From Arenibacter aquaticus (GTDB lineage: Bacteria; Bacteroidota; Bacteroidia; Flavobacteriales; Flavobacteriaceae), in contig NZ_RQPJ01000015.1 in assembly GCF_003957295.1 (NCBI RefSeq), forward strand, positions 1 through 64,000: DNA of 64,000 nt, read 5' to 3'. Positions within the stretch are counted from its first letter, which is position 1. Each line of letters starts with the position of its first letter. The position numbers and the translations under genes are program-made. This document shows, piece after piece, positions 1 to 64,000 of this stretch. The notes below the pieces were generated by a model, which did no database searches, was not told the origin of the DNA, and saw only the letters and a program-made list of their open reading frames with translations.

Positions 1-1295
1 CATCCAAAGGATCCGTACCATCAGTGGTCTCATCTTCATTGGTCACTCCGTCGCCATCGCAATCTGCCGTTAAGTAATCACCGCTCTGTGGCAAGGTTAT
101 ACTATCTGGATTATAGTCGCAGGGATCCTGGGGATCCGTACCGTCCGTGGTCTCATCCTCATTGGTAACCCCATCGCCGTCACAGTCCACGGCGTTCCAA
201 TCTGTGGAAGTGGGCTGGGTTTGGTGTTCGGCCATATAATCACAGCCATCCAAAGGATCCGTACCATCAGTGGTCTCATCTTCATTGGTCACTCCGTCGC
301 CATCACAATCTGCCGTTAAGTAATCACCGCTCTGAGGCAAGGTTATACTATCTGGATTAAAGTCACAAGGATCCTGGGGATCCGTACCGTCCGTGGTCTC
401 ATCCTCATTGGTAACCCCATCACCGTCACAGTCCACGGCATTCCAATCTGTGGAAGTGGGCTGGGTTTGGTGTTCAGCCACATAATCACAACCATCCAAA
501 GGATCCGTACCATCAGTGGTCTCATCTTCATTGGTCACTCCGTCGCCATCACAATCTGCCGTTAAGTAATCACCGCTTTGAGGCAAGGTTATACTATCTG
601 GATTATAGTCACAGGGATCTAGGGGATCCGTACCGTCCGTAATCTCGTCTCCGTTGGTCACCCCATCACCGTCACAGTCGGCATTCTTCCACTCGGTAGA
701 GGGGGAACAGTTCTGATGGGCAACGATCAAATCACAGCTATCAAAAGGATCGGTATCGTCATCCAATTCTTTTTCATTGGTCACCCCGTCACCGTCACAG
801 TCGGCATTCTTCCACTCTGTAGAGGGAGAACAGTTCTGATGGGCAACGATCAAATCACAGCTATCAAAAGGATCGGTATCGTCATCCAATTCTTTTTCAT
901 TGGTCACCCCGTCACCGTCACAGTCGGCATTCTTCCACTCTGAAGAGGGGGAACAGTTTTGATGGGCAACGATTAAATCACAGCTATCAAAAGAATCGGT
1001 ATCATCATCCAATTCTTTTTCATTGGTCACCCCGTCACCATCACAGTCCGCATTCTTCCACTCGGTAGAAGGAGAACAGTTTTGATGGGCAACGATTAAA
1101 TCACAGCTATCAAAAGGATCGGTATCATCATCCAATTCTTTTTCATTGGTCACCCCGTCACCATCACAGTCCGCATTCTTCCACTCGGTAGAGGGGGAAC
1201 AGTTTTGATGGGCCACAATTAAATCACATGGATCGTTTTTATCGGTACCATCCTGAATCTCTTTTTCATCCGTAACCCCATCCCCATCGGTATCC
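1..1295 (-). repeat. Tandem 123-bp (41-residue) repeat array, partly organised as 246-bp superunits
   Basis: The DGDG codons recur every 123 bp: near 58, 181, 304, 427, 550, 673, 796, 919, 1042, 1165 and 1288. The N-terminal units (about 673-1290) are one type with CDLIVAHQNCSPSTEW. From about 670 to the left edge two other types alternate (CDYNPDSITLPQSGDYL and CDYMAEHQTQPTSTDW), giving a 246-bp period in which the copies starting near 1, 247 and 493 differ by only a few bases. Each unit has at least two cysteines. The near identity at DNA level points to recent duplication or gene conversion. Confidence 0.9.
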
Positions 1296-1588
1296 ACAGG
1301 AGGAATAATGGAGATGTCATTTATACCTGCCTCCATTTTTAGGTTGGCATCCACAACAGAATAACCCATTTGAAAGGATGAAAAATAGCGCTCCTTTTCA
1401 GCAAGATGATGCTCAAGGGTATGTGATTTTATAACAACGGCATCAGTCTCCACGCCATTGTTGACGGAAGAAAATTCCATTGAAGCCCCTTTAAATGAGG
1501 AACCCATTATAAAAACAAAAAAAACGGTTATAAGTGAAATATAACGAATAGTTAACTTTCGAAATTTCACAAAAGTAATTTTCTCCAT
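1..1588 (-). CDS. Surface protein with DxDGDG calcium-binding repeats (partial, N-terminal part)
   Basis: The reading frame is open from the ATG at 1588 to the left edge, about 529 codons, so the C-terminus lies outside the window. Residues about 12-32 are hydrophobic after a basic start (MEKITFVKFRKL), which fits a signal peptide. A non-repetitive stretch of about 70 residues leads into a repeat array whose units carry DCDGDGVTNE, the calcium-binding loop of thrombospondin type-3-like repeats. In flavobacteria such proteins are usually secreted and anchored at the cell surface, often by a type IX secretion C-terminal domain; that end cannot be seen here. The role as adhesin or cell-surface stalk is inferred. 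Confidence is high for the gene and moderate for the function. Confidence 0.88.
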   Translation of the reverse strand, partial: MEKITFVKFRKLTIRYISLITVFFVFIMGSSFKGASMEFSSVNNGVETDAVVIKSHTLEHHLAEKERYFSSFQMGYSVVDANLKMEAGINDISIIPPVDTDGDGVTDEKEIQDGTDKNDPCDLIVAHQNCSPSTEWKNADCDGDGVTNEKELDDDTDPFDSCDLIVAHQNCSPSTEWKNADCDGDGVTNEKELDDDTDSFDSCDLIVAHQNCSPSSEWKNADCDGDGVTNEKELDDDTDPFDSCDLIVAHQNCSPSTEWKNADCDGDGVTNEKELDDDTDPFDSCDLIVAHQNCSPSTEWKNADCDGDGVTNGDEITDGTDPLDPCDYNPDSITLPQSGDYLTADCDGDGVTNEDETTDGTDPLDGCDYVAEHQTQPTSTDWNAVDCDGDGVTNEDETTDGTDPQDPCDFNPDSITLPQSGDYLTADCDGDGVTNEDETTDGTDPLDGCDYMAEHQTQPTSTDWNAVDCDGDGVTNEDETTDGTDPQDPCDYNPDSITLPQSGDYLTADCDGDGVTNEDETTDGTDPLD

Positions 1589-1661
1589 AAATGATAGTTT
1601 TACTGCAACTAATCACCATGGCTAGATAGGTACTGTATGTAGTAAGAAGTTAGGGCAACTT

Positions 1662-1695
1662 CAAATATAAATGCAAGATATGCTTAAAATACCAA
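1662..1695 (-). promoter_or_regulatory. Candidate promoter of the repeat protein gene
   Basis: On the minus strand TATATTTG (1669-1662) matches the Bacteroidota -7 consensus TAnnTTTG. A TTG lies at 1695-1693, 23 bp upstream, at the upper limit of the usual spacing. The predicted transcript would have a leader of about 70 nt before the ATG at 1588. Confidence 0.5.
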
Positions 1696-2176
1696 TACTC
1701 ATAAGGATTTTGAGTGGTAAATCACAGAAAATCTGCCAACAACAATATTACTCGACAAAGTGTTAAAAAAGATTATGTTCATCTAAAAATAACCACCGTT
1801 CATCTGTTGTAAAATCCTACAAAAAATTCAATATATTTATGTTTTTTCTTACTTTCCAATTCCAACATTTCCTCAAAATAAATACTATTACGGCTTCCCT
1901 GAATTCCATTAAGGCCTGTCACAATCACCATTATTTTGACCCACATGTTAACAATTAAAACAAACTATTATAATTATTTAATTATAAATAAGCATAGTTG
2001 GATAGGTCTCAAAACTGAGATTCAATCCCTTTCCCACACCTGTTAATATTGGAGCCTAGTTAGTTTACGTCCGTCTAAATAACCATCAAAGGAGCACTTA
2101 ATTAGAGATTAATAAGACCTAAAATGCAGTATACCACAATTTATAATTTCAAAACCCTATTTAGCCGGAAATGGTC

Positions 2177-2205
2177 GTTGAAAAAATTAATTTGACTTAT
2201 TTTTG
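2177..2205 (+). promoter_or_regulatory. Candidate prfC promoter
   Basis: TATTTTTG at 2198-2205 matches TAnnTTTG, with TTG at 2178-2180 and a spacer of 17 bp. Transcription would start about 2210, giving a very short leader before the ATG at 2223. Confidence 0.55.
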
Positions 2206-2222
2206 CCGAAATTAAACTATCA

Positions 2223-3812
2223 ATGGGTTTTAGGGACGAAATAGAGAGAAGAAGGACTTTCGGGATAATATCCCACCCCGATGCCGGGAAGACTACCTTA
2301 ACGGAAAAGTTGCTGTTATTTGGGGGGGCCATACAGGAAGCGGGTGCTGTAAAGAACAATAAAATAAAGAAAAGTGCAACCAGCGACTTTATGGAAATTG
2401 AGAAGCAACGAGGAATATCTGTTGCTACTTCCGTTCTGGCATTCATCTACAGGGATAAAAAAATAAATATCCTTGATACTCCTGGTCATAAGGATTTTGC
2501 CGAGGACACTTTTAGGACCTTAACCGCTGTAGATAGTGTTATTGTAGTAGTTGATGTTGCAAAAGGGGTGGAGGAACAAACCGAAAAGTTAGTGGAGGTT
2601 TGTAGAATGCGGAACATTCCAATGATTGTCTTTATAAACAAACTGGACAGGGAAGGTAAGGATGCATTTGACCTATTGGACGAGGTTGAACAAAAGCTGG
2701 GACTATCTGTGACCCCTTTGAGTTTCCCCATTGGAATGGGATATGACTTTAAGGGTATTTACAATATTTATGAAAAGAACATCAACCTCTTCAGTGGGGA
2801 TAGTAAAAAAAATATTGAGGACACTATTGCCTTTGACGATATTAACAGCCCACAACTAGAAGAGTTTATTGGGGAGAAAGCAGCCAATGAACTTAGGGAA
2901 AACCTTGAGCTTGTTAACGGAGTATACCCACCGTTTAGCACGGAGGATTATCTTAAAGGAACACAGCAACCTGTATTTTTTGGTTCTGCCCTTAACAATT
3001 TTGGGGTAAGGGAACTTCTAGATTGTTTTATAGACATTGCGCCCTCGCCACGGGCAAAAATGGCCGAAGAACGCTTGGTACAGGCCGATGAAAAGAACTT
3101 GACAGGCTTTGTATTTAAAATACATGCCAATATGGACCCTAAACACAGGGATAGATTGGCCTTTATAAAAATTGTCTCTGGAACATTTGAACGGAATAAA
3201 CCCTATCTACATGTACGTCAGAATAAAAAATTAAAATTCTCCAGTCCAAATGCCTTCTTTGCTGAAAAAAAAGAGATAGTGGACATTTCCTATCCTGGCG
3301 ATATAGTTGGACTACATGACACAGGAAATTTTAAGATAGGTGACACCCTAACGGAAGGTGAATTGCTACACTATAAAGGTATCCCTAATTTCTCTCCCGA
3401 ACATTTTAGATATATCAACAATGCCGATCCAATGAAAGCCAAACAGCTTTACAAAGGTATAGATCAATTGATGGATGAAGGTGTTGCCCAGTTATTTACC
3501 TTGGAAATGAACAACAGAAAGGTAATAGGAACTGTTGGCGCCCTTCAATTTGAGGTAATCCAATACCGACTGGAACACGAATACGGTGCTAAATGTACTT
3601 ATGAAAATTTCCCGGTCTACAAGGCCTGTTGGGTAGACCCACAAGATAACAACAGTGAAGAATTCAAGGAATTTAAAAGGGTTAAACAAAAATTCCTGGC
3701 CATGGACAAACGGAAACAGCTTGTGTTTTTGGCTGATTCCCAATTCTCCCTTCAGATGACCCAACAAAAATACCCAAATGTAAAACTACATTTTACCTCC
3801 GAGTTTGATTAA
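2223..3812 (+). CDS. prfC: Peptide chain release factor 3
   Basis: RF3 is the translational GTPase that recycles RF1/RF2 from terminated ribosomes in the cytoplasm. The 529 residues equal the usual length. The GTPase motifs are in order: G1 SHPDAGKT (residues 17-24), a G2 region around [10 protein letters not shown]3 DTPGHKDF and G4 NKLDRE. The long form with an RF3 C-terminal domain separates it from EF-G, and the spacing of G1 and the start [20 protein letters not shown] are typical of RF3. It is a single gene with its own promoter and a terminator after the stop, converging on DUF3467. Confidence 0.96.
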
Positions 3813-3863
3813 ATAAAGGGTATACCATAAAAGTAAAGGGAACAAAGAATGGCTTAAAACAAA

Positions 3864-3899
3864 AAACCTTCTGCAATTGTGCAGAAGGTTTGTTGTTTT
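3864..3899. terminator. Bidirectional terminator between prfC and DUF3467
   Basis: A perfect 12-bp stem (AAACCTTCTGCA with TGCAGAAGGTTT, loop ATTG) at 3864-3891. It is followed by a T-rich run on the plus strand and, because the left arm is preceded by A residues (3861-3866), by T residues on the minus strand. It sits between convergent genes and can end both transcripts. Confidence 0.85.
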
Positions 3900-4209
3900 A
3901 AGCTTCACCGGTAGGTCCAAAATTTAAGGGAATTGGCGGTTGCTCATAATCCTTTATGGTACCATGGGTCTGTTCAAAGCGACTAACATTATCGCTCAAT
4001 GCTTTAAGGAATTTCTTAGCATGCTGTGGCGTAAGTACTATTCTACTCTTAACCTTAGCCTTGGGCGCACCCGGCATCATACTAATAAAATCCACTACAA
4101 ACTCAGAGACAGAATGGTTAATGATAGCCAAGTTGGAGTATATTCCCTCGGCTGTTTTTTCATCCAATTCTATATTTATCTGTTTTTGTTTTTGATCTTT
4201 ATCGCTCAT
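3898..4209 (-). CDS. DUF3467 domain protein
   Basis: A cytoplasmic protein of 103 residues with no signal peptide or membrane segment. The text INIELDEKTAEGIYSNLAII followed by H-S-x-x-E-F-V-V-D-F and MMPGAPKAKVKSRIVLTPQHAKKF is characteristic of the DUF3467 family, which is widespread in Bacteroidota. The gene follows rpoC on the same strand, a conserved neighbourhood, but the strong terminator between them implies only partial co-transcription or a separate promoter that I could not identify. The molecular function is unknown. Confidence 0.85.
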   Translation of the reverse strand: MSDKDQKQKQINIELDEKTAEGIYSNLAIINHSVSEFVVDFISMMPGAPKAKVKSRIVLTPQHAKKFLKALSDNVSRFEQTHGTIKDYEQPPIPLNFGPTGEA

Positions 4210-4277
4210 TCTAAAAATGATTATCTATTATTTACCTTTCAATTAAAACGACCCAAACATTGGCGGTCATATATAGC

Positions 4278-4312
4278 AAAAAAAAAAACCTCGGTGCTGT
4301 ACACCGAGGTTT
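4278..4312 (-). terminator. rpoC intrinsic terminator
   Basis: On the minus strand, right after the rpoC stop, an 11-bp perfect stem (AAACCTCGGTG pairing with CACCGAGGTTT, 5-nt loop, 4286-4312) is followed by a run of about 11 T. This is a textbook intrinsic terminator ending the rplKAJL-rpoBC transcript. Confidence 0.92.
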
Positions 4313-4318
4313 ATTATA

Positions 4319-7300
4319 TTAGAATTTCAATTCTTCTTTTCGGGCCATGATTTCATCGTATTCCTCTTTGGAGCCTACGATAATATTTTCATAATCTCTC
4401 ATTCCCGTACCTGCAGGTATTTTATGACCTACAATTACGTTCTCTTTCAAGCCTTCCAAGGTATCTACCTTACCACTAACCGCGGCTTCGTTCAATACTT
4501 TGGTTGTCTCTTGGAAAGAAGCTGCCGAAATAAATGATTTAGTCTGTAAGGACGCTCTTGTTATTCCTTGAAGTATTGGGGTTGCCGTAGCTGCAATAGC
4601 ATCTCTGGCAGAAACCAAATTCTTATCGTTACGTTTAAGAATAGAGTTTTCATCCCTTAATTCCCTGGCACTAACAATCTGACCTGGTTTTAAGTTTTCT
4701 GAATCCCCAGCTTCCTCAACTACCTTCTGTCCAAAAATCTCATCGTTCTCACGGATAAAATCATCCTTGTGAACCAATTGATTTTCCAAGAAAATAGTAT
4801 CACCCGGATCTTCTATACGCACTTTACGCATCATTTGACGTACAACTACTTCAAAATGCTTGTCGTTAATTTTCACCCCTTGCAAACGATATACTTCCTG
4901 TACTTCGTTAACCAAGTACTGCTGAACAGCTGAAGGTCCTTTTATTGCCAGGATATCCTCTGGTGTAATTGAACCATCGGACAACGGCATACCTGCACGT
5001 ACATAATCATTTTCCTGAACAAGGATCTGATTGGATAGCTTAACCAAGTATTTCTTAACCTCGCCCAATTTGGATTCAATGATAATCTCACGATTACCTC
5101 TTTTTATCTTACCAAATGATACTACCCCGTCTATCTCGGAAACAACAGCTGGGTTAGATGGGTTACGCGCTTCGAACAATTCGGTAACTCTTGGAAGACC
5201 CCCGGTAATATCACCAGCCTTAGCCGATTTACGTGGTATCTTAACCAAGATCTTTCCTTCTTTGATCTTATCGCCATCATCAACCATAATATGTGAACCA
5301 ACCGGAAGGTTATAAGACCTCAATACTTCATCCTTATCGTTCTTGATCAACAATGTAGGAATCAATTTCTTATTTCTGGATTCAGAAATAACCTTCTCTT
5401 GGAAACCAGTCTGCTCATCAATCTCAACTTGGTATGTGACCCCTTGTTCTATATTCTCATAAGCGATTTTCCCAGGGAATTCCGAAACAATAACCCCGTT
5501 ATATGGATCCCAAGAACAAACAAGCTCACCTTTTTCAATTTTAGCTCCGTTCTTGATAAACAATTGGGAACCGTAAGGAATGTTATTGGTACTTAGGGTT
5601 ATTCCTGTTTTAGGATCAACTATTTTAATCTCAGAAGTCCTGGATATCACGATTTCAGAATCCTTTCCTTCTCCGTCCACGCCGGTTACAGTTCTTAGAT
5701 CCTCTATTTCCGCAATACCTGCAAATTTGGATTCCAATTTATTATCCTCAGAGATGTTCCCTGCAATACCCCCAACGTGGAAAGTACGCAAGGTAAGCTG
5801 TGTTCCTGGCTCCCCAATAGATTGGGCGGCCACAACACCAACAGCTTCTCCTCGTTGAACCATCTTATTGGTAGAAAGGTTTCTTCCGTAACATTTACCA
5901 CAGATACCCTTTTGGGCCTCACAGGTAAGTGCAGAACGCACCTCTATTTTCTCTACGGGCGATGCTTCTATCTTCTTAACGTCAGATTCCATAATCTCCT
6001 GACCTGCAGTCAACAGCAATTCTTGGGAAATTGGATCATATACATCATTAAGGGCTACCCTACCTAAAATACGCTCTCCTAAGGTTTCAACTATTTCTTC
6101 GTTCTTTTTAAGCGCCTCAACCTCTACACCTCTTAATGTTTCACAATCTTCTATATTGATAATAACATCTTGGGAAACATCCACCAAACGACGTGTAAGG
6201 TAACCTGCATCCGCCGTTTTCAAGGCCGTATCCGCAAGTCCTTTACGGGCACCGTGGGTAGATATAAAATATTCAAGAATGGATAGACCTTCCTTAAAGT
6301 TGGATAGGATGGGGTTTTCTATAATCTCCCCACCACCGGCAGTAGATTTCTTAGGTTTTGCCATCAATCCACGCATACCGGTCAACTGACGGATCTGCTC
6401 TTTAGAACCCCTTGCCCCAGAATCCAACATCATATACACAGAGTTGAATCCTTGCTGATCTTCACGGATACGCTTCATAGCCAATTCCGTTAACATGGCA
6501 TTGGTAGAGGTCCAAACATCAATCACCTGATTATAACGTTCGTTATTGGTGATAAGCCCCATGTTATAGTTGGCCATAATACCATCAACCTGTCCGTTTG
6601 CATCGGCAATCATCTCGTGTTTCTCTGGTGGGATAATAATATCTCCCAAACTAAAGGACAATCCACCTTTAAAAGCGAATTCATATCCCATAGTCTTTAT
6701 CTTATCCAAGAAATCAGCTGTTGTAGGTACATCGGTAACACCTAATATATTACCAATAATATCCCTAAGCGACTTCTTGTTCAATACCTCATTGATATAT
6801 CCTGCCTGCTCTGGCACTACCATGTTAAACAATACCCTACCTACTGTGGTTGGTATAATCTGATAGACCAATTCTCCTGCCTCATTAAAATCTTTCGCCC
6901 TTACTTTAATTCCTGCGTTAAGGTGCAATCTACCCTCATTAAAGGCAATTACCACTTCTTCATCAGAGTAGAAAGTTAGTCCCTCTCCCTTAACAGGTAC
7001 TTCTGGGGTAGACTTTCTTTCCTTGGTCATATAATACAGACCCAATACCATATCCTGTGATGGTACGGTAATAGGCGAACCATTGGCTGGATTCAAAATA
7101 TTGTGAGATGCCAACATTAGAAGCTGGGCCTCCAAAATAGCCTCTGGTCCCAATGGCAAATGAACCGCCATCTGATCCCCATCAAAATCCGCGTTAAATG
7201 CCGTACAAACCAATGGATGCAAGCGAATTGCCTTACCTTCTATCAGTTTTGGCTGAAATGCCTGAATACCCAATCTATGCAACGTAGGGGCCCTGTTCAA

Positions 7301-8617
7301 TAGTACAGGGTGTCCTTTTAATACATTTTCAAGAATATCCCAAACCACGGGCTCCTTCTTATCTATAATTTTCTTGGCAGACTTCACTGTTTTTACAATA
7401 CCCCTTTCAATCAACTTACGAATTACAAAAGGTTTGTAAAGTTCGGCAGCCATATCTTTTGGCAATCCACATTCAAACAACCTCATTTCAGGTCCAACAA
7501 CAATTACCGAACGAGCCGAATAATCTACACGTTTACCCAAAAGGTTTTGACGGAAACGTCCTTGCTTTCCCTTTAAGGAATCGGAAAGTGATTTTAACGG
7601 TCTATTGGATTCCGTTTTTACTGCAGATGCCTTACGTGTATTATCAAATAAAGAATCTACAGCTTCCTGAAGCATACGTTTCTCATTTCTAAGAATCACC
7701 TCTGGTGCCTTTATCTCCACCAATCTTTTTAGACGATTGTTTCTGATAATAACCCTTCTATACAAATCGTTAAGATCCGAAGTTGCAAAACGCCCTCCAT
7801 CCAAAGGAACAAGGGGACGCAATTCCGGTGGAATAACAGGTATTACCTTCATGATCATCCAATCTGGCTTGTTTTCCCTGTTTTCCTGAGATTCCCTTAA
7901 GGCTTCTACAACCTGAAGCCTTTTAAGGGCCTCTGTCTTACGTTGCTTGGAGGTTTCGGTATTGGCCTTGTGCCTTAACTCATAAGACAATTGGCTCAAG
8001 TCTATTCGCTCTAAAAGATCGATTAGACATTCCGCTCCCATTTTAGCAATAAATTTATTGGGATCGGTATCCTCCAAATATTGGTTTTCTTGTGGAAGGG
8101 TTTCCATAATGTTAAGGTATTCCTCTTCACTCAAGAAATCCATTTTCTGAATTTCCTCACCATCTGGCCCCTTGGCAATACCTGGCTGAATTACTACATA
8201 GCGCTCGTAGTAAATAATCATATCCAATTTCTTGGAAGGCAAACCTAAAAGGTAACCGATTTTATTTGGTAGCGAACGGAAATACCAGATATGGGCAACA
8301 GGAACCACCAAATTAATGTGTCCTACCCTATCCCTACGTACTTTTTTCTCCGTTACTTCTACCCCACAACGATCACAAACAATACCGCGGTAGCGTATTC
8401 TCTTGTACTTACCACAGGCACATTCATAATCCTTTACAGGACCAAAAATACGCTCACAGAAAAGACCGTCCCGCTCAGGTTTGTGCGTTCTATAGTTAAT
8501 AGTTTCAGGTTTTAAAACCTCACCTCTTGACTCTGCCAAAATAGCTTCTGGAGATGCCAACCCGATGGAAATTTTATCGAACCTTTTAATGGTATTATTA
8601 TCTTTTAGTCTAGCCAT
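4319..8617 (-). CDS. rpoC: DNA-directed RNA polymerase subunit beta'
   Basis: The catalytic beta' subunit of RNA polymerase, 1432 residues, normal for Bacteroidota. The N-terminal zinc ribbon is intact (C66, C68, C81, C84). The active-site loop NADFDGD, whose three aspartates bind the catalytic Mg2+, lies near residue 475, and the C-terminal region contains the second conserved cysteine cluster ([18 protein letters not shown]). It lies 62 bp downstream of rpoB in the same operon and ends at a strong terminator. Nothing is missing. Confidence 0.98.
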
Positions 8618-8679
8618 AACTATATTCTGATACTAATTTAATTCTAATTGTTTGGAATAGTGTTCAAATCCTATTCTCG

Positions 8680-11600
8680 TTATTCTTCCAATCTAATATC
8701 CAAACCTAATCCCTTAAGTTCGTGCATCAATACATTGAAAGATTCTGGCAAACCAGGTTCTGGCATAGTCTCACCCTTAACGATAGACTCGTAAGTTTTG
8801 GCCCTACCAATTACATCATCCGATTTAACGGTCAATATTTCCCTCAGGGTTGCAGAGGCACCGTATGCTTCCAAGGCCCAAACTTCCATTTCCCCAAAAC
8901 GCTGACCACCAAACTGGGCTTTACCACCCAATGGTTGCTGTGTAATAAGAGAATATGGTCCAATGGAACGTGCGTGCATTTTATCATCTACCATATGTCC
9001 TAATTTCAACATATAGATAACACCAACGGTTGCTGGCTGATCAAAACGCTGCCCTGTACCACCGTCAAATAAATAAGTATGTCCAAATCTTGGAATACCT
9101 GCTTCATCGGTATAGGCATTGATCTCCTCCAAAGTGGCTCCGTCAAAAATTGGGGTCGCGTATTTCTTTCCTAATTTTAGACCGGCCCATCCAAGAACAG
9201 TTTCATAAATCTGTCCAATGTTCATACGGGAAGGTACCCCTAACGGATTCAATACGATATCCACCGGAGTCCCGTCTTCTAGGAAAGGCATATCCTCATG
9301 ACGTACAATTCTGGAAACGATACCTTTGTTTCCGTGACGACCTGCCATTTTATCACCAACTTTAAGTTTACGCTTTTTGGCAATATATACTTTAGCCAAT
9401 TTCATAATACCTGCTGGCAATTCATCACCCACAGAAATGGTAAACTTATCCCTTCTAAGATTTCCTTGAAGGTCGTTTAATTTAATCTTATAGTTATGTA
9501 AAAGATCTGCTACCAAGGCATTACAATCCTTATCCGTAGTCCAACTTCCGCCAACCAAGTGGGCAAAATCGTCAACAGCATTAAGCATTTTCATGGTATA
9601 TTTCTTTCCTTTTGGAAGTACTTCCTCTCCAAGATCGTTCAATACTCCTTGGGAAGTTTTACCATTCACCAAAGTGAAAAGCTTTTCTACCAATACATCT
9701 TTTAACTGTTGGAATTTTACTTCGTATTCCAACTCTAACTTAGCCAGTTCTTCCTTGTCTTCGGAACGTTTACGCTTATCCTTTACCGATCTAGAAAACA
9801 ACTTTTTATCTATAACAACACCTCTTAGCGATGGGGAAGCCTTCAATGAGGCATCCTTAACATCACCAGCTTTGTCACCAAAGATGGCCCTTAATAATTT
9901 TTCTTCAGGAGTTGGGTCAGATTCTCCTTTCGGCGTAATCTTACCTATTAGGATGTCTCCAGGTTTTACTTCGGCACCAATACGGATCATTCCGTATTCA
10001 TCCAAATCCTTGGTTGCCTCTTCGGAAACATTGGGTATATCATTGGTAAGCTCTTCAGCACCCAATTTTGTATCCCTTACTTCCAAGGCATATTCATCTA
10101 CGTGTATGGAAGTAAAAATATCCTCACGTACTACTTTTTCTGAAATAACAATAGCATCCTCAAAGTTGTAACCTTTCCACGGCATAAAGGCCACGACCAA
10201 GTTTCTACCCAATGCCAATTCTCCACTTTCCGTTGCGTATCCTTCACAAAGAACCTGGCCTTTTTTAACCTTGTACCCCTTCTTTACAATAGGCTTAAGG
10301 TTAATACTTGTACCCTGGTTGGTCTTTCTAAATTTAACCAACTCATAGGTCTTGGAATCCTCTTCAAAACTTACCAATCTTTGCTCTTCGGTACGGTCAT
10401 ATTTGATGGTGATCTTTTGCGAGTCAACATACTCTATAACACCGTCTCCTTCTGCATTGATCAATACCCTGGAATCTGAAGCTACCTGACGTTCCAAACC
10501 AGTACCTACTATTGGTGAATCTGGCTTCAATAATGGAACTGCCTGACGCATCATGTTAGATCCCATCAAGGCCCTGTTGGCATCATCATGTTCCAAAAAG
10601 GGAATCAAGGAGGCAGAAATGGAGGCAATTTGGTTTGGCGCCACATCGGTATATTGAATTTCCGCTGGGTCTACAACTGGGAAATCGCCTTCTTCCCTGG
10701 CAATTACTTTCTCTGCAGTAATAGTGCCCTTTTCATCCATAGGAATATTTGCCTGGGCAATCTTCATTCCTTCCTCTTCTTCGGCACTTAAATAGGTAAA
10801 TTCATTAATATCTACCGCCCCGTCCTCTACCTTGCGATAAGGTGTTTCCAAGAAGCCCATTGGGTTAACCTTGGCAAAAACTGATAGAGAGGAAATAAGA
10901 CCAATATTTGGTCCTTCAGGTGTTTCAATAGGACAAAGTCTTCCGTAATGCGTGTAGTGAACATCACGCACCTCAAAACCTGCTCTTTCCCTAGACAAAC
11001 CACCAGGCCCCAATGCGGATAACCTTCTCTTATGTGTAATTTCTGCCAATGGATTGGTCTGGTCCATGAACTGGGATAACTGGTTGGTCCCGAAGAAAGA
11101 GTTGATCACCGATGACAAAGTCTTTGCGTTGATCAAATCTATTGGGGTAAACACTTCGTTATCACGTACGTTCATACGCTCACGGATGGTTCTGGCCATA
11201 CGTGCAAGACCAACTCCAAATTGCTGGGACAATTGTTCACCAACTGTCCTAACCCTACGATTGGAAAGGTGATCAATATCATCAATCTCCGCTTTGGAGT
11301 TGATCAACTCGATCAAATATTTTATAATGGTAATGATATCTTCCTTGGTCAAGACCTGCTTGTCCATTCCAATATCCAATCCCAATTTTTTGTTCATTCT
11401 ATAACGCCCAACCTCACCTAAATTATAACGTTGATCGGAAAAGAACAATTTATCAATAATTCCACGTGCAGTTTCCTCATCGGGCGGTTCTGCATTACGC
11501 AATTGACGATAAATATGCTCTACAGCTTCTTTCTCAGAGTTTGTAGGATCTTTTTGAAGGGTGTTATGGATAATGGCATAGTCGCTCTGTGCATTATTCT

Positions 11601-12489
11601 CTTTGTGCAAAAGAATAGTCTTCACATCAGCTTCCAATATCTCATTTATATGATCTTTTTCCAATATAGTATCACGGTCAAGGATAATTTCGTTCCTTTC
11701 TATAGAAACCACTTCACCGGTATCCTCATCCACAAAATCCTCGTGCCATGTATTCAATACTCTAGCAGCCAATTTACGGCCCAAAACTTTTTTAAGTCCG
11801 GCATTGGATACTTTAACTTCTTCAGAAAGGTCAAATATTTCCAAAATATCCTTATCCCTTTCAAAACCGATCGCTCTAAACAGAGTGGTTACCGGTAATT
11901 TTTTCTTTCTATCAATATAGGCATACATCACCCCATTGATATCTGTTGCAAATTCTATCCAGGAACCTTTGAACGGAATAACCCTGGCAGAATATAATTT
12001 GGTTCCGTTAGCGTGGAAAGACTGACCAAAGAAAACTCCGGGAGAACGGTGTAACTGAGAAACTACAACTCGTTCTGCTCCATTGATAACAAAAGTACCA
12101 CTTGGAGTCATGTAAGGTATGGTCCCTAGGTAAACATCCTGTACAATAGTCTCAAAATCCTCATGTTCGGGATCTGTACAATATAATTTAAGTCTTGCCT
12201 TTAAAGGAACACTATAGGTAAGTCCACGCTCTATACATTCTTGGATGGAATATCTAGGTGGATCAATAAAATAATCTAAAAATTCTAATACGAACTGGTT
12301 CCTTGTGTCTGTAATGGGAAAGTTTTCCATGAAGGTGTTGTACAAGCCTTCATTGCCCCTTTCGTCAGATTTAGTTTCAAGCTGGAAAAAATCTTGAAAT
12401 GATTTAATCTGAATGTCCAAGAAATCCGGATAATTCGGCGTGTTCTTAGCGGATGCGAAACTTATTCTTTCAGTCTGATTTGTGAACAT
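8680..12489 (-). CDS. rpoB: DNA-directed RNA polymerase subunit beta
   Basis: The beta subunit of RNA polymerase, 1269 residues, the family's normal length in this phylum. The rifampicin pocket near residues 465-500 reads [18 protein letters not shown] followed by [15 protein letters not shown]; the Asp, His and Ser most often changed in resistant mutants are the wild-type residues. The C-terminal [19 protein letters not shown] block is present. The ATG at 12489 follows a stem-loop after rplL that may lower rpoBC transcription relative to the ribosomal genes. Confidence 0.98.
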
Positions 12490-12555
12490 CTATGGACAAA
12501 ATTTTGATCGTGAATACTATAACTGGGTAGTGTACACCTCTATACACTGTATGTA

Positions 12556-12597
12556 TAAAAAGGCTTAGGTCTAGCCACAAAAAGCGGAAAGACCTAA
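12556..12597 (-). terminator. Possible attenuator between rplL and rpoB
   Basis: On the minus strand TTAGGTCT (12597-12590) pairs with AGACCTAA (12572-12565) around a 17-nt loop and is followed after GCC by TTTTT. It resembles a leaky intrinsic terminator. In many bacteria partial termination here sets a high ratio of L7/L12 to RNA polymerase, which is the likely role. Confidence 0.55.
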
Positions 12598-12622
12598 ACC
12601 AAAATAATAATGGTTGTTGCTA

Positions 12623-13003
12623 CTATTTAAGCTCAACTTCTGCTCCTGCTTCTTCCAAAGATTTTTTGATTCCTTCAGCTTCGTCCTTAGCAATACCTTC
12701 CTTAACGGCTTTTGGTGCGCTATCAACGATGTCCTTAGCATCTTTTAATCCTAAACCAGTTAATTCCTTAACCAATTTAACTACAGCCAATTTAGAAGCA
12801 CCGGCCGCTTTCAAGATAACATCAAATTCTGATTTTTCTTCGGCAGCATCACCACCGTCAGCAGCACCGCCACCAGCAGCAACAGCAACTGCAGCAGCTG
12901 CAGGCTCTATACCGTATTCTTCTTTTAAAATATCAGCCAACTCATTTACTTCTTTAACTGTAAGGTTAACCAATTGTTCTGCGAAATCTTTTAAATCTGC
13001 CAT
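12623..13003 (-). CDS. rplL: 50S ribosomal protein L7/L12
   Basis: The stalk protein that recruits translational GTPases, 126 residues. The N-terminal dimerisation helices ([26 protein letters not shown]), an Ala/Gly-rich flexible hinge at about residues 34-54 and the globular C-terminal domain ([20 protein letters not shown]) are all present. It follows rplJ in the standard order; the multi-copy stalk needs more L7/L12 than other subunits, which fits the stem-loop downstream. Confidence 0.97.
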
Positions 13004-13056
13004 TTTTCTATCGTTTAATAAAATTTTAAAATATAATTGTTTTTAGTGCGTACGTA

Positions 13057-13572
13057 TTATTTTTCTGATAATGTCTTAAGAATACCGGCAAGTTTACCTC
13101 CACCAGATTTAAGTCCAGAAATAACATTTTTGGCTGGAGACTGTAACAATCCAATAACCTCGCCAATCATTTCCTCCTTAGACTTAATGCTTTCTAAAGC
13201 ATTCAATTGATCATCACCAATATATATTGCCTCGGCAATGTATGCCCCTTTCAACAAAGGCTTATCGGCCTTCTTTCTAAAGGCTTTGATAAGTTTTGCA
13301 GGTGCGTTTCCGGTTTCCGAAAACATCAAAGAAGTATTCCCCTTCAATACAGTGGAAAGATCACCGAAATCTTTTTCCGAAGCTTCCATTGCCTTTGCAA
13401 GCAATGTATTCTTAACTACAGCAAGTTTTATATCTGCCTTATAACAAGCCCTTCTCAAAGCCGATGTTGTTTCGGCATTCAATCCGGAAATGTCTGCTAA
13501 ATATATAGTAGAGCTATCCCCTAACTGTGCAGTTAAATCTTGTATAACATTTAATTTTTCTTCTCTTGTCAT
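13057..13572 (-). CDS. rplJ: 50S ribosomal protein L10
   Basis: L10 anchors the L7/L12 dimers to 23S rRNA. The 171 residues include the N-terminal rRNA-binding domain (MTREEKLNVIQDLTAQLGDS) with the conserved block ALRRACYKADIKLAVVKNTL and a C-terminal helix for L7/L12 dimers. Only 22 bp separate it from rplA, so a long L10 leader of the E. coli kind cannot be present upstream. Confidence 0.97.
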   Translation of the reverse strand: MTREEKLNVIQDLTAQLGDSSTIYLADISGLNAETTSALRRACYKADIKLAVVKNTLLAKAMEASEKDFGDLSTVLKGNTSLMFSETGNAPAKLIKAFRKKADKPLLKGAYIAEAIYIGDDQLNALESIKSKEEMIGEVIGLLQSPAKNVISGLKSGGGKLAGILKTLSEK

Positions 13573-13594
13573 AATAAAAATTTTTAACTACCAG

Positions 13595-14284
13595 TTAAAC
13601 TACTTTTGGATCTAATGCTACACTAGGGCTCATAGTACTGGACATGAAAATAGTTTTCACATACACGCCTTTTGCCGCTGCTGGCTTTAATTTCACCAAG
13701 GTATCCAATAGTTCATTGGCATTATCAGCTATTTTTTCTGCAGAGAAAGAAACTTTCCCTATAGCCGCATGCACAATACCTGTCTTATCTACCTTGAAAT
13801 CTATTTTACCAGCCTTTACCTCAGAAACCGCTTTGGCCACATCCATGGTCACCGTACCGGTTTTAGGGTTTGGCATAAGACCTCGTGGTCCCAGCACCCT
13901 ACCTAAAGGTCCTAATTTACCCATAACGCTTGGCATAGTGATGATAACATCAACATCGGTCCAACCGCCTTTAATTTTATCCAAATATTCGTCCAATCCT
14001 ACAAAATCAGCTCCAGCCTCTTTGGCTTCAGCTTCTTTGTCCGGTGTTACCAAAGCCAAAACCTTAACATCCTTACCAGTACCATGGGGAAGTGTAACTA
14101 CACCACGTACCATTTGATTGGCTTTTCTAGGATCTACACCCAAACGTACCGCCAATTCAACAGATGCGTCAAATTTTGTATTGGTTATTTCTTTTACTAA
14201 AGCAGAAGCTTCCTGTACATTATAGAGTTTGTTCTTATCTATTTTACTGTGGGCTTCCTTTTGCTTCTTTGTTAATTTTGCCAT
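13595..14284 (-). CDS. rplA: 50S ribosomal protein L1
   Basis: L1 forms the mobile stalk at the ribosomal E site and in many bacteria represses its own operon. The 229 residues match the family. The signature region [19 protein letters not shown] and the two-domain layout are intact. The gene is 20 bp downstream of rplK, as in nearly all bacteria, and presumably co-translated with it. Confidence 0.97.
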
Positions 14285-14304
14285 TCTAAATTGCTTTTAA
14301 GATT

Positions 14305-14742
14305 TTAAAAAGGTCTAGTGCCTGAAACTTTTAAACCCATAGATCTAGCTGTACCCGCTACCATACTCATAGCCGATTCTACCGTAAAGGCATTTAAATC
14401 AGCCATTTTGTCTTCAGCGATCAACTTTACCTGATCCCAAGATACACTCGCTACCTTGTTTCTGTTAGGCTCGCCAGATCCTTTTTTAATCTTAGCCGCT
14501 TCCATTAACTGAACTGCCGCCGGCGGTGTCTTTACGACGAAGTCGAACGACTTGTCTTTATAAACCGTGATCGCAACCGGTAATACTTTACCAGCCTTGT
14601 CCTGTGTACGCGCATTAAATTGCTTACAGAACTCCATAATGTTGACCCCGGCAGCACCTAAAGCGGGTCCAACCGGTGGCGACGGATTCGCTGCACCTCC
14701 CCTAACTTGTAGTTTAACTACTTTACTTACTTCTTTTGCCAT
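14305..14742 (-). CDS. rplK: 50S ribosomal protein L11
   Basis: L11 lies at the GTPase-associated centre of the large subunit and takes part in stringent-response signalling. The 145 residues contain the proline-rich thiostrepton-site helix region ([20 protein letters not shown]) and the C-terminal rRNA-binding domain ([20 protein letters not shown]). It is the first ribosomal protein gene after nusG; a small stem-loop lies in the 69-bp gap upstream. Confidence 0.97.
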
Positions 14743-14763
14743 TGTTTAAAATTAAATTTAAAG

Positions 14764-14786
14764 GGTGTTAAATTGGAAGCAACACC
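14764..14786 (-). promoter_or_regulatory. Stem-loop in the rplK leader
   Basis: GGTGTT and AACACC (14764-14769 and 14781-14786) can form a 6-bp stem with an 11-nt loop in the nusG-rplK gap. The place is where L1 represses the L11 operon in other bacteria, but I cannot show that the L1 target is present, so this is only a candidate. Confidence 0.25.
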
Positions 14787-14811
14787 ACTTTTAACCATGT
14801 AACAGTTCTTA

Positions 14812-15363
14812 TTAAATTTTTTCTACCTGCATATAGCTGAGCTCCAACGGGGTCTTTCTTCCAAAGATTTTCACCATTACCTCTAGCTTACGCTTCTCTT
14901 CGTTTATTTTTTCTACGGTTCCATTAAAACCATTAAAAGGTCCATCTATTACCTTTACGGTTTCACCAAACACAAATGGTATGGCGACACTGTCGGTTTT
15001 AACCGCCAATTCATCCACCTTACCTAACATTCTATTTACCTCAGACTTCCTCAATGGCACAGGGTCTCCCCCTTTTGTCTCTCCTAAAAATCCGATTACA
15101 TTGGTAATAGAACGAATAATATGTATCATTTCCCCACCAAGATTGGCCTTGATCATGATATAACCTGGAAAATAAACACGTTCCTTGTTTATTTTTTTAC
15201 CGTTACGTATCTGAACCACTTTTTCGGTAGGCACCAAGACCTCCTCTAAATAATCTTCAAAACCAAGTCTGGCAACTTCCGCCTCTATATAACCTTTAAT
15301 CTTGTTTTCTTGACCACTTACAGCTCTTACAACATACCATTTTTTATCCAATACTTCTGACAT
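14812..15363 (-). CDS. nusG: Transcription termination/antitermination protein NusG
   Basis: NusG binds the RNA polymerase clamp and links it to Rho or the ribosome. The 183 residues contain the NGN domain (KKWYVVRAVSGQENKIKGYI at the start) and the C-terminal KOW domain (GETVKVIDGPFNGFNGTVEKI). It lies 11 bp downstream of secE, the usual pairing. There is no extra domain of the NusG-paralogue kind, so this is the housekeeping copy. Confidence 0.96.
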   Translation of the reverse strand: MSEVLDKKWYVVRAVSGQENKIKGYIEAEVARLGFEDYLEEVLVPTEKVVQIRNGKKINKERVYFPGYIMIKANLGGEMIHIIRSITNVIGFLGETKGGDPVPLRKSEVNRMLGKVDELAVKTDSVAIPFVFGETVKVIDGPFNGFNGTVEKINEEKRKLEVMVKIFGRKTPLELSYMQVEKI

Positions 15364-15374
15364 ACAGCGCTCTA

Positions 15375-15563
15375 TTAATTGATTATGTTACTGAAATAAA
15401 GTTGTATCAACTTACTAAACAAACTATCAACGCCCCAAGTCGCCAACGCAAAAAGTATAGAAAATACGGCAACGATTACCATTAAGTTGGAAGACTCCGC
15501 CCTAGAGGGCAAAGTGACATTATTCTTAAGTTCGTCTATAGATTCCTTTATATATGTAAACAT
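15375..15563 (-). CDS. secE: Preprotein translocase subunit SecE
   Basis: A short single-span SecE of 62 residues. It has an amphipathic N-terminal helix (YIKESIDELKNNVTLPS) and one membrane segment at about residues 27-54. It stabilises SecY in the inner membrane. Position between tRNA-Trp and nusG supports the call; the sequence alone is short. Confidence 0.92.
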   Translation of the reverse strand: MFTYIKESIDELKNNVTLPSRAESSNLMVIVAVFSILFALATWGVDSLFSKLIQLYFSNIIN

Positions 15564-15656
15564 GCTGCGAAAGATTTATTTTCTTAACTATATAATAAAG
15601 GTCCCCACAAAAACTGACCAAATCATCCGAATCAGAAAAAAACCCATTATATTTTG

Positions 15657-15729
15657 CACGGGCGGAGAGGCTCGAACTCCCGACACCTGGTTTTGGAGAC
15701 CAGTGCTCTACCAACTGAGCTACACCCGT
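15657..15729 (-). tRNA. tRNA-Trp (CCA)
   Basis: A 73-nt cloverleaf read on the minus strand from ACGGGTGTAGCTCAG. The acceptor stem pairs ACGGGTG with CGCCCGT and the discriminator base is G. The anticodon loop CTCCAAA gives anticodon CCA. The 3' CCA end is not encoded. It lies between tuf and secE. Confidence 0.96.
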
Positions 15730-15781
15730 ATTTACTGCACCCATACCAATTTAACATTGAAATAGGATACAGCCTCTTATA

Positions 15782-15828
15782 TTTACATTGAAAGGTATCC
15801 CGCTTTAGCAAGACACCCTCAATGTAAA
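15782..15828 (-). other. Long stem-loop between tuf and tRNA-Trp
   Basis: TTTACATTGA (15782-15791) and TCAATGTAAA (15819-15828) form a perfect 10-bp stem; the enclosed GGTATC and GACACC can extend it with one mismatch. No T-run follows on the minus strand, so a role in RNA processing or stability between tuf mRNA and tRNA-Trp is more likely than termination. This is inference. Confidence 0.5.
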
Positions 15829-15848
15829 TTATACTATACTAAATATTA

Positions 15849-17036
15849 TTAGTCTAATACTTTGGTAACCTGACCTGCACCAACTGTTCTACCACCTTCA
15901 CGGATCGCAAAACGCAAACCTTCATTAAGTGCAATTGGAGACAACAAATCAACTGTAATTGTAAGGTTATCACCAGGCATAACCATCTCAACTCCACTAG
16001 GAAGATTAATAGTACCTGTAACATCTGTAGTTCTTACATAGAACTGAGGACGATAGTTATTGTGGAATGGAGTGTGACGTCCACCTTCTTCTTTTTTAAG
16101 GATATACACCTCAGCTTCAAATTTAGCGTGAGGAGTAACAGAACCTGGCTTACAGATTACCATCCCTCTTTTTATTTGAGATTTCTCAATACCTCTCAAA
16201 AGGATACCAACGTTATCACCAGCCTCACCTCTATCCAATATCTTACGGAACATTTCAACCCCTGTAATGGTAGAAGCCAATTTTTCTGCACCCATACCGA
16301 TAATATCAACCGCATCACCAGTATTGGCAACTCCAGTTTCTATACGACCCGTAGCAACAGTACCACGACCAGTAATAGTAAATACATCTTCAACAGGCAT
16401 CAAGAAAGGCTTATCAACATCCCTCTGTGGCAATTCGATCCAGTTATCAACAGCTTCCATCAACTCCATTACTGTATCAACCCACTTTTGCTCACCATTA
16501 AGTGCACCCAGAGCAGATCCAGAAATAACAGGTCCGTTATCCCCATCATACTCATAGAAAGAAAGCAATTCCCTTACTTCCATTTCAACCAACTCCAACA
16601 ACTCCTCATCATCAACCATATCCACTTTGTTCAAGAATACCACGATTCTTGGAATACCAACCTGACGACCCAATAGGATGTGCTCACGAGTCTGAGGCAT
16701 AGGACCATCAGTAGCAGCAACAACCAAAATAGCTCCGTCCATTTGCGCAGCACCAGTAACCATGTTCTTTACGTAATCCGCGTGACCTGGACAATCCACG
16801 TGAGCATAGTGACGGTTCGCAGTAGAATATTCTACGTGAGAAGTATTAATTGTAATACCTCTTTCCTTTTCTTCAGGAGCGTTATCGATAGAATCGAAAC
16901 TTCTCAATTCAGAAAGTCCTGCGTTTGCCAATACTGTAGTAATCGCAGCAGTCAATGTAGTTTTACCGTGATCCACGTGTCCAATAGTACCTATATTCAA
17001 ATGCGGTTTGGAACGATCAAATGTTGCCTTTGCCAT
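15849..17036 (-). CDS. tuf: Elongation factor Tu
   Basis: EF-Tu delivers aminoacyl-tRNA to the ribosome. The 395 residues carry GTPase motifs GHVDHGKT (residues 19-26), DCPGHADYV and NKVD, followed by domains II and III. The placement between a four-tRNA cluster and tRNA-Trp/secE matches tufB of E. coli, with tRNA-Trp as an insertion before secE. Confidence 0.98.
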
Positions 17037-17090
17037 GTTTGTTAAATTTAATTCTTAGTTTATATTAGTGTACAAATAATGCCTTACTTG

Positions 17091-17162
17091 AGCCAATGAT
17101 GAGATTTGAACTCATGACCTCTTCCTTACCAAGGAAACGCTCTACCCCTGAGCTACACCGGC
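17091..17162 (-). tRNA. tRNA-Thr (GGT)
   Basis: A 72-nt cloverleaf starting GCCGGTGTAGCTCAGGGG on the minus strand. The acceptor stem pairs GCCGGTG with CATTGGC (two G-U pairs). The anticodon loop TTGGTAA gives anticodon GGT. CCA is not encoded. It is the last of the four tRNAs upstream of tuf. Confidence 0.95.
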
Positions 17163-17340
17163 ATCTTTAATTTTAACCCTTGGGCCAGGCCCAATTAAAA
17201 ACTACAACCCTTAACCCAAAGTCAAAGAGCGTTGACGAAGTTACCCCCGGCCCCGCTCTGGACAGAATTCTCAAAATCCAGTCCATTTAATTCTAATTGC
17301 GCAAAGCCCCATCAAAGGAGCTTTTGCTATTAAAATTTTG

Positions 17341-17413
17341 AGCGGGAGACCGGGTTCGAACCGGCGACATTCAGCTTGGAAGGCTGACGCTCTACCAACT
17401 GAGCTACTCCCGC
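17341..17413 (-). tRNA. tRNA-Gly (TCC)
   Basis: A 73-nt cloverleaf starting GCGGGAGTAGCTCAGTTGG on the minus strand. The acceptor stem pairs GCGGGAG with CTCCCGC; the anticodon loop CTTCCAA gives anticodon TCC. CCA is not encoded. About 180 bp with no recognised element separate it from tRNA-Thr (GGT). Confidence 0.95.
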
Positions 17414-17503
17414 TTTTTAATTTTTAGGCAAACCTAAAAATTTATTTCATAATTTCAAAAAATTCTTTTTGTATTTTCATACAAAGACCATTTTAAGCCT
17501 TAG

Positions 17504-17585
<82 letters not shown>

Positions 17586-17646
17586 GAACCATTAATTTCA
17601 ATTTTTAAAGAACTTAAGAAAACATTACATCTTCTTTTCATTTTCG

Positions 17647-17720
17647 AGCCGATAGAGGGACTCGAACCCACGACCTGCTGATTACAAATCAGCTGCTCTA
17701 GCCAGCTGAGCTACATCGGC
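17647..17720 (-). tRNA. tRNA-Thr (TGT)
   Basis: A 74-nt cloverleaf starting GCCGATGTAGCTCAGC on the minus strand. The acceptor stem pairs GCCGATG with TATCGGC; the anticodon loop TTTGTAA gives anticodon TGT. It is the first gene of the tRNA-tuf operon and lies directly after the promoter at 17770-17799. Confidence 0.95.
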
Positions 17721-17738
17721 TTTTGTTACTTTTTTCTT

Positions 17739-17768
17739 CAAAAAAAAGTCCGCTATTTCTAACGGACT
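17739..17768 (-). terminator. hpf terminator
   Basis: On the minus strand AGTCCGTTA, loop GAAA, TAGCGGACT (17768-17747, one G-U pair) is followed by eight T. It is a strong intrinsic terminator for the hpf transcript. The tRNA operon promoter immediately upstream overlaps it (see finding). Confidence 0.85.
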
Positions 17769-17769
17769 G

Positions 17770-17799
17770 CAAATGTAGATATTTATTTAAATATTCAAA
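17770..17799 (-). promoter_or_regulatory. Promoter of the tRNA-tuf operon
   Basis: On the minus strand TTTG (17799-17796), 18 bp, TACATTTG (17777-17770), an excellent match to the flavobacterial consensus. Transcription should start around 17765, inside the left arm of the hpf terminator hairpin, and read into tRNA-Thr (TGT). Confidence 0.75.
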
Positions 17800-17817
17800 A
17801 CATTTTTTTGATTTTTT

Positions 17818-18120
17818 TTACGCATAAAGCCTAATTTTTTCTTTTCGTTTTACCAATTTCCTTTCCAACGAGCTGCAAGCCATATCAATAGCCTCTTCAA
17901 AGGTCTTACATTGTTTTTTTACAACAAATCTATCTTTTGGCACCTGTACCTTGATTTCAACAATCTTATTTTCTTTGGAACTGGTATTTTCAACCTTCAA
18001 ATAGACGTCAGAACTTATTACCTTGTCATAAAACAATTCCATTTTATTCAACCTGGATTGAACAAAATCAATAAGTTTTCCGTCAGCATTGAAATTTACC
18101 GATTGTGTGTTTACTTTCAT
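17818..18120 (-). CDS. hpf: Ribosome hibernation-promoting factor, short form
   Basis: A protein of 100 residues of the HPF/RaiA family, which binds the 30S decoding region in starved cells. It starts MKVNTQSVNFNADGKLIDFV and ends with the conserved basic segment of the family (SLERKLVKRKEKIRLYA). There is no C-terminal dimerisation domain, so it is a short form like E. coli HPF/YfiA. It is read after xerC, 46 bp downstream, which is also a common flavobacterial pair. Confidence 0.9.
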   Translation of the reverse strand: MKVNTQSVNFNADGKLIDFVQSRLNKMELFYDKVISSDVYLKVENTSSKENKIVEIKVQVPKDRFVVKKQCKTFEEAIDMACSSLERKLVKRKEKIRLYA

Positions 18121-18166
18121 AGAATGAAGTTTTAAAAATTAAACAATAGAAAAGCATCCCATAGCA

Positions 18167-19057
18167 CTACTTCTTATTTCTCGGATGAGCCAAGAGATGT
18201 GCCCTCTTTAATTCCGCAATACTGTTATGGGTATAAACTTGTGTTGATGCCAAACTGGAATGTCCCAGCAACTCCTTTACAGAGTCAAGGTCAGCCCCCA
18301 TATTCAACAAATGTGTCGCAAAGGTATGTCTTAAAATATGCGGACTCTTTTTTACCTTGGCCGACACCAAACTAAAATACTTATTTATAATTCTATAAAC
18401 AAGCATTTCGTACATTTTATTGCCTTTGGAAGAAAGAAAAATATAAGGCTCCCCTGCCACCCCATTCAATGCGTTGCGTTCAACGAAATAACCCTCCAAG
18501 AGCTGTTTGATCCCCTCCAATAGCGGTATCACCCTCTCTTTATTCCGTTTACCCAACACCTTGATGGTCATAGATCCATAATCCAGATCACCAAGCTTCA
18601 AGTTTATCAATTCGGCCCTTCTCATACCGGTGACGTACAACAACTCAATAATCAACCTATCCCGCACCCCTTCAAAACCATCAGGGTACGGTATCTGTGA
18701 AAGCACCTCCCCCATTTCCACTTCAGAAAACGGAACCTCTATTTTCTTTGAGACTTTAAGAGCCCTATGCTTGGCAAGTGGACTAACTTCCAACACACCC
18801 AACCTTAAAAGAAATTTATAATACGCTTTTAGCGATGCCACCTTCCGATTTACAGACCTATTGGACAGACCAGAATCCACCAAGGAAACAATCCAGCTTC
18901 TAATCACAGTATAGGACACCCCGTCCAAATCACCCTCCTTAAACTCTTTATCACAAAACACCTTAAATTCCATTAAATCCTTTTCGTAGGCCCGGACAGT
19001 ATGCGGAGAATAGTTTTTCTCCAAGGAGAGATAGGAAACAAAAGATTCTATAGCCAT
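18167..19057 (-). CDS. xerC: Tyrosine recombinase, XerC/XerD family
   Basis: A site-specific recombinase of 296 residues, the size of XerC/D, which resolve chromosome dimers at dif. The N-terminal SAM-like core-binding domain (residues about 1-85) is followed by the catalytic domain with the Arg in TGMRRAEL, Lys in LGKRNKERVIPL, and the HILRHTFATHLL, LLGHSS and VYTHN blocks that supply His, Arg, His and the nucleophilic Tyr. The core-genome neighbours and lack of mobile-element signs argue for a housekeeping Xer protein. Whether it is the XerC or XerD functional partner cannot be told. Confidence 0.88.
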   Translation of the reverse strand: MAIESFVSYLSLEKNYSPHTVRAYEKDLMEFKVFCDKEFKEGDLDGVSYTVIRSWIVSLVDSGLSNRSVNRKVASLKAYYKFLLRLGVLEVSPLAKHRALKVSKKIEVPFSEVEMGEVLSQIPYPDGFEGVRDRLIIELLYVTGMRRAELINLKLGDLDYGSMTIKVLGKRNKERVIPLLEGIKQLLEGYFVERNALNGVAGEPYIFLSSKGNKMYEMLVYRIINKYFSLVSAKVKKSPHILRHTFATHLLNMGADLDSVKELLGHSSLASTQVYTHNSIAELKRAHLLAHPRNKK

Positions 19058-19102
19058 AAACCAAAGTTACAAAAGTTAAGCTCCACACTTGATTTAAGAG
19101 CA

Positions 19103-19135
19103 TAAAAAAAGTCCCACTTTAAAAGCGGGACTTTT
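19103..19135 (-). terminator. rpsU terminator
   Basis: On the minus strand AAAAGTCCCGCTTTT and AAAAGTGGGACTTTT-like arms (19135-19107, 15 bp with one mismatch) are followed by a seven-T run. It closes the rpsU transcript upstream of xerC. Confidence 0.85.
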
Positions 19136-19160
19136 GTATTCCATATAACTACAATCAGGC

Positions 19161-19355
19161 CTAGATTTCTTCTTTATCTCTTAAACCTTGAATGTACTGA
19201 GCCTTTTGAATTTTAGCTCTGTGCTCAACAGATGGTTTTGTAAACTGCTGACGTTTTCTCAACTGTCGCATTGTACCTGTCTTGTCGAACTTTCGCTTGA
19301 AACGCTTTAAAGCTCTATCGATGTTTTCTCCTTCTTTTATTGGTATTATTAACAT
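19161..19355 (-). CDS. rpsU: 30S ribosomal protein S21
   Basis: bS21 of 64 residues, starting MLIIPIKEGENIDRALKRFK, the usual Bacteroidota start. An in-frame TTG two codons upstream (19361) is less likely because the ATG at 19355 has a perfect Shine-Dalgarno 8 nt before it. In flavobacteria bS21 helps hide the 3' end of 16S rRNA (the anti-Shine-Dalgarno) on the 30S platform, so the gene's own Shine-Dalgarno suggests feedback control. It has its own promoter and terminator, and is thus monocistronic. Confidence 0.95.
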   Translation of the reverse strand: MLIIPIKEGENIDRALKRFKRKFDKTGTMRQLRKRQQFTKPSVEHRAKIQKAQYIQGLRDKEEI

Positions 19356-19363
19356 GGGCAATA

Positions 19364-19370
19364 ACCTCCT
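19364..19370 (-). promoter_or_regulatory. Perfect Shine-Dalgarno of rpsU
   Basis: AGGAGGT on the minus strand (19370-19364), in the context GAGAGGAGGTTATT, 8 nt before the ATG. Such a site is exceptional in this window, whose other genes have A-rich leaders without Shine-Dalgarno. It fixes the rpsU start and is probably the target of bS21 autoregulation. Confidence 0.85.
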
Positions 19371-19390
19371 CTCTTTTGTGATTAAGGGTG

Positions 19391-19423
19391 CAAATATAAA
19401 TTTTTAAAATTAAATACGAACAA
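19391..19423 (-). promoter_or_regulatory. rpsU promoter
   Basis: TATATTTG on the minus strand (19398-19391) with TTG at 19423-19421, spacer 22 bp. The predicted start near 19386 gives a leader of about 30 nt holding the Shine-Dalgarno. Confidence 0.6.
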
Positions 19424-20563
19424 TTATTTTAAAATATTTCTGGAGATAACCACTTTTTGAATTTCGGTAGTCCCCTCTCCAATGGTACACAACTTGGAAT
19501 CCCTGTAAAATTTCTCTACCGGAAAGTCTTTGGTATATCCATATCCACCGTGGATCTGCACCGCTTCATTGGCCACTTTTACAGAAACTTCCGAAGCATA
19601 CATTTTTGCCATGGCCCCCATTTGGGTGACGCTACGTCCTTCATTTTTAAGAAAAGCAGCTTTGTGCAACAGCAATTCAGAAGCCTCTATTTCTGTAACC
19701 ATATCGGCAAGTTTAAAGGATATCCCCTGAAACTGACTTATTGGTTTACCAAACTGCACCCTTTCCTTTGAATATTTCAAGGCTGCCTCATAGGCTCCTT
19801 TTGCAATTCCCAAGGACAGGGCTCCAATAGAGATCCTTCCGCCATCCAAAACTTTCATAGACTGCACAAATCCCTCGCCTACTTCACCCAGCCTATTGGC
19901 ATCTGGAATCCTGCAATTATCAAACACCATCTCCGCTGTTTCACTGGCCCTCATACCTAATTTGTTCTCCTTTTTACCGCTACCAAAACCAGCTGTACCC
20001 CGCTCTACTACAAAAGCCGTCATTCCCCGACTATCGCCTTTCTCTCCTGTACGGGCTATAACCACCGCAATATCACCACTTTTTCCATGGGTAATAAAAT
20101 TCTTTGCACCGTTCAAAACCCAGTACCCCTCTTCTTTAACCGCAGTAGTACTCATTCCTGCTGCGTCAGAACCGGTGTTGTGCTCCGTTAAACCCCAGGC
20201 ACCTATCCATTGGGCAGTAGCCAGTTTAGGGATCCATTTTTTCTTCTGCTCCTCATTTCCAAAGGCAAGGATATGATTGGTACACAATGAGTTATGCGCC
20301 GCAACCGACAACCCAATAGAAGGGTCTACCTTTGAAATCTCCTCTATTATGGCAATATATTCATGGTAACCCAAACCGGAACCTCCTAGCTCCTCTGGAA
20401 CCAAAACCCCCATAAAACCCATTTCCCCGGCTTTTTTGAAGACCTCAACAGGAAAGGTTTGAGATTCATCCCACTCCATTACAAAGGGCCTAATATACTG
20501 TTCGGCAAACTCTTTGGCAGAGGCGGCCACCATTTTTTGAGTTTCGGAATAATCAAAACTCAT
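19424..20563 (-). CDS. Acyl-CoA dehydrogenase family protein
   Basis: A flavoenzyme of about 380 residues that oxidises acyl-CoA thioesters to enoyl-CoA in fatty-acid or branched-chain amino acid degradation. It has the acyl-CoA dehydrogenase order: N-terminal helices, the FAD-contact strand [11 protein letters not shown], the middle beta domain, and the C-terminal helices ending [17 protein letters not shown] and TEIQK. The catalytic base is probably the Glu in [10 protein letters not shown] start at 20563 ([11 protein letters not shown]); an upstream ATG (20587) and TTG (20596) are in frame. It lies about 36 bp after the HhH gene on the same strand. The exact substrate cannot be decided. 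Confidence 0.9.
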
Positions 20564-20599
20564 TGTAGTAGGGGTATCAATAACCATTCTTAGCAATTT

Positions 20600-21523
20600 T
20601 TATAATTGCAAATATAACTGAATTATATCTAATTTGTCCGAAGGGAAATCTTCAATATTCACCAATTCATCAAAAGAGTCAATAGCACCTACCTGCTGCC
20701 TGTAAGCTACTATCTTAGCCGCAACGGAATACTTAAAGTAAACCAGCTTGGCTATATCATGTACAGATGAGCTGTTTATATTAATTTTTGAAATAGGCGG
20801 AGGGTTCAAAACCCTATACCTTTTCAAGACCCGATCTACCACCTCTAAATCCAAACCGTATACATGACTCAGCTGCCTTTCATCTATAAAGCCTCCCAAG
20901 CGATCCCTAAATTTCACAATGCGTTGGGACAATTTATCCCCAATACCTCTAATATCCTTTAACTCTTGGGCCGTTGCCTTATTTAAATCTTTTATCTTAA
21001 TGGAACTTAAAGCCCTGTGACTTTCGTATGTCCTAATAGGATAAGGCGTGTCTACCACTTCACTTTTGTCCGTTGCCGTTAAATCGGTCTTAGTTCTGTC
21101 AGTGGCCCAATCAGGAAACTTGAAGTATGGGGCCAATTTATCCAATAAGGAATCGGAGATACGGGTAACCAATTGAAACTCCTTTTCTGAATTAACAAAT
21201 TTATTATTGGCCCTAAAATTGTGAAGCCGATCTATTTCCCCTGGAGACATCCCCAAGGTATAACCCTTATAATCTGAAATAAAATTTGGATTAAATGGAA
21301 AAATTACCATGGAGTCCCTTTTTGAATTCCGCTCCTTGAGCTCTTCCATTTTCATCTGATAATCAACATCCTCTGTGAATATTTGCGGAGTATTGTCTGT
21401 AGGGTAGGCATACCCCACAAAATAAAGTATCTGAAAAACAACAATCAACAATAGCAGAAAAAAAATCCCACTCCGCTCCTGTTTATTGAACTTAAGAAAG
21501 GATTTTGGCGCTCTATTGTTCAC
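20600..21523 (-). CDS. Helix-hairpin-helix (ComEA-like) membrane-anchored protein
   Basis: A protein of 307 residues. Residues about 19-40 (IFFLLLLIVVFQILYFVGYA) form one membrane segment near the N-terminus, followed by a linker and at least two helix-hairpin-helix units: LNKATAQELKDIRGIGDKL with RIVKFRDRLGGF, and ININSSSVHDIAKLVYF with KIVAYRQQVG. Such units bind DNA without sequence preference, as in ComEA, the periplasmic DNA receptor. A role in DNA uptake is possible but no com genes are nearby. It is conserved in flavobacteria as a hypothetical HhH protein. Confidence 0.75.
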   Translation of the reverse strand: MNNRAPKSFLKFNKQERSGIFFLLLLIVVFQILYFVGYAYPTDNTPQIFTEDVDYQMKMEELKERNSKRDSMVIFPFNPNFISDYKGYTLGMSPGEIDRLHNFRANNKFVNSEKEFQLVTRISDSLLDKLAPYFKFPDWATDRTKTDLTATDKSEVVDTPYPIRTYESHRALSSIKIKDLNKATAQELKDIRGIGDKLSQRIVKFRDRLGGFIDERQLSHVYGLDLEVVDRVLKRYRVLNPPPISKININSSSVHDIAKLVYFKYSVAAKIVAYRQQVGAIDSFDELVNIEDFPSDKLDIIQLYLQL

Positions 21524-21880
21524 ATTTTAATCCTTTAGACCAGTTAAATTACTCCTATATCCTAGAAAAGCAGCTTGTCCCCATAAAGGCAACAAGGTTA
21601 AGGCCCCATAAAAAAAAAGGCCGATCGTATAACTATAACAGCTACCCGTACCAAAAGAACAATCCGCATTGCCTCAAACCCATGACACAACACCCATTAC
21701 TTACTAGGCTTTCTAAATATACTAAAAAAATGGAATAATTGAGACAGCGGCATTTAGGCATTAGGACCGGAAACAAATACGAAAAACAAGATAACTGGCC
21801 CCTCGTTATAAAAGAAAAAATCCCATCCTGCTCTAAAATTTGGAGTAGGATGGGATCTACATTTATCTTTATATGAACGG
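21524..21880. other. Intergenic region, no gene seen
   Basis: About 360 bp between the HhH gene and the symporter gene, both on the minus strand. It holds the symporter terminator (21814-21856). A 77-codon plus-strand frame (21505-21738) overlaps the HhH gene start and has no family resemblance, so I leave it out. I find no TAnnTTTG promoter for the HhH gene. Confidence 0.4.
21812..21856 (-). terminator. Symporter gene terminator
   Basis: On the minus strand ATCCCATCCTACTC and GAGCAGGATGGGAT (21856-21820, one G-U pair, short loop) are followed by TTTTTTCTTT. A strong intrinsic terminator 25 bp after the stop at 21881. Confidence 0.88.
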
Positions 21881-23947
21881 TTACCCTTTCTCTTTACTAT
21901 TGAATAAGAGTTTGGACTTAAGTTTTTTCAAATAATCATCCAAATCACCTTTCACCTCGCCCGACATTAAGTACAGGCCTATAATATTAGGGAAGGACAT
22001 GGCCAAGATCATCATATCTGAAAAATCCAATACGGCTCCCAAACTCACAGATGCACCTACGACCACAAAAACCAAGAATAACATTTTATATACAAATTCT
22101 ACTTTTTTACTTTTCCCAAAAAGATAGGTCCAAGCCCTCATCCCGTAATAAGACCATGAAATCATGGTAGAAAAAGCAAAAAGGAACACTGCCAACGCCA
22201 ACACATAGGGGAACCATGAAAGTACACTCCCGAAGGCATCGGACGTTAATTGGGCACCTGCCATCCCCTCTACTTCATGCATTCCGGTAAAGATGAGTAC
22301 CAAGGCAGTCAGGGTACAAACAACCACTGTATCTATAAAGGGCTCCAAAAGGGCCACAAAACCTTCGGAGGGCGGATGATTGGTCTTGGCGGTACTGTGG
22401 GCAATTGCCGCCGATCCTACGCCGGCCTCGTTGGAGAATGCCGCCCGCTGAAAACCAACAATCAACACCCCTACAACACCTCCTTTTAAGGCACTAGGAC
22501 TAAAGGCCCCTTCTACTATGGCCGCAAACGCAGGTCCTATGTTTTCTATATTGATAATGATTACGGTCAAGGCGGCAAGAATATAAATAGAAGCCATTAC
22601 AGGTACTACCCTACCGGTAACATTGGCAATACTATTGATACCTCCAATAATAACCACACCTACAAGCACAGCTGTTATCACCCCAAACCAAAATCCATTT
22701 CCCTGTAAGGCCGGAAATTGTCCAGAAAGTTGCTCAAAGGATTGATTGGCCTGAAACATATTTCCCCCTCCAAAGGAAGCCCCAACTGCCAATATAGCAA
22801 ATAGGCCGGCCAACACTTTTCCAAAACCTTTTAAATTTCTTTTTTCCAAGCCATATCGAAGGTAGTTCATAGGCCCTCCAAACACCCTTCCATCAGGAAG
22901 TATATTTCTATATTTAACCCCCAGGGTACATTCCACAAATTTAGAAGACATTCCCAACAATCCGCAAACAATCATCCAAAAGGTTGCTCCAGCTCCCCCT
23001 AGGGACACAGCTACCCCAACACCTGCAATATTTCCTAGACCTACCGTTCCGGAAACAGCTGTTGCCAAAGCCTGAAAATGCGTTACCTGTCCAGGGGCAT
23101 CAGGATCATCATATTTTCCTCTTGCCAGATCAATGGAGTGCCTAAATCCACGTAAATTGATAAAGCCCATCCTAAGGGTAAAGAAAACAGCCCCTACAAC
23201 CAACCATATTACAATAAAAGGTATGGCTTTTTGCTGTGGATCCCCATTGGGGTGGGCAATTACAACCGGCTCATCATATTTAATCTGAGCAAGTATATGC
23301 GCCCCTTGTTCAATAACGTGCTCGGGGTTTTCCCAATTATATATTACCCCACCTTCTTTTACCAAATACCTTAACTCACCATTGACAGGGGCCAAAATAG
23401 TTTCCGTATCCCCGTTATTTTTGGAAATTACGGCAATCTCTTCTCCTTTTTTTACCTTTTGCCCTTCCGGCCTTAACCATTCCTTTAAGGTAAATTTATC
23501 CTGCACATCTGGGGACCATCCGGGTATTTCCACCCGTTTTACATCAGCATATATAACAGGATCATATACCCCAATTGCGGCAAATGGGTCCCAAAACAAA
23601 ACAGACCCCAAGGCACTTACTGCTGGGGTCATAATTCCGTTGAAAAATTCTGTGATGGCCTCGGCGGGCACTTTGTATTCCTTAGTAACACTTAATCCTT
23701 TAGAATCTGTAATAGTTACCGTATAAGGGGAGCCTTCCACCAATCCCGTAGATTGACTGGAGGTCAATGGAGTACTTTGATTACTCCATTTATAATGATA
23801 CGGTGGAGTACCTCCGTCTACCTCAACCCTTATTACCCCATCATTAATTCTGTTGGAAGGATTTAAAACGGTTTCCTTAACAACAAGTTCTTGGGAAAAG
23901 ACAGTAAAAGAAAGTAGCAAAAAAATGGAAGAGAAAATATTCTTCAT
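21881..23947 (-). CDS. Alanine/glycine:cation symporter with SprB-like and lipoyl-like N-terminal domains
   Basis: A 688-residue membrane protein. From residue about 244 it is a standard AGCS (sodium:alanine) symporter: TM segments beginning [15 protein letters not shown], then the family signature [20 protein letters not shown] and [19 protein letters not shown]. Upstream it has a signal peptide (1-18), an Ig-like SprB-type repeat (about 20-92: [26 protein letters not shown]) and a segment at 137-225 ([35 protein letters not shown]) resembling a biotinyl/lipoyl hairpin but without an AMKM attachment lysine. Ordinary AGCS proteins are about 450-500 residues. The gene is monocistronic. The substrate is probably alanine or glycine with Na+. 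Confidence 0.88.
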
Positions 23948-24046
23948 AGAATTAAAAATGTTTATGTTTTTTGTTGGTTCGACATAAAATATCGGGCAAG
24001 ATCATAAAAATATTCTATGGAATCAAATATTATTGTTGAAAGATAC

Positions 24047-25054
24047 TCAAACAATATGGAACATTTCATTTAATTTTTTAATCTGTTCCGGCCTTCCAAG
24101 TACAATAACCTTACCCTGTGGCTGCAGTTTTAAATCCGCTTCGGGATTAATAATATAATTCCCATCAGGTTCAATATATCCTATTATGGTACAGCCGGTT
24201 TTTCTTCTTAGGTCTAGATCACGAAGGGAGTGATTATCTATATTGGTCATAAAATTCTCTATGGTAACCTCTTCCAAATTAGTGGTGTGTTCCCCTTCTG
24301 TAGAGAGTTTGTCCATAAAGGTTATCAAGTCTGGCATTACCACTAATGACGCCATATGGTCGCCACCAATCTTATCGGGCATAATCACCTTATTAGCACC
24401 GGCAAGTTTCAGTTTTTTCTGTGAAGCCACCTGCGAAGCTCTACTTATTATGAACAGACTTTTATTTAATTGTCTGGCCGATAGGACCACAAAAAGATTG
24501 GCAGCATCGTCCGGCAAAGCGGCTATTAGGTATTTTGCGTTTTCAATACCAGCTTGGGCCAGCACCTCGTCCTCATTGGCGTCCCCTTCTACAAAAAGGA
24601 TATCATCATCATATTTCTCTATGACCTCCTTATCCCTTTCCACCACTACAAAAGGCCTTTTATAAGCCGTTAACCTTTGGGCCGCCTGATTTCCATTGCG
24701 CCCAAATCCACAAATAATAATATGATTATTTAAACTCCTTATTTTATTTTTCACCTTTTTTTTCTTTAGAAGTTGAAGAGAATTTCTACTAAGAACATAT
24801 TCTGTAATCACTGAGATGGCAAACGCAAAAATAAATACACTGGTAATAATTAGGAGTACGGTAAAAACTTTCGCCGGTGGATCCAGTGGCCGTACTTCAG
24901 AAAAACCTACAGTTGTAACCGTAATGATGGTCATGTAAAACGCATCCACCCAAGAATAATCGGACAAGAACCTATAACCAAACACCCCAAACATCATAAC
25001 CAACGCCAACATGGCTATTGCCAAATATATTCTGGATCTAGAAAGTTTAGCCAT
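24047..25054 (-). CDS. Two-TM potassium channel with RCK (TrkA-N) domain
   Basis: A 335-residue protein. TM1 (about 8-30) and TM2 (about 64-88) flank a pore helix and filter reading TVTTVGFSEV (residues 45-54), where a classical K+ channel has TVGYGD. A cytoplasmic Rossmann RCK-N domain follows with the nucleotide-binding GFGRNG (residues about 116-121) and a TrkA-C type domain at the C-terminus. It is likely to pass K+ under nucleotide or ligand control. It is 2 bp from PspC and probably co-transcribed with DUF2851 and PspC. Confidence 0.88.
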   Translation of the reverse strand: MAKLSRSRIYLAIAMLALVMMFGVFGYRFLSDYSWVDAFYMTIITVTTVGFSEVRPLDPPAKVFTVLLIITSVFIFAFAISVITEYVLSRNSLQLLKKKKVKNKIRSLNNHIIICGFGRNGNQAAQRLTAYKRPFVVVERDKEVIEKYDDDILFVEGDANEDEVLAQAGIENAKYLIAALPDDAANLFVVLSARQLNKSLFIISRASQVASQKKLKLAGANKVIMPDKIGGDHMASLVVMPDLITFMDKLSTEGEHTTNLEEVTIENFMTNIDNHSLRDLDLRRKTGCTIIGYIEPDGNYIINPEADLKLQPQGKVIVLGRPEQIKKLNEMFHIV

Positions 25055-25056
25055 AT

Positions 25057-25284
25057 TTAAAGATCAAAAACAGAGGTCCTTTTAGTGTAAAGCAAATCCT
25101 TAATCCTTAACCAAAAGGCCATAAATAGGTAAAGGGCAAACCCAAACCCTAAGGTAACAAAGGTGAGATATATAAAAGTAGTCCTAACTACCCGAGTCCT
25201 AATCCCTAGCCGTTCTGCTATACGTCTACATACCTCAAACCCTCTTTTTTGGAAATAGTACAATAGCTTATAAAAAATATTCAT
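25057..25284 (-). CDS. PspC domain protein
   Basis: A small protein of 75 residues with the PspC layout: an N-terminal cytoplasmic segment (EVCRRIAERLGIRTRVVRTTFIY) and one membrane helix (about 37-58). In enterobacteria PspC senses membrane stress together with PspA/PspB; no pspA is seen here. It lies 9 bp downstream of DUF2851 and 2 bp upstream of the potassium channel gene, so the three form one operon. Confidence 0.8.
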   Translation of the reverse strand: MNIFYKLLYYFQKRGFEVCRRIAERLGIRTRVVRTTFIYLTFVTLGFGFALYLFMAFWLRIKDLLYTKRTSVFDL

Positions 25285-25293
25285 GCTTTAAAA

Positions 25294-26577
25294 TTAGGAT
25301 TTTCTATTTAATAATTGATGGCCCACAGCACAATGTAGGCATTTATTTTGAGTACAATATTCATTATACAACTGCAACACAGCCTGCCCTTGCATGGCCG
25401 ATGGCAATTGCAACCCAAGCTCCCTAAATTTTGAAATAATATTATTCCTTTCAGTAGGGACTCCTTCCACAATACGCAGAAGCTCTTCTGAAATGTCATT
25501 ACCTATATATTTTGCGTAGCACAATTTGATAGGCAAAATTGTATTTAGAACCAATAAATGCACAAACTTTTTGGACAGCTTACTAGCTTGCTTCCTTGAG
25601 ATTTTACCAAATGTAAAGTGGTTGTCCCAATATGGGCTTGCAGCAACATTAAACAGATCATATAATTCCGTCAGGCTACTGGCCCCAACCGCCTTACTAA
25701 ACAGATTTTGGTGGCCAGAATAAAGGTTTGCCAATTGAGAAAGCCTTATGGTAGGAAAGTTGGAAGGCCTAAGTTTAAAAAATTCCACCTTGTGCACCTT
25801 GCTCCCAGAAATATTGAATTTGGACCTTAGAAAGTTATACTCCCTTTTTAGACTATGATGATAATGGTCACCCACAATTTCGTCGGACAAAAAACCGGCC
25901 AAACCAAACAGCACACTTTCCATTTGTAAGGTATTGGCCTGTATCTTTCTAATCATAGAAAAGTCCAGTGCACAGGCAATTTCAAAAAAAGACTCTCCAT
26001 TAATTTTAAGTCCAAAGTTTTTGCACAGCACAATAAAGAAAACTTGTTCCCAATCATTATTGGAGTCCTTCAACAGTTTTTGAACCAAGCAGGATTTTTG
26101 TTCCAAGCGCTCAAAATACAGACGTTCTAACCATTTTTTGACAATAATATCATCTACTCTTGATATAGACTGTCCACAATTAATAAAAACCCCATCCTTC
26201 CGATGGAATAATTTTTGGTATTCCTCTAAAACCGATTGGGAAATATACTTTTTAAGAACCAAGGTTGGAATGCTGCTATTATCACTCCTAAATACGTCCA
26301 GATCATCGTCCCAAACAACATGCAAGATAACATTGTTGTAGTTGGGATCCCGTTCATGATGGTGGGCATACCAGTCAGAAGACCTAAGATGCATTTCTAC
26401 CGTACCGGCCCAAAGCTGTCCATTTATTCGTATTCTGGCATTAAAAAAATCGGGACCGGATAAAAGGTTATGCGTTCCTACATCCAAGACTTGAATAGAT
26501 TCATTCTTGGAGGAACGCAATTCCTCCAATTGCAACTTTTTGTACTTCCAGATAAAATGCAACAGGTCTTCCCGCAT
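25294..26577 (-). CDS. DUF2851 family protein
   Basis: A cytoplasmic protein of 427 residues. It begins MREDLLHFIWKYKKLQ and contains GPDFFNARIRINGQLWAGTVEMH and NVILHVVWDDD, hallmarks of DUF2851, which is common in Bacteroidota. Near the C-terminus it has an HHxxxxC-like cysteine-rich end (YCTQNKCLHCAVGHQLL), suggesting a metal site. The family has a nuclease-like fold by some predictions; no function is established. It is first in an operon with PspC and the channel. Confidence 0.82.
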   Translation of the reverse strand: MREDLLHFIWKYKKLQLEELRSSKNESIQVLDVGTHNLLSGPDFFNARIRINGQLWAGTVEMHLRSSDWYAHHHERDPNYNNVILHVVWDDDLDVFRSDNSSIPTLVLKKYISQSVLEEYQKLFHRKDGVFINCGQSISRVDDIIVKKWLERLYFERLEQKSCLVQKLLKDSNNDWEQVFFIVLCKNFGLKINGESFFEIACALDFSMIRKIQANTLQMESVLFGLAGFLSDEIVGDHYHHSLKREYNFLRSKFNISGSKVHKVEFFKLRPSNFPTIRLSQLANLYSGHQNLFSKAVGASSLTELYDLFNVAASPYWDNHFTFGKISRKQASKLSKKFVHLLVLNTILPIKLCYAKYIGNDISEELLRIVEGVPTERNNIISKFRELGLQLPSAMQGQAVLQLYNEYCTQNKCLHCAVGHQLLNRKS

Positions 26578-26679
26578 AGCCCAATGTAAAGAAAATAAAT
26601 TACATCAAAAAGACTACACCGAAAATACACTACCCAGCACAGCCCCTTCTTATAACAGTAAAGGGGAACCAAAAAAAGC

Positions 26680-26991
26680 CTATTCTACGATGTCCCCTGT
26701 CCAATTCATAAAGCCACCTTCCAAATTATAGGCATTTTCAAAACCTAGTTTATTCATAATGGCACATGCCTGTCCACTTCGTTGACCGGATCTACAATAA
26801 ACGTAGTAGTTTTTGGACTTATCCAACTTTTCCAACTCATCAACAAATTCTTGCCCTAAATAGATATCTATATTGGTTGCTCCGGGAATATACCCCTCTT
26901 CTACTTCTTCAGGAGTCCTTACATCCAATATAAAGGTATTCTCATCACTTTCCAATTGTGAACTCCACTCCTCTTGTGTTAAATCTGCCAT
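26680..26991 (-). CDS. Rhodanese-like domain protein
   Basis: A single-domain rhodanese of 103 residues with no signal peptide. The active-site loop is CRSGQRSG with the persulfide-carrying Cys near residue 67; the entry motif DVRTPEEVEEGYIPGATNID and exit GFENAYNLEGGFMNW are canonical. It moves sulfane sulfur in the cytoplasm; the acceptor is unknown. On the minus strand the promoter-like TAATTTTG (27019-27012) lies just before the ATG, but no TTG stands at the proper distance. Confidence 0.9.
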   Translation of the reverse strand: MADLTQEEWSSQLESDENTFILDVRTPEEVEEGYIPGATNIDIYLGQEFVDELEKLDKSKNYYVYCRSGQRSGQACAIMNKLGFENAYNLEGGFMNWTGDIVE

Positions 26992-27147
26992 TTGTTTATT
27001 TATTTATTTTTCAAAATTAGTGTTTTTACAAAAAAACATCACCCTTCCATTTAATTTATAACACTCAAACCAGGCTTTGTAAACCCCGACACCGCCACGT
27101 TTGCCTATCATTTAAAGTTTTTAACAAAATATTATCAGCCATAAATA

Positions 27148-27193
27148 TTGAAAACTTGAAATTGTCTACTACATTTGTATCTACAACAATTGT
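27148..27193 (+). promoter_or_regulatory. marR operon promoter with palindromic operator candidates
   Basis: TTG (27148-27150), 19 bp, TACATTTG (27170-27177) is a full match to the flavobacterial promoter. TTGTATCTACAA (27175-27186), an inverted repeat with arms of 5, overlaps the end of the -7 box, and ACAATTGT (27186-27193) follows. The position at the start site suits repression by the MarR protein encoded immediately downstream. Confidence 0.65.
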
Positions 27194-27199
27194 ACGGAC

Positions 27200-27646
27200 A
27201 TGAATGTAGAGGAGCGAATAAAAACAGATAAGAAACTACCCATAAAAAGCAGGACCTTAATACACTTAAGTTTAGTGGAGGCCATGATAAACGAAGTATT
27301 CACCCATCAGCTTAAGCCGTTTGGGATATCGTTACAACAATTTAACGTTCTTAGAATACTTAGGGGACAAAAAGGGAAACCGGCCAATCTCTCCACTTTA
27401 AACGAAAGAATGGTGACCAAAATGAGCAATACCACCAGATTGGTAGACAAATTAATTCAGAAGGAATATGTAGATAGGGTTATCTGCAAAAGCAATAGAA
27501 GAAAAGTGGAAATAAGCATTACCCCTAAGGGCGAGGAGGCCTTAAACAATATTGACAAGGTAATGGCAGAGGCCGAGGAGCAGTTGCTTAGAGATTTCAC
27601 CAACAACGATCTGGAAAAATTGAACGCTTTATTGGATAAATTTTAG
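27200..27646 (+). CDS. MarR family transcriptional regulator
   Basis: A 148-residue winged-helix protein with the MarR core (residues about 35-135): QFNVLRILRGQKGKPANLSTLNERM and SNTTRLVDKLIQKEYVDRV. It probably represses its own operon from the palindromes at 27175-27193. It is followed by a nitroreductase and a YceI protein, a set often seen together in Flavobacteria and suggesting response to quinone-like or oxidising compounds. The ATG at 27200 is about 20 nt from the predicted start site. Confidence 0.92.
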   Translation: MNVEERIKTDKKLPIKSRTLIHLSLVEAMINEVFTHQLKPFGISLQQFNVLRILRGQKGKPANLSTLNERMVTKMSNTTRLVDKLIQKEYVDRVICKSNRRKVEISITPKGEEALNNIDKVMAEAEEQLLRDFTNNDLEKLNALLDKF

Positions 27647-27683
27647 CATACATTAAAAAATGAATACACATTAAATTAATAAT

Positions 27684-28316
27684 ATGAACTCATATATAGA
27701 AAATCTAAACTGGCGTTATGCCACCAAAAAATTTGACAACTACAAAAAAGTACCCGAAAAAGACCTGGATATATTGCTGGAAGCAACTAGCCTAAGCGCT
27801 TCATCATACGGCTTACAGCCCTATGAAATTTTGGTTGTGGAAGACAAAGAACTAAGAAAAAAATTACAACCTGCGGCTTGGGGGCAATCCCAAATAACCG
27901 AAGCCTCCCATGTCCTTGTCTTGGCCAACCTAACAACTTTTGGTGAGGAACTAATAGACAATTACTTGCAGAACGTAAGCACAACCCGGGGTATTGCCAG
28001 TGAAGATCTGGAAGGTTATGCCGACTTTATGAAATCTAAACTACTTCCACTTTCCGAATCTGAAAAGGCCACTTGGACAGCACGGCAAACCTATATTGCC
28101 TTGGGAAATTTATTATCTGCCGCGGCAGACTTAAAAATAGATAGCTGTCCCATGGAAGGGTTCAACAGCACGGAATTCAATGAAATCCTAGGGCTTACCA
28201 CAAAAGGGTTGAACGCAGCAGTCATAGTTGCCATTGGTTATAGATCCGAGGAAGATGCCTCACAACATTACCAAAAGGTAAGAAAAGCAAAAGAAAATTT
28301 AATTACTCACTTATAA
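27684..28316 (+). CDS. NAD(P)H-dependent oxidoreductase (nitroreductase family)
   Basis: An FMN enzyme of 210 residues that reduces nitro compounds, quinones or flavins with NAD(P)H in the cytoplasm. Family features are the FMN-contacting N-terminal RYATKKFD, SLSASSYGLQPYEILVV, the ARQTYIALGNLLSAAADLKIDSCPMEGF stretch and the closing VAIGYRSEED. It lies 37 bp after marR in the same direction. Confidence 0.92.
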   Translation: MNSYIENLNWRYATKKFDNYKKVPEKDLDILLEATSLSASSYGLQPYEILVVEDKELRKKLQPAAWGQSQITEASHVLVLANLTTFGEELIDNYLQNVSTTRGIASEDLEGYADFMKSKLLPLSESEKATWTARQTYIALGNLLSAAADLKIDSCPMEGFNSTEFNEILGLTTKGLNAAVIVAIGYRSEEDASQHYQKVRKAKENLITHL

Positions 28317-28360
28317 TTTAAATCCTAACACAAATTATTAAACATTTAAACATTAAAATT

Positions 28361-28939
28361 ATGAAAAAAAGCGCATTGAGTTTGGTATTGGCAGTATTTA
28401 CAGGTTTCTCCTCCATTGCCAGCACAACAATTGACAACGAAAAAAAGCAGGTAAAGACCTCAGAAAGTACCGTAACCTGGAAGGGATATAAGGTAACAGG
28501 ATCACACTACGGTACCATAGACCTAAAAGAGGGAGCCCTAATTTTTGATGGAAATCAACTAATAGGAGGAGAATTCACTGTTGATATGGGGTCCTTGGTT
28601 TCCCACGATCTTGAAGGGAAATCCAAAGGCAAACTGGAGAATCACCTTAAATCTGACGATTTCTTTGGTGTAGCCGCCCATCCCACTTCCAAATTAGTTT
28701 TTACAAAGGTAAAAGCAAGTGGAAAAAATTCTTATGAAGTTAAGGGAGACCTTACCATTAAAGGAAAAACCAAGCCTATCAGCTTTGACATATCGGTTTA
28801 CGGAAGCAAGGCTACCGCAACAATGAAGGTAGACCGTTCCTTATACGAGGTTAAATATGGCTCCGGAAGTTTTTTTGATAACCTAGGGGACAAAACCATA
28901 TATGATGAATTTGATTTAGTGGTAGATCTGGTTTTCTAA
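28361..28939 (+). CDS. YceI family periplasmic protein
   Basis: A secreted protein of 192 residues. A signal peptide covers about residues 1-20 (MKKSALSLVLAVFTGFSSIA). The YceI lipocalin-like barrel follows with VTWKGYKVTGSHYGTIDLKEG and DLTIKGKTKPISFD. YceI proteins bind polyisoprenoids or similar lipids. It ends the marR-nitroreductase-yceI operon, closed by a terminator. Confidence 0.93.
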   Translation: MKKSALSLVLAVFTGFSSIASTTIDNEKKQVKTSESTVTWKGYKVTGSHYGTIDLKEGALIFDGNQLIGGEFTVDMGSLVSHDLEGKSKGKLENHLKSDDFFGVAAHPTSKLVFTKVKASGKNSYEVKGDLTIKGKTKPISFDISVYGSKATATMKVDRSLYEVKYGSGSFFDNLGDKTIYDEFDLVVDLVF

Positions 28940-28959
28940 AATTCTTGCCACGACTGTTT

Positions 28960-28990
28960 AAAACCTCACAATTGTGGGGTTTTTTATTTT
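28960..28990 (+). terminator. yceI terminator
   Basis: AAAACCTCACAA pairs with TTGTGGGGTTTT (28960-28983, one wobble) and is followed by a T-rich run. It separates the marR operon from the trp promoter 15 bp downstream. Confidence 0.85.
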
Positions 28991-29004
28991 TTACATAACA
29001 GGGG

Positions 29005-29035
29005 TTTGTAAATATCAAATTCCTTCTTATATTTG
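29005..29035 (+). promoter_or_regulatory. trp operon promoter
   Basis: TTTG (29005-29008), 19 bp, TATATTTG (29028-29035): a full consensus match. Transcription should start at about 29040-29042, at the first base before the leader peptide ATG (29043), so the leader peptide would be translated from a nearly leaderless mRNA; the in-frame ATG at 29052 is an alternative start. Confidence 0.78.
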
Positions 29036-29042
29036 GCCTGCA

Positions 29043-29099
29043 ATGAAAAACATGGTAAAAAATACTTGGTGGTGGAACAACTTACGAAAAACATCGTGA
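29043..29099 (+). CDS. trpL: trp operon leader peptide
   Basis: An 18-codon ORF (MKNMVKNTWWWNNLRKTS, stop TGA) with three consecutive Trp codons (TGG at 29067-29075). It lies between a consensus promoter and an intrinsic terminator upstream of trpE, the exact layout of classical trp attenuators. When charged tRNA-Trp is scarce, the ribosome would stall at the Trp codons and terminator formation would be reduced. Three adjacent Trp codons in a short upstream ORF are very unlikely by chance. Confidence 0.85.
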   Translation: MKNMVKNTWWWNNLRKTS

Positions 29100-29127
29100 G
29101 CATAGCATCATTGTAGTATAACTATAT

Positions 29128-29160
29128 AAAAGGCTTGTCATCACGACAAGCCTTTTTTTC
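29128..29160 (+). terminator. trp attenuator terminator
   Basis: AAAAGGCTTGTC pairs perfectly with GACAAGCCTTTT (29128-29139 and 29145-29156, loop ATCAC), followed by a run of T. It lies 29 nt after the trpL stop and 57 bp before trpE. The last sense and stop codons of trpL (TCGTGA, 29094-29099) are complementary to TCACGA (29141-29146) in the terminator, a short candidate antiterminator; the Trp codons can pair weakly with CATCATT (29106-29112). Confidence 0.85.
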
Positions 29161-29216
29161 GTTTGGCATTAAAAGTAAAACCATTGGGCACCCATTAGCA
29201 AATACAAAGAACTATT

Positions 29217-30614
29217 ATGAAATATCAATTAGTATCACATCATAAAAAAATACTTGCAGATACCATTACACCTGTAAGTGTATACCTTAAAATAAGGGAT
29301 CGTTTCCCCAACAGTATATTACTGGAAAGTAGTGACTACCATGCCAATGACAATAGTTTTTCCTATATCTGTTGCAACCCTATTGCTTCCATAAAGGTTG
29401 AGAATGAAACAGTGGTGCAACAATTCCCTGATGGCAGTACCGAAGAAATTGGTATTGACCAAGAAACGGACATTCCTGCCCTATTACATAATTTTAGTCA
29501 GAAATTTGAATCACAGGACAACAGTTTTAAGTTTATCAACAACGGTTTATTTGGCTATATGGCCTATGATGCCGTTAGGTATTTTGAAGACATAGATATC
29601 TCCAAAAAGGAAAATAGCATCGCTATACCAGATATCTATTATGCCGTGTATCAAAATATAGTGGCCATTAACCACTTTAAGAACGAGGCCTATCTTTTTG
29701 CCCATTGCTATGAGTCCGAAAACAATATCGGGGAGATTGAACAAATTTTAAATGCCAAAAATTTTGCCTCCTACAATTTTGCAAAGGATGGGACTCCCAT
29801 TTCAAATCTACAGGACGAAGAGTATAAGGAACAGGTAGAGTTGGCCAAAAAACACTGCAACAGGGGAGATGTATTTCAGCTTGTATTATCAAGAAGGTTT
29901 TCCCAGAATTTTAAAGGTGATGAATTTAATGTATACCGCGCTCTAAGATCGGTTAATCCATCGCCATATTTATTCTATTTTGACTATGGCGATTTCAAAA
30001 TATTTGGCAGTTCGCCGGAGGCCCAATTAATTGTGAAGGAAGGAAAGGCCGAGATTCATCCCATTGCAGGCACCTTTAAAAGGACGGGCAATGATGAGCA
30101 AGATGCAGAATTGGCAAAAAAACTAAAAATAGACGACAAGGAAAACAGTGAGCACGTGATGCTGGTAGATCTTGCAAGGAACGACCTAAGTAGAAACGGC
30201 ACCATGGTAGAGGTGGAAAACTACAGGGAGGTACAGTTTTTTTCACATGTAATACATCTGGTTTCCAAGGTAAGCGGATTAAAGAAAAAGGACATCCCAA
30301 CCATGAAAGTGGTTGCCGATACTTTTCCCGCAGGTACTTTAAGTGGAGCCCCAAAACATATGGCGATGCAGCTCATAGAAAAATACGAAAAAACAAGTAG
30401 GGGCTATTATGGTGGCGCCATAGGTTTTATGGATTTCAACGGAAACTTCAACCACGCCATCATGATCCGTACCTTTTTGAGCAAGAACCACCAGTTACAC
30501 TATCAGGCCGGTGCCGGTTTGGTATCTGCGTCCAGTCCGGAAAACGAACTGCAAGAAACCTATAATAAACTAGGGGCCTTGACCAAAGCGCTGGAAATAG
30601 CAGAATCCATTTAA
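29217..30614 (+). CDS. trpE: Anthranilate synthase component I
   Basis: TrpE makes anthranilate from chorismate with ammonia supplied by TrpG. The 465 residues contain the LLES motif (35-38) where Trp binds for feedback inhibition, and the chorismate-binding C-terminal half (EIHPIAGTFKRTG, DLARNDLSR, AGAGLVSASSPENE). Feedback inhibition and the attenuator upstream would thus act together. First structural gene of trpEGDCFBA. Confidence 0.97.
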   Translation: MKYQLVSHHKKILADTITPVSVYLKIRDRFPNSILLESSDYHANDNSFSYICCNPIASIKVENETVVQQFPDGSTEEIGIDQETDIPALLHNFSQKFESQDNSFKFINNGLFGYMAYDAVRYFEDIDISKKENSIAIPDIYYAVYQNIVAINHFKNEAYLFAHCYESENNIGEIEQILNAKNFASYNFAKDGTPISNLQDEEYKEQVELAKKHCNRGDVFQLVLSRRFSQNFKGDEFNVYRALRSVNPSPYLFYFDYGDFKIFGSSPEAQLIVKEGKAEIHPIAGTFKRTGNDEQDAELAKKLKIDDKENSEHVMLVDLARNDLSRNGTMVEVENYREVQFFSHVIHLVSKVSGLKKKDIPTMKVVADTFPAGTLSGAPKHMAMQLIEKYEKTSRGYYGGAIGFMDFNGNFNHAIMIRTFLSKNHQLHYQAGAGLVSASSPENELQETYNKLGALTKALEIAESI

Positions 30615-30642
30615 GACATTCAATATTTAGGACAATACCGAA

Positions 30643-31272
30643 ATGACAAAAAATACAGATAAAGGAACAAATAGCAATGCCCTAGCTGAAGAAAAAGGAG
30701 CTGGACAGGGACAATCTATTTTGGTAATAGACAATTACGATAGTTTTACTTATAACTTGGTGCATTATTTGGAAGACTTGGACAGCCAAGTTACCGTTAA
30801 AAGAAACGACCAACTACGCCTAGAGGAAATAGAAGGTTTTAATAAAATTGTACTCTCCCCAGGTCCCGGCATCCCCGATGAGGCCGGACTATTAAAAGAA
30901 ATCATCGCCATGTATGCCCCCACCAAAAGTATTTTTGGTGTTTGCCTAGGACAACAGGCCATTGCCGAAGTGTTCGGAGGCACCTTGGTCAACATAGACC
31001 AAGTTTACCACGGAATAGCGACCAAAATAGACATTATAAAGGAGGACACGCTGTTTCAGGGAATGCCCAAAACCATAGAGGTTGGCCGATACCATTCCTG
31101 GGTGGTAAATCCAGACCTTCCAGAAGTTTTGGAAGCAACGTCCTTGGACGGGAACGGACAGGTAATGTCTTTAAGACATAAGACCTATGACGTTTGTGCT
31201 GTACAATTTCATCCAGAATCGGTATTGACCCCTTATGGCAAGAAAATGTTGGAAAACTGGCTAAACAATTAA
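30643..31272 (+). CDS. trpG: Anthranilate synthase component II (glutamine amidotransferase)
   Basis: The amidotransferase partner of TrpE. The 209 residues carry the class I GATase triad: nucleophile Cys in FGVCLGQQA, His and Glu in VQFHPESV. A stretch of about 25 residues (KNTDKGTNSNALAEEKGAG) precedes the usual start ILVIDNYDSFTYNLV; it is low-complexity and may be a non-conserved extension. No fusion with TrpD. 28 bp after trpE. Confidence 0.96.
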   Translation: MTKNTDKGTNSNALAEEKGAGQGQSILVIDNYDSFTYNLVHYLEDLDSQVTVKRNDQLRLEEIEGFNKIVLSPGPGIPDEAGLLKEIIAMYAPTKSIFGVCLGQQAIAEVFGGTLVNIDQVYHGIATKIDIIKEDTLFQGMPKTIEVGRYHSWVVNPDLPEVLEATSLDGNGQVMSLRHKTYDVCAVQFHPESVLTPYGKKMLENWLNN

Positions 31273-31386
31273 AAACCAATACAAAAAAACTAAAAAAATA
31301 ATCTTGAACCATACGCAAAGAAAAAAATTGCCTAAAATAAAAGGATACCAGTACCCCACTCTAGTATCAAAACATCTAGTAAAAAA

Positions 31387-32379
31387 ATGAAAAATATTCT
31401 AAACAAACTGATCAATCACGATGTGCTTCCTAAAGAAGACGCCAAACAGGTATTGGTCAATATTGCCAAAGGAGATTATAACACCAGTCAGATAGCCGCC
31501 TTTCTAACGGTATATATGATGCGTAGCGTCACCATAGAGGAATTGGAAGGGTTCAGGGATGCCCTTTTAGACCTTTGCCTAGGGGTAGATCTGTCCCAAT
31601 ACAACCCTATAGACCTTTGTGGTACCGGCGGGGATGGCAAGGACACCTTTAATATCTCTACCTTGGCAAGTTTTGTAACAGCGGGCGCAGGCGTAAAAGT
31701 TACCAAGCACGGCAACTACGGGGTATCGTCCAAGTGTGGCAGTAGTAACGTAATGGAGTTTCTTGGCATTAAATTTAGTAATGATGCAGGGTTTCTGGAG
31801 AAATGTATAGACCAAGCCGGAATTTGTGTGCTACATGCCCCTTTATTTCATCCAGCCATGAAAAATGTAGCTCCAATCCGCAGGGAACTAGGGGTAAAAA
31901 CCTTTTTTAATATGTTGGGCCCCATGGTAAATCCGGCATTTCCAAAAAATCAAATGGTTGGGGTATTTAATTTAGAACTGGCTAGAATGTACGGATATCT
32001 GTATCAAAAGACGGATAAGAACTTTACAGTTTTACATGCCTTGGACGGATATGATGAAATTTCCTTGACCGGAGACACCAAAACCATCACCAACAGCTCC
32101 GAAGGTATGCTTAAACCATCCGATTTTGGCGTGGATACCGTACTGCAATCAGACATCGTAGGTGGTGATAGCATACAAGAATCGGCCCAGATATTTCTGA
32201 ACGTTTTGCAGGGTAAAGGTTCTACCCATCAGAATAATGTGGTATGTGCCAATGCCGGTATAGCTATCGCTACCGTGAAAGGGCTGAGTCCACGGGAAGG
32301 ATTTGAGGAGGCCAAGGCTTCCTTGCAGGGTGGTAAAGGGTTGGCGGCCCTAAAAAAACTACAGGCACTAAGTGAATAA
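31387..32379 (+). CDS. trpD: Anthranilate phosphoribosyltransferase
   Basis: Transfers phosphoribose from PRPP to anthranilate. The 330 residues contain the PRPP loop CGTGGDGKDTFNIST (from about residue 79) and the KHGNYGVSSKCGSSNVMEFLG block. A 114-bp gap without a recognisable signal precedes it. Confidence 0.97.
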   Translation: MKNILNKLINHDVLPKEDAKQVLVNIAKGDYNTSQIAAFLTVYMMRSVTIEELEGFRDALLDLCLGVDLSQYNPIDLCGTGGDGKDTFNISTLASFVTAGAGVKVTKHGNYGVSSKCGSSNVMEFLGIKFSNDAGFLEKCIDQAGICVLHAPLFHPAMKNVAPIRRELGVKTFFNMLGPMVNPAFPKNQMVGVFNLELARMYGYLYQKTDKNFTVLHALDGYDEISLTGDTKTITNSSEGMLKPSDFGVDTVLQSDIVGGDSIQESAQIFLNVLQGKGSTHQNNVVCANAGIAIATVKGLSPREGFEEAKASLQGGKGLAALKKLQALSE

Positions 32380-32394
32380 TAAAACAAATAAAAA

Positions 32395-32413
32395 ACGCCC
32401 TTTAATAGGGCTT
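32395..32413 (+). other. Small stem-loop between trpD and trpC
   Basis: GCCCT (32397-32401) and AGGGC (32407-32411) pair around TTAAT, followed by TTGTTTG, right before the trpC ATG at 32424. It is weak and may affect translation or act as a partial terminator, or be chance. Confidence 0.3.
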
Positions 32414-32423
32414 GTTTGTACAA

Positions 32424-33215
32424 ATGAATATACTGGACAGGATAGTAATAGATAAACGAAAGGAGGTCGATTTAAAAAAATCGATTATTCCCGCTTCACA
32501 ATTGGAAACTTCGGTCTTGTTTAACAGACCCACCATTTCTTTAGCGAATAGACTAAGGGAGAGCAGTTCTGGCATTATTGCCGAACACAAGCGTAGATCT
32601 CCTTCCAAAGCGGTCATTAACCAGAAGAACAGTGTTTCGGAGGTAGCAAAAGGGTATGAAAGTGCCGGGGCAGCGGGCATGTCGGTCTTGACAGATGGAA
32701 AATATTTTGGAGGCTCATTGGACGACCTTCTATTGGCAAGGGCCAGCGTACAAATGCCCTTGCTCCGCAAGGAGTTCATAATAGATGAGTATCAATTGTT
32801 GGAAGCCAAAGCATATGGCGCAGATGTTATTCTTTTAATTGCCGCCATATTAACCAAATCTGAAATAAAGGCCTTGTCAGAGTTTGCCAAAGGATTAAAT
32901 TTGGAAGTGCTATTGGAGGTCCACAATGAAGAAGAGCTTCGTAAAGCTATCATGCCCAGCTTGGATATGCTGGGAGTGAACAATAGAAATTTAAAATCTT
33001 TTGAGGTAAGTTTGGAGACCAGTAAGAATTTGTCCAAGTTAATTCCTAACGATTTTATAAAAGTTTCTGAGAGTGGTATTAGCTCTACCCAGGCTATAAA
33101 GGAATTAAGACCCTATGGTTATCAAGGCTTTTTAATAGGGGAAAATTTTATGAAAACAGAACATCCGGGGGAAAGCGCCCTACAATTTATAAATGAACTT
33201 GCCCCAAAACCATAG
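32424..33215 (+). CDS. trpC: Indole-3-glycerol phosphate synthase
   Basis: Ring closure of carboxyphenylamino-deoxyribulose phosphate to indole-glycerol phosphate. The barrel carries EHKRRSPSK with the catalytic Glu and Lys, LLRKEFIIDEYQ, LEVLLEVHNEEEL and GVNNRNL. I choose the ATG at 32424 (MNILDRIVIDKRKEV, 263 residues); an upstream TTG is unlikely. Not fused to trpF, unlike the E. coli protein. Confidence 0.96.
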   Translation: MNILDRIVIDKRKEVDLKKSIIPASQLETSVLFNRPTISLANRLRESSSGIIAEHKRRSPSKAVINQKNSVSEVAKGYESAGAAGMSVLTDGKYFGGSLDDLLLARASVQMPLLRKEFIIDEYQLLEAKAYGADVILLIAAILTKSEIKALSEFAKGLNLEVLLEVHNEEELRKAIMPSLDMLGVNNRNLKSFEVSLETSKNLSKLIPNDFIKVSESGISSTQAIKELRPYGYQGFLIGENFMKTEHPGESALQFINELAPKP

Positions 33216-33295
33216 GGAATATAATGTACCCTGTACCAAAAGTTCTAGTCACGTATCACAAAAGAGCCAATACCGGAACCTATAAATAATGAATT

Positions 33296-33994
33296 ATGAA
33301 CAGTAATGACGAAGATAGCCAAGAGCCACTGCCCATTCCTCCTAAAAAGAGCAGGGTTAAACTCAAGGTATGCGGAATGAAACTGAACACCTTTGAAGTG
33401 GCAGACCTAAATCCGGACTATCTGGGTTTTATTTTCTGGGAACCCTCCAAACGCTATTTTGAAGGGGATATCCCCAAGTTTTCCAAGGCCATAAACAAGG
33501 TAGGTGTTTTTGTAGACGCTCCTTTGCACCAAGTCCTGGAAAAAATAGACAGGCATGAGCTACAAGCAGTACAGTTGCATGGCCAGGAAACGCCTGAATT
33601 CTGTAATCAGTTGAGACTTTCCCGGTTAACAAGACCGGAAGGGGTCAGGTCTGCGGTTAAGATTATCAAGGTCTTCTCCATTAAGGACGATTTTGATTTT
33701 AGGAGCCTTATACCCTACGAAACGGTCTGTGATTACTATTTGTTTGACACCAAAGGTAAATTACCTGGCGGCAATGGCTATACCTTTAGCTGGGAAGTAC
33801 TAAAAGGCTACCCCTCCCAAAAGCCCTATTTTTTAAGTGGTGGCATAGGCTTGGATGAAGTAGCTAAAATAAAGGATTTTCTACAAAGACCAGAGTCCAA
33901 ATATTGTCACGCCATTGATGTGAACAGCAAATTTGAAAAAGAACCGGGGTTAAAGAAAGTAGATGAGTTAAAAGAGTTTATCAATAAAATATAA
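33296..33994 (+). CDS. trpF: Phosphoribosylanthranilate isomerase
   Basis: Amadori rearrangement of phosphoribosyl-anthranilate. The usual start KLKVCGMK with the catalytic Cys is preceded by about 22 polar residues (MNSNDEDSQEPLPIPPKKSR), so the protein is 232 residues, longer than typical 205-210. The catalytic Asp lies in DTKGKLPGGNG and the phosphate-binding end is AIDVNSKFEKEPG. The extension looks disordered. Confidence 0.95.
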   Translation: MNSNDEDSQEPLPIPPKKSRVKLKVCGMKLNTFEVADLNPDYLGFIFWEPSKRYFEGDIPKFSKAINKVGVFVDAPLHQVLEKIDRHELQAVQLHGQETPEFCNQLRLSRLTRPEGVRSAVKIIKVFSIKDDFDFRSLIPYETVCDYYLFDTKGKLPGGNGYTFSWEVLKGYPSQKPYFLSGGIGLDEVAKIKDFLQRPESKYCHAIDVNSKFEKEPGLKKVDELKEFINKI

Positions 33995-34004
33995 CAATGT
34001 TGCT

Positions 34005-34035
34005 GTTTTGAGAGTTGCTTTTGTAGGCTCAAAAC
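34005..34035 (+). other. Stem-loop between trpF and trpB
   Basis: GTTTTGAG (34005-34012) and CTCAAAAC (34028-34035) form a perfect 8-bp stem with a 15-nt loop. No T-run follows, so it is more likely an mRNA stability or processing element than a terminator. Confidence 0.35.
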
Positions 34036-34059
34036 AAAATACCATACAATGCTTTTAAA

Positions 34060-35241
34060 ATGAATTATAACGTAGACGACAAAGGATATTACGGGGAATT
34101 TGGAGGTGCTTTTATTCCAGAGATGCTCTACCCCAACGTAGAGAACCTAAGACAGCAATATCTAAAAATAATGGCCGAACCTTCTTTTAAAGAGGAGTTT
34201 GATCAATTATTAAAAGACTATGTTGGCAGGCCTTCTCCCTTATATTTTGCAAAACGGCTATCCCAAGAGTATAATACGAAGATATACCTAAAACGGGAAG
34301 ACCTCAATCATACAGGCGCCCACAAGGTTAATAATACCATTGGACAAATATTAATGGCCAAACGATTGGGCAAATCGCGTATTATAGCAGAAACCGGTGC
34401 CGGACAGCACGGTGTAGCTACCGCTACGGTTTGTGCCCTGATGGGTATGGAGTGCATTGTATATATGGGAGAAATAGATATTGCCAGACAGGCGCCGAAC
34501 GTTGCGCGTATGAAAATGCTTGGGGCAGAGGTGAGACCCGCATTATCTGGCAGCAAAACCCTAAAAGACGCTACCAATGAAGCCATAAGGGACTGGATCA
34601 ACAATCCGGTAGACACCCATTACATTATAGGCTCGGCAATAGGTCCCCACCCTTATCCAGATATGGTAACAAGATTCCAATCTGTTATTTCTGAGGAAAT
34701 AAAATGGCAGTTGAAGGAAAAGGAGGGCAAGGAAAATCCCGACTATGTAATAGCCTGTGTGGGTGGTGGCAGTAACGCTGCAGGCACCTATTATCATTTT
34801 TTACACGAAGAGGAAGTAGGCATTATTGCCGTGGAAGCCGCAGGAAAAGGTGTGGATAGTGGTGAAAGTGCTGCAACTTCCGTATTGGGAAAAATGGGGA
34901 TTATCCACGGATGTAAAACCCTATTGATGCAAACAGCGGACGGACAAATTACAGAACCCTATTCTATTTCGGCAGGATTGGACTACCCTGGCGTTGGCCC
35001 AATGCATGCCCATTTGTACAAAACTGGCAGGGCTGAGTTTATTCCGGTAACAGATGACCAAGCCATGCAGGCAGGAATGGTGCTATCCAAATTGGAAGGT
35101 ATTATTCCCGCTATTGAATCTTCCCATGCCTTCGCCGTTTTGGATACCAAAAAGTTTAAGCCGGAAGATGTAGTAGTCATTAATCTGTCTGGGCGTGGCG
35201 ATAAGGATTTAAACACCTATATAGAATATTTTAAGTTATAG
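34060..35241 (+). CDS. trpB: Tryptophan synthase beta chain
   Basis: Condenses indole with serine. The 393 residues contain the PLP-binding Lys89 in GAHKVNNTIGQ, the phosphate loop CVGGGSNA and the closing VINLSGRGDKD. A TrpB1-type length and the adjacent trpA indicate an alpha2beta2 complex with indole channelling. Confidence 0.98.
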   Translation: MNYNVDDKGYYGEFGGAFIPEMLYPNVENLRQQYLKIMAEPSFKEEFDQLLKDYVGRPSPLYFAKRLSQEYNTKIYLKREDLNHTGAHKVNNTIGQILMAKRLGKSRIIAETGAGQHGVATATVCALMGMECIVYMGEIDIARQAPNVARMKMLGAEVRPALSGSKTLKDATNEAIRDWINNPVDTHYIIGSAIGPHPYPDMVTRFQSVISEEIKWQLKEKEGKENPDYVIACVGGGSNAAGTYYHFLHEEEVGIIAVEAAGKGVDSGESAATSVLGKMGIIHGCKTLLMQTADGQITEPYSISAGLDYPGVGPMHAHLYKTGRAEFIPVTDDQAMQAGMVLSKLEGIIPAIESSHAFAVLDTKKFKPEDVVVINLSGRGDKDLNTYIEYFKL

Positions 35242-35288
35242 ACCTTTTTATTTACCAACCCCTTAAGGGATAGAATAATAAAAGTACA

Positions 35289-36056
35289 ATGAACAGAATA
35301 CATCAAAAACTACAGGAGAATAAAAAACTATTATCCATATACTTTACTGCCGGGTACCCCTCTTTGAACGATACGGCCAAAACCATTAAAGAGCTTGAGG
35401 AAAATGGTGTAGACATGATAGAAATTGGGCTGCCCTTTAGTGATCCTTTGGCTGACGGCCCTACTATCCAGGCCAGTTCTACCCAGGCACTTAAAAACGG
35501 AATGACCACAGAGTTATTATTCCAACAATTAGGGGATATACGTGAATTGGTTTCCATACCCCTAATAATAATGGGCTATTTTAACCCTATATTGCAGTTT
35601 GGCGTGGAGAAGTTTTGCCAAAAATGTCAAGAAGTAGGAGTTGACGGCCTTATCCTTCCAGATCTACCACTAGATGTCTACCAGGACCAGTATGAACCCA
35701 TACTGAAAAAATATGGACTTGTAAATATTTTTCTGATCACCCCACAGACCAGTGACGAACGGATACTACAAATTGATGCTGCTTCAGATGGTTTTATCTA
35801 CATGGTAAGTTCGGCGAGCGTTACAGGTTCCCAAGAAGGGTTTGGTAACCAGCAGGAAAACTACTTTAAGCGTATAGCCAACATGAATTTAAAAAACCCG
35901 CAGATCGTAGGTTTTGGTATAAGCAACGCCGAAACCTTTCAACAAGCCACCAAAACGGCAAAAGGCGCCATAATAGGCTCTGCCTTTATAAAGCATTTAA
36001 GCAAAAATGGAACGGATACCATTGGTGATTTTGTAAAGGGAATTCTTAAAAATTAA
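35289..36056 (+). CDS. trpA: Tryptophan synthase alpha chain
   Basis: Cleaves indole-glycerol phosphate and passes indole to TrpB. The 255 residues contain the signature MIEIGLPFSDPLADGP with the catalytic Glu, and YFTAGYP at the start. Last biosynthetic gene of the operon; only 2 bp precede the next ORF. Confidence 0.98.
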   Translation: MNRIHQKLQENKKLLSIYFTAGYPSLNDTAKTIKELEENGVDMIEIGLPFSDPLADGPTIQASSTQALKNGMTTELLFQQLGDIRELVSIPLIIMGYFNPILQFGVEKFCQKCQEVGVDGLILPDLPLDVYQDQYEPILKKYGLVNIFLITPQTSDERILQIDAASDGFIYMVSSASVTGSQEGFGNQQENYFKRIANMNLKNPQIVGFGISNAETFQQATKTAKGAIIGSAFIKHLSKNGTDTIGDFVKGILKN

Positions 36057-36058
36057 TA

Positions 36059-36274
36059 ATGGAACTCATTAATAACTGGAAGGTAGTACTGCTTCTCTGT
36101 CTCGCCTTGGGATTAGCCCCCTATTTCCCCGAACCCCATATTTTGGGCAAAATAAAATGGATATTGGGCGGTGCCACAGGAATGAAACCTATGGATTGGT
36201 TTGATGTAGTCCTGCATGGTTTTCCCTTTGTACTTTTAATTAGACTGGTACTAATAAGAATCTTGAATAAGTAA
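36059..36274 (+). CDS. Small membrane protein at the end of the trp operon
   Basis: A 71-residue protein with a hydrophobic N-terminal segment (VVLLLCLALGLAPYF, about 9-23) and a second at the C-terminus (GFPFVLLIRLVLIRIL, about 53-69), i.e. two likely membrane spans. The start lies 2 bp after the trpA stop, which argues for translation coupling with the operon. I recognise it as a conserved type of short flavobacterial protein but know no function; its place does not prove a role in tryptophan metabolism. Confidence 0.75.
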   Translation: MELINNWKVVLLLCLALGLAPYFPEPHILGKIKWILGGATGMKPMDWFDVVLHGFPFVLLIRLVLIRILNK

Positions 36275-36402
36275 TTATTGGAACTGACCACCAACCCAAA
36301 AAACTCCGCCTTAACATCCCATAACAAAGGTTTAATGGTTCTTTAACGGAATTTCTCCCTACTTTTTATTAGGTTATTTACGAACCTTAAAACTTAAATA
36401 TT

Positions 36403-36546
36403 ATGGGAATTATGAATGATAAGAGAAAGTTTAAAAGAAAAGTAGAACAGTCCAATCCAACTAATCCAAGTGGTAACACCAATATAGACAATAATACCTT
36501 TGATATTGACGAGGATACTATTAAGGATCAAAAAAACAAATATTGA
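36403..36546 (+). CDS. Hypothetical 47-residue polar protein
   Basis: An ORF starting MGIMNDKRKFKRKVEQSNP and ending NTFDIDEDTIKDQKNKY: a basic N-terminus and an acidic, Asn/Asp-rich C-terminus. Codon use resembles the neighbours. A TACTTTTT box (close to TAnnTTTG) lies about 45 bp upstream. A CTTCGG/CCGAAG hairpin lies just after the stop (about 36565-36581). No family recognised; plausible but unproven. Confidence 0.45.
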   Translation: MGIMNDKRKFKRKVEQSNPTNPSGNTNIDNNTFDIDEDTIKDQKNKY

Positions 36547-36595
36547 TCCAGGTACTTAGCGCTACTTCGGGAATACCGAAGCTTATTGAAAAGGG

Positions 36596-37315
36596 CTAGA
36601 AATATTTTTTATACTGCAGAACCCTGTAATCAATGGTATTGATTTCAGGGTTCTGCTTTTTCATTTTCTTGTAATCTTCCAAACTTCCTACAGCTCTATT
36701 GGCTGCCCCTGAAGGCGCCGTCAAGGAAACAGTTTTTATATTACGTTCTTCCAAGTAATAACCGGAATCTTGATTGCCTGGCCCATAGATTAAACCCGGA
36801 GATGGAAGTGTAAAGTAATGGACACGTGGAACCTGGCTATTAACCACTTTTAAGTTAAGATTAAATTGCCGTAGGTATTTTCTAAAGAGGTATTCGGGTC
36901 CATTTTTACTGTTTCCGCCAGTGAACAAAAGAGTGTCTATACTGGAATACTCGTATAGGTAGGCAAACATATTCCTCATAACAATATGTTCCAGACCCGG
37001 GTCCGAAGCATCAATCTTGGACCGCTGCGCACTTTTAACGATATCGCATATACCAATTCTTCGTTGTCTTAAGAAATCTGTCCGCTGTTTAATGGCTTTC
37101 TCTGTAGTCTCAAAGGATAAGTTTAATCCAAATATCCTATCTAAAATAGGCCATAATTGGCCATCCCTACTTCCGTAGCAAAAATCAACATCCCCATCCT
37201 TTAATTCGCCAGTAGTAAATCTGGGTGGCGGCAAGGTACCCACAATACACTTAGTGGCCTCCCTAAATAAAAAGGGTTCATAGGGATGAATATGATGGAA
37301 GACTGTTTGTGACAT
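36596..37315 (-). CDS. Uracil-DNA glycosylase family protein (mismatch-type)
   Basis: A 239-residue protein with UDG-superfamily landmarks: an early CIVGTLPPPRF in the place of the substrate-binding motif, YGSRDGQLWPILDRIF with KQRTDFLRQRRIGICDIV, and a late TLPSPGLIYGPG / LTAPSGAANRAVGS matching the DNA-intercalation loop. It probably removes uracil or mismatched bases from DNA. It lacks the GQDPYH of family 1 enzymes. Substrate is unknown. Confidence 0.75.
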   Translation of the reverse strand: MSQTVFHHIHPYEPFLFREATKCIVGTLPPPRFTTGELKDGDVDFCYGSRDGQLWPILDRIFGLNLSFETTEKAIKQRTDFLRQRRIGICDIVKSAQRSKIDASDPGLEHIVMRNMFAYLYEYSSIDTLLFTGGNSKNGPEYLFRKYLRQFNLNLKVVNSQVPRVHYFTLPSPGLIYGPGNQDSGYYLEERNIKTVSLTAPSGAANRAVGSLEDYKKMKKQNPEINTIDYRVLQYKKYF

Positions 37316-37403
37316 TCGGATACAACAATAAGTCAGAGTGCTTTTACCAACACCTCCTCCATTTTACCAATAAAACGATACATTTAAAAAAGCTACAAAG
37401 AAC

Positions 37404-40400
37404 TTACTTCAGCACCAAAACCAAATCTTCAGAATTTACTAGGGACCCACTGGATAAATGTACCTTATCTACAATTCCCTCTTCAGATGCCGTAACGGTT
37501 GTTTCCATTTTCATGGCTTCGATAACAAATAACGGCTGGTTTTTTTTCACCTCTTGATTTTTCTTTACCAAAACATTGGACAATAAGCCTTGCAGGGGTG
37601 CCCCTACCTGTTTGGGGTTGGAAGTATCCACCTTTACATTTTCCTGCTTGTTTACCTTAACCGAATTATCTTTGATGATAACATTCCTCAACTGTCCGTT
37701 CACCTTAAAGTAAATACTAACATTTCCGGCATCATCGGGCTCTCCTTTGAGCATAAGGGATACCAGAATATTTTTCCCCTTATCTAGTTCAACAAGGATT
37801 TCTTCGCCAATTTCCATACCATAAAAGAAATTCTTGGTAGGGATATTCATGACATTACCGTATTTCACATGCTTATTATAGGCTTCTGTAAATACCTTAG
37901 GATATAGTTTATAGGATAGGAAATCTGTTATAAGTAATTCCCTTCCCATTCCTGATTTGAATTTTCTTTTAAAAGCTTTGAACTCCTTATCAAAGTCTAT
38001 AGGCTCCATATGGGCATTGGGCCTATCGGTATATCCTACCTCATCTTTGAGGACAATTTTCTGGATCTTGGAAGGAAAACCGCCTACTGGTTGCCCCAGA
38101 TCACCTTTAAAGAAACCTATAACCGATTGTGGAAAGGAGATGCCCTCCCCTCTTTCCATTACATCTTCGGCCGTAAGTCCGTTACTGATCATATACTGCG
38201 CCATATCGCCCACAACTTTGGAACTAGGCGTCACCTTAACAATATCCCCGAAGAGTTTATTTACTTCCCCGTACATTTTTGTCACTTCTGGGAATTTATC
38301 CTCTAAGCCCAAGGCAATTGCCTGTCCCTTTAAATTGGAATACTGCCCCCCTGGGATTTCATGCTTGTACACCTCTCCTGTACCTGATTTTAATCCAGAT
38401 TCAAAGGTGTAATAGTAATTACGAACCGTTTCCCAATAATTGGAATACTCCGCCAATTTATCGGTATTCAGTATATTTTCCCGTTCATTGAAACGCAGCA
38501 TCTCCACAACCGAATTAAAGTTGGGCTGTGACGTTAGTCCGGACAATCCGCCCAATGCAACATCTACCACATCAACTCCGGCCTCAATAGCCTTTAAATA
38601 CATGGCCGCCTGGGTAGAGGAGGTATCATGGGTATGCAAGTGAATTGGGATATTAATCTCCGATTTTAAGGCCGATATCAACTCATAGGCCGCATAGGGC
38701 TTTAATAGTCCCGCCATATCCTTTACCCCTAAAATATGTGCCCCGGCATTTTCTATGTCTTTGGCCAATTGCACATAATACTTTAGGTCGTACTTAGATT
38801 TGCTAGGATCCAAAATATCCCCGGTGTAGCAAATGGAACCCTCTGCCAAACCAGCGGTTTTGGTCCGTACATATTCTATACAGGGCGCAAGCGACTTCAT
38901 CCAGTTGAGGGAATCAAAAATTCGAAAAACATCAACCCCGGACTTCCAGGATTCCTCCACAAAACGCTGTATTAAATTATCTGGATATGCTGTGTACCCC
39001 ACACCATTGGACCCTCTAATTAGCATTTGCAACAAAACATTGGGCATTGCCTTGCGCAATAATTCCAACCGTTCCCATGGGTTCTCCTGCAAAAACCTAA
39101 GACAAACGTCAAAAGTAGCTCCACCCCAAACTTCCATACTAAATATCTCTGGATGGTTCTTGGCATAACCCTCTGCTACCTTTAGCATGTCTACAGTTCT
39201 CATCCGTGTAGCCAACAAACTCTGATGGGCATCACGCATGGTGGTGTCCGTAAAATGGATTTTCTTTTCCTTTAACAACCATTGGGAAAATTTCTCAGGT
39301 CCCATTTCGGTCAATAAGTCTTTGGTCCCCTTTGGATAAGGGTCCATTTTCGGAAAATCTGGCACCTGCGGTTTGGAAAAGATATGCCCCGGGTCTATTT
39401 TTTTCACATCCGGGTTGCCGTTTACAATTGTTTCCCCCAAAAATGTAACCAGTTTATTGGCACGGTTTCGCGGTTCCACAAATTGAAACAACTCGGGCTC
39501 GTTCTTGATAAAATTCACGGTAACCTTCCCTTCCCTAAAAGTTGGGTGCTTCAAAATATTATCCAAGAAGGCCATATTGGTCTTTACTCCCCTGATCCTA
39601 AATTCGGCCAGGGCCCTTCTCATTTTACGACAAGATCCATCCAATGTCCTACTAATAGCAGACACCTTGACCAACATGGAGTCAAAAAAGGGCGAAATGG
39701 CCACTCCCTGGTAAATGCTTCCCGCATCTAACCGTATTCCAAGACCAGAGGCGCTTCTATAGGTTGTAACCACCCCGTAATCTGGTTTAAAGTCATTCCC
39801 GGGATCTTCCGTTGTTATCCTACACTGTAAGGCATAGCCGGTAACAACAATAGAATCCTGGTTCTGTATCTTAATTTGTTTATCGGAAAGTTTATACCCC
39901 CCGGCAATGAACAACTGAGCCTTCACCAAGTCTATATTGGTGATCATTTCGGTCACCGTATGTTCTACTTGAATCCTTGGGTTTACCTCAATAAAATAAA
40001 TACTGCCATCGTCATCAACCAAAAATTCTACGGTTCCTATATTATTATAGTCCACAGCTCGACATATATCTATAGCGTATCGATATAGATTATCCTTAGT
40101 TGCCTGTGGTAGTCCTATAGAGGGAGCAAACTCTATTACCTTTTGGTACCTTCTTTGAACGGAACAGTCGCGCTCAAATAGGTGTACAATATTGCCATGG
40201 GTATCGGCAACAATCTGAATTTCTATATGCTTGGGGTTCTCCACATATTTCTCCAGAAACACCGTATCATCACCAAAGGCATTCAAGGATTCGCGTTTTG
40301 CTTCGGGAAACCCTTTTTTTAATTCCTCTTCGGTACGAATGACCCGCATACCACGCCCCCCACCTCCGGAGGCCGCCTTTAGCATTAACGGATAACCAAT

Positions 40401-40856
40401 TTCCTCTGCTTCGGAAAGAGCTATATCAATATTGGTCAAATCCTTATCACTACTCCTGATAATAGGTACATTATTGTCTACAGCAACATTCTTTGCCGTT
40501 ATCTTATCCCCTAATGCTTTTAGAACAGCTACTTTGGGACCAACAAAAATAATCCCATTGTCCTCACATTTCTGGGCAAATTGGGCATTTTCAGACAAGA
40601 AGCCATAGCCTGGGTGAATAGCATCTACCTCATTGTCCTTTGCTACTTTTATAAGGGCATCAATATCCAAATATGGTTTTAATGGTTCATGATCCCCCCC
40701 AATCTGATAACTTTCATCGGCCTTATAACGATGCAGGGAATACCGGTCCTCATAGGTGTACACACCTACTGTCTTAAGTCCTATCTCTACACAAGCCCTG
40801 AATATACGAATGGCTATCTCTCCCCTATTTGCTACTAATACCTTTTTAATTTTCAC
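37404..40856 (-). CDS. pyc: Pyruvate carboxylase
   Basis: Makes oxaloacetate from pyruvate and bicarbonate, the anaplerotic entry to the TCA cycle. The 1150-residue single chain has the N-terminal biotin carboxylase (ATP-grasp, ASGGGGRGMR), the central carboxyltransferase (DTTMRDAHQSLLATR metal/biotin site) and a C-terminal biotin carrier with AMKMET, biotinylated Lys1116. The start is a GTG at 40856 (KIKKVLVANRGEIAIR). The gene is monocistronic with a good promoter; birA at 51905 would biotinylate it. Confidence 0.97.
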   Translation of the reverse strand: MKIKKVLVANRGEIAIRIFRACVEIGLKTVGVYTYEDRYSLHRYKADESYQIGGDHEPLKPYLDIDALIKVAKDNEVDAIHPGYGFLSENAQFAQKCEDNGIIFVGPKVAVLKALGDKITAKNVAVDNNVPIIRSSDKDLTNIDIALSEAEEIGYPLMLKAASGGGGRGMRVIRTEEELKKGFPEAKRESLNAFGDDTVFLEKYVENPKHIEIQIVADTHGNIVHLFERDCSVQRRYQKVIEFAPSIGLPQATKDNLYRYAIDICRAVDYNNIGTVEFLVDDDGSIYFIEVNPRIQVEHTVTEMITNIDLVKAQLFIAGGYKLSDKQIKIQNQDSIVVTGYALQCRITTEDPGNDFKPDYGVVTTYRSASGLGIRLDAGSIYQGVAISPFFDSMLVKVSAISRTLDGSCRKMRRALAEFRIRGVKTNMAFLDNILKHPTFREGKVTVNFIKNEPELFQFVEPRNRANKLVTFLGETIVNGNPDVKKIDPGHIFSKPQVPDFPKMDPYPKGTKDLLTEMGPEKFSQWLLKEKKIHFTDTTMRDAHQSLLATRMRTVDMLKVAEGYAKNHPEIFSMEVWGGATFDVCLRFLQENPWERLELLRKAMPNVLLQMLIRGSNGVGYTAYPDNLIQRFVEESWKSGVDVFRIFDSLNWMKSLAPCIEYVRTKTAGLAEGSICYTGDILDPSKSKYDLKYYVQLAKDIENAGAHILGVKDMAGLLKPYAAYELISALKSEINIPIHLHTHDTSSTQAAMYLKAIEAGVDVVDVALGGLSGLTSQPNFNSVVEMLRFNERENILNTDKLAEYSNYWETVRNYYYTFESGLKSGTGEVYKHEIPGGQYSNLKGQAIALGLEDKFPEVTKMYGEVNKLFGDIVKVTPSSKVVGDMAQYMISNGLTAEDVMERGEGISFPQSVIGFFKGDLGQPVGGFPSKIQKIVLKDEVGYTDRPNAHMEPIDFDKEFKAFKRKFKSGMGRELLITDFLSYKLYPKVFTEAYNKHVKYGNVMNIPTKNFFYGMEIGEEILVELDKGKNILVSLMLKGEPDDAGNVSIYFKVNGQLRNVIIKDNSVKVNKQENVKVDTSNPKQVGAPLQGLLSNVLVKKNQEVKKNQPLFVIEAMKMETTVTASEEGIVDKVHLSSGSLVNSEDLVLVLK

Positions 40857-40895
40857 CCTTTAAAGTTTTAGAATTGCTCTGTTAGTACTATTTTA

Positions 40896-40926
40896 CAAAC
40901 ATAGTATATTAGACCTAGGGTGACAA
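40896..40926 (-). promoter_or_regulatory. pyc promoter
   Basis: On the minus strand TTG (40926-40924), 20 bp, TATGTTTG (40903-40896). Start near 40891 gives a leader of about 35 nt. Confidence 0.65.
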
Positions 40927-41004
40927 TATGTTAAAAGCATATCTTTCAAAAAAAATGTTATAAATCAATATTTTAAACAACAAACAATACCCTGCGTTAG
41001 AAAC

Positions 41005-41035
41005 TTGACAATAAAGGATTATTATTCTAACTTTA
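41005..41035 (+). promoter_or_regulatory. THX promoter
   Basis: TTG (41005-41007), 20 bp, TAACTTTA (41028-41035), one base off TAnnTTTG, ending 22 bp before the THX start codon. Confidence 0.5.
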
Positions 41036-41057
41036 AAAAAAGATAAAAACAAGACAC

Positions 41058-41186
41058 ATGGGAAAAGGAGATAAAAAATCGAAAAGAGGAAAAATCATCA
41101 ATGGAACTTACGGAACAAGGCGTAAGCGAAAAATTAAAAAGAGACCAACGGTAGAGGAAAAAATACTGCCCGGAAAGAAAAAATAG
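41058..41186 (+). CDS. 30S ribosomal protein THX
   Basis: A 42-residue strongly basic protein, MGKGDKKSKRGKIINGTYG then TRRKRKIKKRP. The start MGKGDxxxxRGKIxxGTYG is the signature of THX, a small 30S-head protein first seen in Thermus and found in Bacteroidota. It has its own promoter and is too short for common ORF cut-offs. The tail is longer than in Thermus. Confidence 0.85.
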   Translation: MGKGDKKSKRGKIINGTYGTRRKRKIKKRPTVEEKILPGKKK

Positions 41187-41207
41187 GTATAAAAAACTGA
41201 GCTGTGC

Positions 41208-41570
41208 TTAGTCGACCACAAAATTAAGTTGCACCGTGCCTTCTTCCGAGATATTGAGTTCATAGGTATAAAATCCCAAAGACAACGGGCTTTCCCCAAC
41301 AAAATCTATGGGTTGCAAAATGTAGGTATCTTCGCCCGCATTTATCCGAACATAAGAATAGGCATAGGCCGTTTCATATTCCAAATATCCAGAATATTCA
41401 TCGGGCCCAACATTGTTATGCAGCTTATCCTCTTCCCCTACTTGCACCGTATCATAGGTAATACTGCTTATATTCTTGATCCTGATCTGCACCCCACCCA
41501 GCTCATCGTCCCTATCCGAACAAGCTGCAGTAAACAATACTAGTAGTATCAAAAATGTTAAATGTTTCAT
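41208..41570 (-). CDS. Hypothetical lipoprotein
   Basis: A 120-residue protein with a lipoprotein signal peptide, lipobox LFTAAC (Cys17), then a beta-rich mature part. Export to the periplasm or outer membrane is likely; the function is unknown. It converges on THX with only 21 bp between. Confidence 0.75.
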   Translation of the reverse strand: MKHLTFLILLVLFTAACSDRDDELGGVQIRIKNISSITYDTVQVGEEDKLHNNVGPDEYSGYLEYETAYAYSYVRINAGEDTYILQPIDFVGESPLSLGFYTYELNISEEGTVQLNFVVD

Positions 41571-41703
41571 ATAAAACCCCTTTATAGTTTAGCCCGTATT
41601 ACCAACAACGATATTTCCTCAAAAATATTCTAATGGTATAGCCCCAAATGCAAAAATTGGTTTTAAACAGTGGAGATATTTTTTGTTCCCCTTTATGTAA
41701 CAA

Positions 41704-42465
41704 CTATCTAATGAATACCGGCTGGTTTTCCTTTACGGTGTGCTCCTGACTAAACATATAACCTTCTAGCTGAAATTCCTTAATATCTTCCACACTTTGG
41801 GCTCCGGAATCCACTATATAACGAACCATTAGGCCTCTTGCTTTTTTAGCAAAAAAGCTAATAACCTTTAAGTTATCATTTTTCCAATCCTTGAATACGG
41901 GGGATATTACAGGTACTTTAAGCTTTTTCTCATCTATAGCCTTGAAATATTCGTTACTGGCCAAATTTATAAAAAGCTCACCATCTTCCAGTTCGGAATT
42001 CAATTGATCCGTGAGTTGTTTTTTCCAGAATTCATACAAATTTTTGTTTCGTCCTATTTTTAATTGGGTACCCATTTCCAGCCTATAGGGCTGTATTAGA
42101 TCCAAAGGCCTTAAAACTCCATATAAACCGGAAAGAATCCTTAAGGACTGTTGCAGGTTTTCCAATTTAGCCGGAGAGATAGAGTAGGCATCCAAACCTT
42201 GGTAAACATCTCCATTAAAAGCATAAACGGCCTGTCTGGCGTCCTCTGGTGTGAAAGGAAGGGAAAATTCCTGGTTCCTCTCCCAATTTAATTGCGCCAG
42301 ATTATCGGAAATCCCCATTAACTCTGACAAAGCTTTCGGTTTTTTCTTGGATAAGACCTTATTGATCCGTTCTGCTTCTTTTAAAAAAAAAGGCTGAGAG
42401 AATTCGTCCGTCGGCAATTTACTTTCAAAATCCAATGACTTTGCAGGGGATATCACTATTTTCAT
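41704..42465 (-). CDS. yaaA: Peroxide stress protein YaaA
   Basis: A 253-residue protein of the YaaA/DUF328 family, starting [14 protein letters not shown], with [33 protein letters not shown] and [15 protein letters not shown]. coli YaaA lowers free iron and limits oxidative DNA damage and binds DNA. No partner is near. Confidence 0.93.
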
Positions 42466-42560
42466 GCTATGTATATTTTTTAATGAGGTAAAAATAATTC
42501 GCGCTATCCAAATTACCTAACCCTATAAAATCTTGTTATTTATAACGATATAAATGAAAC

Positions 42561-43592
42561 CTATTCTGACTGACTGTTCTTGGCATATTGTTTCCACTTC
42601 TCAATGCAGTTTGCCATGTCCTCTGGTACTTCGGAATCGAACCTTAACAGCTTTCCAGAAACGGGGTGTACAAATCCCAAGGTTTTGGCATGAAGTGCCT
42701 GCCTAGGTAGAATTTTGAAGGCGTTGTCCACAAATTGCTTGTATTTGGTAAAAGTAGTCCCCTTTAGCACTCTATCGCCACCATATCGTTCATCGTTAAA
42801 GAGAGTATGACCAATATGCTTTAGATGTACCCTTATCTGATGGGTCCTACCTGTTTCCAGTTTACAGGAAAGCAGGGTTACGTACCCCAGACGTTCCAAC
42901 ACCCTATAATGGGTCACTGCCTCTTTTCCTTGTTCCCCATCTGGAAAAACCTGCATCTGCAACCTATTTTTTGGATTGCGGCCAATATGGCCTTCAATGG
43001 TACCGGAATCTTCCTCCATATTCCCCCAGACCAAGGCTATATACTCCCTTTCACTGGTCTTATCAAAAAACTGTTTCGCCAAATGGGTCATGGCCGCTTC
43101 GGTTTTGGCCACTACCAAAAGGCCAGAGGTATCTTTATCTATCCTATGCACCAGACCAGGGCGCTCATTACTGTTCTTGGGCAAATTATCTATATGGTAC
43201 AAAAGGGCATTTATCAAGGTTCCCGAATAGTTGCCGTGTCCGGGGTGTACTACCATACCAGCAGGTTTGTTCACCACCAAGAGCACCTCATCTTCATAAA
43301 CAATATCCAAGGGAATATTTTCGGGTGTCAGCAAAAGTTCATGAGGGGGATGGGCAAACATTACACGAATGTGGTCACCGGCCTTAACTTTGTAATTTTG
43401 TTTTACAATTGCCCCGTTGACCCATACGTTGCCATCCTTTGCTGCCTGCTGAATTTTATTTCTAGTGGCATTTTCAATGAAATTCATTAAAAACTTATCT
43501 ACCCGTAAAGGCTCCTGTCCTTTGGAGGCTGTAAAACTATGATGCTCAAAAAGATCCTCTTCACTCAAATCAAACTCGTCCCTTGCTTCCAT
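42561..43592 (-). CDS. RluA family pseudouridine synthase
   Basis: A 343-residue enzyme with an N-terminal S4 RNA-binding domain (about 30-90, RVDKFLMNFIENATRNKIQQ) and a PSI catalytic domain whose nucleophilic Asp is in HRIDKDTSGLLVVAKT. The size and S4 domain resemble RluD, which modifies 23S rRNA helix 69. It is 2 bp downstream of the PASTA gene. Confidence 0.93.
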   Translation of the reverse strand: MEARDEFDLSEEDLFEHHSFTASKGQEPLRVDKFLMNFIENATRNKIQQAAKDGNVWVNGAIVKQNYKVKAGDHIRVMFAHPPHELLLTPENIPLDIVYEDEVLLVVNKPAGMVVHPGHGNYSGTLINALLYHIDNLPKNSNERPGLVHRIDKDTSGLLVVAKTEAAMTHLAKQFFDKTSEREYIALVWGNMEEDSGTIEGHIGRNPKNRLQMQVFPDGEQGKEAVTHYRVLERLGYVTLLSCKLETGRTHQIRVHLKHIGHTLFNDERYGGDRVLKGTTFTKYKQFVDNAFKILPRQALHAKTLGFVHPVSGKLLRFDSEVPEDMANCIEKWKQYAKNSQSE

Positions 43593-43594
43593 AT

Positions 43595-44182
43595 TTATTC
43601 TGAATCTGCCTTTATTTCGGACCTTGAGGTAATATTTCCATTACCACACACCAATTCTATTTTAGATGTTTTGGGCAGCTTGTCCCCTGGAGAAATATAC
43701 TTTCCTTTGTGTTTTATATTGTAAACCATGTCCTTCCCCAATTCATCCACATAGGTTACCCGTTCTACTTCCAGACCAACCGCTTTTAGCATGGAGGTGG
43801 CATTCCTTTGTGTTACCTGTATAATATTGGGTATGGTTACCTTTTTATAACCTGAAGGGTTAACAGTAATATATATCTTTCTACTTTCCTTTACCTTACT
43901 GCCTGCGGCCGGGGTTTGATCTATAATGCTAAACCTGGGATAAGAAGGGTTATAATTGGCAGAATCCAAAACCTCATAACGCAGTTTGGCCTTGTCTATG
44001 ACACTCCGCATCTCGGTAACGGACATTTTGGCCAGATCGGGAACTTCAACGAAGGTGCCATGGTTGGTTGTATTCTTCAACCATTGCATGGTAGCAACTA
44101 CCAAAACAATGCTTACTATCAATGCCAATAACAACTGTATCAAAAAAGTCTTACTTCCTAAAAATTTAAAAAAATTTCGCAT
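43595..44182 (-). CDS. PASTA domain membrane protein
   Basis: A 195-residue protein with one membrane segment (about 12-32) and two external PASTA repeats (about 41-108 and 113-182; VEVPDLAKMSVTEMRSVI and VTIPNIIQVTQRNATSML). PASTA domains bind peptidoglycan or beta-lactams in Ser/Thr kinases and PBPs; here no kinase or transpeptidase domain is attached. The gene is divergent from ddl, a cell-wall precursor gene, and is coupled to the pseudouridine synthase gene. Confidence 0.9.
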   Translation of the reverse strand: MRNFFKFLGSKTFLIQLLLALIVSIVLVVATMQWLKNTTNHGTFVEVPDLAKMSVTEMRSVIDKAKLRYEVLDSANYNPSYPRFSIIDQTPAAGSKVKESRKIYITVNPSGYKKVTIPNIIQVTQRNATSMLKAVGLEVERVTYVDELGKDMVYNIKHKGKYISPGDKLPKTSKIELVCGNGNITSRSEIKADSE

Positions 44183-44201
44183 AGTATAATTTCTTGTGGG
44201 G

Positions 44202-44209
44202 CAAAGATA
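44202..44209 (-). promoter_or_regulatory. -7 element for the PASTA-pseudouridine synthase operon
   Basis: TATCTTTG on the minus strand (44209-44202) matches TAnnTTTG, 20 bp before the ATG at 44182. No TTG stands at the expected upstream distance. Confidence 0.45.
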
Positions 44210-44351
44210 GAAAACCGGAAGCTTTTTTCTTTACTTTGAATGAATGATATTTGTTACATGGTTTTCCCATCAAAAATAAACAGACCAATACCTAATAGAA
44301 ATTGCCGCTTACACTTTTAATACAGGCAGCACTAAAATTAAGACCATAGAA

Positions 44352-45341
44352 ATGAAAAAGAACATTGCGATTATAATGGGCGGCTACTCCAGTGAATACA
44401 AGATTTCACTAAAAAGCGGTAGTGTGGTGTACGACTATTTGGACAAGGAGAAATTTAACGCCTTCCCCATACACATTTACAAAGACCGATGGGTTTATGT
44501 AGATAGCAACCAAAAGGAGCATAAAATAAATAAGGACAATTTCACTGTAAAAGTGGCCAATGAGACAGTGGCATTCCACTGCGTTTTTAACGCCATACAC
44601 GGCACCCCCGGTGAAGACGGACTCATGCAGGCTTACTTTGAGCTTTTGGGAATTCCGCAAACCTCCTGTAATTACTATCAGGCCGCGCTCACTTTTAACA
44701 AAAGGGATTTACTTAGTGTCTTAAAACCCTATGGCATTAAATCGGCCCCCTCCTTTTACATGAATTTAGGCGACATATTTGATGCAGACCAAATAATAGA
44801 AACAGTAGGTTTGCCCTGTTTTGTAAAAGCCAACAAGGCGGGAAGTAGTTTTGGAATCAGCAAGGTTTACAAAAAAGAAGACCTTCCCAAAGCCATAGAA
44901 AATGCATTTAAGGAAGACGATGAAATACTGATTGAATCTTTTTTGGAAGGCACGGAGGTTTCCGTAGGAGTAATAACCTATAAGGGCAAAACCAAGGTAT
45001 TACCCATTACGGAAATTGTAACCGACAATGATTTTTTTGATTACGAAGCTAAATACCAAGGTAAATCCCAGGAAATTACACCGGCAAGATTAACAGCAGT
45101 GCAACAACAAAAGGTTATTGAGTCGGCAAAAAAGGCCTACGAAGTGCTTAAAATGAAAGGGTTTTCCAGAAGTGAGTTTATTTTTTTAGACGATGAGCCC
45201 TTTATGCTGGAAATGAACACCACCCCTGGGCTAACCAAAGAGAGCATCCTTCCCCAACAGGCAAACAAAGCCGGAATTTCCCTTTCCCAGCTCTTTGAAA
45301 GTGCTGTGTGGGAAGCATTGGGAGAAGATTACGATATTTAA
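44352..45341 (+). CDS. ddl: D-alanine--D-alanine ligase
   Basis: Joins two D-Ala for peptidoglycan precursors. The 329-residue ATP-grasp enzyme shows IIMGGYSSEYKISLKSG (first D-Ala site), FNAIHGTPGEDG, VKANKAGSSFGISKV and EMNTTPGLTKES. Divergent from the PASTA gene and 94 bp before coaD. Confidence 0.96.
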   Translation: MKKNIAIIMGGYSSEYKISLKSGSVVYDYLDKEKFNAFPIHIYKDRWVYVDSNQKEHKINKDNFTVKVANETVAFHCVFNAIHGTPGEDGLMQAYFELLGIPQTSCNYYQAALTFNKRDLLSVLKPYGIKSAPSFYMNLGDIFDADQIIETVGLPCFVKANKAGSSFGISKVYKKEDLPKAIENAFKEDDEILIESFLEGTEVSVGVITYKGKTKVLPITEIVTDNDFFDYEAKYQGKSQEITPARLTAVQQQKVIESAKKAYEVLKMKGFSRSEFIFLDDEPFMLEMNTTPGLTKESILPQQANKAGISLSQLFESAVWEALGEDYDI

Positions 45342-45441
45342 CAACAAGCCCTACACATTTTATTGTGTTAGGATGCCTTTAATTACTAATTTCTGACTAA
45401 GTTTATAAAAACAGGTCTATGACAACCATATTTACATGTTA

Positions 45442-45900
45442 ATGAAAAGACGCGCCATCTTTCCAGGTTCTTTTGACCCCCTGACCCTAGGGCATTACGA
45501 CATAATACACAGAGGGATAACATTATTTGACGAACTCATTATTGCTATTGGGGTCAACACGGACAAACAATATATGTTTTCCTTGGAAGAACGCAAACGG
45601 TTTATATCCGAGGCCTTTAAGGACCAGCCACAAATAACCGTGCTTACCTACCAAGGCTTAACGGTTGATTTTTGCAAAAAAGTAAATGCCGGATTCATTT
45701 TAAGAGGACTGAGAAATCCGGCTGATTTCGAATTTGAGAAAGCCATAGCCCATACCAATAGAAAACTCTCCGAAATAGAAACGGTATTCCTCCTAACCTC
45801 CTCGGGCAAATCCTATATTAGCTCCTCTATTGTTAGGGATGTTATAAGAAATGGCGGGGATTACTCTGGCTTGGTCCCAGATTCGGTAAGACCTAAATAA
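45442..45900 (+). CDS. coaD: Phosphopantetheine adenylyltransferase
   Basis: Converts phosphopantetheine and ATP to dephospho-CoA. About 152 residues with the nucleotidyltransferase motif FPGSFDPLTLGHYDII and SSSIVRDV. I choose the ATG at 45442 (MKRRAIFPGSFDP); an ATG two codons earlier is in frame. Confidence 0.95.
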   Translation: MKRRAIFPGSFDPLTLGHYDIIHRGITLFDELIIAIGVNTDKQYMFSLEERKRFISEAFKDQPQITVLTYQGLTVDFCKKVNAGFILRGLRNPADFEFEKAIAHTNRKLSEIETVFLLTSSGKSYISSSIVRDVIRNGGDYSGLVPDSVRPK

Positions 45901-46107
45901 ATTAACATCCAACTGTTGACCTAAACTGTTCTTCCTACAACTAGGATTTATAACATTACAAAAACAACAGCAACTATGATTATTGCGAAACCATTTTCAA
46001 TAGTATGGTAAAAAAAAATTCAATATTCGGCCATTACACAACTATTTTGGGACTGTTCACAACAATCTATTCGCAGAGTTAAACAATCTAGGTACTATTG
46101 TAGGAAA

Positions 46108-47967
46108 ATGCAACGGATGATAAAGAACACCCCCATCTTATCCAATGAGTTCCTGATAAAACAGTTACCAATATCTACTGTTTTCATAAATCGGGAATCC
46201 AGAGTTGTACTTGCGTCGGACAAATGGGCCCTAGATTTCAACTTTCAAGGAAAGGATTACATCGGAAAAACCATATACGAATTGTTCAACAAAACCAGCG
46301 ACAAGTGGGCCAGGATACTTGAAAGTTGCTTTGACGGTAAATTTCCAGAGCCGGAAATTGAATCTACTACTGTTCCAAATTCACGAGAGAAATGGTTTGA
46401 ATGGACAAGCTCTCCTTGGTATGACGAACAAGAAAACATTATTGGGGCAATTGTACAGGCCGAAGATGTAACAGACAGGGTTTTAACCGAAATCAAACTG
46501 GAAAAACTCCAATTTCTTCAAAAAGAAACTACAGAGCACGGTAAATTAGGTACTTGGGAATACAACAAACAACAGGATAGCTTTAGCTGCTCACAAATGA
46601 TAAGGACCATCATTGAGGTAGATGAAGACTTTGATTTAAATATAGATAACATTGTAGAGTTTTATAAGACCGGATATAGCAAAAACACCATATCCATGGC
46701 AATTTATAACGCTAGGGAGAAAAACATTCCTTTTAAGGAAAAATTACAGATCGTTACCGCCAATGGAAATGAAAAATGGGTCAATGTTTCTGGGATGCCC
46801 TTAATTAAAAATGGGGAATACGTGGCACTACTGGGAATTGTTCAGGATATTACGGATTATGTGCTAAAAGAACAAGAAACCAAGGATAATGAACACCTCC
46901 TTAAAACACTAATAAATAACCTACCACTACAAATTTATATCAAGGACATACAGTCTAAAAAACTGTTGGCCAACAAATCCGAATTAACATTTTTAGGATT
47001 AAAGGACGAAAATGATATCATAGGCAAGGACGACTTTGACCTTTATGATAAAGCTACCGCACAAAAATTCAGGGATGAAGATGTGGAAGTTATGATTTCG
47101 CAAATTCCAATGTTGAACAAGGAACTTAGTTGTAGAAACGCAGATGGTTCCACAACCACTTTTTTAACCTCCAAAATTCCACTAAAGGGTGAAAATGGCG
47201 AGGTTAACGGCATTGTGGGAATATCCATGGATATTTCCGAACAGAAACAAAAGGAACAGGAACTTAAAGATTTAATATCCGTAACCTCTTCCCAAAACAA
47301 AAAGTTGATTAATTTTGCCCATATTGTTTCACATAATTTAAGGTCTCACTCTGCCAATTTTGCCATGTTATTGGATTTCTTGGCCCATGAAAAAGATAAA
47401 AAGGAAAGGTCTAGAATCATGGAAATGCTATCAGAGTCTTCCAAGAACCTCATGGAAACCCTTCATAATTTAAATGATATTGTAGCCATAAACACGGAAT
47501 CTAATATAATTAAACAGAAGGTGAACCTTAATACTAATATAAACAAAGTACTGAGTAAATTAAAGCCACAGCTAGACAAGAACAAGGCCACCATTATAAG
47601 TGAGATATCCAATGATGTCAACCTAAACGTTGTTCCGTCCTTCTTGTTGAACATACTGGAAAACATTGTAAGCAACGCTATAAAGTACAGAAAACCGCAG
47701 CTAGATCCTGTTATAAAATTTAGTTTGAACTATGTACAAAATTATACCGTTCTAAGTATTGAAGATAATGGATTGGGATTGGACACAAAGAAATACGGGC
47801 ATAAACTATTTGGGATGTACAAAACCTTTCATGGTAACCCAGATGCAAAAGGATTAGGGCTATATATTACTAAGAATCAGATAGAGGCCATGAAGGGCAA
47901 AATAAGTGCCACTAGTAAAGTTGGCAGCGGAAGTACTTTTAACTTATACTTTAATGAAAAAAATTAA
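46108..47967 (+). CDS. PAS-domain sensor histidine kinase (soluble)
   Basis: A 619-residue kinase without membrane segments. Three PAS/PAC units lie at about 15-125, 135-255 and 265-385. The dimerisation H-box reads HIVSHNLRSHSANF with the phosphorylatable His409, then the ATPase domain with N-box LENIVSNAIKYRKP, EDNGLGLD and KGLGLYITK. It senses an intracellular cue. The last 14 bp overlap the response regulator gene start, indicating coupling. Confidence 0.93.
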   Translation: MQRMIKNTPILSNEFLIKQLPISTVFINRESRVVLASDKWALDFNFQGKDYIGKTIYELFNKTSDKWARILESCFDGKFPEPEIESTTVPNSREKWFEWTSSPWYDEQENIIGAIVQAEDVTDRVLTEIKLEKLQFLQKETTEHGKLGTWEYNKQQDSFSCSQMIRTIIEVDEDFDLNIDNIVEFYKTGYSKNTISMAIYNAREKNIPFKEKLQIVTANGNEKWVNVSGMPLIKNGEYVALLGIVQDITDYVLKEQETKDNEHLLKTLINNLPLQIYIKDIQSKKLLANKSELTFLGLKDENDIIGKDDFDLYDKATAQKFRDEDVEVMISQIPMLNKELSCRNADGSTTTFLTSKIPLKGENGEVNGIVGISMDISEQKQKEQELKDLISVTSSQNKKLINFAHIVSHNLRSHSANFAMLLDFLAHEKDKKERSRIMEMLSESSKNLMETLHNLNDIVAINTESNIIKQKVNLNTNINKVLSKLKPQLDKNKATIISEISNDVNLNVVPSFLLNILENIVSNAIKYRKPQLDPVIKFSLNYVQNYTVLSIEDNGLGLDTKKYGHKLFGMYKTFHGNPDAKGLGLYITKNQIEAMKGKISATSKVGSGSTFNLYFNEKN

Positions 47968-48364
47968 TTCAATTTTCATTGTAGACGATGACCCGATAAC
48001 AGTTTACGGGATTAAAAAAATACTCACCTCGGTGGCGCAATGCAATACTATTTTTGAATTTAAAAATGGTCAAGTCGCCATTGATCAGATAAGAAAATTG
48101 GTCTTGGAAAATTCGGAACTCCCCGAATTGATTTTCTTGGACATTAATATGCCCATAATGGATGGATGGGAATTTTTGGAAGATTTCATAAAACTCCCAA
48201 TAAAAGAAAGTATCAATATTAATATTGTAACCTCTTCCATTGACCAGTACGACAAGGACAGGGCCGAAGATTTTAAATCCCTAACCCATCATTGCATCCA
48301 ATTTAACAGCAAACCTATTAAAAGGTCCGAAATTGAAGAAATTACCGAGATAGTCTCTGTTTAA
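47954..48364 (+). CDS. Stand-alone receiver-domain response regulator
   Basis: A single CheY-like receiver of about 136 residues with acidic pair DDD (11-13), phospho-acceptor Asp63 (LIFLDINMPIMDGWEF) and the conserved Lys near the end (NSKPIKR). No output domain. The start at 47954 overlaps the kinase gene; an earlier in-frame ATG (47906) inside the kinase gene is less likely. Confidence 0.93.
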   Translation: MKKINSIFIVDDDPITVYGIKKILTSVAQCNTIFEFKNGQVAIDQIRKLVLENSELPELIFLDINMPIMDGWEFLEDFIKLPIKESININIVTSSIDQYDKDRAEDFKSLTHHCIQFNSKPIKRSEIEEITEIVSV

Positions 48365-48500
48365 TAGCCCATTTTGCCTAACTTTGGAGTTGGTTATAAA
48401 TAACCAAACAGCCGCTACCAAAGCACCTAACACCAAGTAAACACTGGTTTTATAGTTTAATCAACGGCAATTTTATCTTTTAACAGCAAACTATTATAGA

Positions 48501-49928
48501 GTGAGGCTTCTAATAGGACTACTTCTGATACTTTGTGTATTTTCTTGTGAGACCAAGAAAAGAAAAAAAATTGAACAGATTAAAACTGTTTTCGAAAAAA
48601 GTCAAGGTCAAGAAACAGCTACCTACCTAGAGACCATTGACTTTTACATTCAACTCGCAAAGGAATTCCCAGAAATCAATATTCAAATTATTGGCAGTAC
48701 AGACAGTGGTCATCCACTGCACATGGTAACCTTTAATCCTGATGCCGATTTCAACTTTCAAAAAATTGGCAGGAACAAAAATATCCTATTGATCAATAAC
48801 GGGATACATCCTGGGGAGAGTGACGGTATAGATGCCACTATGCTACTTTACAGGGACCTCGCCTTAAAGAAAATAGCCCCACCAAAACATACAGTCGTTG
48901 CAACTATTCCCATCTATAATGTAGGCGGTTCCCTGAATAGAAATTCCACAACAAGGGTCAATCAGAACGGGCCCAAATCCTATGGATTTAGAGGTAATGC
49001 CAAAAATTATGACCTCAATAGGGATTTTATTAAAGTCGACACCAAAAACGCCCGCACTTTTGCCGAAATTTTTCACTTGGTAAAACCAGATATTTTTATA
49101 GACAACCATGTTAGTAATGGAGCAGACTACCAATATACCCTTACCCACTTATTTACGCAACACAACAAATTGGGAGGAGAGTTGGGCAACTACCTGCACA
49201 GAGAAATGATGCCTACTCTTGAAAAAGCCTTATTAAAGATTGATTGGGACATTACACCCTATGTAAACGTGTTTAATGCAATACCGGAAAATGGATTCAC
49301 CCAATTTATGGATTACCCTAGATATTCCACCGGATACACCAGTTTGTGGAACACCCTTGGATTAATGGTTGAAACACACATGCTTAAACCTTACAAACAA
49401 AGAGTGGAAGGTGTATATGCCCTTATGACAAAAATTATTGAAATTTCTGACAGGGACTACGAAAAAATAAAGAAACTTAGGGAGCGTACATTTGAAGCCT
49501 TTTTAGAAAAACAAAACTACCCCTTGCAATGGACCATAGACAGCACCAAAACAACCACTATTAATTTTAAAGGTTATGAAGCCGAAATAATGGATAGCAA
49601 GGTAACAGGATTTCCCCGCATTAAATACGACAGGGAAAGACCCTATATAAAAGAAGTTGACTACCACAACTTTTATACCTATACCCATGAGATAGAAATT
49701 CCAAAAGCCTACATCATAAAAAAAGGTTGGGACAAGGTCATAGATTTGTTGGCCATAAACCAAATAGACTATGAAATTCTCAAGGAAGACACAACAATTG
49801 CGGTTGAGTCCTACAAAATAGACAGCTACGAAACCTATAAAAATCCATACGAGGGCCACTACCCCCATTTTAACACTAAAGTGTCAAGCACAAAAAAAAG
49901 GAAAAACTTCCAGCCGGGGATGTCATAA
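48501..49928 (+). CDS. M14 zinc carboxypeptidase-like lipoprotein (frameshifted, N-terminal part)
   Basis: 475 codons from a GTG start, beginning with a lipoprotein signal (lipobox VFSC). The M14 zinc ligands are present: His and Glu in GIHPGESDG, a later His in DNHVSNGADYQ, and the catalytic Glu in LMVETHMLKPY. The frame stops at TAA (49926) within a segment whose continuation in the -1 frame reads GDVIIPTNQKGMRYLLETLEP, the expected family sequence. The break lies between the A8 run (49892-49899) and the GGGG (49916-49919). It is a frameshift mutation, a sequencing error at a homopolymer or a programmed shift. Confidence 0.85.
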   Translation: MRLLIGLLLILCVFSCETKKRKKIEQIKTVFEKSQGQETATYLETIDFYIQLAKEFPEINIQIIGSTDSGHPLHMVTFNPDADFNFQKIGRNKNILLINNGIHPGESDGIDATMLLYRDLALKKIAPPKHTVVATIPIYNVGGSLNRNSTTRVNQNGPKSYGFRGNAKNYDLNRDFIKVDTKNARTFAEIFHLVKPDIFIDNHVSNGADYQYTLTHLFTQHNKLGGELGNYLHREMMPTLEKALLKIDWDITPYVNVFNAIPENGFTQFMDYPRYSTGYTSLWNTLGLMVETHMLKPYKQRVEGVYALMTKIIEISDRDYEKIKKLRERTFEAFLEKQNYPLQWTIDSTKTTTINFKGYEAEIMDSKVTGFPRIKYDRERPYIKEVDYHNFYTYTHEIEIPKAYIIKKGWDKVIDLLAINQIDYEILKEDTTIAVESYKIDSYETYKNPYEGHYPHFNTKVSSTKKRKNFQPGMS

Positions 49929-50245
49929 TACCTACCAACCAAAAAGGAATGCGATACTTATTGGAGACCTTGGAACCAGAAGCCACCGATTCTTTCTTTA
50001 ATTGGAATTTCTTTGATGTTATCTTACAGCGAAAAGAAGGGTTTTCCCCCTATGTCTTTGAGGAAATTGCTCTGGATATACTAACCCAAGACCCAGATCT
50101 AAGAATGGAATTTGAAGCAAAAAAAGAAGTGGACAGTACATTTTCTGCAAATTGGCACAACCAATTGGATTGGATTTACAGGCATTCAAAATACTACGAA
50201 CCCCAACATATGCAATACCCGGTATACCGCGTTCTAAAAGAATAG
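49919..50245 (+). pseudogene. C-terminal fragment of the frameshifted M14 carboxypeptidase gene
   Basis: The -1 frame from GAT (49919) gives GDVIIPTNQKGMRYLLETLE and about 90 further residues ending QYPVYRVLKE, without a start codon before the Met at 49949. As a stand-alone gene it would be a 98-residue protein with no domain of its own; it is best read as the rest of the 48501 gene. Translated together the two parts give a protein of about 580 residues, the usual length of these flavobacterial M14 proteins. Confidence 0.8.
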
Positions 50246-50249
50246 AACC

Positions 50250-50837
50250 TTAGTCCTTAAAAAGGATTTTTATATTGGCATAAGAATTTTCCAGGGCTTT
50301 TTTAATTTTATCCGGCCCTTTCCATTTTACTTTTTCTATCCCTTCACTGGCCTCGCCTACCAATTCACCTTTAAAATTGGTTTTCATGGCAAACCAATGG
50401 ACCTCCTTTAACTTATAGCTGCCGTTTCTTTTAAACAAGTGATATGTAGTCCTAAGAAAGTTTTCAATCTTTAGTCCCTTGACCCCTGTTTCCTCCTCTA
50501 CTTCCCTCAGGGCACATTCTTCTATGGTCTCCCCTTTATCCAACTTCCCCTTGGGCAGGTCCCATTTATCATTCCTATAGATAAAAAGTACTTTGCCCTC
50601 CTTATTAGTCACAACACCACCGGCTGCAACCACCAAGGGTATTTTTTTTGAAAATTTCTTTAATATCTCCTCATGGTTGGGGTGATAAATAAAAGCCTTC
50701 TTCAATTTTTTGTTGGCCAAAGAATCTATTGCCTCATTTATGGCAGATCCATTTAACAAAAAATATTTACTATTCGCGGTATCTGATAATTTATTTGTTA
50801 AAATCAGAGGTGACTCATTAACAAAAACTTTATACAT
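50250..50837 (-). CDS. NUDIX hydrolase
   Basis: A protein of about 195 residues. The Nudix box reads GKLDKGETIEECALREVEEETGV minus a few residues, with REVEEE as the metal-binding core. Substrates may be nucleotide pyrophosphates. The start MYKVFVNESPLILTN at 50837 is favoured; upstream in-frame codons reach into pyrE. Its 3' end faces the M14 fragment with 4 bp between. Confidence 0.88.
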   Translation of the reverse strand: MYKVFVNESPLILTNKLSDTANSKYFLLNGSAINEAIDSLANKKLKKAFIYHPNHEEILKKFSKKIPLVVAAGGVVTNKEGKVLFIYRNDKWDLPKGKLDKGETIEECALREVEEETGVKGLKIENFLRTTYHLFKRNGSYKLKEVHWFAMKTNFKGELVGEASEGIEKVKWKGPDKIKKALENSYANIKILFKD

Positions 50838-50840
50838 TTG
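50833..50840 (+). promoter_or_regulatory. -7 element before pyrE
   Basis: TACATTTG (50833-50840) matches TAnnTTTG and ends 4 bp before the pyrE ATG at 50845, so the mRNA would be leaderless or almost so. No TTG is at the proper distance. The box overlaps the NUDIX start codon on the other strand. Confidence 0.4.
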
Positions 50841-50844
50841 CATC

Positions 50845-51486
50845 ATGGTTTTAGATAAAGACACTGCTAAAAAAACTGCCGAGCTTCTGCTGCAAATTAA
50901 TGCAATAAAGTTGGAACCTGAAAATCCATTTACATGGGCGTCAGGATGGAAATCCCCAATTTATTGTGACAATAGGATAATACTCTCATATCCAAGCATC
51001 AGAAATTTTGTTAGGGAGGAAATGGCCAAACAAGTTGAGCGCCTTTATGGCAAACCGGATGTTATTGCCGGAGTAGCCACAGGAGCTATTGGTATAGGAA
51101 TGTTGGTTGCCGAATACTTGGGACTGCCATTCATATATGTAAGGCCCCAACCCAAATCTCATGGCCGGCAGAATCAAATAGAAGGCCATTTAGAGCCCAA
51201 TCAAAATGTTGTGGTCATAGAAGACTTGATAAGCACAGGAAAAAGCAGCTTAAATGCCGTTGACGCCTTAAAGAGCAGCGGAGCCAACGTAAAGGGCATG
51301 ATCGCCATTTTCACCTATGGGTTTTCAGTAGCCACAGAAAATTTTAACAACTACGGTATTGACCTACACACATTGAGTGATTACGAACATCTTATACAAC
51401 AGGCCTCGGATACAAAATACATCCAGGACAATCAATTAAAAACCTTATTGGAGTGGAAGACAGACCCCGCTACCTGGCAATCTTAG
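50845..51486 (+). CDS. pyrE: Orotate phosphoribosyltransferase
   Basis: Attaches phosphoribose to orotate in UMP synthesis. The PRPP-binding motif is VVVIEDLISTGKSSL; FTWASGWKSPIYCDNR is the substrate loop. I start at 50845 (MVLDKDTAKKTAELLLQ, 213 residues); earlier in-frame codons lie inside the divergent NUDIX gene. Followed closely by the SRPBCC gene (4 bp). Confidence 0.95.
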   Translation: MVLDKDTAKKTAELLLQINAIKLEPENPFTWASGWKSPIYCDNRIILSYPSIRNFVREEMAKQVERLYGKPDVIAGVATGAIGIGMLVAEYLGLPFIYVRPQPKSHGRQNQIEGHLEPNQNVVVIEDLISTGKSSLNAVDALKSSGANVKGMIAIFTYGFSVATENFNNYGIDLHTLSDYEHLIQQASDTKYIQDNQLKTLLEWKTDPATWQS

Positions 51487-51490
51487 ATTT

Positions 51491-51883
51491 ATGTATTTAG
51501 AAGCACCAAAAAAGAAAGTAAACAAAAGCAGTAAGGAAGTATTTGATTTTCTAAATGATGTAAGGAATTTTGAAACCTTAATGCCAGAGAACATAAGCAA
51601 ATTTGAAGTGATCAATGAGGACCGATTCTTGTTCGCTTTAAAAGGAATGCCCGAAATAGTACTTCAAAAAAAACAGCAAACACCACACTCACAATTGATC
51701 CTAGGTGCGGCAAGCGACAAATTGCCATTTACCCTAACAGCAAACATTGCCGAATTAAATGCCAACGAAAGTGAGGTGGAACTGAGTTTTGAAGGGAAAT
51801 TTAACGCTATGATGGCTATGATGGTAAAGGGCCCGATCACCAGTTTTATTGGAACACTATCAGATAACCTAACCAAAATATAG
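51491..51883 (+). CDS. SRPBCC family protein
   Basis: A 130-residue protein with the START-like pattern: VNKSSKEVFDFLNDVRNFETLMPENI and a mostly beta-strand body, ending in an amphipathic helix. Such proteins bind hydrophobic ligands. The start is 4 bp after pyrE, so they share an operon, as they often do in flavobacteria; no link to pyrimidine synthesis is known. Confidence 0.85.
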   Translation: MYLEAPKKKVNKSSKEVFDFLNDVRNFETLMPENISKFEVINEDRFLFALKGMPEIVLQKKQQTPHSQLILGAASDKLPFTLTANIAELNANESEVELSFEGKFNAMMAMMVKGPITSFIGTLSDNLTKI

Positions 51884-51904
51884 GCCAACAAATCTTAGCA
51901 GAGA

Positions 51905-52633
51905 CTAGAACAAGAGCCTAACCTCTTTTAGATCAAACTCCTGTACAATGTCATCTTCCAGCAAGATTAAAAGTTTGCCCCCTCTGCTTACCCCTTTTAT
52001 AAATCCCATAAACATTTCGCCTTCCTTATTTTTAAATGTGGAAGGCTTATCCTTTCTAAACAATAGCTCCTCATAACGTGAAAACAAATAATTTTCATCA
52101 TTTATTTTTTCCTTTAGAAATACCTTGAGGTTGTCCACTATATTTTGAAGTAGCTCTTCCAAGGGCAAAGTTCTGCCCAGTAACAGTTTTAAAGAGGATA
52201 CATTGGGCAGATTGGAGAACACCAATTGATTTACATTTAACCCAATTCCAATAATAGAAGCCTGAATTTGTTGTCCGGACAAAATATTTTCTATGAGAAT
52301 TCCACAAATCTTAGAATGGCCTGACATAATGTCGTTAGGCCATTTTATCTTTAAATCAGGCACTTGCAGTTTTAACAATGTGTCATAAATAGCCAATGAC
52401 ACAGCCATGTTCAACAGAAATTGTGATGCAACCCCAAGGCCTTCTGATTTACTTAAAACACTGAATGTAAGGTTTTTACCAGGATCCGAAATCCAGCTTG
52501 TACCCATTTGCCCCCGTCCCTTTAGCTGTTCATGGGCCATCACAACGGTAAAATCTTCCAGGCTACCCGTAAGCAACAGCTCTTTTAAATAAGCGTTTGT
52601 GGAGTCCGTGGCATTAAGTTTGATTAATTGCAT
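51905..52633 (-). CDS. birA: Biotin--[acetyl-CoA-carboxylase] ligase
   Basis: A 242-residue ligase that biotinylates carrier lysines such as that of pyruvate carboxylase. It starts directly with the catalytic domain (LNATDSTNAYLKELL); GRGQMGTSW is the biotinyl-AMP loop and KWPNDI a further family block. No N-terminal helix-turn-helix, so it is not a repressor of biotin genes. Divergent from rsfS. Confidence 0.93.
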   Translation of the reverse strand: MQLIKLNATDSTNAYLKELLLTGSLEDFTVVMAHEQLKGRGQMGTSWISDPGKNLTFSVLSKSEGLGVASQFLLNMAVSLAIYDTLLKLQVPDLKIKWPNDIMSGHSKICGILIENILSGQQIQASIIGIGLNVNQLVFSNLPNVSSLKLLLGRTLPLEELLQNIVDNLKVFLKEKINDENYLFSRYEELLFRKDKPSTFKNKEGEMFMGFIKGVSRGGKLLILLEDDIVQEFDLKEVRLLF

Positions 52634-52659
52634 TTACAATCTTATGATTATTATATAAT

Positions 52660-52678
52660 CTATTGTTAAAAACAATAG
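52660..52678. other. Perfect inverted repeat between birA and rsfS
   Basis: CTATTGTT, AAA, AACAATAG: an 8-bp perfect inverted repeat 27 bp upstream of birA and 49 bp upstream of rsfS. It could be an operator for a dimeric regulator of either gene. As BirA here has no DNA-binding domain, another protein would have to bind. Confidence 0.4.
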
Positions 52679-52698
52679 TTAAAAAAACAAAAAAATAA

Positions 52699-52706
52699 TA
52701 ACTTTG
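52699..52706 (+). promoter_or_regulatory. -7 element of the rsfS operon
   Basis: TAACTTTG (52699-52706) matches TAnnTTTG and lies 20 bp before the rsfS ATG. No upstream TTG is at the normal distance. Confidence 0.5.
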
Positions 52707-52726
52707 TACAAATTTAAATTATTTGA

Positions 52727-53104
52727 ATGCAGAAAAGGAAAAGTAGCGCAGATGAATTAATTGCCTTAATCTTAAGTGGTATCGAAGAAGTTAAAGGACT
52801 TGATGTAAATTTACTTGATCTTAGAGATATTGAGAATACCGTTTGTGACTACTTTATTATTTGTAATGGTACTTCCAACACACATGTAAATGCCATTGTA
52901 GGCTCAATCCAAAAAACCGTTAGTAAAGCAATTCAGGACAAACCTTGGCATGTAGAAGGTTCAGACAATGCCGAATGGGTTTTAATGGATTACGTTAACG
53001 TAGTGGTGCATGTATTTCAGAAACAAGTGCGAGAATATTATGACATAGAAGGCCTTTGGGGAGACGCCAAAGTAACTTCAGTTGAAAGTAGCTTCAATCA
53101 GTAA
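52727..53104 (+). CDS. rsfS: Ribosome silencing factor RsfS
   Basis: A 125-residue protein of the RsfS/Iojap family, which binds L14 and blocks subunit joining in starvation. Key features: VNLLDLRDIENTVCDYFIICNGTS and the DYVNVVVHVFQKQVREYYDIEGLWGDA end. First gene of a run rsfS-ftsH-LUD-cdsA-psd-acbP. Confidence 0.95.
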   Translation: MQKRKSSADELIALILSGIEEVKGLDVNLLDLRDIENTVCDYFIICNGTSNTHVNAIVGSIQKTVSKAIQDKPWHVEGSDNAEWVLMDYVNVVVHVFQKQVREYYDIEGLWGDAKVTSVESSFNQ

Positions 53105-53113
53105 AAAAAAATA

Positions 53114-55120
53114 ATGGCAAAAGAAAATAATACAGGTCCCAAAAAACCAAAATTCAATACATGGTGGATATATGGCTTAATTGCAATATTGTTAATTGGT
53201 TTTCAATTTTTCGGTAGTGGAAATTTCGCGAACACCAAAAAAGCTAGCACCTCTGAGTTGCAGGAATATCTCAGGAATGGGGATATCAGAAAAATTCTGG
53301 TAATCACCAACACCAGACAGGCTAAAATCTTCCTTACGGAAGAGGCCTTGAACAAGGAAGTTCACACAGATGTTGCTGACCAGCCTTTTTCCCTAACGGC
53401 CGGTGCTACTCCACAGTATATTGTTAACTACGGAGATCAGCAGAATTTTGAGAACGAGATCAACGAAATAAAAAAGGAAAACAATTTAGATACCGAGCTT
53501 ACCTACGACCAAGAGTCCAATGTGCTTACAGAGTTACTCTTAACCTTGCTTCCATTTGTTCTGATAATAGGTATATGGATATACCTGATGCGCAGAATGT
53601 CTGGTGGTGCCGGTGGTGGTGCTGGTGGACAAATATTCAACATTGGAAAATCCAAAGCAAAACTTTTTGACGAAAAGACAGATACCAGAACCTCCTTTAA
53701 GGATGTGGCCGGACTGGAAGGAGCCAAAGAAGAGGTAGAGGAGATAGTTGAATTTTTAAGAAACCCTGACAAATACACCTCTTTGGGAGGTAAAATTCCC
53801 AAGGGAGCCCTGTTGGTAGGACCTCCAGGAACTGGTAAAACCTTATTGGCCAAAGCGGTAGCCGGAGAAGCCAAAGTACCTTTCTTTTCACTTTCAGGTT
53901 CAGACTTTGTAGAAATGTTTGTTGGTGTAGGAGCTTCCAGGGTACGGGATCTATTTAAACAGGCCAAGGACAAATCCCCCGCCATTATTTTTATAGATGA
54001 GATCGATGCAATAGGTAGGGCCAGAGGTAAGAACAATTTTACCGGCTCCAATGACGAAAGGGAGAATACCTTGAACCAATTGCTGACCGAAATGGACGGT
54101 TTTGGCACCAATACCAATGTTATAGTATTGGCCGCTACCAACCGCGCCGATGTACTGGACAAGGCCTTGATGCGGGCAGGTAGATTTGATAGGCAGATAT
54201 ACGTAGACCTCCCAGATATCAGGGAACGTAAAGAAATTTTTGAAGTACACTTAAGACCTATTAAAACCGCGGAAACTCTGGATCTCGACTTTTTGGCCAA
54301 ACAAACTCCCGGATTTTCTGGGGCAGACATAGCCAATGTATGTAATGAAGCGGCACTAATTGCAGCCAGGAAAGAGAAAAAAGCAGTTTCTAAGCAGGAC
54401 TTTTTAGACGCCGTGGACAGAATTGTTGGCGGACTGGAGAAAAAGAACAAAATTATCACTCCAGGTGAAAAAGAGACCATTGCATATCATGAAGCCGGCC
54501 ATGCCACTGTGAGCTGGATGTTGGAACATGCCGCACCATTGGTAAAGGTTACCATTGTTCCAAGGGGACAATCCCTAGGTGCTGCCTGGTACCTTCCGGA
54601 AGAAAGACTCATTGTTCGTCCAGAACAAATGAAGGATGAAATGTGTGCCACTCTAGGAGGTAGAGCCGCCGAAAAGGTTATTTTCAATAAAATATCCACT
54701 GGAGCTCTAAGCGATTTGGAGAAAGTAACAAAACAAGCTAGGGCCATGGTAACCATCTACGGTCTTAATGATGAGATTGGAAACTTGACCTATTACGATT
54801 CTTCTGGTCAAAACGAATACGGATTCTCCAAACCATATAGTGAGCAAACAGCATTGACCATAGACAAGGAGATTTCCAAGCTTATTGAAGAGCAATACGA
54901 AAGAGCCGTAGACCTATTGGCCAAAAACAAGGATAAACTTACCGAATTGGCAGAGCGTTTATTGGAAAAAGAAGTTATATTTAAAGACGATTTAGAAAAA
55001 ATATTCGGAAAGCGACCTTTTGACAAGGATAAAGCACTTGAAGCAGAAGAAATAGCCAAGAAGAATAAAGAGAATATTTCTGAAACGGAAACAGAAACAG
55101 AAACAGAAACAGAAAAATAA
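53114..55120 (+). CDS. ftsH: ATP-dependent zinc metalloprotease FtsH
   Basis: A membrane AAA+ protease of 668 residues that degrades misfolded membrane proteins and regulators. TM1 is at about 17-35 and TM2 at about 140-160. The AAA domain has Walker A GPPGTGKT, Walker B IIFIDEID and the SRH region; the protease has zinc motif HEAGH. The C-terminus ends in an (ET) repeat encoded by a hexanucleotide tract. 9 bp after rsfS. Confidence 0.97.
   Translation: MAKENNTGPKKPKFNTWWIYGLIAILLIGFQFFGSGNFANTKKASTSELQEYLRNGDIRKILVITNTRQAKIFLTEEALNKEVHTDVADQPFSLTAGATPQYIVNYGDQQNFENEINEIKKENNLDTELTYDQESNVLTELLLTLLPFVLIIGIWIYLMRRMSGGAGGGAGGQIFNIGKSKAKLFDEKTDTRTSFKDVAGLEGAKEEVEEIVEFLRNPDKYTSLGGKIPKGALLVGPPGTGKTLLAKAVAGEAKVPFFSLSGSDFVEMFVGVGASRVRDLFKQAKDKSPAIIFIDEIDAIGRARGKNNFTGSNDERENTLNQLLTEMDGFGTNTNVIVLAATNRADVLDKALMRAGRFDRQIYVDLPDIRERKEIFEVHLRPIKTAETLDLDFLAKQTPGFSGADIANVCNEAALIAARKEKKAVSKQDFLDAVDRIVGGLEKKNKIITPGEKETIAYHEAGHATVSWMLEHAAPLVKVTIVPRGQSLGAAWYLPEERLIVRPEQMKDEMCATLGGRAAEKVIFNKISTGALSDLEKVTKQARAMVTIYGLNDEIGNLTYYDSSGQNEYGFSKPYSEQTALTIDKEISKLIEEQYERAVDLLAKNKDKLTELAERLLEKEVIFKDDLEKIFGKRPFDKDKALEAEEIAKKNKENISETETETETETEK
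55082..55116 (+). repeat. Hexanucleotide tract at the 3' end of ftsH
   Basis: Tandem GAAACA/GAAACG units encode alternating Glu-Thr just before the stop. Slippage would change the tail length by two residues per unit without affecting the frame. Confidence 0.7.
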
Positions 55121-55177
55121 AACGGAAAATAATTCGTTGTCCCCATTAAAGGGGCACATAGGGCGTTTTAGATATTA

Positions 55178-55789
55178 ATGGGATTATTTGATAAACTTTT
55201 CGGGGGAGGTAAAAAAAAGGTTTCCAAGGAAACCGTTGAAACAAGAGGGCAACATATGCCCGACTTACACATTCCCGTTGATGAAAAATTTACCATTAAT
55301 TTCAAACACAACGGCGGAAAGTTCCTCTATTGTGATTCCATTCAGGAGGTATTCGCCAATCTGGACAATATTATTATTGAGAATAAATGGCAAGACCAGA
55401 CATTTTTTTCAATGGATAAACGATTGGAGGATAAGTTTTCCAAACAGGAAATAAATTTTACCGATCGTCCCCAGAACAGTGAGATATTTTTTACCACCTG
55501 CGAACATTTAATTGCCCAAAACGGTTCCATTTTAGTATGCTCCAACCAACTTAAAGAAAGAAAATTAAACGAGCTGCCCTCTAATGTAATTGTTTTTGCC
55601 ACTACAAGTCAGATGGTAGAATCCATAGGAGAAGGACTCAAAACAATAAAAAAGAAATACAAAAATGTTATACCGGCCAATATTACGACCATAAAGCATT
55701 TTCAACCAACAGCCGAAAATTCAGATGATTTCTTAACTTACGGAAGTAGTTCTAAAAACCTTTATCTTTTACTTCTGGAAGACCTATAA
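55178..55789 (+). CDS. LUD domain protein (LutC/YkgG family)
   Basis: A 203-residue protein of the LUD superfamily, seen in FFTTCEHLIAQNGSILVCS and the C-terminal half. LUD proteins take part in lactate oxidation (LutC), but here lutA/lutB are absent and the protein is placed in a membrane-biogenesis run. Function therefore unclear. The N-terminus is a short basic/glycine-rich segment (LFGGGKKKVSKE). Confidence 0.78.
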   Translation: MGLFDKLFGGGKKKVSKETVETRGQHMPDLHIPVDEKFTINFKHNGGKFLYCDSIQEVFANLDNIIIENKWQDQTFFSMDKRLEDKFSKQEINFTDRPQNSEIFFTTCEHLIAQNGSILVCSNQLKERKLNELPSNVIVFATTSQMVESIGEGLKTIKKKYKNVIPANITTIKHFQPTAENSDDFLTYGSSSKNLYLLLLEDL

Positions 55790-55790
55790 C

Positions 55791-56594
55791 ATGAGAGAAA
55801 TTCTAAGGCGCTTACTTACAGGTGCAGTATATGTAATATTACTACTCTCTGCCGTATTTCTGAGTTCTGATGCATTCGACTTTTTATTTATGATCTTTGG
55901 ACTAGCCTGTCTTTATGAGTATAAACGTATGATAAAACTAAGGGGCTATCATATTTTTATTGCCTATTTGGCCTTATGGTGGGCATATATATACCTTGTA
56001 CAGGACAAGATCCTTATCAATATTTTGATGTTCATCACAATTAGCATTAATTTTATATTGCTATATTATCTTTTTTCGGGGAAGGAAAAATTGTTTAATG
56101 GCTTGCAGAAATTTTTAATTGGCCTGTTTTATATTGGTGGAGGGTGTATTTTTCTAACCATGATACCCTACAAGGACAATGAATTTGCAAAATTCCTAAT
56201 AATGGGAATATTTATCCTTATTTGGGTAAATGACAGTTTTGCCTATTTAGTGGGAAAGAGTATAGGCCGCAATAAATTATTCCCTTCCATTTCCCCCAAA
56301 AAAACTATAGAAGGGGCAATAGGTGGTTTTGTTTTTGCCATGTGCGCTGCCTATTTCTTATCTAAATACGAAACCAATATTACCCTAGGCCAATGGTTTA
56401 TTTTGGCTGCAGTAATTGTTTTAACCGGAAATTTGGGCGATCTTATAGAGTCTAAATTTAAAAGGGCTGCCGGAGTAAAAGACAGTGGGGCCATATTACC
56501 GGGACACGGTGGTATGCTAGATCGTTTGGATAGCCTGGTATTTGCTGCTCCGTTTGCATATTTAACTTTAATTATTTTTTCACATGTTTCATAA
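55791..56594 (+). CDS. cdsA: Phosphatidate cytidylyltransferase
   Basis: Makes CDP-diacylglycerol in the inner membrane. The 267-residue multi-span protein contains the family signature SKFKRAAGVKDSGAILPGHG then GMLDRLDS. The stop overlaps the psd start by 11 bp; the two enzymes act in the same phospholipid pathway. Confidence 0.95.
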   Translation: MREILRRLLTGAVYVILLLSAVFLSSDAFDFLFMIFGLACLYEYKRMIKLRGYHIFIAYLALWWAYIYLVQDKILINILMFITISINFILLYYLFSGKEKLFNGLQKFLIGLFYIGGGCIFLTMIPYKDNEFAKFLIMGIFILIWVNDSFAYLVGKSIGRNKLFPSISPKKTIEGAIGGFVFAMCAAYFLSKYETNITLGQWFILAAVIVLTGNLGDLIESKFKRAAGVKDSGAILPGHGGMLDRLDSLVFAAPFAYLTLIIFSHVS

Positions 56595-57258
56595 GGAAGG
56601 ACAGAGAATCATTATTACAACCTTTATCTTGGTTTGTTCAGTTGTTTTATTGGCCCATTTTTTTGTGGAAATACCATGGCTGAAATTTGCCCTTCAAATT
56701 AGCTCAATAGTCATCCTAATCTTGATACTTCAGTTCTTTAGAAACCCAAAACGCAAAGTAGCCAAAAGTTTTGACGAAATATTGGCCCCCGTAGACGGTA
56801 AGGTCGTAGTAATTGAAGAAGTAGAGGAAACCGAATATTTTATGGACAAACGTTTACAAGTTTCCATTTTTATGTCCCCCATAAACGTCCATGTAACCAG
56901 ATACCCCGCTAGTGGGCTTATAAAATTTTCCAAGTACCATGCCGGGAAATACTTGGTAGCCTGGCACCCCAAATCCAGTGAAGAGAATGAAAGAACAACA
57001 GTAGTGGTCAACACCCCCAAATTCGGTGATGTTTTATACCGCCAAATTGCTGGGGCCATGGCCCGAAGAATTGTTAATTACGCGGAAGTGGGAGAAAGTG
57101 TTCAGCAAGGAGATGATGCCGGATTTATTAAATTTGGCTCTAGAGTAGATTTGTTCTTACCTTTGGATAGTGCAATTACGGTAAAACTGCACCAAAAAGT
57201 AATCGGGGCAAAAACATGTATTGCAACCACTAGGGCACACAAAGAAAATGAAAACTGA
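56584..57258 (+). CDS. psd: Phosphatidylserine decarboxylase (short, archaetidylserine-type)
   Basis: Produces phosphatidylethanolamine. The 224-residue proenzyme has two N-terminal membrane segments (about 10-50), ILAPVDGKVVVI, PINVHVTRYPASG and the self-cleavage site IKFGSRVD, in which Ser becomes the pyruvoyl group. It is the short form. It overlaps cdsA at its 5' end and acbP at its 3' end. Confidence 0.94.
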   Translation: MFHKEGQRIIITTFILVCSVVLLAHFFVEIPWLKFALQISSIVILILILQFFRNPKRKVAKSFDEILAPVDGKVVVIEEVEETEYFMDKRLQVSIFMSPINVHVTRYPASGLIKFSKYHAGKYLVAWHPKSSEENERTTVVVNTPKFGDVLYRQIAGAMARRIVNYAEVGESVQQGDDAGFIKFGSRVDLFLPLDSAITVKLHQKVIGAKTCIATTRAHKENEN

Positions 57259-57517
57259 TAAACTTAAAGAGGATTTCGTAGCGGCGGTTGACTATGTAAA
57301 TGCGTATACCGACCCCTTACCCGCCGACCTTTTGCTAAAATTGTACGCATATTTTAAAATTGCCAACCGCAATTTTAGCCATCCAGGAAGCAGAACCCCC
57401 TTAATCAATGCTTTTAAGGCCAATGCACTTATACAGGCCAAAAATGTGAGCATTGAAGAAGCAATGGAAAAGTATATACAATTGGTAAACCAAGAGGTGA
57501 AAAAGATAAAAAAATAA
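57248..57517 (+). CDS. Acyl-CoA-binding protein
   Basis: A small ACBP of 89 residues from the ATG at 57248, inside the psd end by 11 bp. The four-helix ACBP fold is seen in LKEDFVAAVDYVNAY, LLLKLYAYFKIANRNF and KANALIQAKNVSIEEAMEKYI. ACBPs carry long-chain acyl-CoA in the cytoplasm; its place after lipid genes suits that. Family more common in eukaryotes but regularly found in Bacteroidota. Confidence 0.88.
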   Translation: MKTDKLKEDFVAAVDYVNAYTDPLPADLLLKLYAYFKIANRNFSHPGSRTPLINAFKANALIQAKNVSIEEAMEKYIQLVNQEVKKIKK

Positions 57518-57715
57518 ACACCTCCCCCTCCAGAATAGGGTGTTCTTCTGGAACAACAAAGTAGTATTTCCCTATAATTGACCATTACAGCGTTGAAATA
57601 AAATACACTATTCCTACTATTGGGAATTTTTACTTTTCCTCTATTGGATACTATCAACCTTTGGTTTCAATTTAAATTAAGCATACTTTAGATATATGCT
57701 TTATATTGGCCCCAA

Positions 57716-60355
57716 ATGAAACTAAGACATTCCATAGTAACACGTTTTGGCCTTTTTTTTACAGGACTCATTATATTTTCTATACTCCTTTCTGGATATT
57801 TAGTATTTACCAAGGCATCCGAGGTGATTACCGAGCATTCCAAGGAGAGGATCTTGCACTCATCTGAATTGGCCGAACAGCAATTCTACGCGTTGTTGAA
57901 CGAGGTTACCAATGACATTGCGGTAATCACTTTAAGTCCCACCCTGCAACAACACATTGTACAGCCATCCGATGTCACAGCGAAAGATGTGGATAGACTG
58001 TTCAGTATAATTCTAAAAAACAAGGAATCTTATTTTCAAATAAGGCTCATAGATGCCAACAAAAACGGCAAGGAAATTATCCGTTTTAATAAGGAGAACG
58101 GCAATATCTTTAAATCCGAGATCCTACAACAAAAAGGGGATCGCGAATATTTTAAGGAAGCCTTACAGATCAAGAAGGGTGAACACTATTTTTCAAACAT
58201 AAATCTAAATGAAGAATACGGACTTATCAGCGATCCGCCCACCCCTACCCTGCGTGTTGCCAGTGCAGTGTTCAATGAGGGCCAAAAAGTGGCCCTTCTA
58301 ATCATTAATGTAAACCTTAGCCTGCTTTACGAAACACTGGATCAAATAGGCGGAATAGATGGCCAATGCTATTTAATAGATCAAACAGGACAGTACCTAT
58401 ATTCTCCTGATCGTACACAGCAATTTGGTATACAAACAAAGCAATACCAAAACTTTTACGAAGATTTTAATACAAACAAGGACACCCCCCAAAGACTAAA
58501 AGAAGGATTTACACAATTGGAAAAAACTCCCAGTGGAAGTTACTTATGCCACGTTAAGGAATTGACTTTTTTTGATGGCAAGAGAAAAATTTTTCTCATA
58601 TCCAATATGGAAAAGAATATATTACTAAAAAATGCCCTAGCTGTAAGATCTAAAAGCTTACAAACCCTACTTTGGGTTTGTCTATGTTCCATACTCCTTT
58701 CATTGTTGTTCACCAATCTGTTTTCTAAAAAAATCACCAAAATTACCAAGGCCATAAGCAACTATGACCAGGGAATCCCAGATAATACCAGCCTAGATAC
58801 CAACAGAAAGGATGAAATAGGTATTCTTGCCAACACCTTTTCTAAAATGAAGGTCAAAATTGATCAAAATGTTAAGGAATTGAACAGCGCATTGGAAAAG
58901 GAATATGAAGCTAGAAATCAACGGGACGAATTTCTACAAAATATGAGTCATGAAATGCGTACGCCCTTGAATGCCATTTTGGGACTTACCAAATTGCTTT
59001 ATAAAAACGCCTCAAAACCACAACTCCCCATCATAAATGCCCTGGAAAGAAGTTCATCCAATTTGGCCGGTTTGGTCTACGATGTGTTGGACCACCAAAA
59101 ATTGATTGAGGGGAAACTTCAAATACTCTTGGAACCTACTAATATTGCTGAGCTACTTAAGGACATTCATTCCACCTACCTGTACGAAGCGGTGCAAAAA
59201 GGTCTAACCTTTAGCTTATCTATAGACAATAAGCTGGAATCACATCTATATCAGACAGACGCCTTAAGACTAACACAGATTGTAACAAACCTTGTCATCA
59301 ACGCCATTAAATACACAAAGGAAGGCCAAATAGAACTGCAAGCAACAATAAATAACAAAGCTCCACTACTTCTAGAAATAAGGGTAAAGGATACTGGATT
59401 GGGAGTTATGCCCAAAAACCTCAACAAAATTAATGATCGTTTTTTCATGGAGAAAAACGATTTATCCGGGAGGTACGGCAGTTACGGCCTTGGTCTATCC
59501 ATTGTAAAGCAGCTTACTTCCCTTTTTGGAGGTACTTTAAGGGCAAGCTCTCAAAAAGATGCTGGATCTGTATTTATTGTAAGTCTTCCCCTTTTACCCA
59601 CACCACATTCCAGTATCACAGAAACACCCCAAACTTTGGCTCCTTCTTACCCAACATTAAGCCATGTATACAAGGTGCTCCATATAGAGGATGATTTATC
59701 AACCTCTGAATTAATAAAGCACTTGCTGAATTCCAGTAATGTTTCATTGTTACAAACCAACTCTTTGGAAAAGGCGCTCACCATGATTAATTCCCATTCC
59801 CCAAATTTAATCATCAGCGATCTGATGCTAGATAATCAAAAGATCCAATCAACTTTAAGGCAATGGATAGCGACCAAAATAATTAACTGCCCACTTATAA
59901 TCGTTTCTGCTCTGGACCCATTGGAAAACCCAGCCATAGGTAATTTATATTTTCAAAAACCTTTTGATATCGGATACTTCAAAGATGCCGTTCATAAAAT
60001 ATTGGGCAGCAATGAATTTCTGTGTCCCGATTTTCAAAATATTTATAGTAGCTATGACCATGACCCCAATAAAATGGTCAAAGTGCTTAAACTACTGGAG
60101 GAAGAATTCGCCACCTATTCCAAACGGATAGACCTAGTGAACAACAATAAAAAACAGGAACAATGGGAGGCTATATTGCATAAGCTAATAGCCCATATAA
60201 AAAACCTAAGCTTAACCAACCTAAAGGACATACTTCCAGAAAAGGTAAGTGATTTAGAAAATGGGGATCTTAAAAAGATACGGAATACCATAACCTATTA
60301 CCTCTGTTGTTTTAGAGTAGAACGATATCTTAATTCAAAAGATCTATCTTCTTGA
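57716..60355 (+). CDS. Hybrid sensor histidine kinase with receiver and Hpt-like domains
   Basis: An 879-residue membrane kinase. TM1 (about 10-32) and TM2 (about 320-340) flank a large periplasmic sensor of the double-CACHE type. A HAMP segment and a HisKA domain follow with NMSHEMRTPLNAILG (phosphorylatable His), and an ATPase domain with GLGLSIVKQL. A C-terminal receiver has HIEDD, the acceptor Asp in NLIISDLML and Lys in FQKPFD. A last segment LHKLIAHIKNLSL resembles an Hpt helix with Gly changed to Asn. It would feed a phosphorelay, possibly to the converging LytTR regulator. Confidence 0.92.
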   Translation: MKLRHSIVTRFGLFFTGLIIFSILLSGYLVFTKASEVITEHSKERILHSSELAEQQFYALLNEVTNDIAVITLSPTLQQHIVQPSDVTAKDVDRLFSIILKNKESYFQIRLIDANKNGKEIIRFNKENGNIFKSEILQQKGDREYFKEALQIKKGEHYFSNINLNEEYGLISDPPTPTLRVASAVFNEGQKVALLIINVNLSLLYETLDQIGGIDGQCYLIDQTGQYLYSPDRTQQFGIQTKQYQNFYEDFNTNKDTPQRLKEGFTQLEKTPSGSYLCHVKELTFFDGKRKIFLISNMEKNILLKNALAVRSKSLQTLLWVCLCSILLSLLFTNLFSKKITKITKAISNYDQGIPDNTSLDTNRKDEIGILANTFSKMKVKIDQNVKELNSALEKEYEARNQRDEFLQNMSHEMRTPLNAILGLTKLLYKNASKPQLPIINALERSSSNLAGLVYDVLDHQKLIEGKLQILLEPTNIAELLKDIHSTYLYEAVQKGLTFSLSIDNKLESHLYQTDALRLTQIVTNLVINAIKYTKEGQIELQATINNKAPLLLEIRVKDTGLGVMPKNLNKINDRFFMEKNDLSGRYGSYGLGLSIVKQLTSLFGGTLRASSQKDAGSVFIVSLPLLPTPHSSITETPQTLAPSYPTLSHVYKVLHIEDDLSTSELIKHLLNSSNVSLLQTNSLEKALTMINSHSPNLIISDLMLDNQKIQSTLRQWIATKIINCPLIIVSALDPLENPAIGNLYFQKPFDIGYFKDAVHKILGSNEFLCPDFQNIYSSYDHDPNKMVKVLKLLEEEFATYSKRIDLVNNNKKQEQWEAILHKLIAHIKNLSLTNLKDILPEKVSDLENGDLKKIRNTITYYLCCFRVERYLNSKDLSS

Positions 60356-61016
60356 GCAATTCCGGAGTATAACGTTGACTAACAGGAATATGGTCCTTAT
60401 TAATTTCCACAGCCCCGTTATGAATAACGTCTATCATATTAAGGTTTATAATATAAGAGCGATGTACGCGCTGAAAAAAATCAGGAAGCTTAGGCTCCAA
60501 ATCTTTTAGTGCCATTAAGGTCAATATTTTCTTGTTTTTGAAAACGATGGAAATATAATTGGCTTCAGATTTAAAATAGGCCACTTGGTCCAAGCTTATT
60601 TTCACCAACTTCCCCCCCTCCTTTATAAACAAAGGACTCTCATTTGCCTGCTCTTGTTGACTAGAGGCAATGAAATTCTTGGCCTTTAAAAAGCCCTTCA
60701 TAAACCGTGGAAAATTAATAGGCTTTACCAGATAGTCCACAATTTGCGGATAGTTATAGGAATCCAATGCAAAATCCTTGTTCGAAGTAACCATTATGAC
60801 CGCCGACTTGGGATTAAGGTCTAAAATATCCCTACCCGTAATATCCGGTAAATTAAAGTCCAAAAAAATTAGGTCAAAAGAGGAGTTGTTAATAAGGTTA
60901 ATGGATTCAAATCCTGACACCGTGGTGGTTACACTGTTAATTTCGTCAATCTTACTGCAAAAGTGCTCCAGCAAATCACAAATCAACGGATCATCATCAA
61001 CAATTAAACACTTCAT
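60330..61016 (-). CDS. LytTR family response regulator
   Basis: A 228-residue regulator: receiver domain (about 1-115, acidic DDD near the start, phospho-Asp in FDLIFLDFNLPDITG) and a C-terminal LytTR DNA-binding domain (VKISLDQVAYFKSEANYISI, FQRVHRSYIINL). I start at 61016 (MKCLIVDDDPLIC); an ATG 15 codons earlier (61061) is in frame. It runs tail-to-tail into the kinase gene, overlapping by 26 bp. Confidence 0.93.
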   Translation of the reverse strand: MKCLIVDDDPLICDLLEHFCSKIDEINSVTTTVSGFESINLINNSSFDLIFLDFNLPDITGRDILDLNPKSAVIMVTSNKDFALDSYNYPQIVDYLVKPINFPRFMKGFLKAKNFIASSQQEQANESPLFIKEGGKLVKISLDQVAYFKSEANYISIVFKNKKILTLMALKDLEPKLPDFFQRVHRSYIINLNMIDVIHNGAVEINKDHIPVSQRYTPELLKKIDLLN

Positions 61017-61127
61017 GACTTTATACAATAAATAACCTTTTTCATAAAGCAATATAAGCATTTCGTATAAAAATTAAATTTTACACAATCTAAAATTCTA
61101 CTATTGTGGAGAATAAAACCAACCAAT

Positions 61128-62645
61128 ATGTCCCTTAAAAAACGCATACTACCTCTACTAACTATTTTATTTTTTGGATTGATGGGCTGTAAAGACCAGT
61201 CCAAGCAATCCATAACCATGGCAAAAAATACCATGGCCACAACCGATGAACCCCGGGGCACGAACAATGTGGCTTACCAATGGGCTTTTATGGCATTGGA
61301 AGGAACGGCATTGGACACAGATCGATTTAAGCCCAGACCCACAGTCACCTCCAGATATTTAGGACTAATATGTACGGCCATGTTTGATGCCTGGACACGA
61401 TTTGACGACAAGGCGCAACCCGTATACCTGAAAGATGTAGAACGCTTCCCCACAGGCAAAAGGACCTTAAAGAACAAGGAAATTGCGGTAAGTTACGCCG
61501 CCTACAGAGCTTTAAAGGAGTATTATTATTCCGATAGCACTTTGTTCACTAAGAAAATGCTTGCCTTGGGCCTGGACCCAGAAAATCACTCCAAAGACCC
61601 TAATACACCTGAAGGAGTAGGAAACCTTGCTGCAGCAATGGTAATAGAAGCCCGAAAAAATGACCGCTCAAACCAATATGGTGAAGTAGAAGGTTCCAAT
61701 GGACAACCCTACTTTGACTATACCCATTATAAACCTGTAAATGATATAGACAAAAATATTGACCTCAACAGATGGCAACCAAAATATTTTATTGATGAAG
61801 ATGGCAACAAATATAATCCAGGCTGCCTTACCCCATATTGGCAGGAGGTAACACCTCTATTATTGGAAACGGCCGATCAGTTTAGGCCAGGACCACCTCC
61901 AATGGTAGGCTCCGAACAATTGGCCCAGGAAGTTAAGGAGGTAATTGACCTACAGGCCAATTTAACACCAGAAAACAAAGCCTTGGTAGAATTTATGCGG
62001 GATGGACCAAAATCTGTACAACAGGCAGGGCATTGGTTAAAATTTGCTCAGGACGTATCTGAACGGGACAACAATACCTTGGACCAAGATGTAAAAATGT
62101 ACTTCTTGGTAGAAGCTGTAGCTATGGATGCTTTTATTTCCTGCTGGGACTCCAAGATGTATTATGACTATACCCGGCCATACGCCTTGGTACACGATTA
62201 CTACCAAGATCAGGTAATTAAAGCCTGGGGAGGTCCGGATAAGGGCATGGTTGAAATGAAAGGAAAGGATTGGAGGCCCTATTCCCCGGATGCTTTTCTT
62301 TGTCCACCTTTCCCTAGCTACGTTTCTGGTCACAGCACTATAAGCGGGGGCTGTGCAGAAGCTTTGCGCTTATTTACTGGAGATGACCATTTTGGAGTAG
62401 AGGTAGAACTGGTTCCAGGAGCGCTTACAGAACCCAATAATCTAGACGACCCGGTTATCATTAAATTTCCAACTTTTACGGAAACAGCGGAAATGGCAGG
62501 AATATCCAGAGTTATGGGGGGATATCATATCCAGGCAGACAATGTTGCCGGATTGGAACTAGGACGACAGGTAGCACGTCATCACTATAAGAAATACTTG
62601 GAACTTATAGGTGAAAACGATAAAGGGTTGACCACGGTAAATTAG
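61128..62645 (+). CDS. Vanadium-dependent haloperoxidase family lipoprotein
   Basis: A 505-residue exported protein; lipobox LMGC (after MSLKKRILPLLTILFFG). The PAP2/vanadate site is complete: Lys343 and Arg350 in KMYYDYTRP, His402 in PSYVSGHS, and Arg461 and His467 in RVMGGYH. These bind vanadate in haloperoxidases and phosphate in PAP2 phosphatases. Bacterial relatives in marine flavobacteria oxidise iodide, but the halide or even the reaction is not determined by the sequence. The upstream TTG (61104) in the same frame is not used here. Transcribed from the divergent LytTR region. Confidence 0.85.
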   Translation: MSLKKRILPLLTILFFGLMGCKDQSKQSITMAKNTMATTDEPRGTNNVAYQWAFMALEGTALDTDRFKPRPTVTSRYLGLICTAMFDAWTRFDDKAQPVYLKDVERFPTGKRTLKNKEIAVSYAAYRALKEYYYSDSTLFTKKMLALGLDPENHSKDPNTPEGVGNLAAAMVIEARKNDRSNQYGEVEGSNGQPYFDYTHYKPVNDIDKNIDLNRWQPKYFIDEDGNKYNPGCLTPYWQEVTPLLLETADQFRPGPPPMVGSEQLAQEVKEVIDLQANLTPENKALVEFMRDGPKSVQQAGHWLKFAQDVSERDNNTLDQDVKMYFLVEAVAMDAFISCWDSKMYYDYTRPYALVHDYYQDQVIKAWGGPDKGMVEMKGKDWRPYSPDAFLCPPFPSYVSGHSTISGGCAEALRLFTGDDHFGVEVELVPGALTEPNNLDDPVIIKFPTFTETAEMAGISRVMGGYHIQADNVAGLELGRQVARHHYKKYLELIGENDKGLTTVN

Positions 62646-62720
62646 AAACCCCCTTGCTTATTGATAGGAAGATATCCATTATCAATCTTATAACATTATA
62701 TCAACAAAAAAACCTAGCAA

Positions 62721-63137
62721 ATGGTACGTTTAGCCCAAAATGGTAGGATACTTAGTATAAGCATCGGTATAGTTTACCTTTGGTTTGGCTTACTAAAATT
62801 TTTCCCTGGATTGAGTCCGGCCGATATGCTGGCCAAAGAAACCATTTCATTGTTGACCTTTGATTTGATTCCTCAACATATTGGAATCTTACTGTTGGCC
62901 ATACTGGAAGTTGCCATCGGATTGTGTTTAATTTTTAATTTTCAACTAAAAAAAGTCATAATTGCAGCACTGATCCATCTTGTACTAACTTTTGTACCCG
63001 TGATATTTTTTCCTGACACTTCCTTTTCCGCTGCGCCATTTTCCCTTACCCTAGTAGGGCAATATATAGTGAAGAATATCGTAATCATCAGTGCATTACT
63101 TATGATTTATCAACAGCCGTATGGCAAAATTTCTTAA
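62721..63137 (+). CDS. DoxX-like membrane protein
   Basis: A 138-residue integral membrane protein with four hydrophobic segments. The start ISIGIVYLWFGLLKFFPGLS resembles DoxX-type proteins of Bacteroidota, which join oxidative or redox stress functions. It lies 75 bp after the haloperoxidase gene in the same direction and may be co-transcribed. The specific role is unknown. Confidence 0.7.
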   Translation: MVRLAQNGRILSISIGIVYLWFGLLKFFPGLSPADMLAKETISLLTFDLIPQHIGILLLAILEVAIGLCLIFNFQLKKVIIAALIHLVLTFVPVIFFPDTSFSAAPFSLTLVGQYIVKNIVIISALLMIYQQPYGKIS

Positions 63138-63302
63138 CACAATACCAATATACTATACCCCACTTAAATATCTTGAGATTCACTAGGGTAATGTAAAGAC
63201 ATTTTGGAACGAGAGAGATAACATAAAAACTTCTTTAATTGTATCTATCCACAAGATAATAATGAGGTTTCTTGAACAAAACCAATATCTAAATTAGAGC
63301 CA

Positions 63303-64000
63303 ATGATATTAAAACAACCGAACTTTTTAATCGCAATCCTTATTTTGGCCCTTAGCAGTAACCCAACCAATTTAAGAGCCCAAGGATGTGTAGCTATTAG
63401 ACACTTTTCCTCCTGTGTTGGAAACAGTCTGGAAAATAACCTTTTGGAAAAAGGGGATCTTCTAGTTGGAATGAATTATAGATATTTTAAATCTTTTAGG
63501 CATTTTAGAGGAACGGAGGAGGAGGCAGATAGAGTAGCCAGCAGTACAGAAGTGATAAACCATTCCCATGCATGGGACTTTTTCCTTACCTATGGCATCT
63601 CCGACCGCCTCTATACCAGTATTACCATACCCACCGTAATAAACACAAGGTCTTCCCTTTATGAGCACGGAAGGGAAGAAAGAAACAGTACTTTCTCCAG
63701 AGGTCTGGCCGATATAAGGGCGGGATTAGGATATTGGTTGATGGATCCCATAAGTAATCCCAATGGGAACATTGCTGTTGGTTTAGGCATAAAGCTGCCC
63801 ACCGGAAATTACAATGCCACCGATATATTTTACAACGTAGGCCCGGAAGGGAGTCCGGAGGTACGACCAGTTGACCAGTCCATTCAACCTGGCGATGGTG
63901 GTTTTGGACTTACTATGGATTTTCAATTTTACCAAAAAGTAGCGGCCGGTCTATTTGCCTACGGCGGTGGTTTTTACTTATTGAACCCCAGGGAAACCAA
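63303..64000 (+). CDS. Outer-membrane protein, partial (cut by the right edge)
   Basis: The frame from the ATG at 63303 is open to the right edge (232 complete codons). A signal peptide covers about residues 1-29 (FLIAILILALSSNP, ending near LRAQG). The rest alternates polar and hydrophobic residues in short strands (WDFFLTYGISDRLYTSITIP, GGFGLTMDFQFYQKVAAGLF), as in transporter-type beta-barrels. The middle of the gene shows GLGIKLPTGNYNATDIF, a phrase common in porin-like proteins. Function unknown. Confidence 0.7.
   Translation, partial: MILKQPNFLIAILILALSSNPTNLRAQGCVAIRHFSSCVGNSLENNLLEKGDLLVGMNYRYFKSFRHFRGTEEEADRVASSTEVINHSHAWDFFLTYGISDRLYTSITIPTVINTRSSLYEHGREERNSTFSRGLADIRAGLGYWLMDPISNPNGNIAVGLGIKLPTGNYNATDIFYNVGPEGSPEVRPVDQSIQPGDGGFGLTMDFQFYQKVAAGLFAYGGGFYLLNPRET

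Follow-up and report, generated by a model that had tools for sequence, protein, structure and literature searches.

The window, a 64,000-nt stretch of Arenibacter aquaticus contig NZ_RQPJ01000015.1, carries a trp operon preceded by a short leader region. The initial annotation had described a promoter, an 18-codon ORF with three Trp codons, a 12-bp hairpin with a T-run and trpE. Each of these parts was recovered at the position given for it, within the following set of features:

29005–29008, forward strand: TTTG, resembling a -33 element, the first half of a TTTG-N19-TATATTTG pattern
29023–29139, forward strand: match to the Rfam family RF01692 (Bacteroid-trp), covariance model, 55.5 bits against a gathering cut-off of 49
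29028–29035, forward strand: -7 element TATATTTG, of the Bacteroidetes form TAnnTTTG (consensus from PMC6847099)
29040–29041, forward strand: predicted transcription start, placed 4–5 nt 3' of the -7 element and 2–3 nt 5' of the ATG
29043–29099, forward strand: leader ORF of 18 codons, MKNMVKNTWWWNNLRKTS followed by a stop, assigned from the sequence and the comparison of relatives
29067–29075, forward strand: three Trp codons, TGG TGG TGG, the predicted ribosome stall site (sequence)
29128–29156, forward strand: terminator hairpin, a perfect 12 bp with the 5-nt loop ATCAC (arms 29128–29139 and 29145–29156)
29153–29159, forward strand: terminator T-run of seven T, into which the hairpin runs (sequence)
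29217–30614, forward strand: trpE, anthranilate synthase component I (Pfam)
30643–36056, forward strand: trpG, trpD, trpC, trpF, trpB and trpA, in this order (Pfam)

An intrinsic terminator thus stands between the leader ORF and the first gene, trpE, whose product has its nearest named relatives within Arenibacter (93% identity to A. palladensis and others). The gene ahead of the trp promoter encodes a YceI-like protein. Between that gene and the promoter lies a further terminator-like hairpin with a T-run (28960–28983), which may shield the trp operon from upstream transcription. A tRNA-Trp gene was also found on the reverse strand (window positions 15656–15729), about 13 kb from the operon, and its nearness is probably due to chance.

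The RF01692 match identifies the leader as an element of a kind already known, since its score exceeds the gathering cut-off. Rfam describes the family as a tryptophan peptide leader. Its members stand upstream of trp genes in Bacteroidetes, and in the window the match is likewise followed by trpE from 29217. The leader also holds a short ORF with consecutive Trp codons, which we take to be a feature of the family. Matches over the cut-off occur in all 18 genomes of the genus and, together with the score of 55.5 bits against 49, argue that the attenuator did not arise by chance. More widely, in large searches whose strict filters lose weak matches, RF01692 was matched in 208 of the 299 genomes sampled from the family, with 184 of these exceeding the cut-off, and in 27 of the 395 sampled from the class, 14 of these 27 lying outside the family. 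The 91 family genomes without a match may lack the operon or carry divergent leaders. Bacteroid-trp RNA is listed by Weinberg et al., 2010 (PMC2864571), and its position upstream of the trp operon is mentioned for Flavobacterium psychrophilum (PMC6414381). The family model extends no farther than the terminator 5' arm, and its structure consists of the leader hairpin only; the 3' arm of the terminator and the antiterminator pairing that we propose below are both absent from it. No antiterminator for Bacteroid-trp was described in the literature searched, which comprised titles, abstract openings and passages, with supplements and most subscription papers outside it. The attenuator itself belongs to a catalogued RNA family, to which the present analysis adds a predicted antiterminator.

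The promoter suggests that the leader peptide is translated from the very 5' end of its transcript. TTTG-N19-TATATTTG at 29005–29035 is the sole exact match of this pattern in the window, with 0.40 expected by chance, and TGGTGGTGG is present once against 0.54 expected. Given these expectations, each signal is weak alone, and it is their combination and their conservation that carry the case. The first ATG past the -7 box lies 8 codons ahead of the first Trp codon in 144 of the 156 loci with a value (168 examined), and the inner ATG at 29052 is missing in 6 of 18 genus loci, both of which favour the ATG at 29043 as the start. This ATG follows the -7 element by 7 nt, so the earlier proposal of a start codon within a few bases of the likely transcription start agrees with the predicted start. 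The same gap measures 5–8 nt in all 18 genus loci and 4–8 nt in 67 of the 80 named loci examined, 72 of which gave a value; among the 156 loci with a value in the full set of 168, it is 4–8 nt in 54 and 14–23 nt in 81. In probable promoters of F. johnsoniae, transcription starts 4 or 5 nt past the element, and 87% of leaders are longer than 10 nt (PMC6847099). Leaderless mRNAs make up 5.5% in F. psychrophilum (PMC9723704), and 5' UTRs shorter than 10 nt about 3.7% in Bacteroides thetaiotaomicron (PMC7366714). Judged from its promoter, the leader peptide here is probably leaderless, and an untranslated leader of only 2–3 nt is likely here, which is unusual for the phylum. The attenuation mechanism would not require such a start, since many relatives have longer leaders.

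We compared the region with 172 loci, all of them chosen by their Rfam match, and after removal of four duplicates (L075, L095, L128, L164) a leader ORF with Trp codons and a terminator could be parsed in every one of the 168 that were left. Absence of a Trp-rich ORF or hairpin from close relatives had been named as grounds for abandoning the attenuator, and both were instead retained: all 18 genus genomes carry the family match, and Trp-codon leader ORFs occur in 80 of 80 named loci nearest by TrpE. Seventy-three of these 80 ORFs lie no more than 400 nt from trpE and seven farther upstream. The hexamer TCGTGA, which in the window comprises the last sense codon and the stop codon of the leader ORF, occurs in 66 of the 73, always exactly 18 nt past the Trp codons; in the seven named loci outside the 73, leader and motif stand farther upstream and another ORF starts between. 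This ORF, which separates trpE from the attenuator in these seven of the 80 Flavobacteriaceae loci, resembles a GIY-YIG nuclease by eye, the attenuator being kept upstream of it. It encodes 94 aa in L203, L207, L213, L230 and L231 (from about position 1175) and is shorter in L181 (from 1224; 71 aa) and L224 (from 1348; 31 aa).

Across the whole set, the motif is missing in 7 of 168 loci. In 158 of the 161 that bear it, UCGUGA or a variant lies 17–21 nt past the Trp codons, at exactly 18 nt in 118. Its relation to the reading frame varies: the stop codon falls inside the motif in 98 of the 161 loci, the motif is in another frame within the ORF in 31, lies past the stop in 30, and stands otherwise in two. 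That the motif is kept despite this variation argues for selection on the RNA rather than on the peptide. Tree-based counts of such changes (30 in the relation of motif to ORF and 14 in leader length) were not relied on, as they came from a quick tree of at most 110 TrpE residues with no shuffled control.

These patterns point to a switch built from three segments of the leader RNA, in addition to the terminator:

29081–29087, forward strand: apex of segment 1, CUUACGA, predicted from folds to pair with segment 2 when the ribosome is absent
29094–29099, forward strand: core of segment 2, UCGUGA, predicted from conservation, folds and covariation
29100–29106, forward strand: possible 3' extension of segment 2, in which GCA and AGC pair, with little specificity, with UGU and GCU of the terminator 5' arm (29133–29138)
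29141–29146, forward strand: core of segment 3, UCACGA, formed by the terminator loop and the first 2 nt of the 3' arm, predicted from complementarity and covariation

We consider it highly probable that this RF01692 member subjects the trp operon to ribosome-mediated transcription attenuation, with three ribosome-dependent states and antitermination by UCGUGA:UCACGA pairing, as sequence comparison and predicted folds suggest. In the absence of a ribosome, the long leader hairpin modelled in Rfam, whose tip is CUUACGA:UCGUGAG, would hold segment 2, leaving the terminator to form and end transcription. If tRNA-Trp is charged, the ribosome would reach the stop codon and cover UCGUGA, and the terminator would again form. 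When tRNA-Trp is uncharged, a ribosome stalled on the three Trp codons would open the leader hairpin and leave UCGUGA free to capture UCACGA, that is, the loop and the first bases of the 3' arm, as these exit the polymerase. This pairing would hinder nucleation of the hairpin, and the polymerase would continue into trpE.

Predicted folds agree with these states. Nascent leaders were cut off after the first 3 nt of the terminator 3' arm and folded with a mask that ran from the 5' end to 13 nt beyond the first base of the codon in the A site, which assumes an E. coli-like ribosome footprint; nine of the 168 loci, lacking a recognised motif variant, were left out of the masking, alignment and extension folds, leaving 159. 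Four or more expected pairs between segments 2 and 3 were predicted in 158 loci with the ribosome stalled on the last Trp codon, in none with the ribosome at the stop codon and in 37 with no ribosome. Under this assumed footprint, the antiterminator is thus exclusive with the terminator in silico and set by ribosome position. A narrower count gave 156 stalled loci, and moving the mask edge between 10 and 20 nt gave 155–156 stalled and 0–2 at the stop; with an edge of 8 nt, 25 of 159 loci formed the pairing at the stop. Shuffling the eight letters of segment 2 left 19%. Because 37 of the 159 ribosome-free leaders form the pairing, termination by default is not predicted for all loci. In the window, the stalled state is predicted at -14.6 kcal/mol and the terminator at -16.5 kcal/mol. 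When the whole terminator was offered to the stalled state across the loci, the terminator won at equilibrium, with a mean of 0.21 pairs between segments 2 and 3. Since equilibrium favours the full terminator even when the ribosome is stalled, the switch would have to be kinetic and act before the hairpin closes. Such a capture is plausible, as the loop bases should exit the polymerase before the 3' arm.

The case for UCGUGA:UCACGA as antiterminator comes mainly from relatives. In the window alone, the pairing is not significant: when the letters of the terminator top are shuffled, 5.8% of the shuffles equal it (P 0.058), so its weight rests on conservation. Between the region past the Trp codons and the terminator top, 149 of 168 loci can form an uninterrupted Watson-Crick helix of at least 6 pairs. 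Letter shuffles reach this length in about 6%, and a stretch upstream of the Trp codons does so in 9 of 168 loci. For a test of covariation, 156 of the 168 loci were anchored (L172 by its own variant), giving 76 distinct combinations. Across the six core positions, 98.9% of cells are paired, and sliding by 1–3 positions lowers this to 2–52%, a comparison in which the anchoring itself favours the core register. At pair 4, all 76 combinations pair (GC in 69, AU in five, GU in two), which exceeds all 5000 permutations (mean 71.5), the permutation ignoring relatedness; both sides of one base pair of the helix thus change together in five distinct sequence combinations. Two adjacent pairs are altered jointly in L172 (GUCGCAAU/AUUGCGAC). 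The outer pair 6 found no support (34 of 76 versus 30.4 expected, P 0.11), and pair -1 is uninformative because its terminator base never varies.

A 15 x 15 matrix of divergent types speaks against specificity: no more than 6 of the 15 rows had the cognate partner in first place, and for the window it ranked 7th, with means of -11.3 versus -8.2 kcal/mol. Only five consensus core pairs were supported in the alignment fold. In 155 of 168 loci, the best partner of the terminator top in an unbiased search lay 15–22 nt past the Trp codons, and shuffled terminator tops fall in this zone in 51% too, so the agreement counts for little. The extension into the 5' arm forms at least 4 pairs in 156 of 159 loci (mean 5.4), and shuffled extensions do the same in 74% (mean 4.8); it is kept only as possible, since they perform nearly as well. 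Among the seven loci lacking the motif, apart from L172, GUGAG pairs with the loop in L072, L139, L156 and L167, and pairing is with the 5' arm and loop in L064 and L066; in the distant L067, L069 and L070, which bear the variant UCGUAA, the best pairing is with the 5' arm. Taken singly, most of these alternative pairings are not significant, that of L064 being so (P 0.01). The antiterminator is most likely UCGUGA:UCACGA, a prediction whose comparative support is good but not complete.

Attenuation could also be real with a different antiterminator, through some other fold, with UCGUGA conserved only for the context of the stop codon or for its place in the leader hairpin. We regard this as unlikely. 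It would suit the presence of the stop codon within the motif in 98 of 161 loci, the ability of UCGUGA to pair with CUUACGA of the leader hairpin and the non-significant P of 0.058 in the window; yet the distance from the Trp codons is kept even where the motif holds no stop codon, and the partner bases in the terminator loop covary with the motif at pair 4 and in L172. The same reading could draw on a second complement. The initial annotation had found TCGTGA/TCACGA and called it the only complement near the end of the ORF; the pair stands, but its uniqueness does not, as ACGAAAAA (29084–29091) is complementary over 8 nt to TTTTTCGT (29155–29162), which includes part of the T-run. The ACGAAAAA side, however, is lost in many relatives, for example in those with CGTCAAACG.

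Two further readings keep the complementarity and change what it does. UCGUGA might form a pseudoknot with the loop of a partly formed terminator and so promote termination, and loop pairing would indeed still allow up to nine or ten of the lower terminator pairs, as judged from the sequence. The folds suggest, however, that the segment is freed under Trp starvation, so that the operon would be shut when Trp is short; this is the wrong sign, and we rejected this very improbable reading. TCGTGA and TCACGA also form an inverted repeat, as half-sites of a DNA operator for a repressor would, but with the motif at its fixed +18 offset the distance to the terminator ranges from 24 to 61 nt. Such variable spacing makes an operator scarcely credible, and it too was set aside. 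UCGUGA:UCACGA antitermination therefore remains the preferred reading. The earlier suggestion of a trp attenuator with the logic of trpL is borne out by the three predicted states and the conserved parts. Its companion suggestion, that the mechanism may depart from the classical 1:2, 2:3 and 3:4 scheme, was dropped: TCGTGA:TCACGA would be the conserved core of 2:3, the predicted states are classical and these three suffice. A classical scheme with a shifted antiterminator register is most likely, as the folds indicate.

The trpL attenuator of E. coli has tandem Trp codons in its leader peptide, folds that exclude one another and an intrinsic terminator. The Arenibacter leader resembles it in all of these respects, a logic also described in PMC7298713. 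It differs in having three Trp codons and probably almost no 5' leader, and in that the core of region 3 would consist of the terminator loop and the start of the 3' arm, whereas in E. coli it is the 5' arm. A leaderless trp leader peptide is already known from Sinorhizobium meliloti, where the trpL RNA begins with the trpL ATG (PMC7298713); that peptide has 14 residues and belongs to a distant bacterium, and the likeness is drawn from its published description. Within the same bacterial family, strong clues have been reported for leader-peptide attenuation at amino-acid operons of F. psychrophilum, in a main-text section that names no trp antiterminator (PMC9723704).

Comparable leaders were observed elsewhere in the same genome. 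A His-codon-rich leader ORF (MRRNKTHHHHFITCSQAS and a stop) with a terminator precedes hisG (L253, from 1187, forward strand), and an Ile/Val/Leu-codon-rich one (MKRNHIIINLVIVIP and a stop), also with a terminator, precedes ilvD (L255, from 1030, forward strand); no such leader was found in the scanned flank of a second ilvD-like match (L256). A Phe/Tyr-codon-rich leader (MTKQYFWNGFYFYFFFKGGRGLF and a stop) with a terminator precedes pheA (L254, reverse strand); Phe and Leu also abound in a second ORF that overlaps it, which leaves its frame uncertain. In each of the three leaders, the fold predicted for a stalled ribosome engages the terminator 5' arm.

Tentatively, and with somewhat less than even confidence, we propose that the trp attenuator of Flavobacteriaceae blocks terminator nucleation at the apex. 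A freed segment near the leader stop would capture the loop and the loop-proximal 3' arm on polymerase exit, and not the 5' arm as in E. coli and, it appears, in this genome's own leaders of his, ilvD and pheA; the sensor peptide would be leaderless in part of the family. For a catalogued RNA family with no antiterminator in its model, the analysis offers one that can be tested, and the conserved spacing between the Trp codons and segment 2 allows the ribosome footprint in Bacteroidetes to be gauged indirectly. It also suggests that the trp operon is controlled through translation–transcription coupling in bacteria that make no use of Shine-Dalgarno sequences.
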